A stretch of DNA of 64,000 nucleotides. Source: Gemmatimonadota bacterium (GTDB lineage: Bacteria > Gemmatimonadota > Gemmatimonadetes > Gemmatimonadales > Gemmatimonadaceae). The notes beneath the pieces are model-generated. The model was not told the origin of the DNA and made no database searches. It saw nothing but the letters and a program-made list of their open reading frames with translations. The stretch's first letter is position 1, and each line of letters opens with the position of its first letter. Shown here piece by piece: positions 1 through 64,000 of this stretch. The stretch spans positions 62,001 through 126,000 of the forward strand of contig JAJTGR010000017.1 of NCBI GenBank assembly GCA_021299375.1, written 5' to 3'. The translations under genes were made by a program, and so were the position numbers.

Positions 1-1250
1 CGGGTGGCGAGGTGGCGGAGGTGCTGGTCGTCGGTGCCCCGACCGAACCGCGCCCACCGGTGACGCTGCGCCCGGCCCGTCTGGCACGCCTGCTCGGCAT
101 GGCCATCCCGGAGACGGACATCATCCGCCGCCTCGAATCGCTGGGATGCGTGGTCACGCCTGTGGGACACGCGCTGTCGGTGGTCGCGCCGTCGTGGCGT
201 CATGACCTCGGGCTCGAAGTGGATCTCATCGAGGAGGTCGCGCGCCTCATCGGCTTCGACGCCTTGCCTGACGAACTGCGGCCATTCCGGCCCGGGACTT
301 CGCCCGATCATCCGCTGTATCTGGCGTCGCGTCGTGTGCGCGAGGTGCTCGTGGGGCTCGGCCTTGCCGAGACCCGGCCGATGCCCTTCACCGCCACCGG
401 CGACGAACGGACGCCGCGTGTGCGCAATCCGCTTGCCGACGATGAGCCCTACCTGCGCTCGTCAGTGCTCGACACCCTTGCCCGGCGCGCGGAGTACAAC
501 CTGTCGCGCATGCAGGGGAATCTGCGGCTGTTCGAGATCGGCAACACGTTCACGGGGCGCGCGGGACGATTGCCGCTGGAGGAACTGCGCATCGGGGCCC
601 TGCTCATGGGGGCGCGGCGCCCGGCGCATTTCACCGAGCCGCCGCCGCCGGCCTTCGACATGTGGGACGCGAAGGACCTCGCTGCGCGTCTCCTCGCCGC
701 GGCGTTCCCGGGGCTGCGGGGGGAGTTCATTGCCGACGTGGGCGTACCCGGGTGGACGCTCACGGTCGATGGGGTCGGGGTGGTGGGCCGGGTCGAAGCC
801 GTGCGGCTCGACCGGCCGGTCTGGGCGAGCGAGCCGTGGGGTGTAGAGATCACGCTTGGGGTGATCGACTCCGGAGATGTCGCGGCTGCCGGTCAGCATG
901 CCCACGCGCCTGCCGTGCGCGAGTCGGGGGCGGTGCGGGCCGTGCGGTTCACGCCCCTGCCTACCACGCCAGCGGCGGAGCTTGACCTGGCGCTGCTGGT
1001 GCCCGACACGACCCCCGCAGCCACGGTCGAAGCGGTACTGAAGCGGGCCGGTGGGGAGCTACTGGAGCGGATTGAACTCTTTGACCAGTTCCGAGGCGCC
1101 GGCATACCGGCCGGCACCCGCAGTCTCGCCTGGCGGTTGACGTGGCGCCATCCTGAACGCACCCTGCGGGACAAGGAGATCGAGGGGCGACGGGCCCGTC
1201 TGCTTGACATCCTCGACCAGGAACTGGGTATCCGGCCACGTGCGTCCTGA
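1..1250 (+). CDS. pheT: Phenylalanyl-tRNA synthetase beta subunit, 3' part
   Basis: Only the C-terminal ~415 residues are in the window; the gene enters from the left. With PheS the product forms the heterotetramer that charges tRNA-Phe in the cytoplasm. The fragment opens at a B5 domain (about residues 18-90, containing SWRHDLGLEVDLIEEVAR), continues through the non-catalytic synthetase-like core (about 95-290) and ends with the FDX-ACB anticodon-binding domain (about 315-415), recognisable by the RTLRDKEIEGR segment near the end. The TGA at 1248-1250 overlaps the probable GTG start of the next gene by 11 nt, so the downstream coiled-coil gene and zapA are probably co-transcribed with it. 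Family assignment is secure. Confidence 0.95.
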   Translation, partial: GGEVAEVLVVGAPTEPRPPVTLRPARLARLLGMAIPETDIIRRLESLGCVVTPVGHALSVVAPSWRHDLGLEVDLIEEVARLIGFDALPDELRPFRPGTSPDHPLYLASRRVREVLVGLGLAETRPMPFTATGDERTPRVRNPLADDEPYLRSSVLDTLARRAEYNLSRMQGNLRLFEIGNTFTGRAGRLPLEELRIGALLMGARRPAHFTEPPPPAFDMWDAKDLAARLLAAAFPGLRGEFIADVGVPGWTLTVDGVGVVGRVEAVRLDRPVWASEPWGVEITLGVIDSGDVAAAGQHAHAPAVRESGAVRAVRFTPLPTTPAAELDLALLVPDTTPAATVEAVLKRAGGELLERIELFDQFRGAGIPAGTRSLAWRLTWRHPERTLRDKEIEGRRARLLDILDQELGIRPRAS

Positions 1251-1680
1251 AACGGTCGCGTTTCGCGAACTCGACACCCTCGTCCGCAACCTGAGCGATC
1301 AGTTGGCGGGCTACCGCCGACGCGCGCTGACGGCGGAGGCGCGCGCCCGCGAACTCGAACAGATCCTCGCCGGAATGACCGGAAAGCTCGACGAGGTCCG
1401 GCAGCAGCTGGAGGATACGCAAGGGTCGCGCGACGCGGCCGTGGTGCAGGCGCGGACGCTGCAACTGCAGCTCGACGGGAGCCGCACGGAGCTGCACCAG
1501 GCGAAATCGGCGCTGAGCGAGGCGCTGGCGAAGGGGACCCCGGAAGCGCGCGATCTGGAGCTCGCGCGGGAAAACGAGCGCCTCCGGGCCCGTCTCGACG
1601 AGGCGCGTGAGCGAACGACCCAGTTGGCAGAGCGGGTGCGCTTTCTCCGGCAACAGGTCACCCAGCCAGCCGACCGATGA
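1240..1680 (+). CDS. Coiled-coil protein between pheT and zapA
   Basis: I do not recognise a named family. The 146-residue product is almost wholly predicted coiled coil: heptad-like runs rich in Leu, Glu, Arg, Gln and Ala from about residue 8 to 140, with no signal peptide or membrane segment, so it is probably cytoplasmic. A GTG at 1240 overlapping the end of pheT is preferred because the coiled coil begins directly after it; an upstream ATG-type start at 1204 would add 12 residues inside pheT. The stop overlaps the zapA start by 4 nt (ATGA). A small coiled-coil protein translationally coupled to ZapA is reminiscent of ZapB, but the sequence does not prove that; the function stays an inference from position. 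Confidence 0.75.
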   Translation: MRPETVAFRELDTLVRNLSDQLAGYRRRALTAEARARELEQILAGMTGKLDEVRQQLEDTQGSRDAAVVQARTLQLQLDGSRTELHQAKSALSEALAKGTPEARDLELARENERLRARLDEARERTTQLAERVRFLRQQVTQPADR

Positions 1681-1988
1681 TGGATCAGCGCAGCGTGGTG
1701 AAGGTCCGAATCCTGGGGGAGGAGTACCTGCTCCGGACGGAGGCGTCGGTTGAGCACACCCGGGCGGTGGCCGACCACGTCGATCGGACCATTCGGGCAA
1801 TCCTCGCCGGGAGTTCGACGATGGAGACCCAGAAGGCCGCGATTCTGGCGGCCCTTCAGATCACGGACGAGCTGTTTCGCGAGCAGCGGGCGATGGATGT
1901 GATCACGGGCGACATGCGTCAGTTGGCGTCGGACATTCGCCCGCTGCTGCCGCCTGCCAAGCGCGGCGAGGATACTGGGGGCGGCTGA
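1677..1988 (+). CDS. zapA: Cell division protein ZapA
   Basis: A 103-residue ZapA-family protein, which bundles FtsZ protofilaments at the division septum. The N-terminal part (VVKVRILGEEYLLRTEAS) matches the beta-strand head of ZapA, followed by the conserved helix with HVDRTIRAIL and a C-terminal coiled-coil region (AALQITDELFREQRAM) used for dimer and tetramer formation. Length is typical for the family. ATG 1677 overlaps the previous stop codon. The last ten residues are Gly/Asp-rich and probably disordered. ZapA followed by a structured RNA and rny or folD-type genes is a recurrent bacterial neighbourhood; see the RNA candidate downstream. Confidence 0.9.
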   Translation: MMDQRSVVKVRILGEEYLLRTEASVEHTRAVADHVDRTIRAILAGSSTMETQKAAILAALQITDELFREQRAMDVITGDMRQLASDIRPLLPPAKRGEDTGGG

Positions 1989-2019
1989 AGACCCCCCGGC
2001 GCGCCGCTTCGCGGCACCG

Positions 2020-2048
2020 TTGCGGCGCCTTCCTTCCATTCGTACGTT
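2020..2048 (+). promoter_or_regulatory. Promoter candidate for the zapA-rny intergenic RNA
   Basis: TTGCGG at 2020-2025 and TACGTT at 2043-2048 are separated by exactly 17 nt. The -10 box and the bases after it (TACGTT followed by CCGGG) nearly repeat the arrangement upstream of rpsA at 24802-24830. Predicted transcription start is near 2055. Pattern recognised by eye only. Confidence 0.5.
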
Positions 2049-2054
2049 CCGGGT

Positions 2055-2190
2055 GTCAGCCGTTCGTGACAGACGGGGTGATCCACGACTGCGGGGGCCA
2101 GGTCTTCCGCTGGGTCCGCGGGCACACCGGCCGGTGCGCGTGCGGGTGTCCTTCCAAATAGATCCTGCGGCCCACGAACAAGACCTGCGT
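2055..2190 (+). ncRNA. ssrS: Possible 6S-like RNA (ssrS) between zapA and rny
   Basis: The 229-nt gap between zapA and rny carries a promoter candidate and a long imperfect rod-like fold. GTTCGTG at 2062-2068 can close on CACGAAC at 2173-2179, with GTC/GAC extending the stem outward; inside, GGGCAC near 2120 can pair with GTGTCC near 2146-2151 around an ACC-GGCC-GGT hairpin, leaving a large internal unpaired zone. A rod with a central bubble, and a location directly downstream of zapA, are both characteristic of 6S RNA, which sequesters sigma-70 RNA polymerase. The length, about 130 nt, is shorter than the usual 180. The alternative is simply a structured rny leader. Confidence 0.35.
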
Positions 2191-2217
2191 CCCCGACGCG
2201 GCGGAGTATAGATCCTC

Positions 2218-3804
2218 ATGGGAGAACTACCCCTTGCGGCGCTGACCAGCGCGGCGGGCGTCGTTGTGGCTGTGCTGGCGTTCTTGCTGGGACGCAAGTC
2301 CGGCCGGCAGGTTGAAATCGGCGAGCAGCGGCGAGCGAAAGCCACCGCCGAGGAGACGGCGGGGCGCGTGCTCGAGGAGGCGCGTCGTGAGGCCGAGACC
2401 TTGCGGAAGGGCGCCGTGGTGGCGGGTAAGGAAGAAATCCTGCACTTGCGAGAGTCGCTCGATCAGGAAGTGCGTAGCCGCCGTCTCGAGGTTGAACGGG
2501 AAGAAAAACGCGTCGTCGAGCGGGAGAGTCAGCTCGACCGGGCGCGCGAGTCGTTGGAAGGACGTGAACAGGAGTTGCAGCGCCGCGGGCGTGAGTTCGG
2601 CACCCGTGAGCAGGCGACGGCCGCGCGTGAGCAGGAGCTCGAGCGCCTGATCGCCGACGAACGGCGCAAGCTCGAACAGCTGGCGGGCCTGAGCGCGGAG
2701 CAGGCAAAGAGCGAGCTCGTGCGGCGTCTTGAGGACGAAGCACTCGCCGACGCGGCCAGCCGGCTGCGGGAGATTCGCGAATCGGCCAAGCGGAATGCCG
2801 AGCGCGAAGCCAAGAAGATCGTGGCGTTGGCGGTACAGCGGGTGGCCGCCGAAACCACCGCTGAGACGACGGTCTCGGCGGTGTCGTTACCCAACGACGA
2901 AATGAAGGGGCGCATCATCGGCCGCGAGGGGCGGAACATCCGGGCGTTTGAGCTGGCGACCGGCGTCGATGTCATTATCGACGACACGCCGGACACCGTG
3001 GTCGTGTCGTGCTTCGACCCCGTCCGGCGTGAGACGGCGAGGCTGGCTCTGGAGAAGCTCGTCAGCGACGGGCGCATCCATCCGGGGCGCATCGAGGAAG
3101 TGGTCGCCAAAGCCCGCAAGGAGGTGGACACGGCCATCGTCGAGACCGGTGAGCAGGCCGCGTATGACGTGGGCGTGACCGGAGTGCATCCGGAGCTCAT
3201 CAAGTTGATTGGCCGCATGCGCTGGCGCACCAGTTACGGCCAAAACATCCTCGCCCACAGCAAGGAGGTGGCGTGGCTGGCGGGCATGATGGCGGCGGAA
3301 CTCGGGCTCGACGTGGCGCTCGCCAAGCGCGGCGCCCTGCTGCACGACATCGGCAAGGTGCTCACCCACGAGCATGAGGGCACGCATGTGCAGTTGGGCG
3401 TGGAGGTCGCCACCAAGTACGGGGAGAATCCGCTGGTGGTGAATTGCATCGCTGCTCATCACGACGACGTCCCGCACGAAAGCGAAGTGTCGGTGCTGGT
3501 CCAGGCGGCCGACGCGATCTCCGGGTCGCGGCCTGGTGCCCGCCGTGAGGCGTTTGAGACCTACGTGAAGCGCCTCGAGGGGCTTGAGAAGATCGCGTCG
3601 AGCTATCGCGGGGTCGAGCGCGTCTTCGCCATTCAGGCGGGGCGCGAGGTGCGCGTTGTCGTGACGCCCGAGCAGGTGGACGATGCGCGCATGACGGCGA
3701 TGTCGGAGGAGATTGCCCGCCGCATCGAGTCGGAACTCCAGTATCCGGGGCAGATCAAGGTGGTCGTGATTCGCGAAAGCCGGGCGGTGGACTTTGCCCG
3801 CTGA
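2218..3804 (+). CDS. rny: Ribonuclease Y
   Basis: Membrane-anchored endoribonuclease that initiates mRNA decay. The 528-residue product has the full RNase Y plan: one N-terminal membrane helix (about residues 8-25), a long charged coiled coil (about 30-200), a KH RNA-binding domain from about 222 with [15 protein letters not shown], and an HD phosphohydrolase domain with [15 protein letters not shown] at about 374 and AHHDDVPHE downstream. Length is normal. ATG 2218 follows a GCGGAG at 2201-2206; a TATAGA at 2207-2212 lies so close to the ATG that leaderless transcription is possible. The stop overlaps the TTG start of folD by 11 nt, so the two are coupled. Confidence 0.95.
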
Positions 3805-4686
3805 GTTGATTGACGGCAAGGCGATGGCCGCCGCCGTGCGAGACGAGGTTGCGGCCGAGGTGGCCGACCTCGTGGCTCACGGCGTGATCCCGGGGCTCAC
3901 CGTGGTGCTGGTGGGCGACGATGCCGCGAGTGCGACGTACGTGGGGGCAAAGGAGAAAGCCTCGCGCGCCGCGGGCATGGCGGGCGAGACGATCCGGCTG
4001 CCGGGGTCGACGACGCAGGCCGATCTGCTGGCGGTCGTGGAAGGGCTGAATGCGGACCCTGCCGTACACGGCATCCTCGTGCAGATGCCGCTGCCGAAGC
4101 AGATCGATCCCGACACCGTCATCCGGCACATCCGCCCCGACAAGGACGTCGACGGGTTTCACCCCGTGAATGTCGGGAAGCTGCTCATCGGCCATACTGA
4201 TGGGTTCGTGTCGTGCACCCCGGCGGGCGTCATCGAGCTGCTGCTGCGCAGCGGCGTCGAGACGCGCGGGGCTGAGGTCGTGGTGGTGGGGCGCAGCAAC
4301 ATCGTGGGCAAGCCGATGGCCGCCCTCCTGATGCAGGCGCGTGTCGGTGGGGACGCCACCGTCACGGTGTGCCACAGCCGCACCCGGAACCTCGTGGCTC
4401 ACACGCGGCGCGCCGACATCCTCATCGCCGCGATCGGCCAGGCGGAGATGATCACCGGCGACATGATCAAGCCGGGCGCGGTCGTGATCGATGTCGGCAT
4501 GAACACGAAGCCTGACCCGACGACGGCCAAGGGCACACGGCTGTGCGGGGATGTGCACTTCGCGAGTGCCGTGGACGTGGCGTCGAAAATCACCCCGGTA
4601 CCGGGGGCGTGGGGCCGATGACCATCGCCCTCCTGCTCCGCAATACGGTGCGCGCCGCCCGGCGGACCCTCGAGGCGGCTCGCTGA
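3794..4686 (+). CDS. folD: FolD bifunctional methylene-THF dehydrogenase/cyclohydrolase, C-terminus frameshifted
   Basis: FolD interconverts methylene-, methenyl- and 10-formyl-tetrahydrofolate with NADP. The reading frame starts at TTG 3794 ([19 protein letters not shown], matching FolD N-termini) and includes [10 protein letters not shown] of the NADP domain. As sequenced it stops at 4619-4621 after 275 residues, ending [11 protein letters not shown]. The family's invariant motif is PGGVGPMT; one extra G in the G run at 4603-4607 would restore [17 protein letters not shown] and continue to TGA 4684-4686, just before xseA. So the last ~22 codons lie in the wrong frame. This is either a real one-base deletion, a slippage site, or a homopolymer sequencing error; coordinates given cover the restored gene. 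Confidence 0.9.
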
Positions 4687-4688
4687 CG

Positions 4689-5933
4689 ATGGCGTCGCGT
4701 CGCACCAGCGGCTCCGGGCCGACGGTGGCGGCCGACGCAGCGCCCGGGGCGTCACCCGACGCGGCGATCGCCGTGCACACGTTGACGACGGCGGCGAAGG
4801 ACCTCATCGAAGGGGCGTTCCCGCCGCTCTGGGTGCGAGGCGAGGTCACGAACTTCAAGGCCCATCGCAACGGGCACTGGTATTTCTCGCTGCGTGATGC
4901 GGAGGCTCAGGTCAATTGCGTGATCTGGAGCTCGGCGGCGCGTCGCCTTCCTGCGCCTCCCGACGAGGGCATGCAGGTGCTGGCGTTCGGGCAGATGACC
5001 GTCTGGCCGGTGCGCGGCGACCTCCAATTCTCCGTCCGCCAGCTGGAGGCTGAAGGCGATGGCCTGTGGCGCAAGGCGCTCGAGCGGACCCGCCTGCGGC
5101 TGGAGCGGGACGGCTTGCTCGACCCGGCCCGGAAACGCCCGTTGCCCGTCTTTCCCCGCCGCATCGCCGTGATCACCAGTCCGGATGGCGCGGCGCTTCA
5201 CGACATCGTCAGCGTGTCGCGGGCGCGGAGCGCCGACGTGGAGCTGGTGATCGTTCCGGCCAAAGTGCAGGGGGAGGGGGCGCCGGACTCGCTGGTGGCC
5301 GCCATCGACCAGTGTGCCCGATGGGGTGACGCTGACCTGCTGATCATCGGGCGGGGGGGCGGTTCCAGGGAAGACCTGTGGGCCTTCAACGACGAACGCG
5401 TGGCCCGCGCACTCGCTGCCTCACCCATACCGACGATTTCGGCGGTCGGTCACGAGGTGGACATCAGTATGTGCGACCTCGTGGCCGATGTCCGCGCGGC
5501 GACCCCGTCGGCAGCGGCCGAACTGGCGGTCCCGTCACGCCGGGAGATCACGGCCCGCGTCGCTGCCCTTGGGAAGCGTCTCGCGGCCGCCGCCCGACGT
5601 CGCGAAGATCGGGCCGTCGCGGCGCTGGCTCAGGTCAGGAAACGGCTTGGCCTGGCCGCCACCCGGTTGGTGGAGCGGCGCCGAGCCCGGGTGGAGACCG
5701 TCGCGGGACAACTGCATGCGCTCTCGCCGCTTACCACACTGGCGCGGGGGTTTGCGGTGGCGCGAACGCCCGAGGGCGCTACTTTGAGCGGAAGCCGGCA
5801 GTTCGTCGCCGGCGCCCCATTTGCGTTGTGGCTGCACGACGGCATCGTGGACGCCGTCGCGGGCGTACGCCGGCCCCTGCCCGCGGGTTTCGCGGCACCG
5901 GCCGACGCATCGATCGACGAGGAGCGCGCATGA
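4689..5933 (+). CDS. xseA: Exodeoxyribonuclease VII large subunit
   Basis: Large subunit of ExoVII, which degrades single-stranded DNA in both directions. The 414-residue product has the N-terminal OB fold (LWVRGEVTNFKAHRNGHWYF, about residues 45-65), the catalytic core with VITSPDGAALHDI and GRGGGSREDLWAFNDE, then SAVGHEVD and TPSAAAELAVP, followed by a helical C-terminal region. ATG 4689 is chosen because it sits 2 nt after the restored folD stop and the OB fold begins about 25 residues later. The stop overlaps xseB by 4 nt (ATGA), the normal coupled arrangement for two subunits made in a fixed ratio. Confidence 0.95.
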   Translation: MASRRTSGSGPTVAADAAPGASPDAAIAVHTLTTAAKDLIEGAFPPLWVRGEVTNFKAHRNGHWYFSLRDAEAQVNCVIWSSAARRLPAPPDEGMQVLAFGQMTVWPVRGDLQFSVRQLEAEGDGLWRKALERTRLRLERDGLLDPARKRPLPVFPRRIAVITSPDGAALHDIVSVSRARSADVELVIVPAKVQGEGAPDSLVAAIDQCARWGDADLLIIGRGGGSREDLWAFNDERVARALAASPIPTISAVGHEVDISMCDLVADVRAATPSAAAELAVPSRREITARVAALGKRLAAAARRREDRAVAALAQVRKRLGLAATRLVERRRARVETVAGQLHALSPLTTLARGFAVARTPEGATLSGSRQFVAGAPFALWLHDGIVDAVAGVRRPLPAGFAAPADASIDEERA

Positions 5934-6151
5934 CCGACATGAGCTTCGAGCAGTCCCTGACCCGTCTGGAAGAGATCGTGCGCGACCTCGAGCGTAACGA
6001 CCTCGACCTCGAGCAGTCGCTTCGCCTGTTCGAAGAGGGGATCACGCACCTTCGCTCTGCGGGCACGGCCCTCACGGCGGTTGACGCTCGTGTGCAGCAG
6101 CTCGTGGAAGCCGCTGACGGCTCGTTCTCGGTGGTGGAGTTCGGAGCGTAG
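5930..6151 (+). CDS. xseB: Exodeoxyribonuclease VII small subunit
   Basis: A 73-residue small subunit that binds several-to-one to the extended helical part of XseA. MSFEQSLTRLEEIVRDLE and LDLEQSLRLFEEGI are the typical XseB helices. The ATG at 5930 overlaps the xseA stop; ispA starts on the very next base after the TAG at 6149-6151. Length is normal for the family. Confidence 0.95.
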   Translation: MTDMSFEQSLTRLEEIVRDLERNDLDLEQSLRLFEEGITHLRSAGTALTAVDARVQQLVEAADGSFSVVEFGA

Positions 6152-7081
6152 ATGAACCCGGGAGGGATGGCGGCCCCCATGGTCAGGTCCGAGGACTTGG
6201 CGCACACGTTCGCGCGTGAGCGCGTCGCGGTCCAGCGCGCGCTCGACGGGTTCTGCGCTCGCTGGCTCGCCGATATCGCGCCGCTCACGGCCGAAGCCAT
6301 CCGGTACGCGCTGCTCGGCGAGGGCAAGCGGCTGCGCGCGATCCTGCTGCTCGAGGCCTACCGGGCCTGTGGCGGCGCGGGCGACGCGCTCGACCTGGCG
6401 GCTTCGGTGGAGGTCGTGCACGCCTACTCGCTCGTCCACGACGATCTGCCGTGCATGGACGACGATGACGTGCGTCGAGGCCGGCCGACGGTGCACCGCG
6501 TGTACGGGGTGCCCATCGCCACGGCGGCCGGACTGGCCATGGTACCGCTGGCTGCCCGCAGCGCCTGGCATGCGGCCAAAGCCATGGGGCTCTCCGACGT
6601 GGTCGCCGGCGACATCGTGCGCGACCTCATGGACGCGTCCGGTGCCGGTGGCATGATCGGCGGGCAATTGCTCGACCTCGAGGCGGAGGGGGTGCATCTC
6701 ACGCTCGAAGCGCTCGAACGGGTGCACCGGCTCAAGACCGGAGCGCTGATCATGGCGTCGGTGTCGCTGGGAGGGCGCGCCGCTGAAGCACCGGATTCGC
6801 GGCGCCTCGCGCTGTGCCGGTACGGGGCTGCCATCGGCCTTGCCTTCCAGATCGCCGACGATGTGCTGGACATCACCGCCACCACGGATCAGCTCGGCAA
6901 GACGGCCGGGCGCGATCTGGACCTCAACAAGAGCACCTATCCGGCGCTGCTTGGGGTGGAGGGAGCAATCGAACGGGCTGTGGCGTTGATCGAGGATGGC
7001 TGCGCGGCACTGCAGGAGGAGGGGCTGCTGACCCCGACCCTCGAGCAACTGGCGCGCTACATCGTCGAGCGCCGTTCGTGA
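6152..7081 (+). CDS. ispA: Polyprenyl (farnesyl/geranylgeranyl) diphosphate synthase
   Basis: Short-chain trans-isoprenyl diphosphate synthase that condenses IPP with allylic diphosphates; 309 residues. First aspartate-rich motif VHDDLPCMDDDDVRRG begins near residue 94, the second is FQIADDVLDITAT near 235, and a LKTGALI segment lies between. ATG 6152 abuts the xseB stop; internal Met codons a few residues on are alternative starts. Sitting between xseB and dxs is the standard bacterial arrangement, supplying both ends of the isoprenoid pathway. Product length (C15 or C20) cannot be decided from what I can see. Confidence 0.92.
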   Translation: MNPGGMAAPMVRSEDLAHTFARERVAVQRALDGFCARWLADIAPLTAEAIRYALLGEGKRLRAILLLEAYRACGGAGDALDLAASVEVVHAYSLVHDDLPCMDDDDVRRGRPTVHRVYGVPIATAAGLAMVPLAARSAWHAAKAMGLSDVVAGDIVRDLMDASGAGGMIGGQLLDLEAEGVHLTLEALERVHRLKTGALIMASVSLGGRAAEAPDSRRLALCRYGAAIGLAFQIADDVLDITATTDQLGKTAGRDLDLNKSTYPALLGVEGAIERAVALIEDGCAALQEEGLLTPTLEQLARYIVERRS

Positions 7082-7182
7082 GTCCGGTCGCCGCTGCGAG
7101 GTGTCCTGCCGTGAGCCTTCCTTCTCTTCCGTGCCGTTACTGACCGTTGCTGTTGTCGGCCGCAACGCCATCCCGAGTTCCT

Positions 7183-9075
7183 ATGTCCCTTCTCGAAGGC
7201 ATCAATTCGCCCGCTGACGTTCGCCGCCTCTCGCGCGACGAGATGCGTGTTCTGGCCCAGGACATGCGCGAGCGTCTCATCGATGTGTGCTCGCGCACCG
7301 GTGGGCACATCGGCGCCGGCCTTGGTGTGGTGGAACTCACCATTGCCCTGCACGCGGCCTTCGACACACCCACCGACCAGATCGTCTGGGACGTGGGGCA
7401 CCAGGGGTACCCGCACAAGCTGCTCACCGGCCGCAATGGCCGCATGGAGACGTTGCGTCAGGAAGGCGGGCTGTCGGGCTTCCTCAAGCGCACCGAGAGC
7501 GAGTATGACACGTTCGGGGCTGGCCACGCCGCCACGGCCATTTCCGCCGCCCTCGGCATGGCGGCCGGTCGCGACGTCATGGGCGAGTCGTTCAAGGTGG
7601 CCGCTGTCATCGGCGATGGCTCGCTGGGCTCCGGGCTTGCCTACGAGGGGCTCAACAACGCCGGCCATTCCGATCGCGACATCATCGTCGTGCTCAACGA
7701 CAACGAGATGTCGATTGCCCCGAACGTCGGGGCCATGCACAAGTACCTCACGAGTATCCAGCGCAATCCGCTCTACAACCGGCTGCGTTCGCGCATCGGG
7801 GACCTCGTCGATAATGCGCCGGGACCGTTTCAGGGGGCCGGCACCCTTCTCCGCAAGTGGGAAGAGAGCGTCAAGTCGTTCCTCACGCCGGGCGTCCTGT
7901 TCGAGGAGCTCGGCTTCCGGTACTTCGGTCCGATCGATGGTCATGACATCGACGCCCTGATGGACACCTTCTCGGCCGTGCGCGACATGGGTACGCCGCG
8001 CCTCGTGCATGTGATCACCAAGAAGGGCAAGGGCTTCCCCGCCGGTGATCACGGCGAGAAGTGGCACGCGCTGCCGCCCAACCACGACCCGGCGACCGGC
8101 AAGCAGCTGGCGGTGGCATCGGGCAACCCGGCCTTCACGGCGGTGTACGGCAAGGGCCTCGTCGAACTCGGCGCCGAACGCCAGGATCTCGCGGTGATCA
8201 CCGCGGCCATGCCTGGCGGCACCGGCACGGCGGCATTCGCCAAGGCGTACCCCTCGCGTTTCTTCGACGTGGGCATTGCGGAGGGCCACGGCGTCACGTT
8301 CGCGGCCGGTCTGGCCACCCGGCACGTGCGCCCGGTGGTGACGATCTACTCCACGTTCCTCCAGCGCGGCTACGACAACATCATCCACGACGCCGCCATC
8401 CAGAAGCTGCCCGTGGTGTTCGCCATGGATCGGGCAGGCCTCGTGGGTGAGGACGGCGAAACGCATGCTGGCCTCTACGACATCGCGTACATGCTCTCGG
8501 TGCCCAACATGACGGTCACCGCGCCCAAGAATGGTGCCGAGATGCTTGGCCTGCTGCGCGCTGGTGTGGAGCATACGGACGGCCCGTTCTGCTTCCGCTA
8601 TCCACGAGATGCGTCGCCCGACGTCCCGGGCGACATGTCGGAGATCGCGGCTACGCCATACGCCACGTGGGAGGTGGTTCGGCAGGGCCGGGAGGTGGCG
8701 CTTCTCGCGGTCGGCACCATGGTGCAGCAGTCGCTGGCCGCGGCTGATGTCCTGGCCGCCGAAGGGCTCGAGGTGACCGTCGTGAACTGCCGCTACCTCA
8801 AGCCCTACGATGAGGTCACGCTGGCCGCCATCCTTGCTCAGCACACGCACGTCCTCACTGTCGAGGAGGGTACGGTGGTCAACGGGTTCGGTGCCTTCAT
8901 GAGCACCGTCATCCACCGGCAGTCCCCACACGTGCGCGTCGCGGTGCTGGGTGTGCCGGACCGGATCATCTATTCGGCATCGCGCAAGAAGCAGCTGGCC
9001 ATGGCCGGCCTCGACCCGGCCGGCATCGCCGATCGGGTCCGGGCGCTCCACGACTCCGAAGCCCTCGCCGGCTGA
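7183..9075 (+). CDS. dxs: 1-deoxy-D-xylulose-5-phosphate synthase
   Basis: Thiamine-diphosphate enzyme making DXP from pyruvate and glyceraldehyde 3-phosphate, the first step of the MEP isoprenoid pathway. The 630-residue product has WDVGHQGYPHKLLTGR, the ThDP-binding GDGSLGSGLAYEGLNNAG, NDNEMSIAPNVGA, the central MDRAGLVGEDGETHAG and the transketolase-type C-terminal domain. ATG 7183 gives MSLLEGINSPADVRRLSR, a normal DXS start; an in-frame start at 7147 would add 12 atypical residues. About 100 nt separate it from ispA. The stop overlaps nadK (TGATG). dxr, the next pathway enzyme, is at 39.5 kb. Confidence 0.97.
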   Translation: MSLLEGINSPADVRRLSRDEMRVLAQDMRERLIDVCSRTGGHIGAGLGVVELTIALHAAFDTPTDQIVWDVGHQGYPHKLLTGRNGRMETLRQEGGLSGFLKRTESEYDTFGAGHAATAISAALGMAAGRDVMGESFKVAAVIGDGSLGSGLAYEGLNNAGHSDRDIIVVLNDNEMSIAPNVGAMHKYLTSIQRNPLYNRLRSRIGDLVDNAPGPFQGAGTLLRKWEESVKSFLTPGVLFEELGFRYFGPIDGHDIDALMDTFSAVRDMGTPRLVHVITKKGKGFPAGDHGEKWHALPPNHDPATGKQLAVASGNPAFTAVYGKGLVELGAERQDLAVITAAMPGGTGTAAFAKAYPSRFFDVGIAEGHGVTFAAGLATRHVRPVVTIYSTFLQRGYDNIIHDAAIQKLPVVFAMDRAGLVGEDGETHAGLYDIAYMLSVPNMTVTAPKNGAEMLGLLRAGVEHTDGPFCFRYPRDASPDVPGDMSEIAATPYATWEVVRQGREVALLAVGTMVQQSLAAADVLAAEGLEVTVVNCRYLKPYDEVTLAAILAQHTHVLTVEEGTVVNGFGAFMSTVIHRQSPHVRVAVLGVPDRIIYSASRKKQLAMAGLDPAGIADRVRALHDSEALAG

Positions 9076-9944
9076 TGCGCGTCGGCGTAATCGGACATCG
9101 CGGATATGTCGGACTCCCGGCGATTCTGGGCACCCTGCTCGACATGGCACCCGGGCTCGGCTTCACGCTTGCCTTCGAAGACGCGTTGTGGGAGGTCGCC
9201 GAGGAAGGCGAGCGGCTGGGCGCTCCCCAGACGGTCGACGCCCTGCTCACGTTGGGTGGCGACGGCACATTGCTCCGCGGGGCCCGCTATCTCGACGGCC
9301 ACACGGTGCCCATTCTCGGCATCAACCTCGGCCGCCTCGGCTTCCTCACGAGTTGCAGCGGCGCTGACTTCGAGGAGGGGGTACGCCGTTTTGCACGAGG
9401 TGACTACGTCTCGGAGCCGCGCATGGCGCTCGAGTCGTGTGCGCTCGACCGTCTCGGCGTGGAGCGTGGTGGCTGGCGGGCCCTCAACGACGTGGTGCTG
9501 CACAAGGGTGGCTTCGCGCGCGTGGTGCGCTTCTCGGTGTTCGTCGACGATGAGCCAATCGGGTCCTATTCCGCCGATGGCCTCGTGATCTCGACACCGA
9601 CAGGGTCCACCGGGTACTCGCTGTCAGCCGGCGGGCCGATCGTGGTGCCGACGGTCGAAAGCATCGTGCTCACCCCGGTGTCTCCGCACACCCTGGCGAT
9701 GCGTCCGCTGGTGCTGCCGCCTCAGGTCGACGTGAAGGTGCGCGCAGACGATGGGCCCGAAGAACTTCTGGTGACGATCGACGGCCAGGTGGGCACTACC
9801 TTCACCGGTGGGGAGACACTCGTCACCCGTCGTGCCCCCAATTCGGTGCAGATTGTACGCTTTCCCGGGACCACGTTCTTCACGCGGTTGCGTCACAAGC
9901 TGGGATGGGGAGGTCTGTCCGAGCGCGACGGCGAGACTGCCTGA
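9075..9944 (+). CDS. nadK: NAD kinase
   Basis: Phosphorylates NAD to NADP; 289 residues. The diagnostic GGDGTLLRGAR lies near residue 59, followed by GINLGRLGFLT, the LNDVVLHKG segment with the conserved Asn-Asp pair, and STPTGSTGYSLSAGGPIV. ATG 9075 overlaps the dxs stop by one base. Its place between dxs and recN is widely conserved, and NADPH is consumed by the MEP pathway. Confidence 0.96.
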   Translation: MRVGVIGHRGYVGLPAILGTLLDMAPGLGFTLAFEDALWEVAEEGERLGAPQTVDALLTLGGDGTLLRGARYLDGHTVPILGINLGRLGFLTSCSGADFEEGVRRFARGDYVSEPRMALESCALDRLGVERGGWRALNDVVLHKGGFARVVRFSVFVDDEPIGSYSADGLVISTPTGSTGYSLSAGGPIVVPTVESIVLTPVSPHTLAMRPLVLPPQVDVKVRADDGPEELLVTIDGQVGTTFTGGETLVTRRAPNSVQIVRFPGTTFFTRLRHKLGWGGLSERDGETA

Positions 9945-9973
9945 CGTCCGACCGCCCAAACGCGGAGAGGCCA

Positions 9974-11725
9974 TTGCTCGTCGAACTGCGGATCCGCAAC
10001 GTGGCGGTTATCGACACCGTGACCTTGCCACTCGCTGGTGGGCTCAACGTGCTCACCGGCGAGACGGGTGCCGGCAAGTCGCTCATCATCGGGGCGCTGG
10101 GCATGCTGCTGGGCGAACGGGCGGCCTCCGATCGCGTACGCAGTGGTGCCGAGAAGGCCACGGTGGAGGGGGTCTTCGAGATCGGACGCGCCTCGGCGCT
10201 TCGTGCCGCATTGGATGAGCGGGGCATCGAAGTCGATGACGACCACCTGGTGCTCAAACGTGAAGTCAGCGCCACTGGCCGATCGCGCGCATGGATCAAT
10301 GGGTCACCGGTGACGGCGGGTGTCCTGGCCGATGTCGGCGCCCGTCTCGTGAGCGTGCATGGTCAGCACGATTCCCGACAGCTGGTCGACCCTGAACACC
10401 AGCGCGACCTGCTTGACGCGTACGTGCAGGCCACCGCCGCCCGCGAGCGCGTGACCGCGGCGCACGCCGCCGTCGTGGCACTGCGGGCGCGCGAGCGCGA
10501 GCTCGAGCAGCGCCGGCATGACGCCACCCGTCGTGCCGACTACCTGCGCTTCGTGGCCCAGGAGATCGCCGAAGCCAATCCGGTACTCGGTGAGGACGAG
10601 GCCCTCGATGGCGACATTCGGCGATTGTCACACGCCGAGGAGTTGCAGGGGTTGGCCGCTCAGGCGGCCGCGGCGATCTCTGGCGACGAGCGGGCCGCTC
10701 TCTCGCGCCTGGGACTCGTGCGTCGGGCGCTGGCATCGCTGGCCCGCATCGACCCGGACACGGAACGCCTGCAGAGCGGATTCGATGCGGCCGTGTATGC
10801 GCTCGATGAACTGGCCCGGGAACTCGAAGCGTACGCCGAATCCATCGAATCTGACCCGCCGCGCCTGCGCACCCTCGAGCGGCGACGCGACCAGCTGCTC
10901 GGTCTCATGCGCAAGCACGGGCCTTCCCTCGCCGATGTGCTGCGCACAGGCGAGGACGCGCGCCGGGAGCTCGACCTCGTCGACGGTGGCGCGCTCGACC
11001 TCGCCGCGATGGCGGACGCGCGGGCAGCGGCGGAGGGCGCGCTCATGGAGGCGGCGGCCGATCTCACACGCCTTCGACAGCGGGGGGCGGGCCACCTGGC
11101 CCAGGCCGTGACGGCGTTGCTCCCGGAGCTCGGCATGCGAGAGGGGCGGGTGGACGTGGTCCTCACGCCGGGGGAAACCGTCGGGGCGTTCGGCGCCGAA
11201 TCTGTCCTACTGGTGGCGACGCTGAACGCCGGGAGCGAGGCGCGTCCCTTGGCACGCATCGCCTCGGGCGGGGAGCTGTCGCGTGTGATGCTGGCCCTGA
11301 GTACGGTGCTCGCGCGGCTGCAGCAAGTCCCGACGCTGGTGTTCGACGAAGTCGATGCTGGCGTGGGTGGCGCGATCGCAGGGCAGGTAGGCGCGCTCAT
11401 GCGGCGGGTGGCGTCACACCATCAGGTGCTGGCCATCTCCCATCTCGCGCAGATCGCGGCCCGCGCCCACCATCACATTGTCGTGCGCAAGAGCGAGGGC
11501 GGGGTGGTGACCACATCGGACACCACGGTGGTGCGCGAGGATGCCCGGGTCGTGGAGATCGCACGCATGCTTGGTGGCGACGCCGATCGCGAAGTGAGTC
11601 GGGCCCACGCCCGGGAATTGCTGGCGCGAGGCGCGGATGATTCGACGGCGTCGATACTGCCTGGGGACGGCACCACGGTATCGACGGCCCGCCGGACCAC
11701 TCAGCGTCGCGGAAAACCCGTGTAG
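9974..11725 (+). CDS. recN: DNA repair protein RecN
   Basis: SMC-like ATPase acting in double-strand break repair; 583 residues. MLVELRIRNVAVIDTVTLPL at the N-terminus precedes Walker A GETGAGKS (about residue 31); the middle is coiled coil; the C-terminal half has the ABC signature ASGGELSRVMLAL and Walker B TLVFDEVDAGVGG. TTG 9974 is preferred because it starts exactly at the family N-terminus and has GGAG six bases upstream; an ATG at 9905 would add 23 residues and overlap nadK. The 3' end overlaps the convergent gene on the minus strand by 25 nt. Confidence 0.95.
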   Translation: MLVELRIRNVAVIDTVTLPLAGGLNVLTGETGAGKSLIIGALGMLLGERAASDRVRSGAEKATVEGVFEIGRASALRAALDERGIEVDDDHLVLKREVSATGRSRAWINGSPVTAGVLADVGARLVSVHGQHDSRQLVDPEHQRDLLDAYVQATAARERVTAAHAAVVALRARERELEQRRHDATRRADYLRFVAQEIAEANPVLGEDEALDGDIRRLSHAEELQGLAAQAAAAISGDERAALSRLGLVRRALASLARIDPDTERLQSGFDAAVYALDELARELEAYAESIESDPPRLRTLERRRDQLLGLMRKHGPSLADVLRTGEDARRELDLVDGGALDLAAMADARAAAEGALMEAAADLTRLRQRGAGHLAQAVTALLPELGMREGRVDVVLTPGETVGAFGAESVLLVATLNAGSEARPLARIASGGELSRVMLALSTVLARLQQVPTLVFDEVDAGVGGAIAGQVGALMRRVASHHQVLAISHLAQIAARAHHHIVVRKSEGGVVTTSDTTVVREDARVVEIARMLGGDADREVSRAHARELLARGADDSTASILPGDGTTVSTARRTTQRRGKPV

Positions 11726-13398
11726 ACGCGCAGTTCGAGGCGGTCGGCGGCAACCGCGGGGACAACCCCGCCGGCCCCCCCGAGCGACGAGGTATGCGTG
11801 TACAGCACTTCCGCGGGAAACCGTGACCGGCCACGGGCGTAGCTGGCCAACGTAGAGAATGTCACGCCCACGGCTGCGGCGCGCATCGTCCGCGAGCCCA
11901 CCACGACAGAAGCCGGCGCGGAGCCGTCGGTCGCGATGGCGGCAGGATCGTACCGATCGGTCCCCCAGCGCCGCAGGAGGAGTCCACCCGACAGGCCGAA
12001 GAACTGCCCGAGGGCCACCCGCGGAGAGACCTCAAGGTCGAGGCGAGTGCCGAGGGTGCGTGCGGCGTTGCGCACCGTGATCGGTGCGCCGAACATGCCC
12101 GCCTCATCGCGCACGGGGAGCGCGATGGCCACCCGGTCGCCGATGGGCTGTACGATGCGCACCGTGGCACTGGCCCACGCCCACCGTGACCAGAGGAAGT
12201 CGGTCGTGCTTCGCAGCAGGAGGGCGTTCGCGCCCTCGCCGATCGGCACATCGAATGCATCTTCGGTGCGATCCGCGCCTGCCGTGCCGAACCGCCAGCC
12301 CACCGTCACCGCGCTGCGCACGCCACGCGTGGGGCTCAGCAACCGGCGGACCTGGTCGGCCTTGAATGTGTCGTGCAGCAGCACGGTTGCACTCAGGTCG
12401 ATATCACCGATGCCGGCCCGCCTGGTGTCACCAAGGCGTTCGTACCCCACTCCGAAGGCGGTGTCCGACGCGACCACGGGCATCCCGGCCGGCCCATAGA
12501 TCGTCGTGGCGCCGGCCGGGGCCGTCGAGGAAATCGTCGTGATGCCGTAGGCATTGAAGTCGGTGCGCAGCGCGCCGATGGTCGAGACGATCCCGGCATG
12601 TACCGTCGAACCGTTGATGGGGACCACCGGTGCACCGCCGCGGGTCGCATCGCCGTAGACGGTCACGAGATTGGCGCGGGTCCGCTGGGCACGATCGAGC
12701 AGCGCCTGGGCGCCGGCCGGGTTGGCGTTTATCGCCTCGCACCCCGTTGCGCTCGGGTTGCCACAGCGGGCGAGTTCAGCCGCGAGACGCGTCCGGGCCT
12801 GTTCGATCTGCGTGACGAGGGCACCATTGGTGGCGCGGGCCTGCGCTCCGGTACCCGCACCGAACGCGGGATTGGCCCCCACGTTGGCCGTCACGCCCGT
12901 CCGGTTGAGGAGCAACTGCGTGGCGTCACGTGACTCCGCATACGGCACCAGCAGGCGCAGGGAAACGCGCCGCGTGACTCCGTAATCCACGGCGATCGGC
13001 GCGATGCTCTGGCGCACCTCGCCCGCTGTTTCGAGGGTTCCGAGGGAAAGGGCGAAGTTGGACACCCCGGAAAGTCCTCGGATGCCGTCCTGCGCGGCCG
13101 ACAATTGTGGCAGGAACTCGGTGCCGAAGTTGGGGGTGGCCAACGTGCCGAGCAGGGGGCGGCGTGCACGCCCCGATGGCTTCGCCGGATCGTAGACCGC
13201 GTTGTGGTCGTTCCACAGTCCTGCTATCAGCAGTCGATACCCGCCCTTGGGGATCGGAATGGCGTCGTCGCCGACACCGGCCACCGCCTGGGCGCCGGCA
13301 ATGGTCCATCTCCCGCTGAGCAACCAGACCAGAGCGGACATCACGCACCGGTAGCGTGTGCGTGACAAGACAGGACGGCCGGCGGACACTGGAGACAC
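11701..13398 (-). CDS. Predicted outer-membrane beta-barrel-type protein
   Basis: No named family recognised. The 565-residue product has an N-terminal signal-like segment (Arg-rich start, hydrophobic CVMSALVWLLSG, small residues up to AGAQA), then many alternating hydrophobic/polar stretches with aromatic residues and Gly, such as GLSGGLLLRRWGTDRYDP, consistent with an outer-membrane barrel. Residues about 190-260 look like a helical, Ala/Arg-rich insertion. The GTG at 13398 gives a positively charged n-region; ATG 13341 is an alternative start. It converges with recN, overlapping its end by 25 nt, and has its own promoter candidate (13450-13478). Transport or porin-like function is only an inference. 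Confidence 0.75.
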   Translation of the reverse strand: MSPVSAGRPVLSRTRYRCVMSALVWLLSGRWTIAGAQAVAGVGDDAIPIPKGGYRLLIAGLWNDHNAVYDPAKPSGRARRPLLGTLATPNFGTEFLPQLSAAQDGIRGLSGVSNFALSLGTLETAGEVRQSIAPIAVDYGVTRRVSLRLLVPYAESRDATQLLLNRTGVTANVGANPAFGAGTGAQARATNGALVTQIEQARTRLAAELARCGNPSATGCEAINANPAGAQALLDRAQRTRANLVTVYGDATRGGAPVVPINGSTVHAGIVSTIGALRTDFNAYGITTISSTAPAGATTIYGPAGMPVVASDTAFGVGYERLGDTRRAGIGDIDLSATVLLHDTFKADQVRRLLSPTRGVRSAVTVGWRFGTAGADRTEDAFDVPIGEGANALLLRSTTDFLWSRWAWASATVRIVQPIGDRVAIALPVRDEAGMFGAPITVRNAARTLGTRLDLEVSPRVALGQFFGLSGGLLLRRWGTDRYDPAAIATDGSAPASVVVGSRTMRAAAVGVTFSTLASYARGRSRFPAEVLYTHTSSLGGAGGVVPAVAADRLELRVYTGFPRR

Positions 13399-13449
13399 GA
13401 CGAGTGGGGACAGAGACTCGAGAGACGACCGATTCGAACCGAACCGGCT

Positions 13450-13478
13450 AGATTAGCCCTGCTCCGGAGACGCGTCAA
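13450..13478 (-). promoter_or_regulatory. Promoter for the outer-membrane-type gene
   Basis: Read on the minus strand, TTGACG (13478-13473) and TAATCT (13455-13450) are 17 nt apart, a strong sigma-70-type match. The predicted start, near 13443, leaves a leader of about 45 nt to the GTG at 13398 or 100 nt to the ATG at 13341. Confidence 0.6.
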
Positions 13479-13531
13479 CGTAGCGGGTGACGTGCGCTCC
13501 ACCGACTTGCATTCCACGCCGCGCCGCAGCG

Positions 13532-15340
13532 ATGACCGTTCACATGGTGCCCCTTCCTTCGGTTCCCTGGCAGCTCACCGGTAATCACTGGCTGACGCTG
13601 CCGTGCATCCATCCGGCCGACGGGTCGATCCATGCCCTCGGGGTGCTGCACCGCGGCGCCCGCGCTGCGATCGAAATGGCGGGGTCAGCGGATTTCCTGT
13701 CCGGGAAGGGTACCCCGCTGATGGGGCCGGTGTTGCGAGTGGGCGGCGAGGTTCGGGCGCTGGCGGCCGAAGGGATCGCGTGGGAGCGTGCGGTGGGGTG
13801 GCTGCCGACGTTCACATGCACGATCGGCGCACTCGTTGTGCGCGGGACCATCTTCGCGCCGTATGGCCGCGACGCGGACATGGCTGGCGCCGTGTATACG
13901 TTCGCCATTGAAAATCGCGGAGCCAACGATGTGTCCGTGGAGGTCGCGCTCGAGGGGACGCTTGGCCATCGCCAGCAGCGGGTCCGCACCGCCCGTCCAT
14001 TCGACGATGAGCACGTCGTGAGCCGCACGGACGATGGCATCATCCTCCTCGAGGGCGCGGCGATTCCGGGACTCGTGGCGGTCGCCCTTGGTTGCGAGGG
14101 GCCGGCCGCCATCGACGTGGCCACCGGTTCGTCCCGGGATCCACGCCCCTTCGCCATCCGGCGCACCCTGCTGGCACCGGCGGGTGGTGCGGTACAGACA
14201 GCCTTCTACATCGCGGTCGGCCCCGAGCGCGACGGCGCCCAGGCGACCGTCGGCGTCCTACGGCGCCGCGGCTGGCGCGCGTTGCTGACTGCCACGCGGG
14301 AGGCGTTGATGGCGCTTGAGCAATCCACGGGCAGCGAGGGAATGGACCGTTTACTCAACCGGAACCTGCTCTTCGCCTATTTCTACAGCGTGGGCCGCGC
14401 ACTCGACGACGCCCACTACTACCTCATGCGGTCGCGTGCGCCATGGCACGGCATGGGATGCACGGTGCGCGATTGGGAAGCGCTCATGTGGACGCTGCCG
14501 GCGGTGCAGCTGGCGGACACCGGTCTGGCGCGCGAACTGCTGGTGCGCGCCTGCGAACTGCACGGCTACGCACCCGGGCAGGGGGTGCACTACTTCGACG
14601 GCACACTGTTCCAACCGGGGTTCTGCCTCGAAGGCCCCGGTGCGTTTGCGATTGCCACCGATCGCTACATCCGGGATACGGGCGACGATCAGATCGTCGA
14701 AGACCCGGTCGTGGCCGATACACTGTACTTGGCGGCGGACGATATCGCCGCCCGTCGCGACGAGCGTATTCCGCTCTACTCCACCGAGGTGACTCCGTCC
14801 GGCGGGCCGGCCCCGCATCCGTTCACTCTCCACGGGAACGCGGTGGTCGCCATGGCGCTCGACGTGTTCCGTCGTACCCTCGACGAGGAGGCCGCATCGG
14901 CCGTCGAAGATCCGGCTGCGGTGCGGGCGGCGCTCCGTCGGCACTTCGCGGTCGAACGCGGGGAAAGGGCGCGTCTCGCTACGGCCGTCGATCTCGCCGG
15001 GGGCACGGACCTGCACGATGACACGGTCGGGTCGCTGCTCTGGCTTCCGCTCTATGAGGCCATGGATCGTGACGACTCGCTGTACCGTCGGACGGTACGC
15101 GCGGTCCGTCCCGCGTCCGGGAATGCCGGACCGCTGCTCCCCCAACTGGCCCGCCTGCTCGGACCGGAGGCCTCGGAGGTCATCGCGTGGTTGCGCCGAG
15201 CCCCGCTTGATAACGGAATTGCGGCTGAACAGGTGGACGACGATGGGCGTGCGGTCGGGAATGGTGGGGACGCGGCCTTGGCCGGGCTGCTCGCGTACAC
15301 CATCTGGTACGCCTGCCATGCGCTTGGTGTGCGTGAGTGA
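13532..15340 (+). CDS. Six-hairpin glycosidase-like protein
   Basis: A 602-residue protein without signal peptide. The N-terminal ~240 residues look like a beta-sandwich (many short strands; TFTCTIGALVVRGTIFAPYG), the C-terminal ~350 are helical with aromatic motifs such as APWHGMGCTVRDWEALMW and YFDGTLFQPGFCLEGPGAF. A beta-sandwich followed by a helical (alpha/alpha)6-type domain is the plan of glycogen-debranching, GH15/63/65/94-like enzymes; catalytic acids cannot be assigned by eye. ATG 13532 is preferred over GTG 13487 because the upstream 15 residues are Pro/Cys/Arg-rich and unconserved in character. It stands alone, upstream of tRNA-Gly, so context says little. Substrate unknown. Confidence 0.75.
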   Translation: MTVHMVPLPSVPWQLTGNHWLTLPCIHPADGSIHALGVLHRGARAAIEMAGSADFLSGKGTPLMGPVLRVGGEVRALAAEGIAWERAVGWLPTFTCTIGALVVRGTIFAPYGRDADMAGAVYTFAIENRGANDVSVEVALEGTLGHRQQRVRTARPFDDEHVVSRTDDGIILLEGAAIPGLVAVALGCEGPAAIDVATGSSRDPRPFAIRRTLLAPAGGAVQTAFYIAVGPERDGAQATVGVLRRRGWRALLTATREALMALEQSTGSEGMDRLLNRNLLFAYFYSVGRALDDAHYYLMRSRAPWHGMGCTVRDWEALMWTLPAVQLADTGLARELLVRACELHGYAPGQGVHYFDGTLFQPGFCLEGPGAFAIATDRYIRDTGDDQIVEDPVVADTLYLAADDIAARRDERIPLYSTEVTPSGGPAPHPFTLHGNAVVAMALDVFRRTLDEEAASAVEDPAAVRAALRRHFAVERGERARLATAVDLAGGTDLHDDTVGSLLWLPLYEAMDRDDSLYRRTVRAVRPASGNAGPLLPQLARLLGPEASEVIAWLRRAPLDNGIAAEQVDDDGRAVGNGGDAALAGLLAYTIWYACHALGVRE

Positions 15341-15351
15341 GGGGAGGGTGC

Positions 15352-15380
15352 TTGTCCCGACCCCGCGGGTTTGCTAGACT
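15352..15380 (+). promoter_or_regulatory. Promoter of tRNA-Gly
   Basis: TTGTCC (15352-15357), a 17-nt spacer and TAGACT (15375-15380). The predicted transcription start lies near 15387, about 13 nt before the mature tRNA, as expected for a tRNA promoter. Confidence 0.6.
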
Positions 15381-15399
15381 GAAGACGGCGGGTCGGTAC

Positions 15400-15472
15400 G
15401 CGGGAATAGCTCAGTTGGTAGAGCACAACCTTGCCAAGGTTGGGGTCGCGGGTTCGAGTCCCGTTTCCCGCT
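15400..15472 (+). tRNA. tRNA-Gly (anticodon GCC)
   Basis: Full cloverleaf in 73 nt: acceptor GCGGGAA/TTCCCGC, D arm with AGCTCAGTTGGTAGAGC, anticodon stem CAACC/GGTTG around TTGCCAA, and T arm GCGGG-TTCGAGT-CCCGT. The discriminator base is T (as DNA) and CCA is not encoded, so CCA must be added post-transcriptionally. Confidence 0.97.
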
Positions 15473-15492
15473 CTTCGTTCAGGAGTCGGCAC

Positions 15493-15523
15493 AGCGGGAG
15501 CGCCTCGGCGCTCCCGCTTTGCG
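15493..15523 (+). terminator. Intrinsic terminator after tRNA-Gly
   Basis: A perfect 11-bp stem, AGCGGGAGCGC (15493-15503) with GCGCTCCCGCT (15508-15518), CTCG tetraloop, followed by a T-rich tail. It separates tRNA-Gly from tRNA-Leu, implying that the second tRNA has its own promoter, although I do not see a convincing one. Confidence 0.8.
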
Positions 15524-15572
15524 TTTGGCCCCGGCGCGCGCGATCGTCGCGACGTGTGGCGCCCACGGTTAC

Positions 15573-15656
15573 ACCCGGATGGCGAAATCGGTAGACGCGC
15601 GAGACTTAAAATCTCTTGTCCGAAAGGGCGTGCGGGTTCGAGTCCCGCTCCGGGTA
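15573..15656 (+). tRNA. tRNA-Leu (anticodon TAA)
   Basis: An 84-nt class II tRNA: acceptor ACCCGGA/TCCGGGT, D arm with GCGAAATCGGTAGACGC, anticodon loop CTTAAAA (anticodon TAA), an extra arm (TCCGAAAGGGC) and T arm GCGGG-TTCGAGT-CCCGC. Discriminator A fits leucine identity. The first pair is A-U rather than the usual G-C, and pair 27-43 is C-T. CCA is not encoded. Confidence 0.96.
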
Positions 15657-15756
15657 TCGCCGACCTCCAAACGACGCGCAACTGACCTGCGACCGACCAG
15701 TGACTGACGACGAGGCGACGCGGTAGCTTTCGCGATCCCACCTTCTGGAGTGTCTT

Positions 15757-15978
15757 GTGCGTACGGTCGCCGATCACCGCGGTGTCACCTGGATCTGTCT
15801 GGAGTTGCCGGAGATTCCAGTCGAACAGCGGGTAATCGCAGAAGGAATGCCGCCCGACACCGTGGCCATCGAGTGCAATTCGGGTGCAGAGCGGGTGATT
15901 GCCTTGGTGCCACCCGGGTGGGACGAAGACATGGACGATGCCCGACTGACGGAGACCATCCGCGCGTTCATGCCGTAG
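15757..15978 (+). CDS. Small hypothetical protein (73 aa)
   Basis: No family recognised. The GTG at 15757 is preceded by CTGGAG at 15745-15750, a good Shine-Dalgarno with 6-nt spacing, and the codons show the GC3 bias of neighbouring genes. The product is acidic, with alternating strands (VTWICLELPEI, TVAIECNSGAERVIALV) and a C-terminal helix (LTETIRAF). No signal peptide, membrane span or metal motif. A GTGACT/TAGCTT pair 18 nt apart lies about 25-55 nt upstream and could be its promoter. It looks like a real cytoplasmic small protein. Confidence 0.6.
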   Translation: MRTVADHRGVTWICLELPEIPVEQRVIAEGMPPDTVAIECNSGAERVIALVPPGWDEDMDDARLTETIRAFMP

Positions 15979-16789
15979 CGTACCGTGCCGTGCCGTGGTT
16001 GGCGTGGCGCCCCAGCTGGTCCATTGCCACGGCTGACTCACCACCGCACCCGATGGGATGGGATTGTCTCGCCGCTCGCCACGCGCCGGCACGGTTGCGT
16101 CACGGCGGACGCACCACCGTGCGCCGCCGCTGGTTCAGGCCGGCCACCCACGCGTGGTTGACGCGCGAGTCGGGTGGTGTGATGCTCGGCACCGCCGCAT
16201 GGACCGGGCGCCGAGTCGTCTGGAGCGACGCCGCCGCGCTCATCTCACGGAAGGCGGCATGCGCGGATACCGATGCCGACGTCGGCGACTGGGTCGTCTG
16301 GGCGCGCACGAGAGCCGGCGCCCACAAGGTGAATCGGCATGGAGTGGCTGGGCATGGGGTCGAGGTGGCGTTGCTGCTGGAGGGCGACCGCTGGGATGTG
16401 CGGCGACATGCGGGCCGTGCCGGCATGCCCGCACGCCCTGCGTGCGCCGGGTTCTCACAGGCCAACTTCTCGAAGTTCGTGCGGCAGACCCTCACGGCCA
16501 CGGTGGCCGTGGAGAGTGAGTGGATCGTCCACGATGTGCCCGTCCATCAGACCAAGCGGACCCGACGCGTCCCGCTTGAGGAACCGCGCGACTTCGCCGA
16601 GCCGGCAGAAGAGGATGCCCGCCGTGCTCATGGCGAGCTGCTGACCAGCGCGCCACTCGCGGAGCCCGAGGAGAGCCGCTCTCGCGCCCGCATCAGCGAG
16701 AGGCGTGTCGTCACGGTACAGGGTTGCGCCGCCGGGGCAAGCCCGCGCGGGGGGGCACCGGTGGAGGCAATGCTTGTATCTTGTGACGC
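15979..16789 (+). other. 811-nt stretch without an assignable gene
   Basis: The base composition resembles coding DNA. One plus-strand frame stays open through the stretch (from an ATG at 16053 on to a stop at 16889) with high GC3 and segments such as HGVEVALLLEGDRWDV, but it runs 100 nt into the next gene and matches nothing I know. The codon-aligned antisense frame also contains protein-like segments and then hits stops. A decayed gene or a lineage-specific ORF is possible; I do not call a CDS. TATCTT at 16777-16782, only 7 nt before the next start codon, may be a -10 box for leaderless transcription. Confidence 0.4.
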
Positions 16790-17782
16790 ATGTCCGACGT
16801 CGTCACCCTTGCCACGGAATTGCTGTCCATCGAGTCCACCACCGGTCGGGAACGGGCGGCGGTGGATTTCGCCTCCAGCTGGTGTGTGAGCCGCGGGTGG
16901 AACGTGTCGCTGCAGGAAGTCGAGCCGGGTCGCTCCAACCTCTGGGCGAAACGGCGTGGTGGCGGCGTGACGCTCTCCACCCACCTTGACACCGTGCCGC
17001 CGTTCGTGCCCCCACGCCTCGAGGGGGATCGGTTATATGGTCGCGGCGCCTGCGATGCCAAGGGCATCGCCGCGGCCATGATGATCGCGGCGCAGCGCCT
17101 CGCGGATGACGGTGAGGAGCGGGTCGATCTGCTCTTCGTGGTGGGAGAGGAGAAAGGGTCACCGGGTGCCCGGGCTGCCAACCGGCTGCCGGCGACCAGT
17201 CGGTTTCTCGTGAACGGGGAGCCCACAGAGAGCAGGCTGGCCTCCGGTGGGAAAGGGGCGCAGCGCCTGATCGTGCGCGTGCGCGGGCGCGAGGCCCATT
17301 CGGCCTATGCACACCTCGGACAGAGCGCGCTCGAGCCGCTGCTCGACCTGCTCCCGGAACTGCGCACATTAGCCTTGCCCATTGATCCGATTCTCGGTCC
17401 CACGACGTACAACATCGGCGTCCTGCGCGCCGGGACGGAGGCCAACATCGTGCCTGGTCTCGCCGAAGCGGAACTCATGATCCGCCTCGTCGGGGACGTG
17501 GAGCCTGTCAAGCAGGCCTTCACCGCCTGGGCGGGTCAGCGGGCCGACCTGGTGTGGGGCTCGCACATTCCCGCACAGCACTTTCACGTGATCGGCGGCT
17601 TCGAGGTCGCCCCCGTCGCGTACACCAGCGACATTCCCCTGTTGGATCGGTGGGGAACGCCACTGCTCTTCGGGCCGGGTTCCATTCACGTGGCCCATAC
17701 GCCTCTCGAGTACATCGATGTGGCGGAACTCGAGGCGTCCGTCGACGCCTATGTCCGCATCATCCGCACCCTCCTCGCATGA
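16790..17782 (+). CDS. dapE: M20 metallopeptidase, probable succinyl-diaminopimelate desuccinylase
   Basis: A 330-residue two-zinc M20 amidohydrolase. Visible ligands and catalytic residues: STHLDTVPP (His and Asp), RGACDAKG (bridging Asp), VVGEEKGSPGA (catalytic and ligand Glu), NGEPTESRL, and the C-terminal ligand in GPGSIHVAHTPLEY; the dimerisation-lid segment REAHSAYAHLG is also present. M20 enzymes of this size include acetylornithine, LysW-type and succinyl-DAP deacylases. Because it heads an operon with asd, lysC, dapB, dapA and dapD, which makes the N-succinyl intermediate, DapE is the most economical reading. The stop overlaps asd by 4 nt. Confidence 0.85.
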   Translation: MSDVVTLATELLSIESTTGRERAAVDFASSWCVSRGWNVSLQEVEPGRSNLWAKRRGGGVTLSTHLDTVPPFVPPRLEGDRLYGRGACDAKGIAAAMMIAAQRLADDGEERVDLLFVVGEEKGSPGARAANRLPATSRFLVNGEPTESRLASGGKGAQRLIVRVRGREAHSAYAHLGQSALEPLLDLLPELRTLALPIDPILGPTTYNIGVLRAGTEANIVPGLAEAELMIRLVGDVEPVKQAFTAWAGQRADLVWGSHIPAQHFHVIGGFEVAPVAYTSDIPLLDRWGTPLLFGPGSIHVAHTPLEYIDVAELEASVDAYVRIIRTLLA

Positions 17783-18855
17783 CACCCTTCGCAACTCGCT
17801 TACCGGTTGCCGTTCTCGGCGCGACCGGCGCCGTCGGCCAGGCTTTCATTCGCTCGCTCGATGGACACCCGTGGTTCGACCTCGTCGAAGTGGCGGCGTC
17901 GGAGCGCAGTGCCGGCAAAGCGTACCGGGACGCGTCCCGGTGGCTGGAGGGGCACCTGCCCGCGTCGGTGGCGTGGTTGCCTGTACGCAACTGCACCCCC
18001 GAAGAGGTCACGGCGCCGATCGTGTTCTCAGCGCTGGACTCGGGGGTGGCAGGCGCCGTCGAGGCGGCCTTTGCCAGGGCCGGGCGGCTCGTGTTGTCGA
18101 ACGCCAAGAACTACCGCATGGAGCCGGACGTCCCACTGGTGATCCCCGAGGTCAACGGTGACCACCTCGCGCTGCTCGCGCACCAGCGCGCCGTGCGCGG
18201 CTGGACCGGCGGCATCGTGACCAACGCCAATTGCGCGGTCACCGTGATTGCCGCGGCGCTGGCGCCGCTGCATCGCGCCTTCACCGTCACCAAGGTGTTC
18301 GCCACCACCATGCAGGCGGTCTCGGGCGCCGGTTACCCCGGTGTGCCGTCGCTCGACATTCTCGGCAACGTCATCCCGTACATCGGCGATGAGGAACCGA
18401 AGATCGAAACGGAGCTGGCCAAGTTGCTCGGCACCTTCGACGGACACACCGTGACGCAGGCCGACATCGTGACCAGCGCCCACGCCAACCGTGTGCCGGT
18501 CGAGCACGGTCACACCGTCTGCCTGTCGGTCGCCTTCGCGCAGAAGCCCACGCCGGCGCAGGCCCTCGAGGTGTTACGGGCCTGGACGGGACACGAGGCC
18601 GTGCGTGGGCTCCCCTCGGCACCTGACCCGGCGCTGATCATCCGTGAGGAGCTCGATCGTCCACAGCCCCGTCGTGACGTAAACGCCGGGCGGGGCATGG
18701 CAACCACTGTCGGGCGGGTGCGCGAGGACACGCTGTTCGACCTGCGGCTCGTGGCGATGTCGCACAACGTGGTGCGCGGTGCTGCGGGCGGCTCGATCCT
18801 CAACGCTGAGCTGCTGGTGGTGACCGGACAGTTGGCGGGGCTGCGTACGTCGTGA
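17779..18855 (+). CDS. asd: Aspartate-semialdehyde dehydrogenase
   Basis: Reduces aspartyl phosphate to aspartate semialdehyde with NADPH; 358 residues. N-terminal nucleotide motif VLGATGAVGQAF and catalytic Cys152 in VTNANCAV place it with the archaeal/fungal-type ASADH branch rather than the E. coli type. ATG 17779 overlaps the preceding stop (ATGA) and the next gene begins inside its stop (GTGA), so translation of the whole lysine block is coupled. The product supplies both DAP synthesis and the threonine/methionine branch. Confidence 0.95.
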   Translation: MTPFATRLPVAVLGATGAVGQAFIRSLDGHPWFDLVEVAASERSAGKAYRDASRWLEGHLPASVAWLPVRNCTPEEVTAPIVFSALDSGVAGAVEAAFARAGRLVLSNAKNYRMEPDVPLVIPEVNGDHLALLAHQRAVRGWTGGIVTNANCAVTVIAAALAPLHRAFTVTKVFATTMQAVSGAGYPGVPSLDILGNVIPYIGDEEPKIETELAKLLGTFDGHTVTQADIVTSAHANRVPVEHGHTVCLSVAFAQKPTPAQALEVLRAWTGHEAVRGLPSAPDPALIIREELDRPQPRRDVNAGRGMATTVGRVREDTLFDLRLVAMSHNVVRGAAGGSILNAELLVVTGQLAGLRTS

Positions 18856-20207
18856 TCGTCTGCAAGTTTGGCGGGACCTCCGTTGGCGATGCGGCGGCCA
18901 TCACGCGCGTCGTCGACATCGTCACGGCCAAACTCGACCAACAGCCGGTCGTCGTCGTGTCGGCGCTCGGCGGGGCTACCAACCAGCTCCTCGACCTGGC
19001 GCACAAGGCGGCTGATGGCGAACTGCTGGCCGCTCTGGACATCATCGCGCAGCTGCGTGATCGCCACCTGCACGAGGCGCAGGCCTTGCTCGCGGGCACG
19101 TCCGACGCTGAGGCGCTCGCGCTCGAAATCGGTTCGGCCTTCGAGGAGTTGGCGCACCTGGCCGAAGCATTCCGCACCCTCGGGTACCTGACACCGCGTT
19201 CCCTCGATGCCGTGGCAGCCGTCGGTGAACTGTTATCGTCGCAGATCGTGGCGGCGGCGTTTCGGCAGCGCGGACTCCCTGGCGTGTACGTTGATGCGCG
19301 CGACGTCGTGCGCACGAACGATCTCTTCACCAGAGCCGAACCCGACACCGAGGCCATTGCACGAGCGTGCCGGGAGCACATTGTGCCGCTGCTGCAGCAG
19401 CGGCGCATTCCCGTGCTGGGCGGCTTCGTGGGGAGCACGGCCGGGCGCGTCACTACCACCCTCGGGCGCGGCGGCTCCGACTACTCCGCCTCGCTCATCG
19501 GGGCCGCGATCGACGCCGCGGGCATCGAGATCTGGACTGACGTCGACGGCATGCTGACTGCCGATCCACGGGTCATTCCGTCGGCGCGCCTCATCGAGCG
19601 CATCAGTTTCGACGAAGCAGCGGAGCTCGCGGCCTTCGGGGCCAAGGTCCTGCACCCCGCCACGATCGCTCCGGCCGTGCAACGCGGAATCCCGGTGTAT
19701 GTGTTCAACTCGCGGAAGCCGCACGGCACTGGCACGATGATCGCCTTCGATGCCCCGCGTCGTCCGGTCCGGGCCATCGCCGGGAAGCGCGGCACGACGA
19801 TGATCAAGTTGCGCTCCTCGCGCATGCTGCTTGCGCCGGGGTTCCTCCGCCGTGTGTTCGAAGTGTTCGAGACGCATCGCACCTCGGTCGACGTCGTGAC
19901 CACGTCGGAGGTCTCGGTGTCGGTGACGCTCGACGACACCCATCATCTCGGTGCGATCCTGCAGGATCTCGCCGCGTTCGGCGATGTGTCGGTGGAGCGC
20001 CGGAGTGGGGTAGTCGCGGTGGTCGGTGCCGGGATTGCCGACGGCAGCGCAGCGCTCGCGCAGGCGCTGGCGGCGCTCGGGCCGATTCCGGTGCACATGG
20101 CCTCGCTCAGCGCCACCGGCATCAATTTCACGCTGGTCATCGACGACGAACAGGTAGTGCCGGCCATGCAGCGCTTGCACACGGCCTTCTTCGGGGCGTC
20201 GGCATGA
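18852..20207 (+). CDS. lysC: Aspartate kinase
   Basis: Phosphorylates aspartate, the committing step of the family; 451 residues, monofunctional. MIVCKFGGTSVGDAAAITR at the start, TLGRGGSDYSASLIGAA and WTDVDGMLTADPR identify the kinase domain; two ACT domains follow from about residue 310 (VDVVTTSEVSVSVTL and VHMASLSATGINFTLV), the usual site for feedback inhibition, probably by lysine given the operon. GTG 18852 overlaps the asd stop. Length matches the long monofunctional LysC type. Confidence 0.95.
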   Translation: MIVCKFGGTSVGDAAAITRVVDIVTAKLDQQPVVVVSALGGATNQLLDLAHKAADGELLAALDIIAQLRDRHLHEAQALLAGTSDAEALALEIGSAFEELAHLAEAFRTLGYLTPRSLDAVAAVGELLSSQIVAAAFRQRGLPGVYVDARDVVRTNDLFTRAEPDTEAIARACREHIVPLLQQRRIPVLGGFVGSTAGRVTTTLGRGGSDYSASLIGAAIDAAGIEIWTDVDGMLTADPRVIPSARLIERISFDEAAELAAFGAKVLHPATIAPAVQRGIPVYVFNSRKPHGTGTMIAFDAPRRPVRAIAGKRGTTMIKLRSSRMLLAPGFLRRVFEVFETHRTSVDVVTTSEVSVSVTLDDTHHLGAILQDLAAFGDVSVERRSGVVAVVGAGIADGSAALAQALAALGPIPVHMASLSATGINFTLVIDDEQVVPAMQRLHTAFFGASA

Positions 20208-20914
20208 ACCCGCCGGTGAAGGTGGTGCTCGTGGGCATGGGCCGCATGGGGCGGGCCATCGATGCCCTGGCGCCGGAGCGTGGGTGCACGGTCGTGGCCC
20301 GCCTCGACGCCTTGGCGATGGGGCGGGGTCTTGCGGCAACCGATCTCGGCGGCGCCGACGTGGCCATCGAATTCACCACCCCCGAGGTGGCGCTGGACAA
20401 CGTCGACGCGCTGCTGGCGCTCGGGTGCCCCGTCGTGATCGGGACCACGGGCTGGACCGCCCGGGCTGCCCGGCTCGACGCGGCCGTGCAGTCGCACCGG
20501 TGTGCCGCGCTGTGGTCGCCGAACTTCTCGCTCGGCGTCCAGTTGTTCCTCTCCATCGCCGAGGAGGCAGCGACGCGCGCGCGCGACATGGCCGGGTTCG
20601 ACTGCCATGTCGTCGAAACGCACCACACGGCAAAGAAGGACGCCCCTTCCGGCACGGGCATCGCCATCGCCGATCGGCTGGAGGCCGGTCTCGGCCGTAC
20701 GGTGCCGATCACGAGCGTCCGGGTGGGCGCGGTGCCGGGGACGCACGAGGTCATCCTCGATGCTCCCTTCGAGCAGATACGCCTCGTGCACGAGGCGCGG
20801 GACCGGCGGGTCTTCGCTGATGGGGTGTTGGCGGCCGCGCGCTGGCTCGCGGTCCGCCGCCCACCCGCCGTCTACACCATGCGCGACGTCCTCCGTGGTG
20901 ACCGAAAGCCATGA
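20204..20914 (+). CDS. dapB: 4-hydroxy-tetrahydrodipicolinate reductase
   Basis: NAD(P)H-dependent reductase of the DAP pathway; 236 residues. Nucleotide-binding VVLVGMGRMGRAI near the N-terminus, IEFTTPE, GTTGW, and the active-site segment ETHHTAKKDAPSGTG with the His pair and Lys. The N-terminal nucleotide domain is short, as in the compact DapB variants. Overlaps lysC and dapA by 4 nt each. Confidence 0.93.
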   Translation: MNPPVKVVLVGMGRMGRAIDALAPERGCTVVARLDALAMGRGLAATDLGGADVAIEFTTPEVALDNVDALLALGCPVVIGTTGWTARAARLDAAVQSHRCAALWSPNFSLGVQLFLSIAEEAATRARDMAGFDCHVVETHHTAKKDAPSGTGIAIADRLEAGLGRTVPITSVRVGAVPGTHEVILDAPFEQIRLVHEARDRRVFADGVLAAARWLAVRRPPAVYTMRDVLRGDRKP

Positions 20915-21804
20915 CTGATTCCCGACTCCGCGGGTGCGGTACCGCCCTCGTGACGCCGTTTCGCCCCGATGGCTCGCTCGATGAGCCGGCGTTGCGGGCG
21001 TTCGTGGACTGGCAGCTTGCGGAGGGCGTTCACATGGTGATTCCCTGCGGATCGACCGGGGAGGCGGCAACCCTCACGCCAGCCGAGCACCGACGGGTGG
21101 TCGAGATCACGGTGGAGCAGGTGCACGGGCGGGTTCCGGTGATTGCGGGGGCGGGTTCGAACGACACGCAGCGGGCCATCGCCACCTCGCGCGAGATGGA
21201 GGCCATCGGGGCGACGCACCTGCTGCACGTCACCCCGATGTACAACAAGCCACCGCAGCGCGCGCTGCTCGCCCATTTCCGCGCCATCGCCGATGCCTGC
21301 GACCTCCCGATCGTCCTGTACAACGTGCCGGGTCGCACGGCCGTCAACCTCGAGGCGCGGACCTGTCTCGAACTGGCCACCGATCCACGCTTCGTGGCGG
21401 TCAAGGAAGCGTCCGGCAACCTCGCCCAGATGGTCACGATCCTTCGCGACCGTCCAGCGCACTTCAGCGTCCTCTCCGGCGATGACGCCTTTTCGCTGGC
21501 GCTCATGGCGCACGGTGGCGACGGGGTCATTTCGGTGGTGTCGAACGTCATGCCCCGCATGACGGCCGCGCTGTGTGAGGCCATGTGGCGCGGCGATCTG
21601 GTGGCGGCGCAAGCAGCCGCGGCGGTCCTCGCCCCGGTCGTCGATGCCGCGTTCATCGAGTCGAATCCTATCCCGGCCAAGGCCATGCTCTCGATGATGG
21701 GACGCATGGCTGACGTCCTCCGCCTTCCGCTGGTGCCGCTGGATGATGCCTGCCGGGCCGCCGTGCGCGGCACCCTGCGGCAAGCCGGCCTCGTGTCGGC
21801 CTGA
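20911..21804 (+). CDS. dapA: 4-hydroxy-tetrahydrodipicolinate synthase
   Basis: Schiff-base aldolase condensing pyruvate with aspartate semialdehyde; 297 residues. GSTGEAATLTPAEHRRV, YNVPGRTAVN with the catalytic Tyr (about 137) and FVAVKEASG with the Schiff-base Lys (about 164) are all present, followed by SGDDAFSL. Length is standard. The ATG overlaps the dapB stop. About 44 nt separate it from dapD, the only real gap in the operon. Confidence 0.95.
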   Translation: MTDSRLRGCGTALVTPFRPDGSLDEPALRAFVDWQLAEGVHMVIPCGSTGEAATLTPAEHRRVVEITVEQVHGRVPVIAGAGSNDTQRAIATSREMEAIGATHLLHVTPMYNKPPQRALLAHFRAIADACDLPIVLYNVPGRTAVNLEARTCLELATDPRFVAVKEASGNLAQMVTILRDRPAHFSVLSGDDAFSLALMAHGGDGVISVVSNVMPRMTAALCEAMWRGDLVAAQAAAAVLAPVVDAAFIESNPIPAKAMLSMMGRMADVLRLPLVPLDDACRAAVRGTLRQAGLVSA

Positions 21805-21848
21805 TCCGTCGTCGTTCCTCACCCACAGCCCCGGCCCCCGCTCACCGC

Positions 21849-22700
21849 ATGCCGCTCTCCCTCGCTGAACTCGAAGCCCGTCTCGACGATCCCCTGCTCC
21901 TCGACAGTGGCGCGCCGCTGGTGCACGACGCCCAGGTGCTCTTCGATACGGCCATGGCGCATCTCGAGCGCGGCGACATTCGCGCCGCGCGCCGCGATGA
22001 CGCGGGGCAGTGGCATGCGGTCCCGTGGGTCAAGCGCGCGATCCTGCTCGGGTTTCGCATCGGCCATGTGCACGAGGTCGCGTCGCAGGCGCCGTTCAGC
22101 TTCCTCGACAAGCACACGTATCCGACGCGCACGTTTCGCACGGAGCATCATGTGCGCATCGTGCCGGGCGGCTCGGCGGTACGTCGCGGGGCGTATCTGG
22201 CGCCGAACGTCGTGTGCATGCCGCCGATGTACATCAACGTCGGGGCGTATGTCGGTCGCGGCACCATGGTCGATTCGCACGCCCTGGTGGGTAGCTGTGC
22301 CCAGCTCGGGGAGCGGGTGCACCTGAGCGCCGCGGCCCAGATTGGCGGTGTCCTCGAGCCCATCAATGCGTCCCCCGTCATCCTCGAGGACGAGGTGATC
22401 GTCGGCGGCAATTGCGGAGTGTATGAGGGTACGGTCGTGCGGCGCCGGGCTGTACTGGGGGCCGGCGTGATCCTCACCCGCGGGACGCCGGTCTACGATC
22501 TGGTGAAGGAGACGGTGCACCGCGCTTCTGCTGACCACCCGCTCATCATCCCCGAGGGTGCCGTGGTGGTGCCCGGCGCGCGCCAGGTGTCGTCGGTGTT
22601 CGGCGCGGCTCAGGGCCTGTCGTTACAGACGCCCGTCATCGTGAAGTACCGCGACGACCGGACCGACGCTGCCACGGCGCTGGAGGCGTGGCTCCGGTGA
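21849..22700 (+). CDS. dapD: 2,3,4,5-tetrahydropyridine-2,6-dicarboxylate N-succinyltransferase
   Basis: Transfers succinyl from succinyl-CoA to tetrahydrodipicolinate; 283 residues. The N-terminal helical part precedes a left-handed beta-helix of hexapeptide repeats (GAYLAPNVVCMPPMYINVGA, then GTMVDSHALVGSCAQLG and HLSAAAQIGGVLEP), which is characteristic of DapD. Its presence shows that the succinylase variant of the DAP pathway is used. An aminotransferase (dapC) and the epimerase (dapF) are not in the window. The stop overlaps the GTG start of the aroA-cmk fusion by 4 nt. Confidence 0.94.
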   Translation: MPLSLAELEARLDDPLLLDSGAPLVHDAQVLFDTAMAHLERGDIRAARRDDAGQWHAVPWVKRAILLGFRIGHVHEVASQAPFSFLDKHTYPTRTFRTEHHVRIVPGGSAVRRGAYLAPNVVCMPPMYINVGAYVGRGTMVDSHALVGSCAQLGERVHLSAAAQIGGVLEPINASPVILEDEVIVGGNCGVYEGTVVRRRAVLGAGVILTRGTPVYDLVKETVHRASADHPLIIPEGAVVVPGARQVSSVFGAAQGLSLQTPVIVKYRDDRTDAATALEAWLR

Positions 22701-24742
22701 GTACGCTCGGGCGGCTCGTCGTGCGCGGGGCCATCCGGGCGCCCGGCGACAAATCCATCAGTCATCGGGCGCTCATTCTGGCGGCCATGTGCGAGGGGGA
22801 GACGCGCATCTGCGGCCTTCTCCCCTCCGCGGATGTGCACGCCACGGCCGCCGCGCTGCGGGCGCTGGGCGTGTCCATTCCGGCGCTCGATGCCGACTTC
22901 GTCGTGCGGGGGCGCGGGCTGGCGGTGTTGCACTCCCCGGAATCCGCCCTCGACTGCGCGAACAGCGGGACCACTACTCGTCTGCTCGCCGGCCTGCTGG
23001 CGGGGTTGGACGGCCGAAACGCCCGGTTCGAGGGTGACGCCAGCCTGAGCCGTCGTCCCATGCGTCGCGTGGCCGAACCGCTCATGGCAATGGGGGCGCG
23101 CATCGATTTCGAGGGCGCGTCGGGACACGATGGTCTACCGATGCGCGTCCGTGGCGCGGCGCTGCGCCCGATCCGTTTCGTGAACACGCATGCCAGCGCG
23201 CAAGTGAAGGGGGCATTGCTGCTCGCCGGGCTGGCGTCCGGCGTGGAGGTGGTGGTCGCCGAACCGCGCCGGTCACGCGACCACTCCGAGCGGATGCTGA
23301 TGGCGCGCGGCGTGGCGCTGCAGTGCGATGCGCAGGGGGTCACCTTGCCGGCGGGACAGCGGCTGGTCGCGGCCGACGTGACGGTGCCGTCGGACCCGTC
23401 GTCCGCCACCTTCTTCGCGGCCCTCGCTGCCATGGCGGACGCCGGTGCCTTGCGACTGGAGCAGGTCTGTCTCAATCCGACGCGCACCGGGGCCTTCGAT
23501 GTCTTCCGTCGCATGGGCGTGCGAATCGAGGTCGAGGACGCGCGCGAGGTGGGCGGAGAACCGATTGGCACCCTGATCGTGAGCCCGGCCGCCTTGCAGG
23601 GCACACACATCGGCGGCGTGGAAATCCCGCGTTGCATCGATGAGCTCCCGATGATCGCCTGCGTGGCAGCGCGCGCTGCCGGGGAAACGGTCATCACCGG
23701 CGCCCAGGAACTCCGCGTGAAGGAGAGCGACCGAATCCGTGCCGTCGTCGAGAATCTGCGCGGACTTGGCGTGGCGGTGGAGGAACTCCCGGATGGCATG
23801 CGCATCCAGGGGGGCACGGGCCCGATGGTCGGGCACGTTGCGACGCAGGGGGACCACCGGCTGGCCATGGCCTTCGGCATCCTCGGCGCATTGCCCGGGA
23901 ACACCATCACCATCGATGACCCCGGGTGCGTGGCGGTGTCGTACCCCGGCTTCTGGCGGGATCTCGCCAACGCGGTCGGGCCATCCTCCCACGCCGCCCG
24001 CGCGCCCAGTCCGCCGGCGCCCCCCCCGTCGGCGCCCCCCCCGTCGGCGCCCCCCCCGTCGGCGCGGGCGCCGCTCGTGATCTCCATTGACGGTCCCGCC
24101 GCCTCGGGCAAGAGCTCCACCGCCCAGTGGGTGGCGGATGAACTGGACGTGCGTCACGTCGATTCCGGGGCGTTCTACCGGGCCCTCACCTTCGTGGCCC
24201 TCGAGTCGGGTATGGCGCCGGACGCGTGGACGCCGGAGCGCGTCCTGACCAGCGCCCACCGGATCGGCTGGCGCCTGACCGCCCGGTCGGTCCTGCCGAT
24301 GGTGGACGGGCTCCCACAGGACGAAGCCCTGCGCGGCAGCGCCGTGACCCGCCACGTCTCGCGAGTCGCGGCGATGGGGCCGGTCCGGGCGTGGGTCAAC
24401 GGTCAGGTCCGGGCGGCCGGGGCGGCGGTGGATGTGGTGGTGGACGGACGGGACATCGGGACGGCCGTCTTCCCCAACGCGCAGCTCAAGATCTTCCTGA
24501 TCGCGGACACCTGGGAGCGTGCCCGGCGCCGCCTGGTTCAGCGGCTGGGGCGACGCCCGACCGACGTCGAGATCGCTGAGGAAGCCGAAGCGCTCGTGGC
24601 CCGGGACGCGCAGGACGCCACCCAGAGTGCGCCGGCCCGCGACGCCATCACGATCGACACGACGACGGTGACACAGGCCGAGCAGGTCGAGCGCATTGTC
24701 GCGCTGGCCCGCGCCACGCGCGAGCGCCTGCGGGCGACTTGA
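22697..24742 (+). CDS. aroA-cmk: AroA-Cmk fusion: EPSP synthase / cytidylate kinase
   Basis: One 681-residue polypeptide with two enzymes. Residues 1-428 are EPSP synthase of the shikimate pathway: APGDKSISHRALILAAM, LDCANSGTTTRLLAGLLAG and RVKESDRIRAVVENL. Residues about 459-681 are cytidylate kinase: Walker A IDGPAASGKSSTAQW, VDSGAFYRALTF and VVDGRDIGTAVFPNA. Between them is a Pro/Ala/Ser linker containing three perfect 15-bp repeats. GTG 22697 overlaps the dapD stop (GTGA); GTG 22688 is an alternative 3 codons upstream. cmk directly before rpsA is a common bacterial order, and aroA-cmk neighbours are common too; here they are joined in frame without a stop. Each half looks complete. Confidence 0.93.
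   Translation: MSTLGRLVVRGAIRAPGDKSISHRALILAAMCEGETRICGLLPSADVHATAAALRALGVSIPALDADFVVRGRGLAVLHSPESALDCANSGTTTRLLAGLLAGLDGRNARFEGDASLSRRPMRRVAEPLMAMGARIDFEGASGHDGLPMRVRGAALRPIRFVNTHASAQVKGALLLAGLASGVEVVVAEPRRSRDHSERMLMARGVALQCDAQGVTLPAGQRLVAADVTVPSDPSSATFFAALAAMADAGALRLEQVCLNPTRTGAFDVFRRMGVRIEVEDAREVGGEPIGTLIVSPAALQGTHIGGVEIPRCIDELPMIACVAARAAGETVITGAQELRVKESDRIRAVVENLRGLGVAVEELPDGMRIQGGTGPMVGHVATQGDHRLAMAFGILGALPGNTITIDDPGCVAVSYPGFWRDLANAVGPSSHAARAPSPPAPPPSAPPPSAPPPSARAPLVISIDGPAASGKSSTAQWVADELDVRHVDSGAFYRALTFVALESGMAPDAWTPERVLTSAHRIGWRLTARSVLPMVDGLPQDEALRGSAVTRHVSRVAAMGPVRAWVNGQVRAAGAAVDVVVDGRDIGTAVFPNAQLKIFLIADTWERARRRLVQRLGRRPTDVEIAEEAEALVARDAQDATQSAPARDAITIDTTTVTQAEQVERIVALARATRERLRAT
24017..24061 (+). 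repeat. Three 15-bp tandem repeats in the AroA-Cmk linker
   Basis: Three exact copies of a 15-bp unit (GCGCCCCCCCCGTCG) encode APPPS three times. The unit length keeps the frame, so copy-number change by slippage would lengthen or shorten the linker by five residues. Confidence 0.9.
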
Positions 24743-24801
24743 GCGCGTGGCTGGGTGCGCCGCGTGGGCACGCGCCGTGCGGGCGTGCGCCAGGCTGGCC
24801 A

Positions 24802-24830
24802 TTGCCTGAGGGAACCGGTCCACCTACGTT
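24802..24830 (+). promoter_or_regulatory. Promoter of rpsA
   Basis: TTGCCT (24802-24807), 17-nt spacer, TACGTT (24825-24830), followed by TCCGGG. Predicted start near 24837 gives an ~85-nt leader before the ATG. The -10 and following bases closely resemble those of the candidate at 2020-2048. Confidence 0.6.
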
Positions 24831-24922
24831 TCCGGGTTCCCGTCGGCTTGCTGCCGACAGTTGTCGTTCCCCTGTCTCGGCGCGGCGAGAGTGGTTCCGC
24901 GAGCTTGGAGAAACCCGACCGT

Positions 24923-26722
24923 ATGAGCACTGAACTGAGCCCCGAGCTGAACGCGGAAATCGAAGCCGCGCTCGACGAAGTCCCGGCGTATCCCACCATG
25001 ACCGCCCGGGAGAAGCGCGACAAGCAGAAGAGCCAGCTGCGCCCCCTCGCGAACCGTCGCCCCGAGCTCTACGAGGAGGACGAGTTCTCGTCCGACGAGT
25101 ACGAGCGGATGATGGAGCTGTACAACGGGACGCTGGCGTCGATCGAGGAAGGCGAGATCGTCAAGTCCCGTGTCCTCGAGATCCGCGAGAACCTTGTCGT
25201 CCTCGATATCGGCTTCAAGTCCGAAGGGACGATCCCGCTCGAGGAGTTCAAGGACATGCCCGACCTCAAGGCGGGCGATGAAGTCGAGGTGCTCCTCGAG
25301 CACCTTGAGGACCAGGAAGGCTCGGTCGTCCTTTCCAAGAAGAAGGCCGACTTCATGCGCGTGTGGGAGCGCATTCGCGTCGCCTACGAGAGCGATCAGC
25401 CGGTCGAAGGGACGCTCGTCAAGAAGATCAAGGGCGGCGTGGTCGTCGACCTCATGGGCGTCGACGCCTTCCTGCCGGGCTCGCAGATCGCGCTCCGCCG
25501 GGTGCCGAACATCGACGAACTGCTCGGCCAGAAGTACGAGTTCAAGATCATCAAGCTCAACAAGCGCCGCCGCAACATCGTGGTGTCCCGTCGTGTCATC
25601 CTCGAGACCGAGCGTGCCGGCAAGCGCGAGAAGCTCATGAAGGAGCTCTCGAAGGATCAGGTACGGAAGGGCGTGGTCAAGAACATCACCGACTTCGGCG
25701 CCTTCATCGATCTGGGGGGGGTCGACGGCCTGCTCCACATCACCGACATGTCGTGGGGCCGCATCTCGCACCCGAGCGAAATGGTGCAGATCGGCATGGA
25801 GCTCGAGATCAAGGTGCTCGACATCGACTGGGAGCGCGAGCGCATTTCGCTTGGCCTCAAGCAGCTGCAGAGCTACCCCTGGAAGGACGTAGCCGCCAAG
25901 TACCCGGTGGGCACGCGGGTCTCCGGCAAGGTCGTGTCCATCACGAACTACGGCGCCTTCATCGAGCTCGAGCCGGGCATCGAGGGCCTCGTGCACATTT
26001 CCGAGATGAGCTGGACGCGCAATGTCCGCCATCCCTCCAAGATCGTGTCGATCGGCGAGGCCATCGAGGCGGTGGTGCTCAAGGTGGACGAGACCGAGGA
26101 GAAGATCTCGCTCGGCATGAAGCAGACCGAGCAGGATCCGTGGGTCATTCTGCCGCTCAAGTACCCGGTGGGCACCCGCATCAATGGGAAGGTGCGCAAC
26201 CTCACGTCCTTCGGCGCGTTCGTGGAGATCGAGCCGGGCATCGACGGCCTCATTCACATTTCCGACATGTCCTGGACCAAGCGGGTCCAGCACCCCTCGG
26301 AAGTCGTGAAGAAGGGCGACGCCGTGGACGTGGTGATCCTGAACATCGACAGCGAGAACAAGCGCATCTCGCTCGGCCTCAAGCAGGCCGAGGAAGATCC
26401 ATGGCTCCGCATCGGTGAGACGTACCCCGTCGGCACTGAACTCCCGGGCAAGGTCGTACGCCTGATGGACAAGGGCGTGGTGGTCGATCTCGGGAACGAC
26501 ATCGAAGGCTTCGTGCCGGTCAGCCAGCTCAATCCGGAAGGGACGGTCACCAACCCGGCCGACTTCACGTACGAAGGCATGAACTTCGTGATGCGCGTGC
26601 TGGAGGTGGATCCGATCCACCGCCGTATCGTACTCGCCGTGACGTCGATTCCCGAAGAGCAGCCACCCAAGCCGGCCGAGCCGAGCAAGGTGCACAGCTC
26701 GGAAGACGAACTCGGTCTCTGA
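24923..26722 (+). CDS. rpsA: Ribosomal protein S1
   Basis: RNA-binding protein of the 30S subunit that helps recruit mRNA, particularly relevant in a genome with weak Shine-Dalgarno signals. The 599-residue product has six S1 (OB-fold) repeats, visible as the recurring cores NLVVLDIGFKSEG, GGVVVDLMGVDAFLPG, DFGAFIDLGGVDGLLHI, NYGAFIELEPGIEGLVHI, SFGAFVEIEPGIDGLIHI and DKGVVVDLGNDIEGFVPV, preceded by a charged ~65-residue N-terminal extension. ATG 24923 is chosen because it follows the predicted promoter and gives an acidic soluble N-terminus; GGAG lies at 24907-24910, rather far upstream. A strong hairpin follows at 26747. Confidence 0.95.
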   Translation: MSTELSPELNAEIEAALDEVPAYPTMTAREKRDKQKSQLRPLANRRPELYEEDEFSSDEYERMMELYNGTLASIEEGEIVKSRVLEIRENLVVLDIGFKSEGTIPLEEFKDMPDLKAGDEVEVLLEHLEDQEGSVVLSKKKADFMRVWERIRVAYESDQPVEGTLVKKIKGGVVVDLMGVDAFLPGSQIALRRVPNIDELLGQKYEFKIIKLNKRRRNIVVSRRVILETERAGKREKLMKELSKDQVRKGVVKNITDFGAFIDLGGVDGLLHITDMSWGRISHPSEMVQIGMELEIKVLDIDWERERISLGLKQLQSYPWKDVAAKYPVGTRVSGKVVSITNYGAFIELEPGIEGLVHISEMSWTRNVRHPSKIVSIGEAIEAVVLKVDETEEKISLGMKQTEQDPWVILPLKYPVGTRINGKVRNLTSFGAFVEIEPGIDGLIHISDMSWTKRVQHPSEVVKKGDAVDVVILNIDSENKRISLGLKQAEEDPWLRIGETYPVGTELPGKVVRLMDKGVVVDLGNDIEGFVPVSQLNPEGTVTNPADFTYEGMNFVMRVLEVDPIHRRIVLAVTSIPEEQPPKPAEPSKVHSSEDELGL

Positions 26723-26746
26723 GTTTGCAGAGGGTGTAACGACACG

Positions 26747-26774
26747 AAGGCCCCGGCAGCGATGCCGGGGCCTT
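26747..26774. terminator. Bidirectional hairpin after rpsA
   Basis: A 12-bp perfect stem AAGGCCCCGGCA/TGCCGGGGCCTT with GCGA loop between the convergent ends of rpsA and the minus-strand membrane gene. There is no long T tract on either side. Confidence 0.65.
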
Positions 26775-26808
26775 CCTGCGCTTGGTGGCCGTCTGCGAGC
26801 GGGAGCGT

Positions 26809-27339
26809 TCAGACCTGCCCGACGATCAGCCCCACGTCTTCGTCCGTCCCACTGTCTCCCTTGACCTTGCGGGCGTTCGCCATGCCCCGCGGTGCACGGA
26901 AGCTGGCCAGCGTCAGCACGAGGAACCCGAGAAGGAACAGCCCCGTCACCAGCCCGACGCGGATCGTGGTGTTCGTGAAGGCCGTCGACATCTGCGTACT
27001 GACGATGGCCTTCAGCTGCTGCGCGTCCAGAAGGAACAGGCCGAGAGAGCCCATCAGGCCGAGCGCGAAGGTCGCCGACAGCCCCCCAGTGCACCAGGCA
27101 AGGGCCCGGTTCTCAAGCCCACGCGCCATGAGCACCAGGAGGGAAAGGCCGAGGAACGGCATGAGCAGCGCGCTGGACAGGACACTTGCTGCACCAAAGC
27201 GCCACTGGATGTTGCTCAGTTGCAGCGGCAAGAGTTGGAATCCCGTTTGCACGAAGGGGATCGTGAACATCAGGAACGCGCCGGCGTACAGCACCGAGCG
27301 GGTGGAGGAGTCTTCGTGCAGATCGAGAAAGTCGGACAT
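26809..27339 (-). CDS. Predicted inner-membrane protein, four helices
   Basis: No family recognised. The 176-residue product starts with a short cytoplasm-type segment (MSDFLDLHEDSSTRS) followed by about four hydrophobic helices: VLYAGAFLMFTIPFV, VLSSALLMPFLGLSLLVL, LSATFALGLMGSLGLFLL and VGLVTGLFLLGFLVLTL, and a hydrophilic tail (GDSGTDEDVG). No signal peptidase site. It converges on rpsA and has a 577-nt upstream gap, so it is probably monocistronic. No catalytic residues stand out. Confidence 0.8.
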   Translation of the reverse strand: MSDFLDLHEDSSTRSVLYAGAFLMFTIPFVQTGFQLLPLQLSNIQWRFGAASVLSSALLMPFLGLSLLVLMARGLENRALAWCTGGLSATFALGLMGSLGLFLLDAQQLKAIVSTQMSTAFTNTTIRVGLVTGLFLLGFLVLTLASFRAPRGMANARKVKGDSGTDEDVGLIVGQV

Positions 27340-27916
27340 GGGCGGAGACGACGACCAGGAAAGGGTGGATGCGACATACTGCCAACCAACGGCGACCGTA
27401 CTGCAAACCGTGTTCCAACGACCCCGGAACTACCGACCGGGAGTGTCGCCGGACACTCGCGTGCCCGTGGCGTCTGGATAGTATAAGTCGAGGAGCAGGA
27501 ATGCTCGCGACTGACCCAAGATGACCCCGGGGCATCACCCGGACCTGGCCAACGGTTGACGTGACCGATCCGGTCGGTGTACCGGGCGCCCGCCAGCGCG
27601 GGGGCGTTGGCGGCGTTGTCGACCTGCCGTTCGCCCTCGACGGCAGGGACCAGGTCGGTTCGGCCTCGAGAGGACTCGGCATTGCCACGCCGACCATGTA
27701 TGCGAAGCGCCAGGCGCCGTGCCGCCGTGCCGGATCTCCAGTCCGGGCGGCGGAGGGGAATGCCGGCGGGGCGCAGGACGCGCTGGGGGCCAACGACAGG
27801 CCGAGCCGTCGGGATGGGGTACCAACCCAGGGTCCGGGGATCGCGTGGGCGCGGAACCAGTCATGGATGGGGCCGGCTCCTCGTTTTTCCGTGAACGGGC
27901 GCTAGCTTCCGCCGCC
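27340..27916. other. 577-nt gap upstream of the acyl-CoA carboxylase genes
   Basis: Divergent intergenic region between the membrane-protein gene and the carboxyltransferase gene. Several GC-rich frames remain open by chance but none has a convincing start, ribosome site or recognisable product. TATAAG near 27480 and TAGCTT at 27903-27908 could be -10 elements without good -35 boxes. I see no tRNA, SRP RNA or other known RNA. Confidence 0.5.
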
Positions 27917-29482
27917 ATGACCCAGTCCAGCCACTCCCCCTCCATGCGTGACAAGCTCGAACGGCTTGCGATGGCTCGCGAGGCGTCTGAGCAGGGCGGC
28001 GGCGCCGCTCGAGTCGCCGCCCAACACGCGAAGGGCAAGCTGTCTGCCCGGGAACGCCTCGATGTCCTGCTCGACGAAGGCTCGTTCGTCGAAATCGATC
28101 GGTTTGTCACGTCGCGGTCACTCGCCGACGGCGAGGCGCTGATCTACGGGGATGGCGTCGTCACGGGCCATGGTCGCATTGATGGCCGGCTGGTATACGT
28201 GTTCTCGCAGGACTTCACGGTCTTCGGCGGCTCGCTGTCCGAGGCGCATGCGGCGAAGATCTGCAAGATCATGGATCTGGCCGTGCGCAACGGCGCGCCG
28301 GTCATTGGGCTCAACGACTCCGGCGGGGCCCGTATCCAGGAAGGCGTGGTCTCGCTGGGCGGTTATGCCGACATCTTCCTGCGCAATACGCTGGCCTCGG
28401 GGGTCGTTCCGCAGATTTCGGCCATCCTCGGGCCTTGCGCCGGCGGCGCGGTGTACTCGCCGGCGATCACCGATTTCATCTACATGGTGCGCGGCACGAG
28501 CTACATGTTCGTGACCGGACCCAACGTGGTGAAGACGGTCACGCACGAGGACGTAACGATGGAGCAACTTGGCGGCGCGGACACGCACGCCGGCACGAGC
28601 GGTGTCGCCCATTTCGCCTGTGAGTCCGAACTCGCCTGTCTCCAGCACATCCGCGAGCTCTTCCGCTACGTACCGAGCAACAACGTCGACGACGCGCCGC
28701 GCGGTCGGGGGCGTGACCCGCGCGACCGTCGTGACGAGTCACTCCTCAGCGTCGTCCCCGACAACCCGAACAAGCCGTACGACATGCGCGAGGTCATCAC
28801 GCGCGTGGTGGACGACGCCACGTTGTACGAGGTGCAGCCCGACTACGCCGCCAACATTCTTGTCGGTTTTGCCCACCTCGGTGGACAGAGCATCGGTATC
28901 GTCGCCAACCAGCCGGCGGTGCTGGCGGGCGTGCTCGACATCAACGCATCCATGAAGGCCGCACGCTTCGTGCGCTTCTGCGATTGCTTCAACATTCCGT
29001 TGGTGACCTTCGAGGATGTGCCGGGCTTCCTCCCCGGGGTGGCGCAGGAGCATGGCGGCATCATCAAGCACGGGGCCAAGCTGCTTTATGCGTACTGTGA
29101 GGCAACGGTCCCCAAGCTCACGGTCATCACCCGCAAGGCCTACGGCGGCGCGTACGATGTCATGAGCTCCAAACACATCCGCGGCGACTTCAACGTGGCA
29201 TGGCCGACTGCCGAGATTGCGGTGATGGGCCCGAAGGGTGCCGTGGAGATCCTGTATCGCAAGGAAATCGCCGAGGCCGCGGACCCGCAGGCGGCACTCG
29301 ACGCGCGGGTGGCCGAGTACACCGAGAAGTTCGCCAATCCCTACATCGCGGCCGCGCGCGGCTACGTGGACGACGTGATCGACCCACGTGACACGCGTCC
29401 CCGGCTGATCGAGGCGTTGGAGTCACTGCGCGGCAAGCGCGATCGCAACCCGGCCAAGAAGCACGGCAACCTTCCGCTCTGA
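27917..29482 (+). CDS. pccB: Acyl-CoA (propionyl/acetyl-CoA) carboxylase carboxyltransferase subunit
   Basis: Carboxyltransferase moving CO2 from biotin to an acyl-CoA; 521 residues with fused N- and C-terminal crotonase-like halves as in PccB/AccD5/Mmd[33 protein letters not shown], the oxyanion-hole-type [12 protein letters not shown] and the C-terminal [20 protein letters not shown] are typical. ATG 27917 gives [17 protein letters not shown]; the open frame upstream to 27719 is Gly/Arg-rich and not family-like. It is followed after 8 nt by the biotin carboxylase gene. Acyl specificity (propionyl, acetyl or methylmalonyl) cannot be fixed by eye; PccB-like is most likely. Confidence 0.9.
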
Positions 29483-29490
29483 GCTGCCCG

Positions 29491-31020
29491 ATGTTCTCGA
29501 AAGTGCTGGTGGCCAATCGCGGCGAGATCGCGCTGCGCGTGATCCGCGCTTGCCAGGAGCTTGGTGTCCGTACGGTCGCCGTGTATTCGGAGGCTGATGC
29601 GTCGGCCCCACATGTGCGCGAGGCGGATGAAGCCGTCCTGATCGGGCCGGCGCCATCGAGCCAGAGTTACCTGGTGGGGGAACGCCTCATCGACGTGGCC
29701 CGGCGTATGGGGGCGGACGCCATCCATCCGGGGTATGGCTTTCTCTCCGAACGCGCATGGTTCGCGCGGGCGGTGCGTGAGGCCGGGCTGGTGTTCATCG
29801 GTCCACCGGCCGAAGCCATCGAGGCCATGGGGTCGAAGACGGCGGCGCGACAGCTGGCCATGGCGGCCGGTGTACCCGTCGTTCCCGGCAACGCCGAGGG
29901 CGTGCGCGATGCCGACGAAGCCATGGCCATTGCCGCGTCGTACGGCTATCCCGTGTTGCTCAAGGCGGCAGCCGGCGGGGGCGGGAAGGGGATGCGCGTG
30001 GTGCGACAGGCCGCCGAGCTGTCGGAGGCACTGGCCTCGGCGCGTCGCGAAGCGCAGAACGCCTTCGGCGATGATGCGGTCTACGTCGAGAAGTACATCG
30101 AGGGGCCGCGTCACGTGGAGATCCAGGTGCTTGCCGACACGTACGGGACGGTGCTGCATCTCGGCGAGCGTGAATGCTCCGTGCAACGGCGCCACCAGAA
30201 GATGATCGAAGAGGCCCCCAGCGTGGCGGTGACCCCGGAGTTGCGCGCACGCATGGGGGCGACCGCCGTCGCCGCTGCCCGCGCGGCCGGGTACGTGAAC
30301 GCGGGCACCTGCGAGTTCCTGCTCGATCGGGACGGGCAGTTCTACTTTCTCGAGATGAACACCCGCATCCAGGTGGAACACCCGGTCACGGAGCTGGTGA
30401 TGGGCCTCGATCTGGTGCAGTGGCAGATTCGCGTCGCCGCCGGCGAAGCGCTGCCGTTTGCGCAGAAGGACTTCGCGCCGCGCGGCTGGGCGATCGAGTG
30501 TCGGATCACAAGTGAAGATCCGGCGAACGGATTCCTGCCAAGCACGGGACGCGTCGAGTACTTGCACCTGCCCAGCGGGCCGGGCGTCCGGTGGGATGGC
30601 GGCATCGAGGCGGGGAGTGAGGTGGGCCTGCATTACGATCCCATGCTGGCCAAGCTGATCGTGCACGCGCCGACGCGGGCGTTGGCGATCGCCCGCATGC
30701 GGCGGGCGTTGCTCGAGCTCACGATCGACGGCATTGAAACGTCGCGGGCGTTTCACCTGCGGGTGATGGACGACCCCGAGTTCCAGCGTGGCGACATCAG
30801 CATTCAGTGGCTCGAGCATCGGGTGGCCTCACTGACGGCGCCGCAACGCGACCCGGCGACACGACGCCTGGCGGCCATTGCCGCGGCGCTCGTGGCGCAC
30901 GAAGAGCGCACGGCCGGACGCGCCGCACGACCGGCGCCTTCAGCGTCGGACGGCGCGCCGTCCGCGTCGACCGGCCCGTCCTGGGCCGCCGTGGCCCGCC
31001 GCGAAGGGCTTCGCACATGA
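29491..31020 (+). CDS. accC: Biotin carboxylase subunit of acyl-CoA carboxylase
   Basis: ATP-grasp enzyme that carboxylates biotin; 509 residues. MFSKVLVANRGEIALRVIRA, the glycine-rich ATP loop AAGGGGKGMRVV, GPRHVEIQVLAD, the ECSVQRRHQKMIEEAPS segment and FLEMNTRIQVEHPVTE are classical. The core ends near residue 445; the remaining ~60 residues (Ala/Pro/Ser-rich) are an extension lacking a biotin domain, so the carrier is separate (32398-32910). Co-transcribed with the carboxyltransferase 8 nt upstream; a methyltransferase gene follows after 10 nt. Confidence 0.93.
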   Translation: MFSKVLVANRGEIALRVIRACQELGVRTVAVYSEADASAPHVREADEAVLIGPAPSSQSYLVGERLIDVARRMGADAIHPGYGFLSERAWFARAVREAGLVFIGPPAEAIEAMGSKTAARQLAMAAGVPVVPGNAEGVRDADEAMAIAASYGYPVLLKAAAGGGGKGMRVVRQAAELSEALASARREAQNAFGDDAVYVEKYIEGPRHVEIQVLADTYGTVLHLGERECSVQRRHQKMIEEAPSVAVTPELRARMGATAVAAARAAGYVNAGTCEFLLDRDGQFYFLEMNTRIQVEHPVTELVMGLDLVQWQIRVAAGEALPFAQKDFAPRGWAIECRITSEDPANGFLPSTGRVEYLHLPSGPGVRWDGGIEAGSEVGLHYDPMLAKLIVHAPTRALAIARMRRALLELTIDGIETSRAFHLRVMDDPEFQRGDISIQWLEHRVASLTAPQRDPATRRLAAIAAALVAHEERTAGRAARPAPSASDGAPSASTGPSWAAVARREGLRT

Positions 31021-31030
31021 GCATCGCCCG

Positions 31031-32401
31031 GTGAAGCGGCGCGCGCCGGAGGCCGGGCGATCGCGGAGTACCCGACCGCCGGAGTCCGTTGACACGATTA
31101 CGATCGACCGCGTGGCGGCCGGCGGCGATGGGGTCGGGCGCCTGCGGGGGCTTGCCGTGTTCGTCCCTCGAACGGCACCTGGCGATGTCGCCCAGATCGC
31201 CTACACCACCCACGGGCGCCATGCCCGGGGGCGGGTGCTGCAGCTGCTGGAAGCCTCGCCGCTCCGCGTGGCACCCAGGTGCCGTCACTACGAGGCGGAC
31301 CGCTGCGGCGGCTGCCAACTGCAACATCTCGAGGCGTCGGCCCAGCGACGGGTCCGGCAGGAGATTGTGCAGGACAGCCTACGCCGCATTGGGGGACGAG
31401 AGATTCCGCTTCCGGCCATCGCCTCGGCGGCACCGTGGGGATACCGGGGCCGCCTCACCCTCACGCTGCAACGGCGTGGCACGGGGTGGGTGGGGGGATT
31501 GCACCCGCATGACGATCCGACGCGCATCTTTCCTTTGGAAGAGTGCGCCATTGCTCACCCGGCGCTGGTGACGGTGTGGGGGGCAATCCGCCCACTGCTG
31601 CACGCGAACACACCGGCGCTTCCCGATGCGGCGTCGCTGCGCCTCTCGGTTCGTCTGGACGACGCTGGGGCGGGACTGGGTGCGGAGCCAACCGTGTCGC
31701 TCGTGATCACGGGTGGGCGCACCTGGGGGGCGCGCGAGTCGTGGGCAGAGGCGGTGCGTCACGCCGACGGGCGGATCCGGCACGTTCTCTGGACGCCCGA
31801 GACGCCTCCCGCTGGGCTGGCAGGGGCAGCGAGCGAAACCGGACCGGGAGCCAAGGAGGCGATGGCCTTCGCGCAGGTCAATGCGGGTGTGGCCGACACG
31901 CTGCGAACGTTCGTGTTCGGCGAGGTGATGGCGATGACGCCCCGGCTGGTCATCGATGGCTATGCAGGCACGGGCCGCCTGGCGACGCAGTTGGCCGAGG
32001 CGGGTGTGAATGTCGTGGCCATCGAGGCGGACGCCGCTGGTGCCGCGGCTGGGGAGGCACGGGCGCGTGCGGCCGGATCCGCGGTCGCGACCCGTGTCCG
32101 TGTCGTCTGTGACCTCGTCGAGCGCGCGTTGCTGCGGTTGGAGGGGCCAGTGGCGCACCCCGAGGTCGTCGTCCTCAATCCGCCCCGACGCGGCGTCGAT
32201 GTGGTCGTGACGCGGTGGCTGGAGCACGAGGCACCGCGGTCGGTACGTGCCGTGGTGTACGTGAGCTGTGATCCGGGGACGCTCGCGCGCGACTTGGCGC
32301 GCCTGCCGTCATGGCGGGTGGCCGCCGTGCAGTGTTTTGACATGTTTCCGCAGACCGCCCACGTGGAGACCGTGTGTGTGCTGCGTCGGGAGAGCCCATG
32401 A
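31031..32401 (+). CDS. rlmD: RlmD/TrmA-type rRNA (uracil-5) methyltransferase
   Basis: SAM-dependent RNA m5U methyltransferase; 456 residues. N-terminal TRAM domain (DTITIDRVAAGGDGVGRL onward), a 4Fe-4S cysteine cluster in RCRHYEADRCGGCQLQ, then the methyltransferase domain with FAQVNAGVAD, IDGYAGTGRLATQLAE, VVLNPPRRG, the catalytic-Cys motif YVSCDPGTLARDL and a final HVETVCVLRR. GTG 31031 is preferred; the frame stays open upstream inside accC but that part is Arg/Pro-rich antisense-like sequence. It is wedged between the biotin carboxylase and its carrier gene, overlapping the latter by 4 nt. Exact target (U1939, U747 or tRNA U54) is not certain. Confidence 0.9.
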   Translation: MKRRAPEAGRSRSTRPPESVDTITIDRVAAGGDGVGRLRGLAVFVPRTAPGDVAQIAYTTHGRHARGRVLQLLEASPLRVAPRCRHYEADRCGGCQLQHLEASAQRRVRQEIVQDSLRRIGGREIPLPAIASAAPWGYRGRLTLTLQRRGTGWVGGLHPHDDPTRIFPLEECAIAHPALVTVWGAIRPLLHANTPALPDAASLRLSVRLDDAGAGLGAEPTVSLVITGGRTWGARESWAEAVRHADGRIRHVLWTPETPPAGLAGAASETGPGAKEAMAFAQVNAGVADTLRTFVFGEVMAMTPRLVIDGYAGTGRLATQLAEAGVNVVAIEADAAGAAAGEARARAAGSAVATRVRVVCDLVERALLRLEGPVAHPEVVVLNPPRRGVDVVVTRWLEHEAPRSVRAVVYVSCDPGTLARDLARLPSWRVAAVQCFDMFPQTAHVETVCVLRRESP

Positions 32402-32910
32402 AGTACGTGGTGGACGTCAACGGTGACCGCGTGACGGTCGAACTTGATGGGGCGCAGGTGCTGATCGACGGAGAGCGCCTCGAGGTCGCCCTGACGCCGG
32501 TGGCCGGCACACCGGTCCGGCTGGTGCGGATCGGGGAACAGGTGCATCGAATCGTTGCCCGCCGTGGGGCGAGCCGCGGCCACTGGGTGCTCGATGTCGA
32601 CGGGACGCGGGTGGTGGCCGAAGCGCTCGATGAGCGCATGCGCGCGATCAAGGACCTGACGGCGGCCAGTGCGAGCGCCTCGGGACCGGCCCCCCTGCTG
32701 GCACCAATGCCGGGGCTGGTGGTGCGGGTGGCGGTCGCCGTGGGGGACCCGGTGAGCGCCGGGCAGGGCCTCGTGGTGATCGAGGCGATGAAGATGGAGA
32801 ACGAGCTGCGAACGACCGCCGCCGGCGTGGTGACGGCCATTCGGGCCGCCCCGGGGCAAGCAGTGGAGAAGGGGGCGGTGCTGGTGGAGCTGGGGCCGGT
32901 GCCTGCCTGA
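32398..32910 (+). CDS. Biotin carboxyl carrier protein of acyl-CoA carboxylase
   Basis: A 170-residue carrier. The C-terminal ~75 residues form a biotinyl domain with the biotin-attachment motif EAMKMEN (Lys132); before it lies a Pro/Ala/Ser hinge and an N-terminal ~95-residue strand-rich domain (MKYVVDVNGDRVTVELDG), as in short PccA-type or methylmalonyl-CoA carrier subunits. ATG 32398 overlaps the rlmD-like stop. Together with the genes at 27917 and 29491 this completes a three-subunit carboxylase. Function of the holoenzyme requires a biotin ligase elsewhere. Confidence 0.9.
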   Translation: MKYVVDVNGDRVTVELDGAQVLIDGERLEVALTPVAGTPVRLVRIGEQVHRIVARRGASRGHWVLDVDGTRVVAEALDERMRAIKDLTAASASASGPAPLLAPMPGLVVRVAVAVGDPVSAGQGLVVIEAMKMENELRTTAAGVVTAIRAAPGQAVEKGAVLVELGPVPA

Positions 32911-32941
32911 CGGCAGCTTCCGGCCCCTGGGTGCCGTCAGG
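32906..32941. terminator. Hairpin between carrier gene and mscL
   Basis: CCTGACGGCA (32906-32915) pairs perfectly with TGCCGTCAGG (32932-32941) around a 16-nt loop. It includes the stop codons of both convergent genes. There is no T tract, so it may serve both directions as a weak or Rho-assisted terminator. Confidence 0.5.
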
Positions 32942-33290
32942 CCGTCGCGGGGAGGCTCTGGCGCATCTTGTTCACCCCCTTGATGACGAGGAACAGCACG
33001 AAGGCCACGATCACGAACGTCAGGACGTGGTTGAGGAACAGCCCGTACGCGAGAATGGGCGCCCCCGCGGCCTTGGCTTCCTCGAGCGTGGTGAACGAGC
33101 CGCCCCCGAGTGCCACGAAGCGGTTGGTGAAGTCCACGCCCCCCGTGAGGAGGCCGACCAGGGGCATGATGATGTCGCTGACCATACTGTCGACGATCTT
33201 CTGAAAGGCTCCGCCAATGATCACGCCGATCGCCAGATCGATCACGCTGCCCTTCATGGCGAATTCCTTGAACTCCGATAGCATCGACAT
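32937..33290 (-). CDS. mscL: Large-conductance mechanosensitive channel MscL
   Basis: Pentameric channel that opens under membrane tension and releases solutes during hypo-osmotic shock. The 117-residue product has the family start [20 protein letters not shown], the first pore helix with [19 protein letters not shown], a periplasmic loop and the second helix [19 protein letters not shown]. Length is slightly short of E. coli (136) as in many phyla. Convergent with the carrier protein gene. Confidence 0.95.
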
Positions 33291-33386
33291 CAGCTGCTCC
33301 AGACGGGGGAAAACGGTGGGCCGGCGGCCCGTTGACCGGAGCCACAGTGTGGGACGGAGCGGGACTCGGCAAGCCCAACCTCCGCA

Positions 33387-33415
33387 TTGACACCCACTTC
33401 AGAGCTGAGTAAGCT
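33387..33415 (+). promoter_or_regulatory. Promoter of rplM-rpsI
   Basis: Consensus TTGACA (33387-33392), 17-nt spacer, TAAGCT (33410-33415) followed by ACGGG. The predicted start near 33422 leaves a ~112-nt leader before rplM, which contains a possible GC-rich hairpin (about 33483-33506) and could be an r-protein control leader. The rpsO promoter has the same -10 and context. Confidence 0.7.
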
Positions 33416-33533
33416 ACGGGTCTGTCCCGGACACCGCGGGGCGCGTTCATCATTCGCAGCGTCAGTTCACCCCTTGCCGGGAGTGCCGGGTATCGCCCCC
33501 GGGCTTCTCGCACCACGTACGGATCACGTTAGC

Positions 33534-33983
33534 ATGAAGACCTACAGCGCGACCCCGAAGGATATCGACCGTCGGTGGTACATCGTCGACGCGGAAGGAA
33601 TGGTCCTGGGCCGTCTCGCGTCGGAAGTCGCGAAGATCATCCGCGGCAAGCACAAGCCCATGTTCACGCCCCACATGGACACGGGTGACTTCGTCATCGT
33701 GATCAATGCGTCCAAGGTGCAGGTCACGGGCCGCAAGGCCGAGCAGAAGACGTACTTCAGCCACACCGGCTACATGGGGCACGAGAAGCACACGCCCTTC
33801 GCCACGGTGTTGGCCAAGCACCCCGAGCGCGTGATCGAGAAGGCGGTCTATGGCATGTTGCCGAAGACGGCGCTCGGTCGGCAGGTGCTGCGCCGCAAGC
33901 TGCGTGTCTTTGCCGGCGCCGAGCACCCGCACGTCGCCCAGACGCCGGCCAAGCTCACCTTCTCGAACGCCGAGGCCAAGTAA
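33534..33983 (+). CDS. rplM: 50S ribosomal protein L13
   Basis: A 149-residue L13. [38 protein letters not shown] and the C-terminal [19 protein letters not shown] are family hallmarks. ATG 33534 is the standard start; the upstream in-frame extension to 33387 covers the promoter and cannot be translated from that transcript. No obvious Shine-Dalgarno. The TAA overlaps the ATG of rpsI by one base, the universal L13-S9 pairing. Confidence 0.97.
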
Positions 33984-34372
33984 TGTCGGAACAGATTCAG
34001 GCCGTCGGCCGTCGCAAGGAAGCGGTGTGCCGGCTCTATCTCACCCCGGGGTCGGGCAAGTGGGACGTCAACGGTCGCACGCTCGGTGACTATTTCCCGC
34101 GCCCCACGCTGGTGTCGGCCATCCAGCAGCCGTTCACCCTGACGGACACGATGGGCCGTTTCGACATCAAGTGTGTGGTCGACGGCGGCGGCGTGTCGGG
34201 CCAGGCGGGCGCGGTGCGGCTCGCGGTGGCGCGCGCCCTCGTGAAGGTTGACGAGAGCAACAAGAAGAAGCTTCGCGAGTTCGGCCTGCTCACGCGCGAT
34301 GCGCGTGAGGTCGAGCGCAAGAAGCCGGGCCGCGCGGGCGCACGCAAGCGCTTCCAGTTCTCCAAGCGCTGA
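33983..34372 (+). CDS. rpsI: 30S ribosomal protein S9
   Basis: A 129-residue S9 ending in KRFQFSKR, the conserved basic tail that reaches the P-site tRNA. AVGRRKEAVCRLYLTPGSG at the start and GGGVSGQAGAVRLAVARAL in the middle are diagnostic. Coupled to rplM by a one-base overlap (TAATG); followed by a terminator-like hairpin. Confidence 0.97.
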   Translation: MSEQIQAVGRRKEAVCRLYLTPGSGKWDVNGRTLGDYFPRPTLVSAIQQPFTLTDTMGRFDIKCVVDGGGVSGQAGAVRLAVARALVKVDESNKKKLREFGLLTRDAREVERKKPGRAGARKRFQFSKR

Positions 34373-34410
34373 TCGCCCGCCATCGGCGCCGCGGGCGTCG
34401 ATGGGGCGTT
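34373..34410 (+). terminator. Terminator-like hairpin after rpsI
   Basis: CGCC and CCATCG on the left arm (34373-34386) pair with CGATGG and GGCG on the right (34398-34407), with a two-base bulge, starting immediately after the rpsI stop and followed by TTC. Confidence 0.5.
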
Positions 34411-34524
34411 CAGCCTATCTCACACGTGGTCCGAGTCGGTGGCGGGTGCTGTGCCGTGTTTGGGCGCAGTCGCTGCCGACGGTGACGATCACGGACGCGT
34501 ACAACACTTCCCGGTATCCGCACC

Positions 34525-35466
34525 ATGTCGACTCCGTCCCTCGAGCAGCTGCTCGCCGCGGGCGTCCACTTCGGGCATCAGACCCGTCGGTGGAACCCCA
34601 AGATGCGCCGGTTCATCTTCGCCGAGCGCAACGGCATTCACATCATCGACCTGCAGAAGACGCTCCGCCAGATCGAGCTGGCGCAGAAGCTCGTCCGCGA
34701 GGTCGTCCTGCGCGGCGAGAACGTCCTCTTCGTCTGCACCAAGCGCCAGCTCGCGGCCATCGTGCGCGACGAGGCCGACAAGTGCGGCGCGATGTTCGTG
34801 ACCGAGCGCTGGCTCGGTGGCATGTTGACCAACTACCAGACGGTCAAGAAGCAGGTCAAGAAGCTCAAGGAGCTGGAGGCCGGCAGTGAAGACGGCAGCC
34901 TCTCGAACTACACCAAGAAGGAACAGCTCCTCATGTCGCGTCAGCGCGAGAAGCTGTCCAAGTACCTCTCGGGCATCAAGACGATGAACCGCCTCCCCGG
35001 GCTGTTGTTCATCATCGACTCGAAGAAGGAGCGTATCGCGGTGTCGGAGGCGAACAAGCTCGGCGTGCCGATCGTCGCCATCGTCGACACCAATGCCGAT
35101 CCGGACCTCATCACGGTCCCGATTGCGGGCAACGACGACGCCATTCGTTCGGTGGAGCTGATCACGAAGGCCATCGCCGCCACCATCGAGGACGCGCGCC
35201 GTGAGGCGCCGGCTCGCCCGGCTGAGGAAGAGCACGAGAGCTACACGTTCTCGAGCGATCGCGGCGCCGAGCGCGCCGACCGCGGTGATCGTCGGGATCG
35301 CGGGGGAGACCGCGGCGGTCGCGGTGGAGAGCAGGGGGCCCCGGGTGGGCGTCCTCGCCGCCGCCGCGCGAAGCCCGAGGCCATCGCGGCCCGCCTCAAG
35401 GGTGGCGAGGCTCCGTCGGCGGAGGCCGATGCGGGCGAGACCGCGGCGCCGGCGGACGCCGAGTAA
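34525..35466 (+). CDS. rpsB: 30S ribosomal protein S2 with an Arg/Gly-rich tail
   Basis: S2 core at residues 1-228: [40 protein letters not shown] and [14 protein letters not shown]. At 313 residues it is about 70-85 longer than usual; the extra C-terminal part is low complexity, with repeated DRGD/DRGG/GGRGG-type segments and an [11 protein letters not shown] stretch, ending in an acidic Ala-rich tail. A similar DRGG/GGR tail ends PNPase at 46.9 kb. The gene has a 152-nt upstream gap after rpsI; no clear promoter or Shine-Dalgarno seen. tsf follows after a hairpin, the usual S2-EF-Ts order. Confidence 0.96.
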
Positions 35467-35539
35467 CGCACGGCGTCGGCAGGATCTCCAGGCGGGCCGG
35501 TTCCCCAGTGGCGCGGCCTTCCTCGGATGTTGGATCACG

Positions 35540-35566
35540 ACGCCGCCGGCATTGCACCGGCGGCGT
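35540..35566 (+). terminator. Hairpin between rpsB and tsf
   Basis: A 10-bp perfect stem ACGCCGCCGG/CCGGCGGCGT with a 7-nt loop, followed by a T/G-rich tail. Probably an attenuating terminator that lets S2 be made in excess over EF-Ts. Confidence 0.6.
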
Positions 35567-35634
35567 TCGTGTGCGGGGCCCATCAGCGTATTTCACGGCA
35601 TTTTCTGCATAGACCGCTCTCCCAGGACTCCACG

Positions 35635-36519
35635 ATGACCACCGCGATTTCGGCCAAGGCCGTCTCGGAACTCCGCCAGCGCACCGGCGCCGGCATGATG
35701 GATTGCAAGAAGGCGCTCGAAGAGAATAGCGGCGACATGGACGCCGCCATCGAGTACCTTCGGAAGAAGGGGATCGCCAAGGCCGAGAAGCGGTCCGATC
35801 GCTCCACCAGCGAGGGCATTGTCGGCGGCGAGGTGTTCAACAATGGCGCGTCCGGCGCGCTCGTCGAAGTCGCCTGCGAGACGGACTTCGTGGCCCGCAA
35901 CGAAGACTTCGGCAAGATCGTCGCGGCCCTTGTCGCGCAGCGGGTGCAGTCCACCGCGGGCGACATTGCCGCCTTCCTGGCTGAGCCGATGTCCGGCGAC
36001 ACCGGCACGGTGGACGAGTTCGTGAAGGCCGCGGCGGCGAAGACGGGCGAAGCCGTCAACGTCAAGCGCACAGTGCGATTCGACGCGGGCGCGAACGGCC
36101 TGGTCGGGATGTACCGGCACCACAATGCGAAGCTGGGTACGCTGGTGCAGATCACCACGTCCTCGCCCGAGGTGGCGCAGCACGAAGCCACGAAGGAGCT
36201 GGCCAAGTTCATCGCCGAGCACGTGGCCGCCGCGGCGCCGATCGCGGTGGACCGGAGCGGGGTGTCCGCCGAAAAGCTGGAGAGCGAGAAGCGCATCGCC
36301 GAGGAGCAGGCCCGCGAGGCTGGCAAGCCCGAGGCGATGATCGAGAAGATCGCGACCGGCAAGGTCGAGGCGTACCTCAAGGACGTCACGCTCATGCCGC
36401 AGCCTTGGGTGCGCGACGCGGCCGTCACGATCGCACAGCTCGTGGCCGACCACGCCAAGAAGGCGGGTGGCACGATCACCGTGGACCGCTTCGCCCGCCT
36501 GCAGCTCGGCGCCGAGTAA
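35635..36519 (+). CDS. tsf: Translation elongation factor Ts
   Basis: Nucleotide-exchange factor for EF-Tu; 294 residues. The UBA-like N-terminal domain ([20 protein letters not shown]) and the interaction motif [11 protein letters not shown] are intact; the dimerisation core extends to the C-terminus with [23 protein letters not shown] 35635 gives the family N-terminus; an open frame upstream to 35527 is not family-like. Only 7 nt separate it from pyrH. Confidence 0.96.
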
Positions 36520-36526
36520 TCGCGCC

Positions 36527-37276
36527 ATGAGCGGCAGCGCGCACCCGGACCCGTCGTCGTCGGCGTCCACGCTGCGGTACCCGCGCGTCCTTCTCAAGCT
36601 CTCCGGCGAAGCCCTCGCCGGGGAGCGTGGGGTGGGGTTCGACTTCGATCGCATCGGCTTTTTCGCCGATCAGATCGTGGAGGTGGCGCGCCTGGGCGTG
36701 CAGCTCGGCCTGGTGATCGGCGGGGGCAATATCGTCCGCGGGACCCAGCTCTCCCAGATGGGAATGGATCGGGTCGGCGCCGACTACATGGGCATGCTTG
36801 GCACGGTCATCAATGCCATGGCCCTGCAGGACGTGCTCGAGAAGCGGGGGCTCGACACCCGCGTCATGACCGCGATCCGCATGGAAGAACTGGCGGAGCC
36901 CTACATTCGTCGCCGGGCACTGCGCCATTTCGAGAAGGGGCGCACGGTGATCTTTGCTGCCGGCACAGGCAACCCATATTTTTCGACCGACACGGCCGCG
37001 GTGCTGCGGGCCATCCAGATGAAGGCGGACGTCATCATCAAGGCCACCAGCGTCGACGGGGTCTATTCGGCCGACCCGAAAAAGGACCCGAACGCCACCC
37101 TGTACGAGGCGATCAGCTACCGCGACGTGATGCTCGAAGAACTCCGGGTGATGGATCAGACCGCCATCACGCTGTGCAAGGAGAATCAGTTGCCGTTGGT
37201 CGTCCTCAACCTTCACCGCCCTGGCGCCATCATGCGCGCCGTTCGGGGCGAACGCGTAGGGACACTGGTTTCATGA
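36527..37276 (+). CDS. pyrH: UMP kinase
   Basis: Phosphorylates UMP to UDP; 249 residues, amino-acid-kinase fold. [53 protein letters not shown] and [16 protein letters not shown] are all present. The first ~17 residues are a Ser/Pro-rich extension before [11 protein letters not shown], so a later start is possible. The stop overlaps the frr start (ATGA). The tsf-pyrH-frr-uppS-cdsA order is strongly conserved in bacteria. Confidence 0.96.
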
Positions 37277-37827
37277 GCACCATCGCGCAGATCCTCAAGG
37301 ATTCCAAGGGCGGTATGGAGAAGGCCCTCGAGAACTCGAAGCGGGAATTCTCTGGCATTCGCTCCGGTAAGGCGTCTCCCAACATGCTCGACACCATCAA
37401 GGTCGAGGCCTACGGGTCGCTGCTGCCGCTCAACCAGGTAGCTTCCGTGGCCGCACCGGAGCCGCGCATCCTGCTGGTCACCCCCTTCGACAAAGGGCTG
37501 GCCAAGGTCATCGAGAAGGCCATCCGGGAGTCGGAGCTCGGTCTCGATCCGGCCCACCAGAACGGGGTCATCCGCGTGCCGCTGCCCAGCATGAATGAGC
37601 AGCGCCGCAAGGAACTGGTGAAAGTGCTGCACAAGCTCGCGGAGGACGGCCGTATTGCCATCCGCCACGCGCGCACCGATGCCCGGGACAAGGTCAAGAA
37701 GCTCGAGGGCATCTCCGAGGACGACAAGAAGCATGCGGAGAAGGACCTCCAGAAGCAGCACGACGAGGCCATCGCCAAGCTCGACGGCCTCCTGAAGGCC
37801 AAGGAAGTCGAGATCATGGAGGTGTGA
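37273..37827 (+). CDS. frr: Ribosome recycling factor
   Basis: Splits post-termination ribosomes together with EF-G; 184 residues. [50 protein letters not shown] and the charged C-terminal helix ([15 protein letters not shown]) match the two-domain RRF. ATG 37273 overlaps pyrH by 4 nt. Confidence 0.97.
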
Positions 37828-37851
37828 GTCCGCCCTGCGGACAGCACCGCC

Positions 37852-38631
37852 ATGTGCCCGCCTCCACCGCCCCCATCCATCGTGACTGACACCGAGTCGG
37901 ACCTGTTGGCGCGCATACGCGTACACGGGGCGGTGCCGCGGCACATTGCAATCATCATGGATGGCAATGGCCGCTGGGCGCGTGAGCGCCACATGCCGCG
38001 TCCGTTCGGTCATCGGTCGGGCATGAAGGCCGTGCGCGCCGTCATCGAGGGATGCCTCGAGGCCGGTGTGGAATGGCTCTCGTTGTTTGCGTTCTCGCAG
38101 GAGAACTGGCAGCGACCTGAAACCGAAGTCTCCGCGCTGATGGCGCTCCTCGAGGAGTACATCGCCCGCGAAGCGGCCGAACTGCGGCAGCAGGGCGTCC
38201 AGGTGTATGTGCACGGCGATCTCGACCGCTTGAGTGCGGCCGCCGCCAGCGCCGTGGAGCGTGTGCGTCGGGAAACGGCGGGCGGCGAACGGTTGGGCCT
38301 CAACCTCTTCATCTCGTACGGTGGCCGCGCCGAGTTGGTCCGTGCGGCGCGCCTGTTGGCTGACGAAGTGCAACAGGGGGGGCTCACCCCCGATGCCATT
38401 GATGAGCAGGCCTTCCGGGCACGGCTCTACACCGCAGAGGGTCCGGATCCCGACCTCCTGATCCGCACCTCCGGAGAGCAGCGGCTCTCCAACTTCCTGC
38501 TCTGGCAGGTCGCCTACTCCGAACTCTACATCTCGAATGTGCTCTGGCCCGATTTCGATCGAGCCGCGTTGTATGAAGCCATCTGCGACTTTCAGCGTCG
38601 CGATCGGCGGTTCGGCCGGGTGAATACGTGA
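37852..38631 (+). CDS. uppS: Isoprenyl (undecaprenyl) diphosphate synthase
   Basis: cis-prenyltransferase making the lipid carrier for cell-wall synthesis; 259 residues. AIIMDGNGRWARERHMPR with the catalytic Asp, SLFAFSQENWQRP and the C-terminal PDPDLLIRTSGEQRLSNFLL, then WPDF, are family signatures. The start at 37852 places a run of six prolines at the N-terminus; GTG 37882 is a plausible later start. It uses products of the dxs/ispA cluster at 6-9 kb and of dxr downstream. Confidence 0.95.
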   Translation: MCPPPPPPSIVTDTESDLLARIRVHGAVPRHIAIIMDGNGRWARERHMPRPFGHRSGMKAVRAVIEGCLEAGVEWLSLFAFSQENWQRPETEVSALMALLEEYIAREAAELRQQGVQVYVHGDLDRLSAAAASAVERVRRETAGGERLGLNLFISYGGRAELVRAARLLADEVQQGGLTPDAIDEQAFRARLYTAEGPDPDLLIRTSGEQRLSNFLLWQVAYSELYISNVLWPDFDRAALYEAICDFQRRDRRFGRVNT

Positions 38632-38650
38632 TCGATCGGGTGCGTTCCGC

Positions 38651-39511
38651 GTGAGCGAGCTCGCCCGTCGAGTCGTGGTAGCGCTTCTCGGCGCTCCCGT
38701 CGCCCTCGCCGTCATCTGGGTTGGCGGCGCTCCGCTAGCGACGCTGGTCGGTGGCCTGGCGGGTGTGGCCGCGTGGGAGTTGGCGCGCATGGCCCGCGCC
38801 GCCGGTCACGAGCCCATGGGTGCGCTTGGGGTGCTGCTGGCGGCGCTCCTCCCGCTGGCCGTGCACGCCCACGTGCTGGGCGTGGTGCGTGTGCCGCTCG
38901 TGGTGGGGGTTCTGGCTGTCGTTGCGGTTCTCGGGGCCGCGATCTGGCTCCGCGGTGTCGAGGGCAAACCCCTCGGGGCAGCGGCCACCACGGTCTTCAT
39001 CGCGCTCTACACCGGGGCGACGCTCAGCTATGCCTATGCGCTGCGCTACCACAATTATGCCGTTGGGGACGTCGCCGGGGCGCTCGTGGTGATCTTTCCC
39101 GTGGTGTTGACCTGGGCCAGCGATACCGGTGCCTACTTCAGCGGGCGGCTCATCGGCGGCCGCAAGCTCATCCCCTCGGTGAGTCCCGGGAAGACGGTCG
39201 CCGGAGCCGTGGGCGCATTGGTGGTGACGGTGCTGGTGGCCTACGCGTTCATGCGCTACCTGCTGACGCCCAAGGCTCAGTTGGCCTTCACACCGTGGGG
39301 GCTGGTGCTGTTCGCCCTCACGATCAGCGTGGTCGCCCAGATTGGCGATTTGGCTGAGTCGTTGCTCAAGCGCGAGGCGGGCGTGAAGGACAGTGGCACC
39401 CTGTTCCCCGGGCACGGCGGCGTGCTCGATCGCCTCGATTCCCTGTTCTTCGTCCTGCCGGCAGCGTACGCCCTGTATGACCTGCTGCTCATTCCCGCCC
39501 CGGGGGCCTGA
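38651..39511 (+). CDS. cdsA: Phosphatidate cytidylyltransferase
   Basis: Polytopic membrane enzyme making CDP-diacylglycerol for phospholipid synthesis; 286 residues with about eight hydrophobic helices. The C-terminal signature is clear: LLKREAGVKDSGTLFPGHGG followed by LDRLDSLFFVLP, and TWASDTGAYFSGRLIG earlier. GTG 38651 begins MSELARRVVVALLGAPV, a normal CdsA start. It lies 19 nt after uppS. Confidence 0.95.
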   Translation: MSELARRVVVALLGAPVALAVIWVGGAPLATLVGGLAGVAAWELARMARAAGHEPMGALGVLLAALLPLAVHAHVLGVVRVPLVVGVLAVVAVLGAAIWLRGVEGKPLGAAATTVFIALYTGATLSYAYALRYHNYAVGDVAGALVVIFPVVLTWASDTGAYFSGRLIGGRKLIPSVSPGKTVAGAVGALVVTVLVAYAFMRYLLTPKAQLAFTPWGLVLFALTISVVAQIGDLAESLLKREAGVKDSGTLFPGHGGVLDRLDSLFFVLPAAYALYDLLLIPAPGA

Positions 39512-39551
39512 TGGGTCGCTGGTGGCGGGTGACTGCCTTCGTTCCCACTTC

Positions 39552-40697
39552 GTGACTCCTCCATCGAGACCGATTGGGGTGGCCCTCCTTGGTGCCACCG
39601 GCTCGATCGGGAACAGCACGCTGCGCGTCCTCGAGCGGCAGCGCGACCGGTTCGTGCCCGTGGCGCTCACCGCCAATGGCAACGTCGCGGCGCTGGCGGA
39701 ACAGGTTGCGCGCATCGCGCCGGCCTATGTGGGGCTGGTACAGGCATGCCCGGAGGCGCCCGCGCACTGGAAGCGCGGTGCGGAGTGCCTCGTGGAAGCG
39801 GCTACGCACCCGCTGGCGGACATTGTCGTGAACGCGGTGGTTGGTGCGGCCGGGCTGCCAGCCACGTTGGCAGCACTCCGGGCGGGTAAACGCGTCGCGC
39901 TGGCGAACAAGGAAACGCTCGTGATGGCTGGCGAAATCGTGACGAGTACCGCCCGCGAGCACGGCGGCAGCCTCGTGCCCGTCGACAGCGAGCACTCGGC
40001 CATCCTTCAATGTCTGGCGGGCCGTGAACCGCATGACGTCAGGCGGCTCATCCTGACGGCATCGGGCGGACCGTTCCGTACGTGGGCGTCCGATCGCATC
40101 AACGCGGCCACCGTCGCGGATGCGCTGAAGCACCCCACCTGGCAGATGGGCAGCAAGATCACGATCGACAGCGCCACCCTGGCGAACAAGGCGCTCGAGG
40201 TGATCGAGGCCCATCACCTGTTCGGCGTACCGTATGATCGCATCGAGGTGGTCGTGCACCCCCAGAGCATCATCCACTCGTTCGTCGAGTTCGTGGATGG
40301 GAGTGTCCTGGCGCAGCTGGGCGTACCGTCGATGGAACTGCCCATTCTCTACGCGCTCACCTGGCCGGAACGTGTTCCCGACACCGGCGTACCATCGTTT
40401 GATCCGGTCGGGGTCGGCGCGCTGACGTTCGAATCGGTGCGCCACGACGACTTTCCGATGTTGGCGCTGGGCATCCGGGCGGGACGGCTGGGGGGCGCGG
40501 CGCCAGCCGTCTACAACGCGGCCAACGAACAGGCGGTCGCGCTGTTTCTCGACGGGCGACTGGGCTTCGCGGGTATCCCACGCCGGGTGGCGGCGGCGGT
40601 ACGCGATTTGGCGTCGCTGCCCGCCGGGTCGCTCGAGACGCTGCTCGCAGCGGATGCTGCGGCGCGCGCCCACGTGTTGGCGGGAACCGAGGACTGA
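39552..40697 (+). CDS. dxr: 1-deoxy-D-xylulose 5-phosphate reductoisomerase
   Basis: Second MEP-pathway enzyme, converting DXP to MEP with NADPH; 381 residues. LLGATGSIGNSTLRVL (NADPH loop), ALANKETLVMAGEIV, PVDSEHSAI with metal-binding Asp-Ser-Glu-His, and ITIDSATLANKALEVIEAHH with the second metal Glu are complete. GTG 39552 gives MTPPSRPIGVALLG and the family length; earlier in-frame codons read antisense-like sequence inside cdsA. It is coupled to rseP by only 5 nt. Confidence 0.96.
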   Translation: MTPPSRPIGVALLGATGSIGNSTLRVLERQRDRFVPVALTANGNVAALAEQVARIAPAYVGLVQACPEAPAHWKRGAECLVEAATHPLADIVVNAVVGAAGLPATLAALRAGKRVALANKETLVMAGEIVTSTAREHGGSLVPVDSEHSAILQCLAGREPHDVRRLILTASGGPFRTWASDRINAATVADALKHPTWQMGSKITIDSATLANKALEVIEAHHLFGVPYDRIEVVVHPQSIIHSFVEFVDGSVLAQLGVPSMELPILYALTWPERVPDTGVPSFDPVGVGALTFESVRHDDFPMLALGIRAGRLGGAAPAVYNAANEQAVALFLDGRLGFAGIPRRVAAAVRDLASLPAGSLETLLAADAAARAHVLAGTED

Positions 40698-40702
40698 ACA
40701 GG

Positions 40703-41890
40703 ATGAGTGCCTTGTCCGTTTACATCGCGCCACTGCTCGTGTTTGGGCTGGTGGTGTTCGTGCACGAGTTGGGCCACTTCGTGGCTGCCAAGATCTGCGG
40801 GGTCTACGCTCCGGTGTTCTCCTTGGGGTGGGGCCGCCGCCTCTTCGGCTGGCGCCGAGGTGAGACCGATTACCGGGTATCATTGGTGCCACTCGGTGGC
40901 TATGTGCGCATGGCGTCCCGTGACGACGACGCGCTCTCGGGCATCGAGGGAGGCGAAGCGGATCGTGGTTCGCTCGATCAGGCGCCGGATCATCCGTCCA
41001 ATCTGCCGGGCGCGCTGTGGGACCCGAGCGCGATGGCACCGTTCGGACCGAAGCCGGTACCGGCAGATCGCTGGGTCGAAAGCAAGTCGACGCTGGCGCG
41101 CGTGTTCATTCTCTCAGCGGGGGTGCTGATGAACATCGCGTTGACGGTCACCGTGTCGAGTGGGATCTACTACCGCTACGGGAATCCGTACCTGCCCGCC
41201 GTGATCGACTCCGTGGTGCCTGGCGCGCCGGCTGCGGCAGCGGGACTCCTGGCGGGTGATCGGATCGTCGCCATCAACGGCGAGCCGGTACGAGCGTGGG
41301 ACGAGGTGCTGGAGCGCGTCAGCCCGGTGGTCTCCGGCTCGGTCACGCTGGATGTGGCTCGAGGCGACGCAACCTTGCGGCGGCAGATCACCCCCGACGT
41401 GGCCGATGGACGGGATCGCGTCACTGGGGCGCCCAGGAAAGTCGGCCGCATCGGCATCATGGTCCGCGACTCCGTTGTCCGCGAACCCGTGAGCCTCGGC
41501 AGCGCGATCGCGTCGGGTGGACGGGCAACGATCGGGATGGCGCAGAACGTCATGTCGGTCTTGGGCGGCCTCGTTTCGGGGCAAGTCTCGGCCAAGAACC
41601 TTGGTGGCCCCATCCAGATCGCACGAACCTCGGTGCAGGCGGCGCGGAACGGCGCCGAGACGCTCTGGTCGCTGATCGCGTTCCTCAGTCTCAATATCGC
41701 GATTCTCAATCTGGTCCCCATTCCGGTACTCGATGGGGGGCAGATCCTGATGGTGCTGGCCGAGCGGATCAAGGGACGAACCTTCAGCATGCGCACGCGT
41801 GAAGCGGTCGCGCGGGTCGGTGTGGCTGCCGTGTTGGCGCTCATCCTGCTTGTCACCTTCAATGACCTGCGCTCCGTCTTCGCACCGTGA
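40703..41890 (+). CDS. rseP: RseP-type site-2 metalloprotease
   Basis: Intramembrane zinc protease (M50) that cleaves anti-sigma factors and signal-peptide remnants; 395 residues. HELGH at residues 21-25 in the first helix, one PDZ domain (about 160-245, with AGLLAGDRIVAINGEPV) and the second metal motif in NLVPIPVLDGGQI, followed by a C-terminal helix. Unlike the E. coli protein there is a single PDZ and an insertion of roughly 35 residues between GGYVRMAS and the second helix, rich in Asp, Pro and Gly. Last gene of the frr-uppS-cdsA-dxr cluster. Confidence 0.94.
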   Translation: MSALSVYIAPLLVFGLVVFVHELGHFVAAKICGVYAPVFSLGWGRRLFGWRRGETDYRVSLVPLGGYVRMASRDDDALSGIEGGEADRGSLDQAPDHPSNLPGALWDPSAMAPFGPKPVPADRWVESKSTLARVFILSAGVLMNIALTVTVSSGIYYRYGNPYLPAVIDSVVPGAPAAAAGLLAGDRIVAINGEPVRAWDEVLERVSPVVSGSVTLDVARGDATLRRQITPDVADGRDRVTGAPRKVGRIGIMVRDSVVREPVSLGSAIASGGRATIGMAQNVMSVLGGLVSGQVSAKNLGGPIQIARTSVQAARNGAETLWSLIAFLSLNIAILNLVPIPVLDGGQILMVLAERIKGRTFSMRTREAVARVGVAAVLALILLVTFNDLRSVFAP

Positions 41891-41908
41891 CCGGTTGACG
41901 GTGACCCG

Positions 41909-42346
41909 GTGAGACGGTCGTGGCGCGTGGGGGTCCTGCTGCCGATGGCGGTGGTCGTGGGATGCCGCAGCGGGCCACTCGCGCGGGCGTCCGTTCACCC
42001 CCTGCCGCCTCGCATTCCCCGAGATGCGGCGCGATTCGAGATCGACAGCGTCACTGACAGCACGGCGTCGTTTCGTGTGCAGGAAGCGCGCTGGATCCGC
42101 CCTGGTCATGCTGCCTATGTTGTCGATGCGAAGCAGCGCGATGCGCTCGTGGCGCGTCTCCACATCGTGGGCCGCGACAGTCTGACGGCTACGGCGCTGA
42201 TCACCTCGCAGGTGGCGCGCGTGAGGGCGGAGCACGTCCTGCTGGTCGTGCGTCCGCCATCGCCATGGTGGCGGAGCAACCGGTTCTGGGTGGGGTCATT
42301 GGCTGGTGCTGCCGTCGGCGCCGGTGGCGCGCTGCTCGGCCGGTAG
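41909..42346 (+). CDS. Predicted lipoprotein with C-terminal glycine-rich helix
   Basis: No family recognised. The 145-residue product has a lipoprotein signal: MRRSWRVGVLLPMAVVVGCR with lipobox VVGC, Cys19 being the expected lipidated residue. The middle is a small strand-rich domain (SFRVQEARWIRPGHAAYVV), and the C-terminus ends in a Gly/Ala helix (VGSLAGAAVGAGGALLG) that could insert in a membrane. GTG 41909 lies 18 nt after rseP, so it is probably the last gene of that operon. Confidence 0.7.
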   Translation: MRRSWRVGVLLPMAVVVGCRSGPLARASVHPLPPRIPRDAARFEIDSVTDSTASFRVQEARWIRPGHAAYVVDAKQRDALVARLHIVGRDSLTATALITSQVARVRAEHVLLVVRPPSPWWRSNRFWVGSLAGAAVGAGGALLGR

Positions 42347-42685
42347 GCAGCGAGTACCAGGTGGCATCGCGGGGGTGCTGGATCTGACCGGTACGGGCGC
42401 GCTCCCGGTGTCCGGCACGGCGTCCCGAAGCCGGGAAGACCGAAGCGCGCGCCCACGGCGGCCTCGCGCCGTGGCCCCGGGCGAGCGCGGTACCGTCGGC
42501 CGGCCCCGTACCGGAGCGTGGATCCGCACCCGGTTGGGCATGCCGTATCGAGGCGGCCTGTCAACCGATGGCTGGGGGGCAGGCTGCCCCGGCCGGCGAC
42601 GCTTCGGGTGCGGCAGACGCGGCGGCGATCAATGTCCCACGTGTCCCCGCCGTATGCGGGGTGAGTGCGGCAGATCGCCGGGGGA
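42347..42685 (+). pseudogene. Gap with a possible NlpC/P60 peptidase remnant
   Basis: This 339-nt gap between two convergent genes holds no intact gene. In the frame from about 42510 to 42580 the translation includes RTRLGMPYRGGLSTDGW, very like the segment that precedes the catalytic Cys of NlpC/P60 cell-wall peptidases (LGTPYRYGG..DGFDCSG), but the Cys-Ser-Gly does not follow in register and the flanks are unlike the family. It may be a decayed C40 peptidase, or chance. Confidence 0.25.
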
Positions 42686-44326
42686 TCAGCTGCAGAGCAA
42701 GCGAAGGCGACGGGAAACCGGCACACCGTCGGCCGCTCGCGCGGCCACCAGGGTGTCGGTGATGGTGATGCACCGGGGCGCTGAGGTGCGCACCTCGTAG
42801 CTGCCAACCGGCAGCGAGAGCGTAAGCACGCTGTCCGCCCGCGTTTCGACGCCGCGACCGCCGTCGAGCGGCCGAATGGCCACCCGGGCGTCCCGCGGGC
42901 GAATGTCGAACCGCACGTCTACACAGGTGCGCACCGGTAGGGAGATCATGACCCGCTGACCAGCTTTCACCTGGGTCAGGACGGTATCACGCACGGCGGC
43001 CGTGCAGGAAATCGGCGCGTCGGCGAGGACGGCCCGGATCGAGATCCGGCTGGTCGGGGCGTGCTCGCCCGTCCACGAGCCGCGTCCTACCCGTCGATTG
43101 TCGATGTAGAGCTCGGCGCTGTCGGTCGTCGCGATGTCTAGACGGGCGGACTTGGCGACGGCGACAGGCGGGCGCCGCACGCCGATGTCGCGCGCCGGAC
43201 GTCGGCCGGAGTCGAACAGGACGTCGTGCGTGGCGGTTGCGGAATCACGGCCAGGCACGGCGCTGGCCGCCCGCGAGGGATCGTGCACGACGCCGGTATC
43301 CGCCGCGGTGGGTGCCGTGACCACGGCGGGTCGGCGGTCTCCCGCCGATACCGGGCGTAGGCGGTACGATGCCCACAGCGCGAGCGCCACGAGCACCGCA
43401 CCGCCGGCGAGCAGGGGGCCGCGCCGCACCCGGGCTGGCGCCAGACGGCGGGTGTCAATGGTCTCCGAGGCGAGGCGGGCCGCTCGGGGCGGGCGTGCAG
43501 GCGCCGTCGGGAGCGCTGCGAGGGCGTCTACTACCTGCATTGCGTGTGCGAACCGGTCCTGAGGAGCCTTGGCCATCAGCCGAAGCACCACCGCCTCGAA
43601 CTCCGGCGTGAGTTCGTCGATGAGGGTTCGCGGCGGCAGCGGCGGCGTCTCGATGTGTTGGCGGGCGACCACGTACCAGTCTTCGCCCTCGAACGGCAGA
43701 CGGCCGGTGGCCGCGCGATACAGCGTGACGCCCAACGCATAGAGATCACTGCGCCCGTCGATCTGCTGGGCGCGCGCCTGCTCGGGGCTGAAATAGTGCG
43801 GGGTGCCCTGAACCTGCTGGGTCGCACTCGCCGACCCCTCGGCGGCCAGCGCTCGTGCGAGACCAAAATCGGCGACGATGGCTTCACCCTGGCCATCGAG
43901 TAGAATGTTGTCCGGCTTGATATCCCGGTGAATGACGCCACGCGCGTGGGCCACTGCCAGGGCGGCTGCAATGCCGATGCCATGTCGGACGCACGCCGTT
44001 TCGGGAAGTCGCCCGTCGTGGGCCAACCGGTGTCCCAGTGTGAGCGGGTGGAGGTCCATCGCCACGAAGGCGGCCCCGTCGACGTGCCCCACGTCGCGCA
44101 CCGTCACGATGTTGGCATGGCGCAACCGGGCGGCGGTGGCCGCCTCGCGACGGAAACGTGCTCTTGCCGTGTCCAGGCCCGCGAATTCCGGGCGGAGGAT
44201 CTTCAGCGCGACCGGGATCTCGAGGTCGAGATCGACCGCCTCATAGACCCAGGCGAAGGCGCCGGTGCCCAGATGGCGGGTGACCCGGTACTTCCCGAGG
44301 GTACGCCCCAGATAGCGATCGGGCAC
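42686..44326 (-). CDS. Transmembrane Ser/Thr protein kinase
   Basis: A 546-residue eukaryotic-type kinase. Kinase domain at about 12-275: glycine loop [21 protein letters not shown] with the ATP-binding Lys, [14 protein letters not shown], the DFG motif in [10 protein letters not shown], and [12 protein letters not shown] membrane helix ([21 protein letters not shown]) lies near residue 305, so the C-terminal ~220 residues are outside the cytoplasm; they contain strand-rich PEGA-like segments ([20 protein letters not shown]) and several cysteines. Divergent from rpsO. Target unknown; an envelope-sensing role is an inference from topology. Confidence 0.9.
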
Positions 44327-44335
44327 AGGTGGTCC

Positions 44336-44364
44336 TTTACAGGCGGGCCGAGGTGGAGTAAGCT
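44336..44364 (+). promoter_or_regulatory. Promoter of rpsO
   Basis: TTTACA (44336-44341), 17-nt spacer, TAAGCT (44359-44364) followed by ACC. The eleven-base stretch GAGTAAGCTAC recurs at the rplM promoter. The predicted start near 44371 leaves a ~68-nt leader, a likely place for S15 autoregulation. Confidence 0.65.
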
Positions 44365-44438
44365 ACCGTGCTACCTGCAATTGCGCGCAACAACCGCTGC
44401 GCACGACACGCGCTAGACCGGCTGAGAATACAACGACG

Positions 44439-44699
44439 ATGGCGTTCGACAAGGCTACCACGATCGACAAGTACCGGGCCCACGAAGGGGACACCGGTTC
44501 GACCCGCGTACAGATCGCCCTCCTCACGGAGCGCATCAACTACCTGACGGGTCACTTCCGTACGCACGCGAAAGACCATCATGGTCGTCGCGGGCTCCTC
44601 AAGATGGTCGGCAAGCGCCGGCGCCTGCTCGACTACCTGAAGCGTACGGACGTGCAGCAGTATCGCACGCTCGTGCAGGACCTTGGACTCCGGTACTGA
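44439..44699 (+). CDS. rpsO: 30S ribosomal protein S15
   Basis: An 86-residue S15: [41 protein letters not shown] and [13 protein letters not shown] match the four-helix family and its 16S rRNA-binding residues. Precedes pnp, the universal rpsO-pnp arrangement, with a terminator-like hairpin between. Confidence 0.97.
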
Positions 44700-44718
44700 T
44701 CCGGACAACGTCGCATCG

Positions 44719-44755
44719 TCGCGCGGGGGCAAGCTTGCCACCCGCGCGATTTGCG
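44719..44755 (+). terminator. Hairpin between rpsO and pnp
   Basis: TCGCGCGGG (44719-44727) pairs with CCCGCGCGA (44741-44749), with an inner GGCAAGCTTGCC palindrome, then TTTGCGTT. It is probably a partial terminator and an RNase target controlling pnp. Confidence 0.65.
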
Positions 44756-44777
44756 TTCTCATGAGGCTACACAGCAG

Positions 44778-46979
44778 ATGATGCATCGAATCGAACGTAC
44801 GTTTGCCGGCCGCCCCCTGATCATCGAAACCGGCCGGATGGCAAAGCAGGCGGCGGGGTCCGCTGTCGTCCAGTTCGGCGAAACCATGGTGCTCGCCGCC
44901 GTGACGGTGAGCGAGAACCAGAGCCCCTTGCCGTTTTTCCCGCTCACGGTCGAGTACAAGGAAAAGACCTACGCCGCGGGGAAGATCCCGGGTGGCTTCA
45001 TCAAGCGGGAGGGACGCCCGCATGATCACGAGATCCTTGCGGCCCGCATCATCGACCGCTCGATCCGCCCGCTGTTTCCTGAAGGTTTCAAGAACGAAGT
45101 GCAGGTGTTCATCTACGTCATCTCCGCCGATCAGGAGAATGATGCCGATGTGCTGGCGCTTGTCGCCGCCTCGTTCGCGCTGAATGCCTCGAAGATCCCG
45201 TTCCTCGGCCCGATCGCCGGGGTCCGCGTGGGTCGAGTGCAGGGGCACTGGGTGCTCAACCCCACCTTCCAGCAGCTTGCGTTCTCCGACATGGAGCTCG
45301 TCGTGGCCGGCTCGAAGGATTCCATCGTGATGGTCGAAGGGGGCGCGCTCGAGGTGTCCGAGCACCACGTGCTCGAGTCGCTGCGTCTCTCGCACGATGG
45401 CATCCGTGAGCTCATCGCCATGCAGGAGGAGCTCCTCGCCAAGGTCCGGCAGCCCAAGATGGCGTGGACCAAGGCGGAATCGCCCGAGGGCGTGGCGACC
45501 AAGGTCAAGGAACTCGCGTCGGGCCGCATCCGCGAAGCCCTGAACCAGAAGGACAAGCACACGCGCATCGAAGCCGTGGAGCGCACCAAGAAGGAGCTGG
45601 CCGAGGGCCTCCTGGCCGAGTTCCCCGACAACGCCAAGGACATCCATACGCTTCTCGGCGACGTCGAGTACCACGAGCTGCGGGCACAGGTGCTCGACAC
45701 GAATCTCCGTGTCGACGGCCGCAAGCCGAACGAAGTGCGGGCCATCAGCATCGACAACGGCGTCCTCCCGCGGGCCCATGGGTCATCGCTGTTCACGCGC
45801 GGTCAGACGCAGGCGCTCGTTGCCGCCACGCTCGGCACCGCCAAGGATGCCCAGCGCCTCGATTCCATCAAGGAGCCGGGCGAAGTCACCCGCTCTTTCA
45901 TGCTGCACTACAACTTCCCGCCATTTTCCACGGGTGAAGTGCGTCCGATGCGCGGCACCAGCCGCCGCGAAATCGGCCACGGCAATCTGGCCGAGCGCGC
46001 ACTGCAGGGCGTGCTGCCCGACTTCGCCGAGTTCCCGTACACCATTCGCATCGTCTCCGATGTGCTTGAGTCCAACGGCTCGTCGTCGATGGCGTCGGTG
46101 TGCGGCGGTTCCCTGGCGCTGTTCGACGCCGGCGTGCCCATGAAGGCGGCCGTGGCGGGTGTGGCCATGGGACTCATCAAGGAGGGCAAGAAGTACGCCA
46201 TCCTCACCGACATCCTCGGTACCGAAGACCATCTGGGCGACATGGACTTCAAGGTGGCCGGTACGCGCGACGGCATCACGTCCATCCAGATGGACATCAA
46301 GATCGAGGGGCTCGACCTCAAGATCATGGAGGAAGCCCTCGCCCAGGCAAAGGAAGGCCGCCTCCACATCCTCGGCGAGATGGACAAGGCGCTGGCTGCG
46401 CCGCGCGCCGATCTGTCCCCGTACGCGCCGCGCATCGTGACGGTGCACATCCCGGTGGACAAGATCGGCGAGCTGATCGGCCCGAAGGGCAAGAACATCC
46501 GCGGCATCCAGGAGGAGACGGGCGCCGAACTGACGGTCGATGACGACGGCACGGTGACCATCGCGGCCGTGGGTGGCGAGAGCATGGAACGGGCACGGCA
46601 GATGGTCATGGCCATCACCGCCGAGCCGGTCGTCGGCGAGACGTACGAGGGCACGGTGAAGACCGTGACGGCCTTCGGCGCCTTCGTCGAGATCATGCCC
46701 GGGACCGAGGCGCTGCTGCATGTCTCGGAGATGCGCTGGGAACGCGTCGAGAAGCCCGAAGACGTCTGCAAGAAGGGCGATCGGGTGACGGTCAAGCTCA
46801 TCGACCGTGATGAGCGTGGTCGCCTGCGCCTGAGCATGAAGGCACTGCTCCCGAAGCCGGAGGGGATGCCCGAGCACGAGGAGCGCCCGCGCCGCGAGGA
46901 GAGCGGTGAGCGTGGCGAACGCGGTGGTGACCGCGGCGGACGCGGCGGGCGGAATGGCGGTGGTCGCGATCGGCGCTGA
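44778..46979 (+). CDS. pnp: Polyribonucleotide nucleotidyltransferase with Arg/Gly-rich tail
   Basis: PNPase, the phosphorolytic 3'-5' exoribonuclease; 733 residues. Two RNase PH domains flank a helical domain (KIPGGFIKREGRPHDHE in the first; RGTSRREIGHGNLAERAL, SSMASVCGGSLALFDAG in the second), followed by a KH domain (LIGPKGKNIRGIQEETGAEL) and an S1 domain (TVTAFGAFVEIMPGTEALLH). The last ~35 residues are an Arg/Glu then Arg/Gly tail ([17 protein letters not shown]), like that of S2. ATG 44778 (or 44781) fits family starts; GAGG lies 11 nt upstream. The tail-coding region overlaps the following protease gene. Confidence 0.96.
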   Translation: MMHRIERTFAGRPLIIETGRMAKQAAGSAVVQFGETMVLAAVTVSENQSPLPFFPLTVEYKEKTYAAGKIPGGFIKREGRPHDHEILAARIIDRSIRPLFPEGFKNEVQVFIYVISADQENDADVLALVAASFALNASKIPFLGPIAGVRVGRVQGHWVLNPTFQQLAFSDMELVVAGSKDSIVMVEGGALEVSEHHVLESLRLSHDGIRELIAMQEELLAKVRQPKMAWTKAESPEGVATKVKELASGRIREALNQKDKHTRIEAVERTKKELAEGLLAEFPDNAKDIHTLLGDVEYHELRAQVLDTNLRVDGRKPNEVRAISIDNGVLPRAHGSSLFTRGQTQALVAATLGTAKDAQRLDSIKEPGEVTRSFMLHYNFPPFSTGEVRPMRGTSRREIGHGNLAERALQGVLPDFAEFPYTIRIVSDVLESNGSSSMASVCGGSLALFDAGVPMKAAVAGVAMGLIKEGKKYAILTDILGTEDHLGDMDFKVAGTRDGITSIQMDIKIEGLDLKIMEEALAQAKEGRLHILGEMDKALAAPRADLSPYAPRIVTVHIPVDKIGELIGPKGKNIRGIQEETGAELTVDDDGTVTIAAVGGESMERARQMVMAITAEPVVGETYEGTVKTVTAFGAFVEIMPGTEALLHVSEMRWERVEKPEDVCKKGDRVTVKLIDRDERGRLRLSMKALLPKPEGMPEHEERPRREESGERGERGGDRGGRGGRNGGGRDRR

Positions 46980-48243
46980 CGTCTCGGGCGCGACGTCGCC
47001 CACGCTGAAGCGGACGGACCTGCCCAATGGACTGACCGTGCTCTCGGAATCCGTTCCGGGAGCACGGTCGGTTGCTTTCGGTGCATGGGTGCGGGCGGCG
47101 ACCTTGCATGAGCAGGCCGACGAGATGGGCGTGTCGCACCTGCTCGAGCACATGGTGTTCAAGGGTACGCGGAGGCGTACCGCCCAGGACATCGCGTTGT
47201 CGCTCGAGACGCTCGGTGGCTCACTCGACGCCTACACCGAGCGTGAGCATACGTCATTTCAGGCGCGCGTGCTTGACGAGCACCTCCCCGAGGCGGCGGC
47301 CGTGATCGGCGAGCTGATCTTCGAGCCCCTGCTGCGCGAGCAAGACCTCGCGCTCGAACGCAAGGTGATCCTCGAGGAGATCAGCATGGTCGAGGACACC
47401 CCGGATGACATCATCTTCGACGTGCACAATCGCGCGCTCTGGGGCGATCACCCGCATGGGTACGCGATTCTCGGGACGCGCGCCACGGTCAAGGCACTGG
47501 ACGTGCCGCAACTTCGGGCCCTGCACGGCCGTGCGTATCACCCCGGGCGCCTCGTGGTGGCTGCGTCGGGACGCGTCGAGCACGGGCAACTGTTGGACGT
47601 GCTGCAGGGGGCCGGGTGGACCGGTCGCCCATGCGGCGACATGACCCCCTTCGCAATCGATCCGGTGGAGGCGGCGGGGCCGCACGCCGAGCATGTGAAG
47701 CGCAAGGACATCGCGCAGACGCATGTGGTCCTGGGCGGGCAGGGGATCGCACACGGGGATCCTCGCCGGTTCACGTTCGCGCTCCTCGACATGCTGCTCG
47801 GTGGCGGCATGAGCTCGCGGCTCTTCCAGCGGGTGCGCGAGGAGCTCGGGCTGGCCTACAGCGTCCAGACGTTCAGCAGCGCCTACCTCGATACCGGCAC
47901 GCACGGCGTGTACCTCGCCAGCGCGCCCGAGAGCGCTCAAGAAGCCCTTGATGCCGTGCGTGACGTGATGCGTGAGGTGGCGACGAACGGCCTGTCCGAG
48001 GCGGAGTTGGCCGCTGGCAAGCGGCAGCTCCGCGGGCAGCTGGTGCTGTCCATGGAAGGGATCTCGTCGCGGATGTATCGTGCAGCGACCACTGCGTTGT
48101 ACGGTGAGCCGTTCCGGACGGTCGATGAGCTGATGGCGCTCGTGGATGCCATCGACGAAGCACAGGTGCGTGACGTCGCGCGCGAGTTCTTCGATCCGGA
48201 CCGCCACGTGCTCGTCAGTCTCGGCCCGAAATCCGTCCGCTGA
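46954..48243 (+). CDS. M16 family zinc peptidase
   Basis: A 429-residue insulinase-like (pitrilysin superfamily) peptidase. The inverted zinc motif HLLEHMVFKG (HxxEH) lies near residue 67 and the distal Glu of the family near LEEISMVED about 75 residues later; the second, non-catalytic M16 domain has LLGGGMSSRLFQRVREELGL. No signal peptide, so probably a cytoplasmic processing peptidase. ATG 46954 overlaps the pnp tail by 26 nt; GTG 46906 would extend it by 16 residues. Following PNPase is its usual position in many bacteria. Confidence 0.92.
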   Translation: MAVVAIGADVSGATSPTLKRTDLPNGLTVLSESVPGARSVAFGAWVRAATLHEQADEMGVSHLLEHMVFKGTRRRTAQDIALSLETLGGSLDAYTEREHTSFQARVLDEHLPEAAAVIGELIFEPLLREQDLALERKVILEEISMVEDTPDDIIFDVHNRALWGDHPHGYAILGTRATVKALDVPQLRALHGRAYHPGRLVVAASGRVEHGQLLDVLQGAGWTGRPCGDMTPFAIDPVEAAGPHAEHVKRKDIAQTHVVLGGQGIAHGDPRRFTFALLDMLLGGGMSSRLFQRVREELGLAYSVQTFSSAYLDTGTHGVYLASAPESAQEALDAVRDVMREVATNGLSEAELAAGKRQLRGQLVLSMEGISSRMYRAATTALYGEPFRTVDELMALVDAIDEAQVRDVAREFFDPDRHVLVSLGPKSVR

Positions 48244-48280
48244 CTGTCGTTTCCGACACTCTCCTCTCGTCGAGTTGCTC

Positions 48281-49396
48281 ATGCGAATCGGTGTACCGAA
48301 AGAGATCAAGACCAACGAAAACCGCGTCGCGCTCGTCCCTGCCGGGGCTGAAGCCCTCACGGCGGCGGGCCATCAGGTGTTCATCGAGACCGGCGCCGGC
48401 ATCGGCAGCGGTTTCGAGGATGACGCCTACCGCGCCGTGGGCGCCGAGATCGTTCCCGATGCCGCCACGGCATGGGGCAAGGCCGAGCTGCTGCTCAAGG
48501 TCAAGGAGCCGATCGCGGCGGAATGGCAGTACCTGCGTCCCGACCTGACGCTCTTCACGTACTTCCACTTCGCCGCCGACGAGGCGCTCACGAAGGCGCA
48601 TCTGGCGAGCGGCGCCACCTGCATTGCCTACGAGACGGTGGAGCTGCCGAATCGCGACCTGCCCCTGCTCATTCCGATGAGCGAGGTGGCGGGGCGGATG
48701 GCCGTGCAGGAGGGGGCCAAGTACCTCGAGAAACTGTACGGAGGCCGCGGTGTGCTGCTCGGCGGCGTACCCGGGGTGGCACCGGCCAAGGTGGTCATTC
48801 TGGGCGGTGGCATCGTGGGCGTGAACGCCGCGAAAATGGCTGCGGGGCTTGGTGCGAAGGTCGTGGTACTCGACCTCTCGCTCGAGCGCCTGCGCTACCT
48901 CTCCGACGTGATGCCGGCGAACGTGCAGCTGGTGCATTCCAACCGGCACAACATCCTCGAACAGATCAGCACCTGTGATCTGGTGATCGGCGGTGTGCTG
49001 ATTCCGGGAGCCAAGGCGCCCAAGCTCGTGCGACGTGAGGATCTCGCGCGCATGCGTCCCGGTGCGGTCATCGTGGACGTGGCGGTCGACCAGGGCGGCT
49101 GCGTGGAGACCATCAAGCCGACCACGCACGAGAACCCGACCTACACGGTGGACGGGATCATTCATTACGGCGTGGCGAACATGCCGGGGGCGGTGCCGCG
49201 CACGTCGACACTGGCGCTCACCAACGCCACGTTACCGTACACCCTGCAGTTGGCCAACAAGGGCTGGAAGCAGGCGCTGAAGGACAATGGCGCGCTCCTG
49301 AAGGGGCTGAACATGTCGGCGGGGCAGGTGACCTACCAAGGCGTGGCCGATGCCTTCGGCATGCCGATGGCCGAGGCGGTGAGATTCCTCGACTGA
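48281..49396 (+). CDS. ald: Alanine dehydrogenase
   Basis: NAD-dependent enzyme interconverting L-alanine and pyruvate plus ammonium; 371 residues. MRIGVPKEIKTNENRVAL, KVKEPIAAEWQYL, TYFHFAAD, the Rossmann motif VVILGGGIVGVNAAKMA and DVAVDQGGCVET are diagnostic. ATG 48281 gives the exact family N-terminus. It lies 37 nt after the M16 gene; a strong hairpin follows. Confidence 0.97.
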   Translation: MRIGVPKEIKTNENRVALVPAGAEALTAAGHQVFIETGAGIGSGFEDDAYRAVGAEIVPDAATAWGKAELLLKVKEPIAAEWQYLRPDLTLFTYFHFAADEALTKAHLASGATCIAYETVELPNRDLPLLIPMSEVAGRMAVQEGAKYLEKLYGGRGVLLGGVPGVAPAKVVILGGGIVGVNAAKMAAGLGAKVVVLDLSLERLRYLSDVMPANVQLVHSNRHNILEQISTCDLVIGGVLIPGAKAPKLVRREDLARMRPGAVIVDVAVDQGGCVETIKPTTHENPTYTVDGIIHYGVANMPGAVPRTSTLALTNATLPYTLQLANKGWKQALKDNGALLKGLNMSAGQVTYQGVADAFGMPMAEAVRFLD

Positions 49397-49433
49397 ACCA
49401 GAGGAAACGGGTCGCTGGGCTGGGACCAACGCG

Positions 49434-49457
49434 GGGCCGGTGAGCTGTCACCGGCCC
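49434..49457. terminator. Hairpin after ald
   Basis: GGGCCGGTGA/TCACCGGCCC, 10 bp with a GCTG loop, flanked by further ACGCG/CGCGT complementarity. It separates ald from the convergent adhesin gene; there is no T tract. Confidence 0.65.
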
Positions 49458-49548
49458 TGACGCGTCTCTGCGCCTGGCGCGAACGGGGCGATCTGCTGGT
49501 ACCCGCGAGGCTCGCGAGTGCGGACCCGCCCAATTGATTGCCCCACTT

Positions 49549-49947
49549 TCAGCCGAGGTACTGCTCGAGCTGCTGCCGCTCGGCAACGGAGAGCGTGCTG
49601 CCGAAGATCAACGCTTCACCGAACACGCCCGGGAGCGACGGCCCTTCCTGTCCATGCCCCGTGTCGGTTCGGCTCTGCACCACCCAGCGCCCCCCCACCA
49701 TCGTGATGCCGGTTAACGGGCTGCCCACGGTGGTGAGCCGATCGAGGAGGTCGTGGCCATCGCCGCCGATGCACGAGCCGCTCGTGTGTGCGCCCGTCGC
49801 GCGGATGACCACGAGCGCACTGCGGGCGCCCGCAACGCCATAGGCCGTCGTGTTCCCGAGGAGGACGTCACCGGTGCCGCCGAAGACGACGGTGGGGCGG
49901 CCGTTGAGGGGGAGGGCCTCGCGGGTGGGCTTCGCGGCTGTGGCGTT
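49549..49947 (-). pseudogene. C-terminal remainder of the adhesin, beyond an in-frame TAG
   Basis: The reading frame of the adhesin continues unbroken for 132 codons after the TAG at 49950-49948, to a TGA at 49551-49549. The translation completes the third LamG-like module: LPLNGRPTVVFGG, then GEALIFGSTLSVAERQQLEQ, the same ending as the two upstream modules (GEVLIFSRALSTSERASLE and SEVLVFTGVLSDAARRTVE). So the stop falls inside a module rather than at the natural end. It may be a nonsense mutation, read-through, or a sequencing error; alone the fragment has no signal peptide and cannot be a secreted protein. Confidence 0.85.
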
Positions 49948-52900
49948 CTACTCGAGGTTGCGGCCACTGCCGCCGCGATCGCGCCAGACGACCTCGGCGT
50001 TCCCCGACTGGACTGAGAAGGTGCGCGCGTCCTGGGCCTCGAGGTGCAGTCCCGGGCTGGCCGGGAGCGTCCCCGTGGCGGTAAAGACGACGCTCTTCCC
50101 CTTCCCGGCGGTTGGGGAGAGCCAGGCGGTAAGCTGATTGGTGCCGAGGTCGAGCGTCCACGCGCTGCTGCCCGTGATGGGCACGCTGGCGTAGCCGCTG
50201 GCGTCCGTGGTGGTGGTGACGGTCGTGGCGGTGCTGCCGAAGCGGGCGCCGCCGCCGGTCACCTGCCAGGTCACGGTGGCGCTGGGGATTCCGGCTCCAG
50301 TGGCGTCGGTGACCCGGACGCGGGGGGCAGTTGCCGGGCTCGTCCCCACCGTCGCTGTCTGGCCATTGCCGGCGTCCTGGGTGAGCAGGCCCAGCGACCA
50401 CTTCGCCATGAGTCCGAGTTCCACCGTGCGGCGAGCGGCATCACTCAGCACGCCGGTGAACACGAGCACCTCGCTGATGCGGCCGGTGAGACTGCCGTCG
50501 CCATTGGTGGAGCCATCCCGGCGGTTGCCGAGCGTCTTGACCCAGCCGAGGGCGGCGCCGCTCGCTACGGAACCGGTGAGGCCGCCGTTGGTGAACAGTT
50601 GCCACTGCGCGGAGGAGCGAACCGTCACCAGGACGGGACCGGGTGCGGTGGGGAAGAGCGGGGACGCGATCCCCTGAAAGCGAAATCCGCGCCCCACGTT
50701 GCTGAAGTTCTGGGTCCCGCCGTTCCAGACATCGGACGCTGCCTGAACGTTTTCTCCCCAGTCAAGCACGGTGTACCCGCGATACGAGGTGCCGTCATCG
50801 AGCGGGTCGAACACCAGGAACGTCGTGGTTGTCAACGTCGGGCTGAAGGGGTTCAGCGGGTTGGTCGCCGTCTGCAGGAACCCATTGGTCACGTCGGCGT
50901 TCCAGTGCAACGTTGGGTGGCCGTTGAGCGCGTCGGTCAGGTACGTGGGCTGACGGCTCACCACGGACTGCACCGCCGGTACCTGGCCACCGGAGCGATC
51001 GCCCCACGACGCCACGAGACTGTTGTTGGCGGGTTCGTCGGCGCCGCTGCCGTTGGCGTTGATGTCGGTGGCATCGAGCCACCACGCGACCCCGCACACC
51101 GCGTAGGCACAGGCCCGGCCGGTCGCGGTGAAGACGACACTCTGTCCTTGGCCGGGGGTGCCGCTGAGCCAGGCAGTGAGTGTGTTCACGCCGGGCATGC
51201 CGAGGGTCCAGGAGCCCACGGTGGCCAGGCCGTTGGCGTTGGTGGTGGTGGTTTCGCCGGTGATGGTGCCCCCGCCGCCGGTTACCTGCCAAGTCACGGT
51301 GGCGCCGGCAAGCGGTGCCCCGGAGGCATCGGTGAGGCGCACACGGGGCGCGGTGCCGACCGGACTCCCGGCCAACGCGATCTGCCCCTCGCCCAGATCG
51401 CGGGTCAAGGTGCCGAGCCCCCACTTCACCATGAGGGCGGCTTCGAGGCTGGCCCGCTCGCTCGTGGAGAGCGCGCGGCTGAAGATCAGGACCTCCCCGA
51501 TCGTGCCGAGGAACAGACTGTTCTCCAGGGCGTTGCCAACGGCAAGGCGGGTGCGCCCCAGCGTGTGGCGACTCACGCTGGCCGATTGGCCAGTCCCGCG
51601 GTTGAGGCGCAGGACCTGACTGCTCCCATCGAAGTGTACCGCTCCGAGCGCGGGCGCCGCGGGGAGCGTCCGGTCGATCGTCGGGAACGGCCCGCTGCCG
51701 CTGCCCGGAGGACTCCGGTGCACGGCCCGAGTGCTGGTGAGGGTCTGCGAGGCGGCGACCCGTTCATCCCACCACACCGCAACGCTGCTGGTACCCACCG
51801 AGTCCAGCCGCAAGACACCGTAATCGCGGGCCGCATTCGGCTGAGGCTGGTACACCACGAGCATGCTGTAGCCATCGCCATTGAGACGAGCGGTGCTCAC
51901 GTCGTCGACGTACTGCCCGGCGAGGTTATCGAAGAGGAGGGCCGCGCGACCATTGAGCAGGTTGGTCCCCCGCACGGCCCCCAGCGCCGCGCCGCCACCG
52001 GCGCCGTTCCCGGCGACGGTCACGTCGTTCGCGGCGCCGGATCGGTCGCGGACGACCCGTACGCGGGCGTTCGGGGCGCTTGGCGTCGTGCCGGCATCGT
52101 CGCTGAAGAGGGTGCTGGCCTCGGTGGCGTCGAGCCAGAACGTGGCGCCGCACACGCCGTAGGCGGCCGGCACGGTGCTGGTGACCGTCGCCGTCGTGCT
52201 CAGGGCCTGCCCGTTCACCGTGGCGCGCACGGTGAGCGGGGTCCCGCCGCACGTGGTGGGCATGAGCGTGATCACGCGGCGGCCATCGGCGTCGGTGGTG
52301 CCCTCGTTGCGCACGGTGGCGGTGCCGCCGCTGACCTGAACGTTGACGTTGGCTCCGCTCATCGGGTTGCCGTGGGCATCGCGCGCCGTGACCTCGACGA
52401 GCGTCGTGTCGCCCCCCGTGCTCAGCGCGGGATCGGTGAGGCGGAGCGTACTGGCGGAGGCGTCTACGGCGCCGGCCGTCACGGTGAGTGACGGCGCGCC
52501 GGCGAGCAGCGTGTAGTCGGCAATGGCGCGCAGGGTGGCGGCTTGCGCGGTGGCCGTGGTGATGGTCGCGGTGGCGACGCCGACGGCATCGGTGGCGAGG
52601 GGCGGCTGCGTGATGCCAAGGGCGCGCCCGATCCCGCCAAGCTGCACGGGCACACCGGCGAGGGGCAGCCCGGCGGCAGAGCGGGCGGTGATCGTGGCGG
52701 ACACGGAGCCCGCGGCGCCGACGGTGGCCAGCCCCAGCGTCACCGTACTTTGGCTCGCGCTCACGGCGGTTACCGGGGCGCCGGCGCTGCTCACCGCGAG
52801 CGTCATCGACGCGGTGGTGGTGGCGCTGGAGTCGTCCTGGGCGGTGAGCTGCACACTGTAGCTGCCGGCGCTGCGATAGACGGTGCGCACCACCGGCCCG

Positions 52901-53214
52901 CTCACCTGCGTCACGCCGTTGCCGAGGCTCCAGGTGTAGGCCACGACGCGCCCGTCGCGGTCGAAGGCGTACGAGGCGTCGAAGGTGACGGTATCGCCGG
53001 GCTGGGGCCAGCGCGGGCTGATGCTGAACACCGCCTGCGGCGCGACGTTTGTCGATGCCCGTGGCAGGGACAGCTCGGGGGCACTCGGTGTCTCGTCGCA
53101 GGCGCCCAGGATGGTCGCGATGACCCCCGTGTGGAGCAACCAGCGACGGGGCGCCAACAGGCGGGGGGCGGACAGGCGGGGGGCGGACAGGCGGCGCCGT
53201 CGCATGAAGGACAC
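49948..53214 (-). CDS. PKD/Ig-like/LamG-like lipoprotein adhesin, interrupted at the C-terminus
   Basis: A 1088-residue surface protein. N-terminus: Arg-rich segment, hydrophobic stretch and lipobox LGAC (Cys39), so a lipoprotein. Then a PKD domain (about 58-143, FDRDGRVVAYTWSLGNGV), Big1/Ig-like domains (about 145-350) and repeating units of LamG-like module (WLDATEAS..., WLDATDIN..., third cut by the TAG) separated by Ig-like modules sharing APLAGATVTWQVTGGGG/IPSATVTWQVTGGG and LTAWLSGTPGQGQSVVFTATG. Start is GTG 53214 or ATG 53205, 3 nt after the upstream pilin-like gene, so it is the last gene of the chaperone-usher operon. Role as fibre tip or surface adhesin is inferred from the domains and position. 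Confidence 0.85.
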   Translation of the reverse strand: MSFMRRRRLSAPRLSAPRLLAPRRWLLHTGVIATILGACDETPSAPELSLPRASTNVAPQAVFSISPRWPQPGDTVTFDASYAFDRDGRVVAYTWSLGNGVTQVSGPVVRTVYRSAGSYSVQLTAQDDSSATTTASMTLAVSSAGAPVTAVSASQSTVTLGLATVGAAGSVSATITARSAAGLPLAGVPVQLGGIGRALGITQPPLATDAVGVATATITTATAQAATLRAIADYTLLAGAPSLTVTAGAVDASASTLRLTDPALSTGGDTTLVEVTARDAHGNPMSGANVNVQVSGGTATVRNEGTTDADGRRVITLMPTTCGGTPLTVRATVNGQALSTTATVTSTVPAAYGVCGATFWLDATEASTLFSDDAGTTPSAPNARVRVVRDRSGAANDVTVAGNGAGGGAALGAVRGTNLLNGRAALLFDNLAGQYVDDVSTARLNGDGYSMLVVYQPQPNAARDYGVLRLDSVGTSSVAVWWDERVAASQTLTSTRAVHRSPPGSGSGPFPTIDRTLPAAPALGAVHFDGSSQVLRLNRGTGQSASVSRHTLGRTRLAVGNALENSLFLGTIGEVLIFSRALSTSERASLEAALMVKWGLGTLTRDLGEGQIALAGSPVGTAPRVRLTDASGAPLAGATVTWQVTGGGGTITGETTTTNANGLATVGSWTLGMPGVNTLTAWLSGTPGQGQSVVFTATGRACAYAVCGVAWWLDATDINANGSGADEPANNSLVASWGDRSGGQVPAVQSVVSRQPTYLTDALNGHPTLHWNADVTNGFLQTATNPLNPFSPTLTTTTFLVFDPLDDGTSYRGYTVLDWGENVQAASDVWNGGTQNFSNVGRGFRFQGIASPLFPTAPGPVLVTVRSSAQWQLFTNGGLTGSVASGAALGWVKTLGNRRDGSTNGDGSLTGRISEVLVFTGVLSDAARRTVELGLMAKWSLGLLTQDAGNGQTATVGTSPATAPRVRVTDATGAGIPSATVTWQVTGGGARFGSTATTVTTTTDASGYASVPITGSSAWTLDLGTNQLTAWLSPTAGKGKSVVFTATGTLPASPGLHLEAQDARTFSVQSGNAEVVWRDRGGSGRNLE
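53157..53191 (-). repeat. 15-bp tandem repeat in the adhesin signal region
   Basis: Two full and one partial copy of a 15-bp unit (plus strand ACAGGCGGGGGGCGG) encode the repeated RLSAP residues just before the hydrophobic core of the signal peptide. In-frame copy-number changes would alter the n-region only. Confidence 0.75.
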
Positions 53215-53217
53215 GGG

Positions 53218-54216
53218 TCAGGCCCCCGTGTAGCGGATCGTCACCGCGATCGTGCCGGTGTACATCCCGCCCGGCTGGAGGGCGGCCGGCATGACCGTAC
53301 CCCCCAGGCACACCGTATTGCGCCCTGAGCTGCCCACGGGTGACGCGAGGGACAGCGTGACGCTCTGGCCACTGGTGGTATTGACGGCCGCGCCGGTACA
53401 CTCGGCGCCGGTGCGATGCACCCACGAGCCCACAGGCACGGTGGGGCCATCGCCGCGGCTGAGTTCAGACGGCAAGGCGTCGAATGTCACGTCCACCGAC
53501 GCGTTCAGCGGCCCGTCGATCATGAGCCGCAAGGCAGTCGCCGCGGCGGGTTCGAGCACAGCCGGAACGCCACCGTAGACACGTGGAAAGGTGAGCGGCG
53601 TGGCCAGCACGTTGAGCGGCGCCAGAATCGTGGCCGACACGAGCGCCTGAGTCGTGAGGCTGTTGGCGCCAGTGGTCAGATCTGAGGCGACGAAGGTCAC
53701 CGCGGCGCTGAAGCTGCCGCCAGCCGTGGCGATCGGTGGCTGGAGTGTCCCGCCGAGGCGAATCGTCGCGATACCATCCGCACCGAGTGTGACGGAGAAC
53801 GGGGTCCCGCTAGCCGGCGTGACGACGACCGGTGCCCCCCCGGTCCCCGTGGCCGTGGTGGCGGTCCAGCTCGATACACTGGCGAGTCCCGTGGACGCCA
53901 CGAGCTGGTTGGGGAACGTCAGCGTCGCCTGCAACACCGCGCCCGCGCGGCCGGTGATTGTGAACACGGCCGCCCCGGCGTCCGCTGGCAGCACCGTACG
54001 CAACTGGCGTGGCGCCACCGTGCCGAACGCCAGATCTGCCGACTTGGTGATACGCAGCGATTGTGCATGAAGCAGGTGCAGCGGCAGGAGGGCGATCAGC
54101 GGAAGGACCCCGAGCGCCCTGCGGCCGCCGTGCGCGACGCGCGCCAGCAGGCACCCCCGCAGGCGATTCCGTGCGAGGGGCTGCGCGATGATGGCGCGGA
54201 TGGGGCGGCACCTCAC
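53218..54216 (-). CDS. Two-domain DUF4402/pilin-like secreted protein
   Basis: A 332-residue exported protein. Signal peptide: Arg-rich n-region, hydrophobic LGVLPLIALLPLHLLHAQ, cleavage expected before SLRITKSADLAFG. Two tandem immunoglobulin-like pilin domains follow: the first with LAFGTVAPRQ (about 60-190), the second with TPLTFPRVYGG and ending MYTGTIAVTIRYTGA, the same ending as the divergent one-domain subunit (SYTGQIGVSVNYTGA). The N-terminal strand plus terminal G-Y-T-G beta strand fit the DUF4402 family, relatives of chaperone-usher pilins. GTG 54216 overlaps the stop of the chaperone-usher gene (GTGA). A two-domain subunit suggests an adaptor or tip adhesin. Confidence 0.8.
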   Translation of the reverse strand: MRCRPIRAIIAQPLARNRLRGCLLARVAHGGRRALGVLPLIALLPLHLLHAQSLRITKSADLAFGTVAPRQLRTVLPADAGAAVFTITGRAGAVLQATLTFPNQLVASTGLASVSSWTATTATGTGGAPVVVTPASGTPFSVTLGADGIATIRLGGTLQPPIATAGGSFSAAVTFVASDLTTGANSLTTQALVSATILAPLNVLATPLTFPRVYGGVPAVLEPAAATALRLMIDGPLNASVDVTFDALPSELSRGDGPTVPVGSWVHRTGAECTGAAVNTTSGQSVTLSLASPVGSSGRNTVCLGGTVMPAALQPGGMYTGTIAVTIRYTGA

Positions 54217-57200
54217 GGGACGGGTACGCACCGGACATCGGCGCCTCCGACCTCGGGCACACGGACGCGGACGCCGCTCGACAGCGTGAGCGTCACGGTA
54301 CACGAGAGCTGGCGCGGGTGATCGGTACTGGCTTCGCGACCCCGCTCACGCAGGTCGATCCGATACGTGCCCGCGGGCGCCGGCCCGAGGGGAATGATGC
54401 CGTCGTCGAACACCTCGAGGGGCTGCGCTCGTGCGCCCTTGTGGTCGAGCGACAGGAGCGTGCCCGTCCAGGCGCCCGGCGGGGCCTCGGCCACGCCGCT
54501 CGCGGCGGGCACATAGGGAATGTTGACGCGTGTCTCGCCAAAGGGCACAAGCAAGGACCACTGCACCGGCACACTGGTGACGAGGGAGCGTCCGTCGGGG
54601 CTGTAGGTGAAGGGCAGCTCCGGACTCACCGGGATCGCGTCGAGCACCGGCAACCCGGTAGCCACGAACTGGCCAGCGGCATCGGTCCGGAACGTGGTCC
54701 GCCCAACGCGAATCACCAGATTGGCAAGCCGCGGCTCGGCGGGGCCGGGTTGGCCGTTGCCATCGAGATCTTCGAAGGCCACGCCGGCAATCGCGGACCG
54801 GAGCGCCACGAAGTCATTGCTGAGCCGCACGCCGCTCGTGCCGGGACGGACCGAGGCGGACCCGAGGAGTGTCGTCGTAGACTGGGCGACCCCGCGTACA
54901 CTGCCGAGGACCGATTGCACCAGCGTGGCAAAGGGGCCCTGCTGCTGGAACTGCACACGGACGCTTGCCCCCATGAAGGGGCGCCAGTCGGCGGCGGCCT
55001 GCACCTGCAACCCGGGGCCCATCGCCAGCGCGGCCTGTGCGCTGACAAGCTGGAGCCGCTGCTGCGTGTCCATCGCGCCGCTCAGCGTGGTGAGCGTACG
55101 GCGCAGCAGAGTGGGGCCCCGACGCCATTGCGGCACGGTGAGGCTCAGGGTGGCGGTGCCCCCGCGCTGGGGCACCGGATCGAAGGGGCCCCGCTGCTGA
55201 ATCCCGTCCCATATCGCCTGGAGCAGCATGCCATTCGTGCGGACCCCGACGGTGCCGGAAAGCCCGGCCGCGACGGAGTGCGAATAAAGAAGCTCACGCC
55301 ACTGCGAGCTGATCCAGAAGCGCCCGAGGTCGCGGGCGAACGGTCGGATCGTGACCTGCGCCTGTCGCTCCTGAACGGAGAACCGCGCCCGGGCGCCCAA
55401 CCAGAAGGGGGCGCGGGCGGAATCGATCACTTCCTGGCCAACCTCGAGACGCAGCCGGAGCGAGGGCTGGAATACGGCGCGCGCGCGCCACCAGCCCTCC
55501 CGGGCCGCCTCCCCGCGAACCTGAAGGGCGTTCACGGGCGAAGCCGCGACGGTGGCGTACGGTTCGCTACGGACGATGCCGTCGGGGAAGCGCAACTGGT
55601 AGCTGCCGGCGCGCACGGTGAGGCGGGTGCTGAGGCCGATGCGCAGGTCCGCGTTACCCATGAGCCCGCACGCCCCGACCCCCAGCCGGCACTCGCTCCC
55701 CAGCATGTCGAGCGACTGCGCGGTCAGGCCGTACTCCACCTGGCGCGCGGCGATGAGATCGGTTTCGAGACCGAAGAGGGCAGAACTGCGCCGCACCCCG
55801 TCGGCGGTGTAGATGGCGACTTCAATGGCGTTTTCCCCGAACATCACTGGTACCGGCAGCGACCAGTGCCCGGTGCTGTCGGCGGTCGCGATGCCGATGA
55901 CCTGGCCATTTCGCGAGATCTCGACTTCGGCGCCCGGCGGCGCCGACCCGCTGCGCACCACGGTGCCGATGTTCGCAGAGCGCAGGAACGGCGCATTCGT
56001 GAGCGAGACGCCATTGCCCGAGATGGGCAATGGTCCCGTGCTCGAGCCTGCCCCAAGGCGCAGCTGCCGCAGCCAGGGATTCTTCGGGTTGCCGCCGAGC
56101 CAGCTCGTCATGGCATCGAGCCGACGGTGGCCGGTGAGTCGTGAGGAGATGATCTGGGTGGAGAGGCCACCGCCGAGGACGGTCGTACCGAGCGTCGACA
56201 CGGCCATGTGATCGCCGGTGGTGTTGTCGACGGCCGCATTGTAGGTCAGGGTCAGTCCCGACGGCAGCCAGCCTCCGCGCTGCAGACGGCTGGCGGGGGA
56301 CCACGTGAGCAGCTCGGCAAGCCCGTCGCTCTCCACCTGTCGGCGCGGCCGACTCGCCGTGAGGCGCGGAAGCAACTCACGAGGCGTATCGACCACGAGC
56401 GTCGAGGTGGGCTCGTCGACGCGCGCCGAAATCCCCATCAGCGCGGGGAGGTGGACCGGATCGACGTACCAATCGCCCCCTTCCCACTGGAGCGCCTGTG
56501 CACCGAGCTCCACCTGTTCGGTGACGCGGCTGCCAACCCGTCGGGTGGCCGTGCCGGTGCGGGGGTCGACGGTCACCACGAGGAGCTGCTGTCCTCGCGA
56601 GGTGATGTGCAGGGCGCGCGGGCCCAGGCTGTCGACGGCGATGCCCAGGAGGCGAGCCACTCCGCGCAGCGGGACGCGCGAATGTCCGAGGGAAGGTCCC
56701 TCGAGCGTCAGGATGGTTCCGACCTCCACGCCGGCGACCGCGACCGCCAGGACGCCCACATCCGGATCGCGTCGCAGGGTGTCGGTCCCTGTGCGTAACG
56801 GATCGACGAGCCCGATCGATCGCGTGGCGGTGATGGTGTCTGCGGCCGTGGGTGTGCGGGGGCCCCGTGAGACCGTGCCGGTCTGGTCGCGGGGCAGAAC
56901 GCCGAGCGTGTCGGCCGGGATCTCCACTCCCTCCGGCTCCTCGAGGTCGTCGGGCTTCTCGGGCGCCTCAGGTGCCTCAAGTGACGCATCGTGCGGGGGC
57001 TGCCACGAGGTGAGGGCGCCCCACGGGGCGGCGGGGGCGGCGTCGAGTCGCTCCCCAGGAGCTGTCGGAGGATTGCCGGATCCGTCTGGTGGCGAGGTAA
57101 GCGGAGCCGTGACGGTGACCGGCGTGAAGGGCAGGACAAAACCCTCGGGAAGATCCGGCCGGCGTGACGTGACGGTCACCCGCACCTGTTGTACGCGCGC

Positions 57201-58040
57201 GAGGACAGCGGCGGGGACCGGCAGGCTCACGCGGGGGGTCAATGCGTGGTAGACGGCCAGCTGGCGGGTTTCCGAGGCGAGCACAGTGCCGTTCGCGTCG
57301 AGCGCATCGAGTTGGAGAGCGCCCACGGCCGCCCCGTTCCCCGTGCGATCGAAGCGGAGGGAAAGCTCGACCCCACTGGGACTGCGCACCGCCGACGTGA
57401 TCGCCGCCGTGAGCCCCGTTCGCACCGGCCCCTTGCGGAAGTACACGGGGATGACGGTCTGCACCTGCAGGCTGATCTCGCCAGCGACCCCAGGGTTAGT
57501 AGTAGTGCCGGTCGTGGGCCGCTCGTCGCGTCGGCTCGTGATGGACATGCGCGCCCAGTATTCACCATCGGCCAGCGCCGCCCGGGACAGCGCCACGATG
57601 CGCACGATCTGCGTAGCGCCGGGCGCGAGGCGGAAGCGGACGGGGGAGAAACGAATCAGGGGAACGGCCGAGTTGGCGGGGGCGACGGAGTCGTCGAGTA
57701 TCCGCACGGTCGTCGCGCCGGTGCTGCTGTCGGTCACGAGGTCCCCGTATCGCAGCCCGATCCGCACGTCGAGCGGGACCTCATTCTGATTGAGAACCGT
57801 TATGGCGCCACTGGGGGTACGATCGGTGACGTGGATGACCTGGGGGGCGACGCTTGTGGCCTGCGCCAGCAGGGGCGCTGGCGCGAGGAGCAGGGTGGCC
57901 GCCACCCACGTCGCCAGTCCGCGACGGGCGCGCGTCAGGAGTCTCCGCGCCCCGCGAAGGGGCGTGCGGGCCACGCGGTGGGAGGAGGCCAGTCCCGAAT
58001 TGCACATAGTCGTCCGATTGACGCACGACCAGCGCGACAC
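54213..58040 (-). CDS. Chaperone-usher fusion protein
   Basis: A 1275-residue exported protein joining two components normally encoded separately. Signal peptide ends near residue 60 (LLLAPAPLLAQ). Residues about 63-310 resemble a PapD-type pilus chaperone: IHVTDRTPSGAITVLNQNEV, the strand RFSPVRFRLAPGATQIVRIV and DGEYWARMSI, then a second beta domain. A Pro/Glu/Asp-rich linker (about 311-425) leads to an N-terminal usher/periplasmic region (425-560) and a beta-barrel (about 575-1070) interrupted by a usher-middle-like sandwich (GNGVSLTNAPFLRSANIG, PPGAEVEISRNGQVIG, FGENAIEVAIYTADG). A DLDGNGQPGPAEPRL module and a basic C-terminal domain follow. Alternative start ATG 58007. First gene of a three-gene operon with pilin-like and adhesin genes. 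Confidence 0.8.
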   Translation of the reverse strand: MSRWSCVNRTTMCNSGLASSHRVARTPLRGARRLLTRARRGLATWVAATLLLAPAPLLAQATSVAPQVIHVTDRTPSGAITVLNQNEVPLDVRIGLRYGDLVTDSSTGATTVRILDDSVAPANSAVPLIRFSPVRFRLAPGATQIVRIVALSRAALADGEYWARMSITSRRDERPTTGTTTNPGVAGEISLQVQTVIPVYFRKGPVRTGLTAAITSAVRSPSGVELSLRFDRTGNGAAVGALQLDALDANGTVLASETRQLAVYHALTPRVSLPVPAAVLARVQQVRVTVTSRRPDLPEGFVLPFTPVTVTAPLTSPPDGSGNPPTAPGERLDAAPAAPWGALTSWQPPHDASLEAPEAPEKPDDLEEPEGVEIPADTLGVLPRDQTGTVSRGPRTPTAADTITATRSIGLVDPLRTGTDTLRRDPDVGVLAVAVAGVEVGTILTLEGPSLGHSRVPLRGVARLLGIAVDSLGPRALHITSRGQQLLVVTVDPRTGTATRRVGSRVTEQVELGAQALQWEGGDWYVDPVHLPALMGISARVDEPTSTLVVDTPRELLPRLTASRPRRQVESDGLAELLTWSPASRLQRGGWLPSGLTLTYNAAVDNTTGDHMAVSTLGTTVLGGGLSTQIISSRLTGHRRLDAMTSWLGGNPKNPWLRQLRLGAGSSTGPLPISGNGVSLTNAPFLRSANIGTVVRSGSAPPGAEVEISRNGQVIGIATADSTGHWSLPVPVMFGENAIEVAIYTADGVRRSSALFGLETDLIAARQVEYGLTAQSLDMLGSECRLGVGACGLMGNADLRIGLSTRLTVRAGSYQLRFPDGIVRSEPYATVAASPVNALQVRGEAAREGWWRARAVFQPSLRLRLEVGQEVIDSARAPFWLGARARFSVQERQAQVTIRPFARDLGRFWISSQWRELLYSHSVAAGLSGTVGVRTNGMLLQAIWDGIQQRGPFDPVPQRGGTATLSLTVPQWRRGPTLLRRTLTTLSGAMDTQQRLQLVSAQAALAMGPGLQVQAAADWRPFMGASVRVQFQQQGPFATLVQSVLGSVRGVAQSTTTLLGSASVRPGTSGVRLSNDFVALRSAIAGVAFEDLDGNGQPGPAEPRLANLVIRVGRTTFRTDAAGQFVATGLPVLDAIPVSPELPFTYSPDGRSLVTSVPVQWSLLVPFGETRVNIPYVPAASGVAEAPPGAWTGTLLSLDHKGARAQPLEVFDDGIIPLGPAPAGTYRIDLRERGREASTDHPRQLSCTVTLTLSSGVRVRVPEVGGADVRCVPVP

Positions 58041-58305
58041 GTAACGGCCCTGCCGGTGACGAAATGTTCCGGCCGTGCGCCCGGTGCGCGAACTGCGCCA
58101 GCGCGCGCTCAGGCCCGCTTCAGTTTGGGTGGGAGGCGACGATACTGACGGTCGAACGGGGGAGCGGTATCCGCGACGCTGTCACGCGGCTGGCATCATC
58201 CCTCACGGCAAACAAACGCTGGCCACACGCGTGATGACGGACCTGTCACGTCGTGCGTCTTCAGTGTACGAACGACGCTGTTCGGCCCCTCAATCTGGAC
58301 TTCCC
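58041..58305. promoter_or_regulatory. Divergent control region of the chaperone-usher locus
   Basis: The 265 nt between the minus-strand chaperone-usher gene and the plus-strand subunit gene must hold both promoters. On the plus strand a weak CTGTCA (58250-58255), 18 nt, TACGAA pair is visible; no strong -35/-10 pair stands out on either strand, which would fit a regulated or activator-dependent locus. Confidence 0.35.
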
Positions 58306-58857
58306 ATGCAACCGATCACACTCCGACATGCCGCGCTGGCGGCGCTCCTCCTGGGCGCGGCTCCGCTCGCAGCACAGGCCGGCCCCGTCCAGACCGTCAA
58401 TGTCCCCGTGAGTGCCCGGGTATTCACGCCCCTCACGGTGACCAGCACCGACAACCTGCGGTTCGGTACCCTATACGCCCCTTCGACCACGCCGAAGGCG
58501 GTCGACTTCATCGACAACGCCGCCAGCGGTGGCCGGGCCCGGGTGACCATCGCCGGCGAGGGGGGCGCCGCACTGAACGTGGTGCTGACCGTCCCGAGCG
58601 AACTGACGAGCGGCGGGAACAGCCTGTCCGTCGGCAGCTTCGCCCTCCGTTGGAATACCAACGATGCGGACGGGGCGGGCACCGACGTCAACCTGACCGC
58701 TGGCAGTAACACCATCTCGCTCACGATGCCGGGATCGAACGCGACAACCCAGAACATGTACCTGCGCTTCCGCGCGACCGCCTCGCCGACCGCGAACCAG
58801 GCGGCGGGGAGCTACACCGGTCAGATCGGTGTGAGCGTGAATTACACGGGCGCGTAA
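58306..58857 (+). CDS. One-domain DUF4402/pilin-like subunit
   Basis: A 183-residue exported protein. Signal peptide MQPITLRHAALAALLLGAAP ends at AAQA; the mature N-terminus GPVQTVNVPVSARVFTPLTV is an alternating hydrophobic strand of the sort used in donor-strand exchange. The body contains LRFGTLYAPST and RARVTIAGEGGAALNVVLTV and it ends SYTGQIGVSVNYTGA, matching the two-domain protein on the other strand. ATG 58306 is the only start that gives an intact signal peptide. Probably the major subunit of the fibre assembled by the fusion usher. A strong hairpin follows at 58898. Confidence 0.85.
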   Translation: MQPITLRHAALAALLLGAAPLAAQAGPVQTVNVPVSARVFTPLTVTSTDNLRFGTLYAPSTTPKAVDFIDNAASGGRARVTIAGEGGAALNVVLTVPSELTSGGNSLSVGSFALRWNTNDADGAGTDVNLTAGSNTISLTMPGSNATTQNMYLRFRATASPTANQAAGSYTGQIGVSVNYTGA

Positions 58858-58897
58858 GGCGCATCCGCCCGCCACGGGGGCAGTACACGGGCCACAG

Positions 58898-58929
58898 GGG
58901 GCCGACGTCCGCACGCGGACGTCGGCCCC
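58898..58929 (+). terminator. Terminator hairpin after the pilin-like gene
   Basis: A 15-bp perfect inverted repeat, GGGGCCGACGTCCGC and GCGGACGTCGGCCCC, with a 2-nt spacer (effective loop 4-6). No T tract follows, but its stability makes it the likely end of the subunit transcript and isolates the mreB operon. Confidence 0.65.
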
Positions 58930-58977
58930 GCGCCGTTGGGGGAGCGCGGGAAGCGTAGGTCACGGATTCACAACAGC

Positions 58978-59006
58978 TTGTCTGCTCTCGTCGAGACCGA
59001 TACCTT
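58978..59006 (+). promoter_or_regulatory. Promoter of the mreBCD-mrdA-rodA operon
   Basis: TTGTCT (58978-58983), 17-nt spacer, TACCTT (59001-59006). The predicted start, near 59013, leaves a ~64-nt leader to mreB. Confidence 0.6.
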
Positions 59007-59076
59007 ACGCCCTCGTCGCACGACCGGCCCTCATCAGGCGAGCGCCCCGCCGCTCTCGCCGAATCGATCCCCTTGG

Positions 59077-60114
59077 ATGTTCTGGCCCTTCAGCAAGTCG
59101 AATTCGTTCTTCCCGGCCAACGCCATCGCCGTTGACCTCGGCACGGCCAATACGCTGATCTACGTGAAGGGGGAGGGGATCGTGCTGAACGAACCCTCGG
59201 TCGTCGCGCTCGACCGCGAGACCAAGAAGATCAAGGGCGTCGGCCTCGAGGCCAAGCGCATGCTCGGGCGCACCCCCGACGGCATCATGGCCGTGCGTCC
59301 CATGAAGGACGGCGTGATCGCCGACTTCGACGTGACCGAGAAGATGCTCCGGTACTTCCTCACGCTGGTGATCGACAAGCACGTCTTCAAAGTGAAGCCG
59401 CGCGTGATCGTGTGTGTCCCGAGTGGCATCACGGAAGTGGAGAAGCGCGCCGTGCGCGACTCGGCGTTGGGCGCCGGCGCGAAGGAGGTGTTCATGGTGA
59501 CCGAGCCGATGGCGGCCGCGATCGGGGTGGGGCTCCCGGTGGAAAGCCCCACGGGCAACATGGTGATCGACATCGGCGGTGGCACCACGGAGATTGCGGT
59601 CATCGCGCTCTCGGGCATCGTGAGCGACACGAGCATCCGCACCGGCGGCGACGAACTGGACATCAGCATCGTGCAGTTCATGCGCAAGAACTACAATCTG
59701 CTGATCGGCGAGCCCACTGCCGAGCAGATCAAGATCCAGATCGGCTCCGCCTATCCGGTGGGTGAGGAGCGCGAGATGGAAGTGAAGGGTCGCGATCTCG
59801 TCTCGGGCATTCCGAAAACGGTGCGCGTCCACTCGAGCGAGATTCGCGAAGCGGTCCAGGAGCCGATCCAACAGATCGTCGATGCGGTCCGTCGCGCGCT
59901 CGAGATTACGCCGCCCGAGCTGGCCTCCGACATCGTGGATCGGGGGATCGTCATGACCGGGGGCGGGGCGCTCATTCGGGGGCTCGACGTGCTCCTCAGT
60001 CAGGAGACCGGCCTGCCCATTCACGTCGACGAGGATCCGCTGACATGCGTGGTGCGCGGCACCGGCAAGATTCTCGACGACGAAGAGAAGTACTGGTCGG
60101 TTCTCACCACCTGA
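59077..60114 (+). CDS. mreB: Rod-shape determining protein MreB
   Basis: Bacterial actin homologue that orients the elongation machinery; 345 residues. [17 protein letters not shown] (phosphate 1), [16 protein letters not shown]-like segment (written [15 protein letters not shown]), [17 protein letters not shown] (phosphate 2) and [13 protein letters not shown] (adenosine loop) are intact. The N-terminal [13 protein letters not shown] contains an amphipathic/hydrophobic anchor. ATG 59077 follows the predicted promoter; an upstream open frame to 58936 would start before the promoter. Heads the operon. Confidence 0.97.
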
Positions 60115-60130
60115 CGGCAGTCTGAGGCGC

Positions 60131-61234
60131 GTGGCACGCAACGTTCGTGCGGACGGGCGACTCGACACCGGCCTCGTGCTGGTGTGTCTCGTGCTGTCGC
60201 TGCTGGCGCTGGTCTCGCCACGCAAGACGCGGGATGATGTGGCGGGTTTGCTGCGTACTCGCATACTTGCACCGCTGGTGGCGCTGGAAGGTCGCGCGGC
60301 CGCCGTCCGAGCGGCGGTGCGGACCCGGTCGGTGGTGCTCACCATGCGCGGCCGCTCGTTGACCGACACGCTCAGCCTGCGCGCGATCGCCGACGAAAAC
60401 ACAACCCTTCGCGGGCTGCTCGGCCTGTCGAGCCGGTTGCAGGATGGTTTCGTAGTGGCCGAGATACTGCCCGTGCGGCCCGGGAGCGAGTTCGAGATCA
60501 CGCTGAACGCGGGAAGCGCGGTAGGGGTGCAGGCATTCCTGCCGGTGGTAAACGGCGCTGGCCTGGTGGGTATGGTGGAGCGCGTCGATGCACAGACGAG
60601 TAGCGCCATCACGTGGGCGCATCCGGACTTTCGGGTGAGCGCGATGAGCGTCGATCAGGACGCGTTCGGCATCGTACAGCCGCACCTCGCCGCCGACGCC
60701 GAACGATGGCTGCTGGAGATGCGCGGCGTCCCCTTCCGCGCCACGCTCGATTCCGGTGCCCTGATCGTCAGCTCAGGGCTCGGCGCCACGTATCCACGCG
60801 GGATCCCGGTCGGTACCGTGATCGGCGAGCTGAGCACGCCGGAAAAGTGGGCCCGCACGTACCTGCTCAAGCCCGCCGTGCTGCCGGACGACATCGGACC
60901 GGTGCTGGTACTCCTGCCGGCGCGTGCGACGCTGGGAGTGAATGGCGTCTGGACGAGTGTGAGCGCGGCGGACAGCGCGGCCCGGGCCGTGGCGGCGGCT
61001 GGGGACTCGCTTGCGCGTCGGGCGGCGTTCGATGAACTGGCCGCTCGGCGTGCCGTGTTCGACTCGCTCGGGGCGGACAGCCTGCGTCGCATTGACACCG
61101 TGGGGGGGCCGTCGCCGGCGCGACCGGTGGCCAACCCTCGACAGCGCCTCGACAGCGTGACACGCCGGGACTCTGTCCGTGGGCCGGCCACGCCGGCCCG
61201 GTCCGTGCCTCCGCCGGCGGAGGGACGGTGGTAG
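60131..61234 (+). CDS. mreC: Rod-shape determining protein MreC
   Basis: Bitopic membrane protein that activates PBP2-RodA; 367 residues. One membrane helix near residues 14-30 (GLVLVCLVLSLLALVS), a coiled coil (about 50-95), then two beta-barrel domains with VLPVRPGSEFEITLN-type strands (EILPVRPGSEFEITLNAG) and GLGATYPRGIPVGTVIGE, a family hallmark. The C-terminal ~90 residues are Ala/Arg/Ser-rich and low complexity, longer than usual. GTG 60131 is 16 nt after mreB; the stop overlaps mreD by 7 nt. Confidence 0.95.
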   Translation: MARNVRADGRLDTGLVLVCLVLSLLALVSPRKTRDDVAGLLRTRILAPLVALEGRAAAVRAAVRTRSVVLTMRGRSLTDTLSLRAIADENTTLRGLLGLSSRLQDGFVVAEILPVRPGSEFEITLNAGSAVGVQAFLPVVNGAGLVGMVERVDAQTSSAITWAHPDFRVSAMSVDQDAFGIVQPHLAADAERWLLEMRGVPFRATLDSGALIVSSGLGATYPRGIPVGTVIGELSTPEKWARTYLLKPAVLPDDIGPVLVLLPARATLGVNGVWTSVSAADSAARAVAAAGDSLARRAAFDELAARRAVFDSLGADSLRRIDTVGGPSPARPVANPRQRLDSVTRRDSVRGPATPARSVPPPAEGRW

Positions 61235-61743
61235 CGCGCCCCCCAGCCCCGACTCCGGGATTCGGCAGTGCGGTGCGCGCATGGCTGGGGTTCCTGCTGC
61301 TGATAGTCGCCCAGTTCGGCGTCCGGCCGCTGATCACCGGACGCGCGACCGTGGACTTCGCGGTGGTCGCGGTGCTGTTCGCCGCGGTGCGCATGCGGCC
61401 CGGGTTCGCGGCCCTCACCGGCTTTCTTGTGGGCGTGGCGCTCGACAGCCTGGCGCCGTCGCAACTCGGGAGCACGGCATTGGTGATGACGGCCATCGCG
61501 TATGGCGCGTCGTGGCTCAAAGCCGTGTTCTTCGCCGATCATGTGGCGCTGACTGCGCTGTTCATTTTTGGGGGCAAGTGGCTGTTCGACATCGCGACCA
61601 CGTTGCTCACGGGAGGATCGGCCGGCACCTCGCTGGTGGCGGCGTTGCTGATCTGGGCGCCGTTGTCGGCAGCCCTCACGGCGGCGGTGGCGGCTGTCCT
61701 GTTGCTGCTCTTCCGTCCGTTGTACCACCCGCAGTCACTCTAG
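61228..61743 (+). CDS. mreD: Rod-shape determining protein MreD
   Basis: Integral membrane protein of the elongasome; 171 residues with about five helices (AWLGFLLLIVAQFGV, VDFAVVAVLFAAV, FAALTGFLVGVALDSLAPSQ, ALTALFIFGGKWLF, LTAAVAAVLLLLFRP). The GFLVGVALDSLAP segment resembles the conserved G-x2-x-G-x2-x-D motif of MreD. Identification rests on topology and position between mreC and mrdA. GTG 61228 overlaps the mreC stop. Confidence 0.9.
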   Translation: MVARPPAPTPGFGSAVRAWLGFLLLIVAQFGVRPLITGRATVDFAVVAVLFAAVRMRPGFAALTGFLVGVALDSLAPSQLGSTALVMTAIAYGASWLKAVFFADHVALTALFIFGGKWLFDIATTLLTGGSAGTSLVAALLIWAPLSAALTAAVAAVLLLLFRPLYHPQSL

Positions 61744-61807
61744 GGGGCGATCGATGCAGCGCGGACCATGGTCGATCGCGGGCGAGGATTGATCCCGGCA
61801 TGGCTCG

Positions 61808-63568
61808 ATGAGCTACCATCCGAATTCTGTGCTCCGCCGCGCGCGGGTGGCGCGGGTTGTGCTCGTCGCGGCGTTTCTCGCACTTGGTGGCGCGTTCTTT
61901 CGCGCGCAGGTGCTCAGGAATGCCGAGTTTGTCCTTGCGGCTGAAAGCAATCGGCTCCGCGAAGTGCCGTTGCCAGGGGCGCGCGGCATCATCTACGATC
62001 GGCATGGCGAGATCATCGCTGAGAACCTTCCTGGCTACTCGGTCTCGATCCTCAGCCCCAGCAGCGACTCCCTGAAGGCAGCGCTCCGCTCGCTGTCCAG
62101 GGTGATCGAGATCGATTCCGTGCAGCAGGCCCTCGCCTTGCGACGCTACCGCGCGGCGCCCACCCGTCCGGCGGTGATCTTCAACAACGCGAGCTTCCAG
62201 ATCGTGTCGGTGCTCGAGGAGCGTCGGGCGGAGTTTCCTGGCCTCATCATCCAGAGCGCGCCCAAGCGCTACTACCCTGACGGTGAGGCCGTGGCGGCGC
62301 TCATCGGATACACCGGGGAGATATCGGAGGCGGAGTTGGAAAAGGAGCGCTTCACGGGCTACAAGGCCGGTCAGCAGGTGGGCAAGGCCGGTCTTGAACT
62401 GCAGTACGAGGAGCGGTTGCGGGGGCGCGAAGGCCAGCGGTTTGTCGAGGTCGACGCGCTCAATCGGGTCGTGCGGGACAACGGCGTCCGCCCGGATGTG
62501 CCGCCGGAGGCGCCCCCGCCGTTACGCACCAACATCGATCTCGATCTCCAGAAGTACGCTCACTCGTACTTCGGTGACTCGCTTCGTGGCGCCGTGGTGG
62601 CCATGGATCCGACCACCGGTGGCGTGTTGACCCTCTACAGCGCCCCCAGTTACGACATCAACCGGTTCGTCGGCGGCATCTCCCCGTCGTACTATCGGGA
62701 GCTGAGCAGCCATCGCTACAAGCCGATGTACAACCGCGCATTGCAGGGGCGCTATCCTCCGGCCAGCACGTGGAAGCTGGCAACCGCCGTGCTCGGACTC
62801 GAGCGCGGTCTGGTCACGATGGATACGCGGATGCCGCAGCCCTGCACGGGCGGCTATTACTACGGCCGCGTGTTCAAGTGCTGGGACAAGCGGGGGCACG
62901 GCGACGTGACGCTGGCGCAAGCCATCGCGAAGTCATGCGACGTGTATTTCTATCAGCTCGGGCTCAAGATCGGCCTGACCAACCTGTTGGCCGGAGGGGT
63001 GTCCCTCGGGTTCCGTGACCGTACAGGGATCGACCTGCCGAACGAGAACCGCCCGTTCTGGCCTGCCACGACCGAGTACTTCGACCGGGAGTACGGGCCC
63101 CGCGGGTGGAATCGGTCGGTGGTCCTGAGTTTGTCCATTGGCCAGGCCGACAACGCGCAGACCCCGTTGAACATGGCCCGCTTCTACACCGCCCTGGCCA
63201 CGGATGGCCGTGCGGCGACGCCCCATATCGTCGCCCGTGAACCGGAGCGAAAGCAGATCCTGAACCTCACGCCAGCGCAGCTGAAGGGGGTGCAGGACGC
63301 GCTGTCGGACGTCGTGACGCGTGGGACGGCCGCCGGTGCACAGATCCGGGGGCTCACCATTGCGGGCAAGACGGGCACCGCCCAGATGACCAGGCAGGAG
63401 GACGCCGCCTGGTTTGTGGGCTATGCCCCGGCGGATTCACCGAAGATCGTGGTCGCGATCATCATCGAGGAAGGGCTGCACGGGTCAACCGCCGCCAAGG
63501 TGGCCACCAAGCTGATGGAACGCTATCTCAAGACGAAGCTCACCATGTCCTCGGTCACCAACGACTGA
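61808..63568 (+). CDS. mrdA: Penicillin-binding protein 2
   Basis: Transpeptidase of cell elongation; 586 residues. One N-terminal helix (about 15-33), a pedestal domain with PGARGIIYDRHGEIIAEN and RYYPDGEAVAALIGYTGE, and the transpeptidase domain with catalytic Ser320 in the STWK motif, Ser376 in SCD (as in class B PBP2), and KTGTAQ at 521. Length is slightly short of E. coli (633). ATG 61808 lies 64 nt after mreD; rodA follows after 14 nt, its functional partner glycosyltransferase. Confidence 0.96.
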   Translation: MSYHPNSVLRRARVARVVLVAAFLALGGAFFRAQVLRNAEFVLAAESNRLREVPLPGARGIIYDRHGEIIAENLPGYSVSILSPSSDSLKAALRSLSRVIEIDSVQQALALRRYRAAPTRPAVIFNNASFQIVSVLEERRAEFPGLIIQSAPKRYYPDGEAVAALIGYTGEISEAELEKERFTGYKAGQQVGKAGLELQYEERLRGREGQRFVEVDALNRVVRDNGVRPDVPPEAPPPLRTNIDLDLQKYAHSYFGDSLRGAVVAMDPTTGGVLTLYSAPSYDINRFVGGISPSYYRELSSHRYKPMYNRALQGRYPPASTWKLATAVLGLERGLVTMDTRMPQPCTGGYYYGRVFKCWDKRGHGDVTLAQAIAKSCDVYFYQLGLKIGLTNLLAGGVSLGFRDRTGIDLPNENRPFWPATTEYFDREYGPRGWNRSVVLSLSIGQADNAQTPLNMARFYTALATDGRAATPHIVAREPERKQILNLTPAQLKGVQDALSDVVTRGTAAGAQIRGLTIAGKTGTAQMTRQEDAAWFVGYAPADSPKIVVAIIIEEGLHGSTAAKVATKLMERYLKTKLTMSSVTND

Positions 63569-63582
63569 GCAGGGACTGACCG

Positions 63583-64000
63583 GTGCCAACCACGAGTGTT
63601 CTCCGCCGCCAGAGTGTCGACGTGCCGCTGCTCCTCACGGCCCTGCTGCTCACGGCGTACGGGATCGCGATGATTTTTTCGGCGGGCCAGACCGATGTCC
63701 CCGACAAGTCCGTGGAGACGCTCTGGCAGCGCCAGCTGGCGCTCTTCGGCGTCGCAGCGGCGGCGGCCTGGGTGGTCATGCGAGGCACGGTTCGCCTCAT
63801 CGAGTGGAGCGCGTGGCCCCTGTATCTGCTCAGCTGCGGCCTGCTGGTGGTGGTGTACTTCTTCGGGAGCGGGGCCGGGACGGCGCAAAGCATGAAGGGG
63901 TGGCTGACTATCGCCGGTCGCCGTATCGGGCAGCCGTCCGAACTGGCCAAGCTCGCGACCATTCTGATGCTCGCGCGGACCCTCGCGGCGCAGCGTGAGG
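63583..64000 (+). CDS. rodA: RodA peptidoglycan glycosyltransferase, 5' part
   Basis: SEDS-family glycosyltransferase that polymerises glycan strands with PBP2; the gene runs off the right edge with 139 codons present. Start is GTG 63583 (MPTTSVLRRQSVDVPLLLTA). Visible: first helix VPLLLTALLLTAYGIAMIFS, second helix LFGVAAAAAWVVM, third YLLSCGLLVVVYFFG, then the SEDS signature GWLTIAGRRIGQPSELAKLA. The order mreB-mreC-mreD-mrdA-rodA is the complete canonical elongasome operon. Confidence 0.94.
   Translation, partial: MPTTSVLRRQSVDVPLLLTALLLTAYGIAMIFSAGQTDVPDKSVETLWQRQLALFGVAAAAAWVVMRGTVRLIEWSAWPLYLLSCGLLVVVYFFGSGAGTAQSMKGWLTIAGRRIGQPSELAKLATILMLARTLAAQRE

Follow-up and report, generated by a model that had tools for sequence, protein, structure and literature searches.

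The window, that is, the whole 64,000-nucleotide stretch of Gemmatimonadota DNA that was analysed, contains a locus of four open reading frames, three on the minus strand and one divergent on the plus strand, between an alanine dehydrogenase-like gene and mreB. Their positions match those of an earlier note on this DNA, except for the end of the adhesin gene, and are as follows.

48281-49396, plus strand: alanine dehydrogenase-like gene (ald), left flank
49948-53214, minus strand: PKD-Big_1-LamG-like lipoprotein, 1088 aa (Pfam PKD_4, Big_1 and weak Laminin_G_3; lipobox ILGAC)
53218-54216, minus strand: two-domain DUF4402 protein, proposed tip subunit (PF14352, E 1.9e-8; GTGA overlap)
54213-58040, minus strand: chaperone-usher fusion, 1275 aa with one N-terminal signal peptide (open reading frame call)
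57111-57863, minus strand: PapD-like chaperone part of the fusion, about residues 60-310 (PF00345, hhalign, Pro133 and Arg164)
56757-57110, minus strand: Pro/acidic linker of the fusion, about residues 311-428 (read from the sequence)
54216-56756, minus strand: usher part of the fusion, about residues 429-1275, with an N-terminal domain, a barrel of about 24 strands with plug, and C-terminal beta domains (AlphaFold2, Foldseek, hhalign)
58306-58857, plus strand: one-domain DUF4402 protein, proposed shaft subunit (PF14352, E 3.1e-8; donor-like N-terminal segment)
58936-60114, plus strand: mreB, right flank

The close packing of the minus-strand genes described in the earlier note is borne out: the stop codon of the fusion overlaps the start of the two-domain DUF4402 gene in GTGA (54213-54216), and a 3-nt gap (TGA-CCC-GTG) separates that gene from the lipoprotein gene. 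Given the overlap with the fusion stop, the two-domain protein probably starts at GTG 54216 (332 aa) rather than at 54303 (361 aa), while the divergent one-domain gene, likewise confirmed as a plus-strand reading frame, most likely starts at ATG 58306. The two longest reading frames of the locus have GC3 of the coding type. Signal-peptide-like N-termini are present in the locus proteins, as the earlier note had stated, the adhesin has a lipobox, and the C-terminal pattern that it saw in both pilin-like proteins is found in the endings GSYTGQIGVSVNYTGA and GMYTGTIAVTIRYTGA. In 12 other genomes, assigned to Gemmatimonas by their genus group and its named relatives, ald and mreB are directly adjacent with nothing between them, so that the cassette was likely either gained or lost at this one site; in genome G306 the cassette also adjoins mreB. 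No repeats pointing to a mobile element were found at the cassette edges, and promoter and terminator scans of the locus gave no signal above chance.

The longest of these proteins unites two functions in a single polypeptide of 1275 residues, namely a PapD-like chaperone, a linker of about 118 residues, and an usher. Profiles for the usher (A1) and the chaperone (A3) match the same reading frame at 1e-212 and 4e-91, respectively, the window itself being a member of both profiles. The N-terminal part is, by its sequence signatures, a PapD-like periplasmic chaperone. PF00345 (PapD_N) reaches E 0.02 in the window protein, below cut-off, and matches 9 of 23 chaperone family members (best 1.4e-6); the fused homologue L122 of G306 clears the threshold in the genome search, with its neighbour-summed score, but in a whole-protein scan reaches just 18.7 bits against a cut-off of 23. 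Profile alignment with hhalign places the family at E 5e-5 to 1e-4 from FimC-type, EcpB/E and sigma chaperones. Pro133, aligned with EcpB Pro60, and Arg164, aligned with EcpB Arg89, are invariant in all 23 chaperone sequences; the former corresponds to the proline that is invariant across the superfamily (CsuC Pro59/EcpB Pro60), and the latter to the non-classical carboxylate-anchoring arginine of chaperone domain 1 (Arg89 in CsuC/EcpB), which is common to alpha and sigma chaperones and hence not decisive between them (PMC4654587). At the position of the FimC lysine, the five family members compared have Pro, Ala or Ser, the classical G1 lysine thus being replaced. Classical chaperones carry a basic pair, with a lysine four residues before the conserved arginine of strand G1. 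No second chaperone was detected in the window genome at E < 0.05, and searches of single window proteins against Pfam, NCBIfam, PHROG and PDB sequences returned no usher or chaperone above cut-off. When the chaperone alignment was used as a profile against the PDB, the sole match was a weak one to a plant protein (E 0.11), which was rejected as unrelated.

The remainder of the protein is predicted, from structural modelling, to be an outer-membrane usher with a plugged barrel of about 24 strands. An AlphaFold2 model of the usher half alone (residues 405-1275, from a 29-row alignment) has a mean pLDDT of 72.8, with low-confidence stretches at the N-terminus, 149-182 and 539-570, and shows plug and barrel strands in the expected usher order. 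In Foldseek, its top 17 PDB matches are all FimD or PapC (E 9.2e-27 to 2.0e-9), and the first non-usher match is BamA at 8e-6. The family nevertheless lies largely beyond the reach of the standard model: PF00577 (Usher) does not match the window protein or anything else in the window genome, and it touches one of 31 usher homologues, at 0.0014. Neither the N-terminal nor the C-terminal usher domain of Pfam was detected in the family, whose C-terminus instead carries carboxypeptidase-regulatory/SdrD_B-like domains, and no alpha-usher Pfam family is among its matches. The profile of the 31 ushers aligns with FimD at E 4.9e-7, with the sigma usher of genome G069 at 0.0016 (0.0016-0.085 for the family, against 1.7e-11 for gamma ushers aligned with the same G069 usher), and with EcpC at 0.62, a weak test given that the single EcpC sequence scores just 0.0064 against gamma ushers. 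Taken together, one reading frame, a FimD/PapC-like usher fold and a PapD-like chaperone uphold the view of the earlier note that the two functions are fused here, both similarities being present in the 1275-residue protein.

Among 298 Gemmatimonadota genomes searched, 60 contain homologues of this protein, usually encoded by two genes, one corresponding to its N-terminal third and the other to the remainder, and PF00577 exceeds its cut-off in one of 200 genomes of the phylum (G069, which has an SCPU system), although the two sets are different draws searched with different kinds of query, and the rates are not strictly head-to-head. SCPU (PF05229) itself was found in two of the 200. Chaperone and DUF4402 genes directly flank the usher in 36 of 40 named-genome loci, DUF4402 is present in 56 of 66 neighbour proteins, and among 149 relatives, 37 of which contain DUF4402, it was never found without a chaperone or usher match in the same genome. 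The usual unfused order, subunit-subunit-chaperone-(subunit)-usher, recurs on Polaromonas and Sphingopyxis plasmids and in a Krumholzibacteriia genome (L108). The four-gene fused version (fusion, two-domain DUF4402 protein, PKD/Big/LamG lipoprotein and divergent one-domain DUF4402 protein) is found in three other Gemmatimonas genomes; the assemblies are mostly metagenome bins, and several cassettes run off their contigs. The co-occurrence in relatives expected in the earlier note is thus seen both for the cassette within Gemmatimonas and for the usher-chaperone-DUF4402 linkage phylum-wide. Two plasmid matches were set aside, one from Thermus brockianus (weak, with usher-profile E 8e-18 on one protein, in a repeat-like C-terminal region, with no adjoining chaperone or DUF4402 match) and one from Piscirickettsia, where the DUF4402 gene is solitary and no usher was found nearby.

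Chaperone and usher share one reading frame in the window and in genomes G289, G306 and G307, and are separate reading frames in G135, where the gene order is kept. A quick tree search without bootstrap groups all fused ushers in a single clade (SH-aLRT 96) and places the unfused G135 usher as their sister (100), so that the fusion probably arose once. The G135 usher begins with a strongly hydrophobic N-terminus of its own, a signal peptide; nothing of the kind precedes the usher part in the linkers of the fusions. The linker of the window protein looks disordered, reading its sequence directly disclosed no second signal peptide or lipobox, and within the stretch scanned for hydrophobicity the peak falls at residues 430-444, in the opening strand of the usher.

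Both pilin-like proteins of the window match PF14352 (DUF4402) above the Pfam cut-off, and these are the only two DUF4402 matches in the window genome. The motif G-x11-[YF], ending at most four residues from the C-terminus, is present in 51 of 66 subunits, as it is in most of the E. coli K-12 pilins examined (Fim); it occurs in 43 of 430 called genes in a control that includes these subunits, such that the true background is below 10%. By cleavage sites assigned by rule and not by a predictor, the distance from signal cleavage to a conserved FG is bimodal, one class having 24-29 residues, among them a segment of alternating hydrophobicity, and the other about 9-17 residues and no such segment. 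A typical operon contains one donor-less subunit, whose gene either immediately precedes that of the chaperone or lies between the chaperone and usher genes. The two-domain protein has a homologue in each of the five cassettes and lacks an N-terminal donor segment in every one of them; by eye, the stretch between its two domains, TTQALVSATILAPLNV, is similar to the donor segment TVNVPVSARVFTPLTV of the one-domain protein. An AlphaFold2 model of the one-domain subunit (pLDDT 85.3) gave weak Foldseek matches, the best chaperone-usher pilin at E 2.7e-3 and TM about 0.3-0.4, with the PapG pilin domain, FimF/FimG, CfaB, PapE, PapA and CS20 among the first 50. Gene linkage, the C-terminal motif and the donor-length classes support the suggestion of the earlier note that DUF4402 proteins are fibre subunits. 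As a protein without a free N-terminal donor segment would be able only to start a fibre, the two-domain DUF4402 protein is assigned to the tip and the one-domain protein to the shaft, an assignment that we infer and regard as somewhat favoured.

The lipoprotein requires a different reading from the one first given. Its gene had been extended to 49549 by reading through an in-frame TAG (49948-49950), which ends the reading frame after 1088 aa; the next in-frame stop is the TGA at 49549-49551, 132 codons further on. Both the GC3 of these 132 codons (0.88, of the coding type) and their continued resemblance to L034, an intact homologue, point either to a nonsense mutation of recent origin or to a base of the assembly misread in sequencing. 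The protein, conserved in five of five cassettes, contains PKD, Big_1 and weak LamG domains (Pfam) and no DUF4402 or pilin domain, its lipobox (ILGAC) should anchor it in a membrane, and unfused operons have no conserved adhesin-like gene after the usher. The absence of a pilin domain, the lipobox, the absence of the gene from the phylum-wide operon and the TAG argue against its proposed place at the fibre tip, for which the two-domain DUF4402 protein, lacking an N-terminal donor segment, is the better candidate. Rather than forming part of the fibre, the lipoprotein probably serves as a surface adhesin, expressed together with the other genes and anchored in a membrane.

That the locus encodes a chaperone-usher system with DUF4402 subunits is held with high confidence, and the following course of assembly may be envisaged. 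One signal peptide would export the whole fusion. Its usher half would form a plugged barrel in the outer membrane, beneath which the chaperone, fused to the periplasmic N-terminus of the usher, would stay tethered via the flexible linker. There, the tethered chaperone would capture DUF4402 subunits, its G1 strand completing their fold, and would pass them on in cis. At the usher, the N-terminal segment of each subunit would displace the chaperone strand from the previous one by donor-strand exchange. The two-domain protein would start the fibre, its interdomain stretch perhaps serving as a donor segment in cis, and the divergent one-domain protein would build the shaft, with the lipoprotein probably acting as a membrane-anchored adhesin. 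Donor-strand exchange, tip and shaft roles, delivery in cis and adhesion are what we infer from these features.

It is quite likely that the fusion acts as one tethered protein, and yet assembly might be slow if each usher has just the one chaperone attached to it, which is a point against this model. Were the fusion instead a precursor, cut in the linker after export to yield an ordinary free chaperone and usher, the length and disordered appearance of the linker and the two separate proteins of the sister lineage G135 would be accounted for; such processing is improbable, however, given a linker without an usher signal peptide or lipobox, a sequence that varies from one fused homologue to the next (four compared) and shows, by eye, no shared motif for cleavage, and a 1:1 synthesis that would leave very little free chaperone relative to subunits. 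A non-fibrous export route, in which the LamG lipoprotein or the DUF4402 proteins leave through the usher as non-polymerising surface proteins, would fit the single shaft-type subunit gene and the large, multi-domain and co-directional lipoprotein gene, but the recurrence throughout the phylum of subunit pairs with and without a donor segment makes fibre-free export rather unlikely, and the absence of the lipoprotein from unfused operons means that its export is not what the usher evolved to do.

Similarly, the in-frame TAG in the adhesin gene could betray a decaying, non-functional cluster in this strain; the remaining three genes are nevertheless open and coding-like in the window genome, and the four related cassettes are open wherever contigs cover them, rendering decay very unlikely. 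Little probability likewise attaches to an ordinary archaic (sigma) system that the profiles missed through divergence. The chaperone does possess the non-classical carboxylate-anchor arginine without the classical lysine, and sigma systems are those known outside Proteobacteria (PMC4654587; PMC9452303), but the window genome has no SCPU (PF05229) pilin, and the true sigma usher of G069 matches PF00577 and aligns far better with gamma ushers than with the present family (1.7e-11 against merely 0.0016-0.085). The tethered chaperone-usher system with DUF4402 subunits remains the preferred reading.

Several consequences follow from this reading. In the textbook account, fibre assembly depends on a chaperone that is free and recycles. 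Whether its release and diffusion are needed at all could be learned from a natural fusion, which would also offer a ready-made construct with which to trap intermediates of the hand-over. DUF4402 is thereby given a proposed function as a fibre subunit, and in the open-access papers searched no mention of DUF4402, PF14352 or a "chaperone-usher fusion" was found. The results also suggest that surveys based on PF00577 miss most Gemmatimonadota usher systems and some in alpha- and betaproteobacteria.

Compared with type 1 and P pili (FimC-FimD and PapD-PapC; gamma/pi), the system shares the plugged-barrel usher fold, a two-domain PapD-like chaperone, the pilin C-terminal G-x11-Y motif, putatively Ig-like subunits and a two-domain candidate tip; it differs in an usher that falls below the Pfam model and has carboxypeptidase-regulatory/SdrD_B-like C-terminal domains, in the missing classical lysine of the chaperone, in its DUF4402 subunits and in the fusion of chaperone to usher. 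With the archaic (sigma) Csu system it has in common the non-classical carboxylate-anchor arginine, the superfamily proline, a wide phylum range and, as proposed here, a two-domain tip, but the window genome matches neither the SCPU (spore coat U) subunits nor the PF00577 ushers of sigma systems. The alternative (alpha) Ecp system is similar in that the chaperone signature residues align with EcpB and the classical lysine is lacking, and dissimilar in that the usher shows no detectable likeness to EcpC (a single sequence, and thus a weak test) and no alpha-usher Pfam match. By the tests made here, the absence of a PF00577 match and of the classical lysine agrees with the placement outside the classic families that the earlier note had proposed. 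Members of the same family are the DUF4402-chaperone-usher operons on plasmids of Polaromonas JS666 and Sphingopyxis indica, whose ushers match the Gemmatimonadota profile at E 4.5e-90 and 1.5e-80, respectively, and whose chaperones match as well; these operons differ in being unfused, and their usher is annotated merely as a "carboxypeptidase-like regulatory domain protein". The locus is likely a chaperone-usher system of a clade unrecognised by the Pfam and NCBIfam usher models, in a derived form with a fused chaperone. Slightly favoured, in turn, is the broader proposal of a seventh major clade, marked by DUF4402 pilins and carboxypeptidase-regulatory-type usher C-termini and largely unseen by PF00577, in which one Gemmatimonas lineage would have tethered its chaperone permanently to the usher, with hand-over in cis and no free chaperone.

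The reading frame of the lipoprotein gene is interrupted by an in-frame TAG (49948-49950, minus), past which 132 further codons still appear coding-like, up to a TGA (49549-49551, minus) that stands opposite a tryptophan (GWKWG) in L034, a homologue with an intact gene. The two stops may represent two nonsense changes or sequencing errors. The LamG-like part of this lipoprotein is matched by phrog_10356, a phage virion structural protein family:

residues 707-949 of 49951-53214, minus, LamG-like part, phrog_10356 match (7.7e-17)

The genome carrying the unfused cassette (G135) holds, at another site, a second DUF4402-chaperone-usher operon, likewise unfused (L123). In one genome the chaperone gene is divided between two overlapping frames (L047 7361-8049 and L073 8169-8857), which is a frameshift or error. 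G185 encodes a divergent usher-like ORF (L071) at E 2e-16; neither a chaperone gene nor a DUF4402 gene was detected within the 12 kb examined.

Plasmid-borne ushers of the window's family in Proteobacteria are annotated solely as carboxypeptidase-like regulatory domain proteins:

L133, 4162-7743, proteobacterial plasmid usher, so annotated
L134, 4248-7812, proteobacterial plasmid usher, so annotated

A genuine archaic chaperone-usher locus, SCPU- and PF00577-positive, is present in Gemmatimonadota genome G069 (L198, 4667-8324); such archaic SCPU loci are apparently rare in the phylum.

Follow-up and report, generated by a model that had tools for sequence, protein, structure and literature searches.

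Results

A chaperone and an usher in a single open reading frame

The window, that is, the whole stretch of 64,000 nucleotides that was analyzed, contains a gene cluster in which a predicted PapD-type chaperone and a predicted usher are encoded in one open reading frame, next to two genes for DUF4402 pilin-type proteins and a gene for a large lipoprotein (Table 1). The first-pass annotation of this DNA had listed the frame without a strand; the frame does exist and, according to both the ORF list and the translation, lies on the minus strand. The signal peptide, the N-terminal chaperone-like region, the linker and the C-terminal usher-like region that had been read in it are all present, and the linker, described at that stage as rich in Pro and Glu, consists of 113 residues with 17% Pro, 7% Glu and 11% Asp. 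The start codon is uncertain and could be the first GTG or, perhaps, the ATG at 58007. The gene is present in a single copy in the genome from which the window was taken (hereafter G000).

Table 1. Genes of the chaperone-usher locus and parts of the fused protein
Feature	Position	Strand	Basis
DUF4402 pilin, single-domain, divergently oriented, with an N-terminal extension (probable start ATG 58306)	58264..58857	(+)	Pfam; family compared with FimA; synteny
Fused chaperone-usher gene, stop included, 1275 codons from the first GTG	54213..58040	(-)	ORF list and translation
Signal peptide region, aa 1-61, ...LATWVAATLLLAPAPLLAQA	57858..58040	(-)	Sequence, hydrophobic stretch; same place in aligned relatives
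PapD-type chaperone part, putatively two-domain, aa ~62-314	57099..57857	(-)	hhalign to E. coli chaperones and EcpB/EcpE; PapD_N in relatives
Linker rich in Pro/Thr/Ala/Asp/Glu, aa 315-427	56760..57098	(-)	Composition, hydropathy; alignment of the four fused proteins
Usher part (N-terminal domain, predicted barrel with plug, C-terminal domains), aa 428-1275	54216..56759	(-)	hhalign to FimD and other E. coli ushers
Ig-like, plug-type insertion within the barrel, approx. aa 692-750, APPGAEVEISRNGQVIG...	55791..55967	(-)	Big_6/CarboxypepD_reg matches; aligned to the FimD middle region
First C-terminal domain, SdrD_B-like, CTD1 position, approx. aa 1084-1185	54486..54791	(-)	SdrD_B matches in relatives; alignment
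Second C-terminal domain, CTD2 position, approx. aa 1186-1275	54216..54485	(-)	Alignment; profile end positions
Two-domain DUF4402 (pilin-type) protein	53218..54303 (ORF limits; true start nearer 54070)	(-)	Pfam DUF4402
Large PKD/Big_1/LamG-type lipoprotein, lipobox LGAC, last gene of the module	49948..53214	(-)	Pfam

Homology of the two halves to known chaperones and ushers

Relatives were gathered from 298 genomes of the phylum, 30 of the genus and 179 of the family, and from named GTDB genomes (59 loci). Profiles built from the two families (84 chaperones, 67 ushers) were set against those of the E. coli K-12 proteins (8 chaperones, 7 ushers) with hhalign. The chaperone part matched the 8 E. 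coli chaperones with an E-value of 4.5e-6 (score 46.3, probability 87%) over 131 columns that correspond to the N-terminal domain, compared to a score of 20.0 for the best of 30 column shuffles and 15.5 for the reversed profile. For the usher part, the match to the 7 E. coli ushers was stronger (E 4.3e-12, score 112.4, 98%) and covered 538 aligned columns, which begin where the N-terminal domain ends and extend across the barrel and the plug into the C-terminal region, the best of 30 shuffles scoring 22.5 and the reversed control 25.7. Crossed comparisons of chaperone with usher profiles gave 0.1-0.2%. The chaperone profile also matched the alternative chaperones EcpB/EcpE, with an E-value of 3.2e-6 that comes without a shuffled control for this pair. 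At the level of profile comparison, the evidence for homology of both halves to the E. coli chaperone-usher system is decisive.

The second domain of the chaperone part remained unaligned in the profile-profile comparison with the E. coli chaperones, and the usher N-terminal domain, although in the right place, could not be aligned by profile to FimD 1-133. The C-terminus of the window's usher consists of two domains whose sequence type differs from that of FimD/PapC and matches the SdrD_B/CarboxypepD_reg-type families. In a few ushers, there is a match to Cu_amine_oxidN1 (PF07833, best E 1.6e-5); it lies perhaps in the N-terminal domain, in which case it would fit a non-FimD type of this domain.

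Searches with single sequences were far less sensitive. The full fused protein retrieved weak Ig-type families only from Pfam, and no curated usher or chaperone match was found in single-sequence Pfam and PDB searches; the window's chaperone part alone reached PapD_N with an E-value of 0.015, and the relatives reached PapD_N at 8.8e-7 and Usher at 0.0013. The PDB sequence searches returned one fimbrial chaperone, 2co6, at E 1. Matches to SdrD B and NOMO2 were set aside as unrelated or domain-type, and a match to abrin at E 0.034 as a chance hit.

Within the chaperone family, the classical (FGS/FGL) carboxylate anchor R8/K112 (PapD numbering) is, judging by the alignment, absent: the two columns contain Arg or Lys in 1% and 0% of the 84 chaperones. 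All 84 chaperones have the same Arg in strand F1, which is aligned with Arg89 of EcpB (mature numbering), the residue that has been demonstrated to be the anchor of archaic and alternative chaperones (PMC4654587). The other two anchor residues could be a Tyr (78/84) and an Arg (81/84) of domain 2, matched by position only. Also invariant in the family is a Pro (84/84), and the alternation of the G1 donor strand is kept, with hydrophobic residues in 100, 99 and 76% of the proteins at positions 1, 3 and 5.

Pilins and the lipoprotein gene

The profile of the DUF4402 pilin family matches E. coli FimA-type pilins with an E-value of 9.7e-6 (0.5% probability for the reversed control). Because the neighbouring DUF4402 proteins match FimA-type pilins, the locus is identified as a chaperone-usher pilus operon. 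Pilins of this type adjoin the chaperone and the usher at nearly all loci; the usual arrangement is one or more pilins, the chaperone, in some cases another pilin, and then the usher. In one locus on a short contig (L080), the order is pilin-pilin-chaperone-pilin-chaperone, with two different chaperone genes of the family in one cluster.

The single-domain pilin at 58264-58857 is probably the shaft subunit. In the two-domain protein at 53218-54303, the first DUF4402 domain is without an N-terminal extension, which suggests, by analogy, a tip subunit. The second DUF4402 domain, in this protein and in those of L074, L133, L134 and L032, opens with an extension-like strand; by the same analogy with two-domain tip subunits, this strand could complete the first domain. 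The lipobox of the lipoprotein is conserved in homologues beside pilus genes, and the protein is possibly a surface adhesin linked to the pilus. The module of pilin, chaperone-usher, two-domain pilin and lipoprotein is kept in all four loci with a fused gene and in the split sister locus L032 (genome G135), the contigs of the three other fused loci ending inside the lipoprotein gene.

Distribution and origin of the fusion

The first-pass annotation had proposed to align relatives and look for an internal stop or split genes. The chaperone and the usher form a single open frame in four species, all of the window's genus (G000, G289, G298 and G307; 42-82% pairwise identity), and two genes in the remaining chaperone-usher loci examined, about 80 in number, which were sampled from Gemmatimonadota, Zixibacteria, Ignavibacteria, Calditrichota, Bacteroidetes and one deltaproteobacterial bin. 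Among the split cases are two genomes of the same genus, G019 and G068. The fused proteins form a single clade in both trees (SH-aLRT 98 for the usher and 90 for the chaperone), with the split G135 as the sister. These phylogenies indicate a single fusion event, in part of one Gemmatimonadaceae genus; the split state is ancestral and widespread. The claim of a PapD-type chaperone and an usher in one polypeptide is strongly backed by homology, synteny, the loss of the second signal peptide (see below) and a clade of single origin. Long frames of 1147-1623 aa in G027, G073, G081 and G123 were rejected as further fusions, being read-throughs of one stop codon with ushers that have their own signal peptides. 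In a Zixibacteria bin, one stop codon cuts the usher (L087, 10760-13465) into two in-frame pieces of 682 and 218 aa, which reflects either a disrupted gene or an error in sequencing.

The domain in the CTD2 position is missing from the fused ushers of G289, G298 and G307, in which the usher profile ends at 742-752 of about 837, compared to 796 or more in complete split ushers. Because the window's fused protein retains this domain, the loss came after the fusion and was not required by it.

The linker and the signal peptides

No second signal peptide was found in the fused linker, where the maximum 15-residue hydropathy is 0.69 compared to 1.83 in the signal peptide. Split ushers with a readable start have a signal peptide of their own, a few divergent or long N-termini being unclear. 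In the split usher of G135, the signal peptide is followed by a long Pro-rich spacer, which is a plausible source of the fused linker.

The linker is poorly conserved across the four fused proteins, as would be expected for a tether and equally for a cleavable spacer, and the alignment of the four linkers reveals no shared motif for cleavage. Between G289 and G298, the linker is relaxed, with 33 nonsynonymous and 18 synonymous codon changes, but its gaps are whole codons. By the same codon-level comparison, the chaperone and usher halves are both under purifying selection, with 81/121 and 223/362 of the differences in the two halves located in third codon positions.

Other chaperones in genomes with the fusion

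In G000, which is 96% complete, the family profile detected the fused copy only, and searches with PapD_N and with Usher returned nothing; at this completeness, a free chaperone could be encoded in the portion that is missing or have diverged too far to be detected. G307 carries a second, distant chaperone-like gene (PapD_N similarity at E 0.0018), so that delivery by a free chaperone is possible in this species. The distant type was not found in G000, G289 (88% complete) or G298 (70% complete), its absence carrying less weight in the latter two given their completeness. This second chaperone-usher-like type occurs in some members of the genus (L169, L170 and L171); it shows weak PapD_N similarity and the chaperone motifs CWxLVVVE and REDNSL, and its usher is hardly detected by the usher profile.

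Discussion

The chaperone-usher cycle, in which the chaperone binds, docks, releases and diffuses away, is among the best understood of membrane nanomachines. We interpret the locus as a chaperone-usher pilus system in which the chaperone and the usher are one polypeptide and the chaperone, being tethered, is recycled at its own usher, a reading to which we assign a probability of about 0.6. It is consistent with all the data, whereas cleavage of the linker in the periplasm would restore the usual logic. Under this model, the fused protein would be exported via its one signal peptide and its barrel placed in the outer membrane, with the chaperone part held on a flexible tether of 80-115 residues that leads into the periplasmic N-terminal domain of the usher. 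The chaperone part would cap DUF4402 pilins by its G1 strand, pass them in cis to the usher, and then be recycled in place instead of being released.

In the established cycle, a new chaperone-subunit complex is recruited by the N-terminal domain of the usher while its predecessor is bound to the C-terminal domains, and donor strand exchange releases the older chaperone (PMC8410936); FimD functions as a monomer (PMC3650583). Because this amounts to two complexes per usher, one tethered chaperone cannot occupy both sites, and the system might rely either on delivery in trans among neighbouring fused ushers or on a simplified cycle with one complex. That three of the four fused proteins are without the CTD2-position domain agrees with an altered cycle. 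With slightly less than even confidence, we further propose that the sole chaperone is covalently part of the usher and that one recycled tether (or neighbours acting in trans) replaces the two-site cycle with its diffusing chaperone, allowing the loss of the CTD2-position domain.

The main rival to tethering is that the fused protein is a polyprotein, with a periplasmic protease cutting the Pro-rich linker after export to yield a diffusible chaperone and a normal usher, so that the fusion would fix only 1:1 expression. The linker has properties that would suit such a role, being long, weakly conserved, rich in Pro, Glu and Asp, and richer in nonsynonymous than in synonymous changes, and each usher normally calls for many chaperones and for two complexes at the same time (PMC8410936). 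However, the latter requirement also makes a 1:1 supply a poor solution where an excess of chaperone is needed, the four linkers share no visible cleavage motif, and the domain loss in three of the four ushers suggests a cycle that is itself altered; on balance, we consider cleavage unlikely. Another reading, in which the N-terminal part is no longer a chaperone and now serves the usher as an additional periplasmic domain, with general or unrelated chaperones handling the pilins, would agree with the long branches that place the fused chaperones among the more diverged of the family. It appears improbable given the retention of the F1 Arg, the Pro and the donor-strand alternation, the purifying selection between G289 and G298, and the failure to find another chaperone in G000.

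The probability that two genes were joined artificially, through an error in sequencing or assembly or a frameshift, is negligible. The assemblies are draft or metagenome and, in several relatives, both genes are in frame with only a single stop codon and the leader of the second gene between them; nevertheless, the identical architecture is found in four species with 42-82% identity, and the second signal peptide has left no remnant in the fused proteins. The three further species with the same single-frame fusion exclude chance or an assembly error. We regard as very improbable the view that the gene encodes an unrelated Ig-barrel protein resembling a chaperone-usher through composition. The lack of curated matches in the single-sequence searches is what might be expected in that case, but the chaperone and usher profile scores far exceed those of the shuffled and reversed controls, the pilin profile score exceeds that of its reversed control, and the chaperone, usher and pilins are all found together in one operon.

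Compared to the type 1 pili of E. coli (FimC/FimD/FimA), the system described here has a homologous chaperone, usher (barrel and plug) and pilins, encoded by adjacent genes in the same operon order. It differs in that the chaperone and the usher, separate in E. coli, share one frame, the R8/K112 anchor is absent, the usher N-terminal domain cannot be aligned to that of FimD, and the C-terminal domains match other families. The archaic and alternative systems (Csu, Ecp; PMC4654587) likewise lack the classical anchor, and their anchor Arg has its aligned counterpart here in strand F1, whereas the conserved Tyr and Arg of domain 2 correspond by position only, and any assignment to these classes is tentative; unlike the fused protein, these systems have a separate chaperone. 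The unfused homologues (about 80 loci, e.g. L032 of G135, where the module is identical) have the same chaperone, usher and DUF4402 pilin families, but in them chaperone and usher are two genes, the usher having the signal peptide that the fused proteins lack at this point.

In the open-access papers searched, we found neither a description of a chaperone-usher fusion occurring in nature nor a mention of DUF4402. The carriers of the fusion represent a single small branch of bacteria from soil and water. A natural fusion makes it possible to test the need for release and diffusion of the chaperone, the number of chaperones per usher and the cooperation of ushers as oligomers. The survey also extends chaperone-usher pili with DUF4402 pilins across Gemmatimonadota, Zixibacteria and neighbouring phyla, where the standard family models largely miss them. 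Apart from the fused clade, in L033-L036 and L127, the chaperone and the usher are in frame with each other, and only one TAG stop and a short leader that contains a signal peptide lie between them; in several lineages, this state is one step short of fusion.
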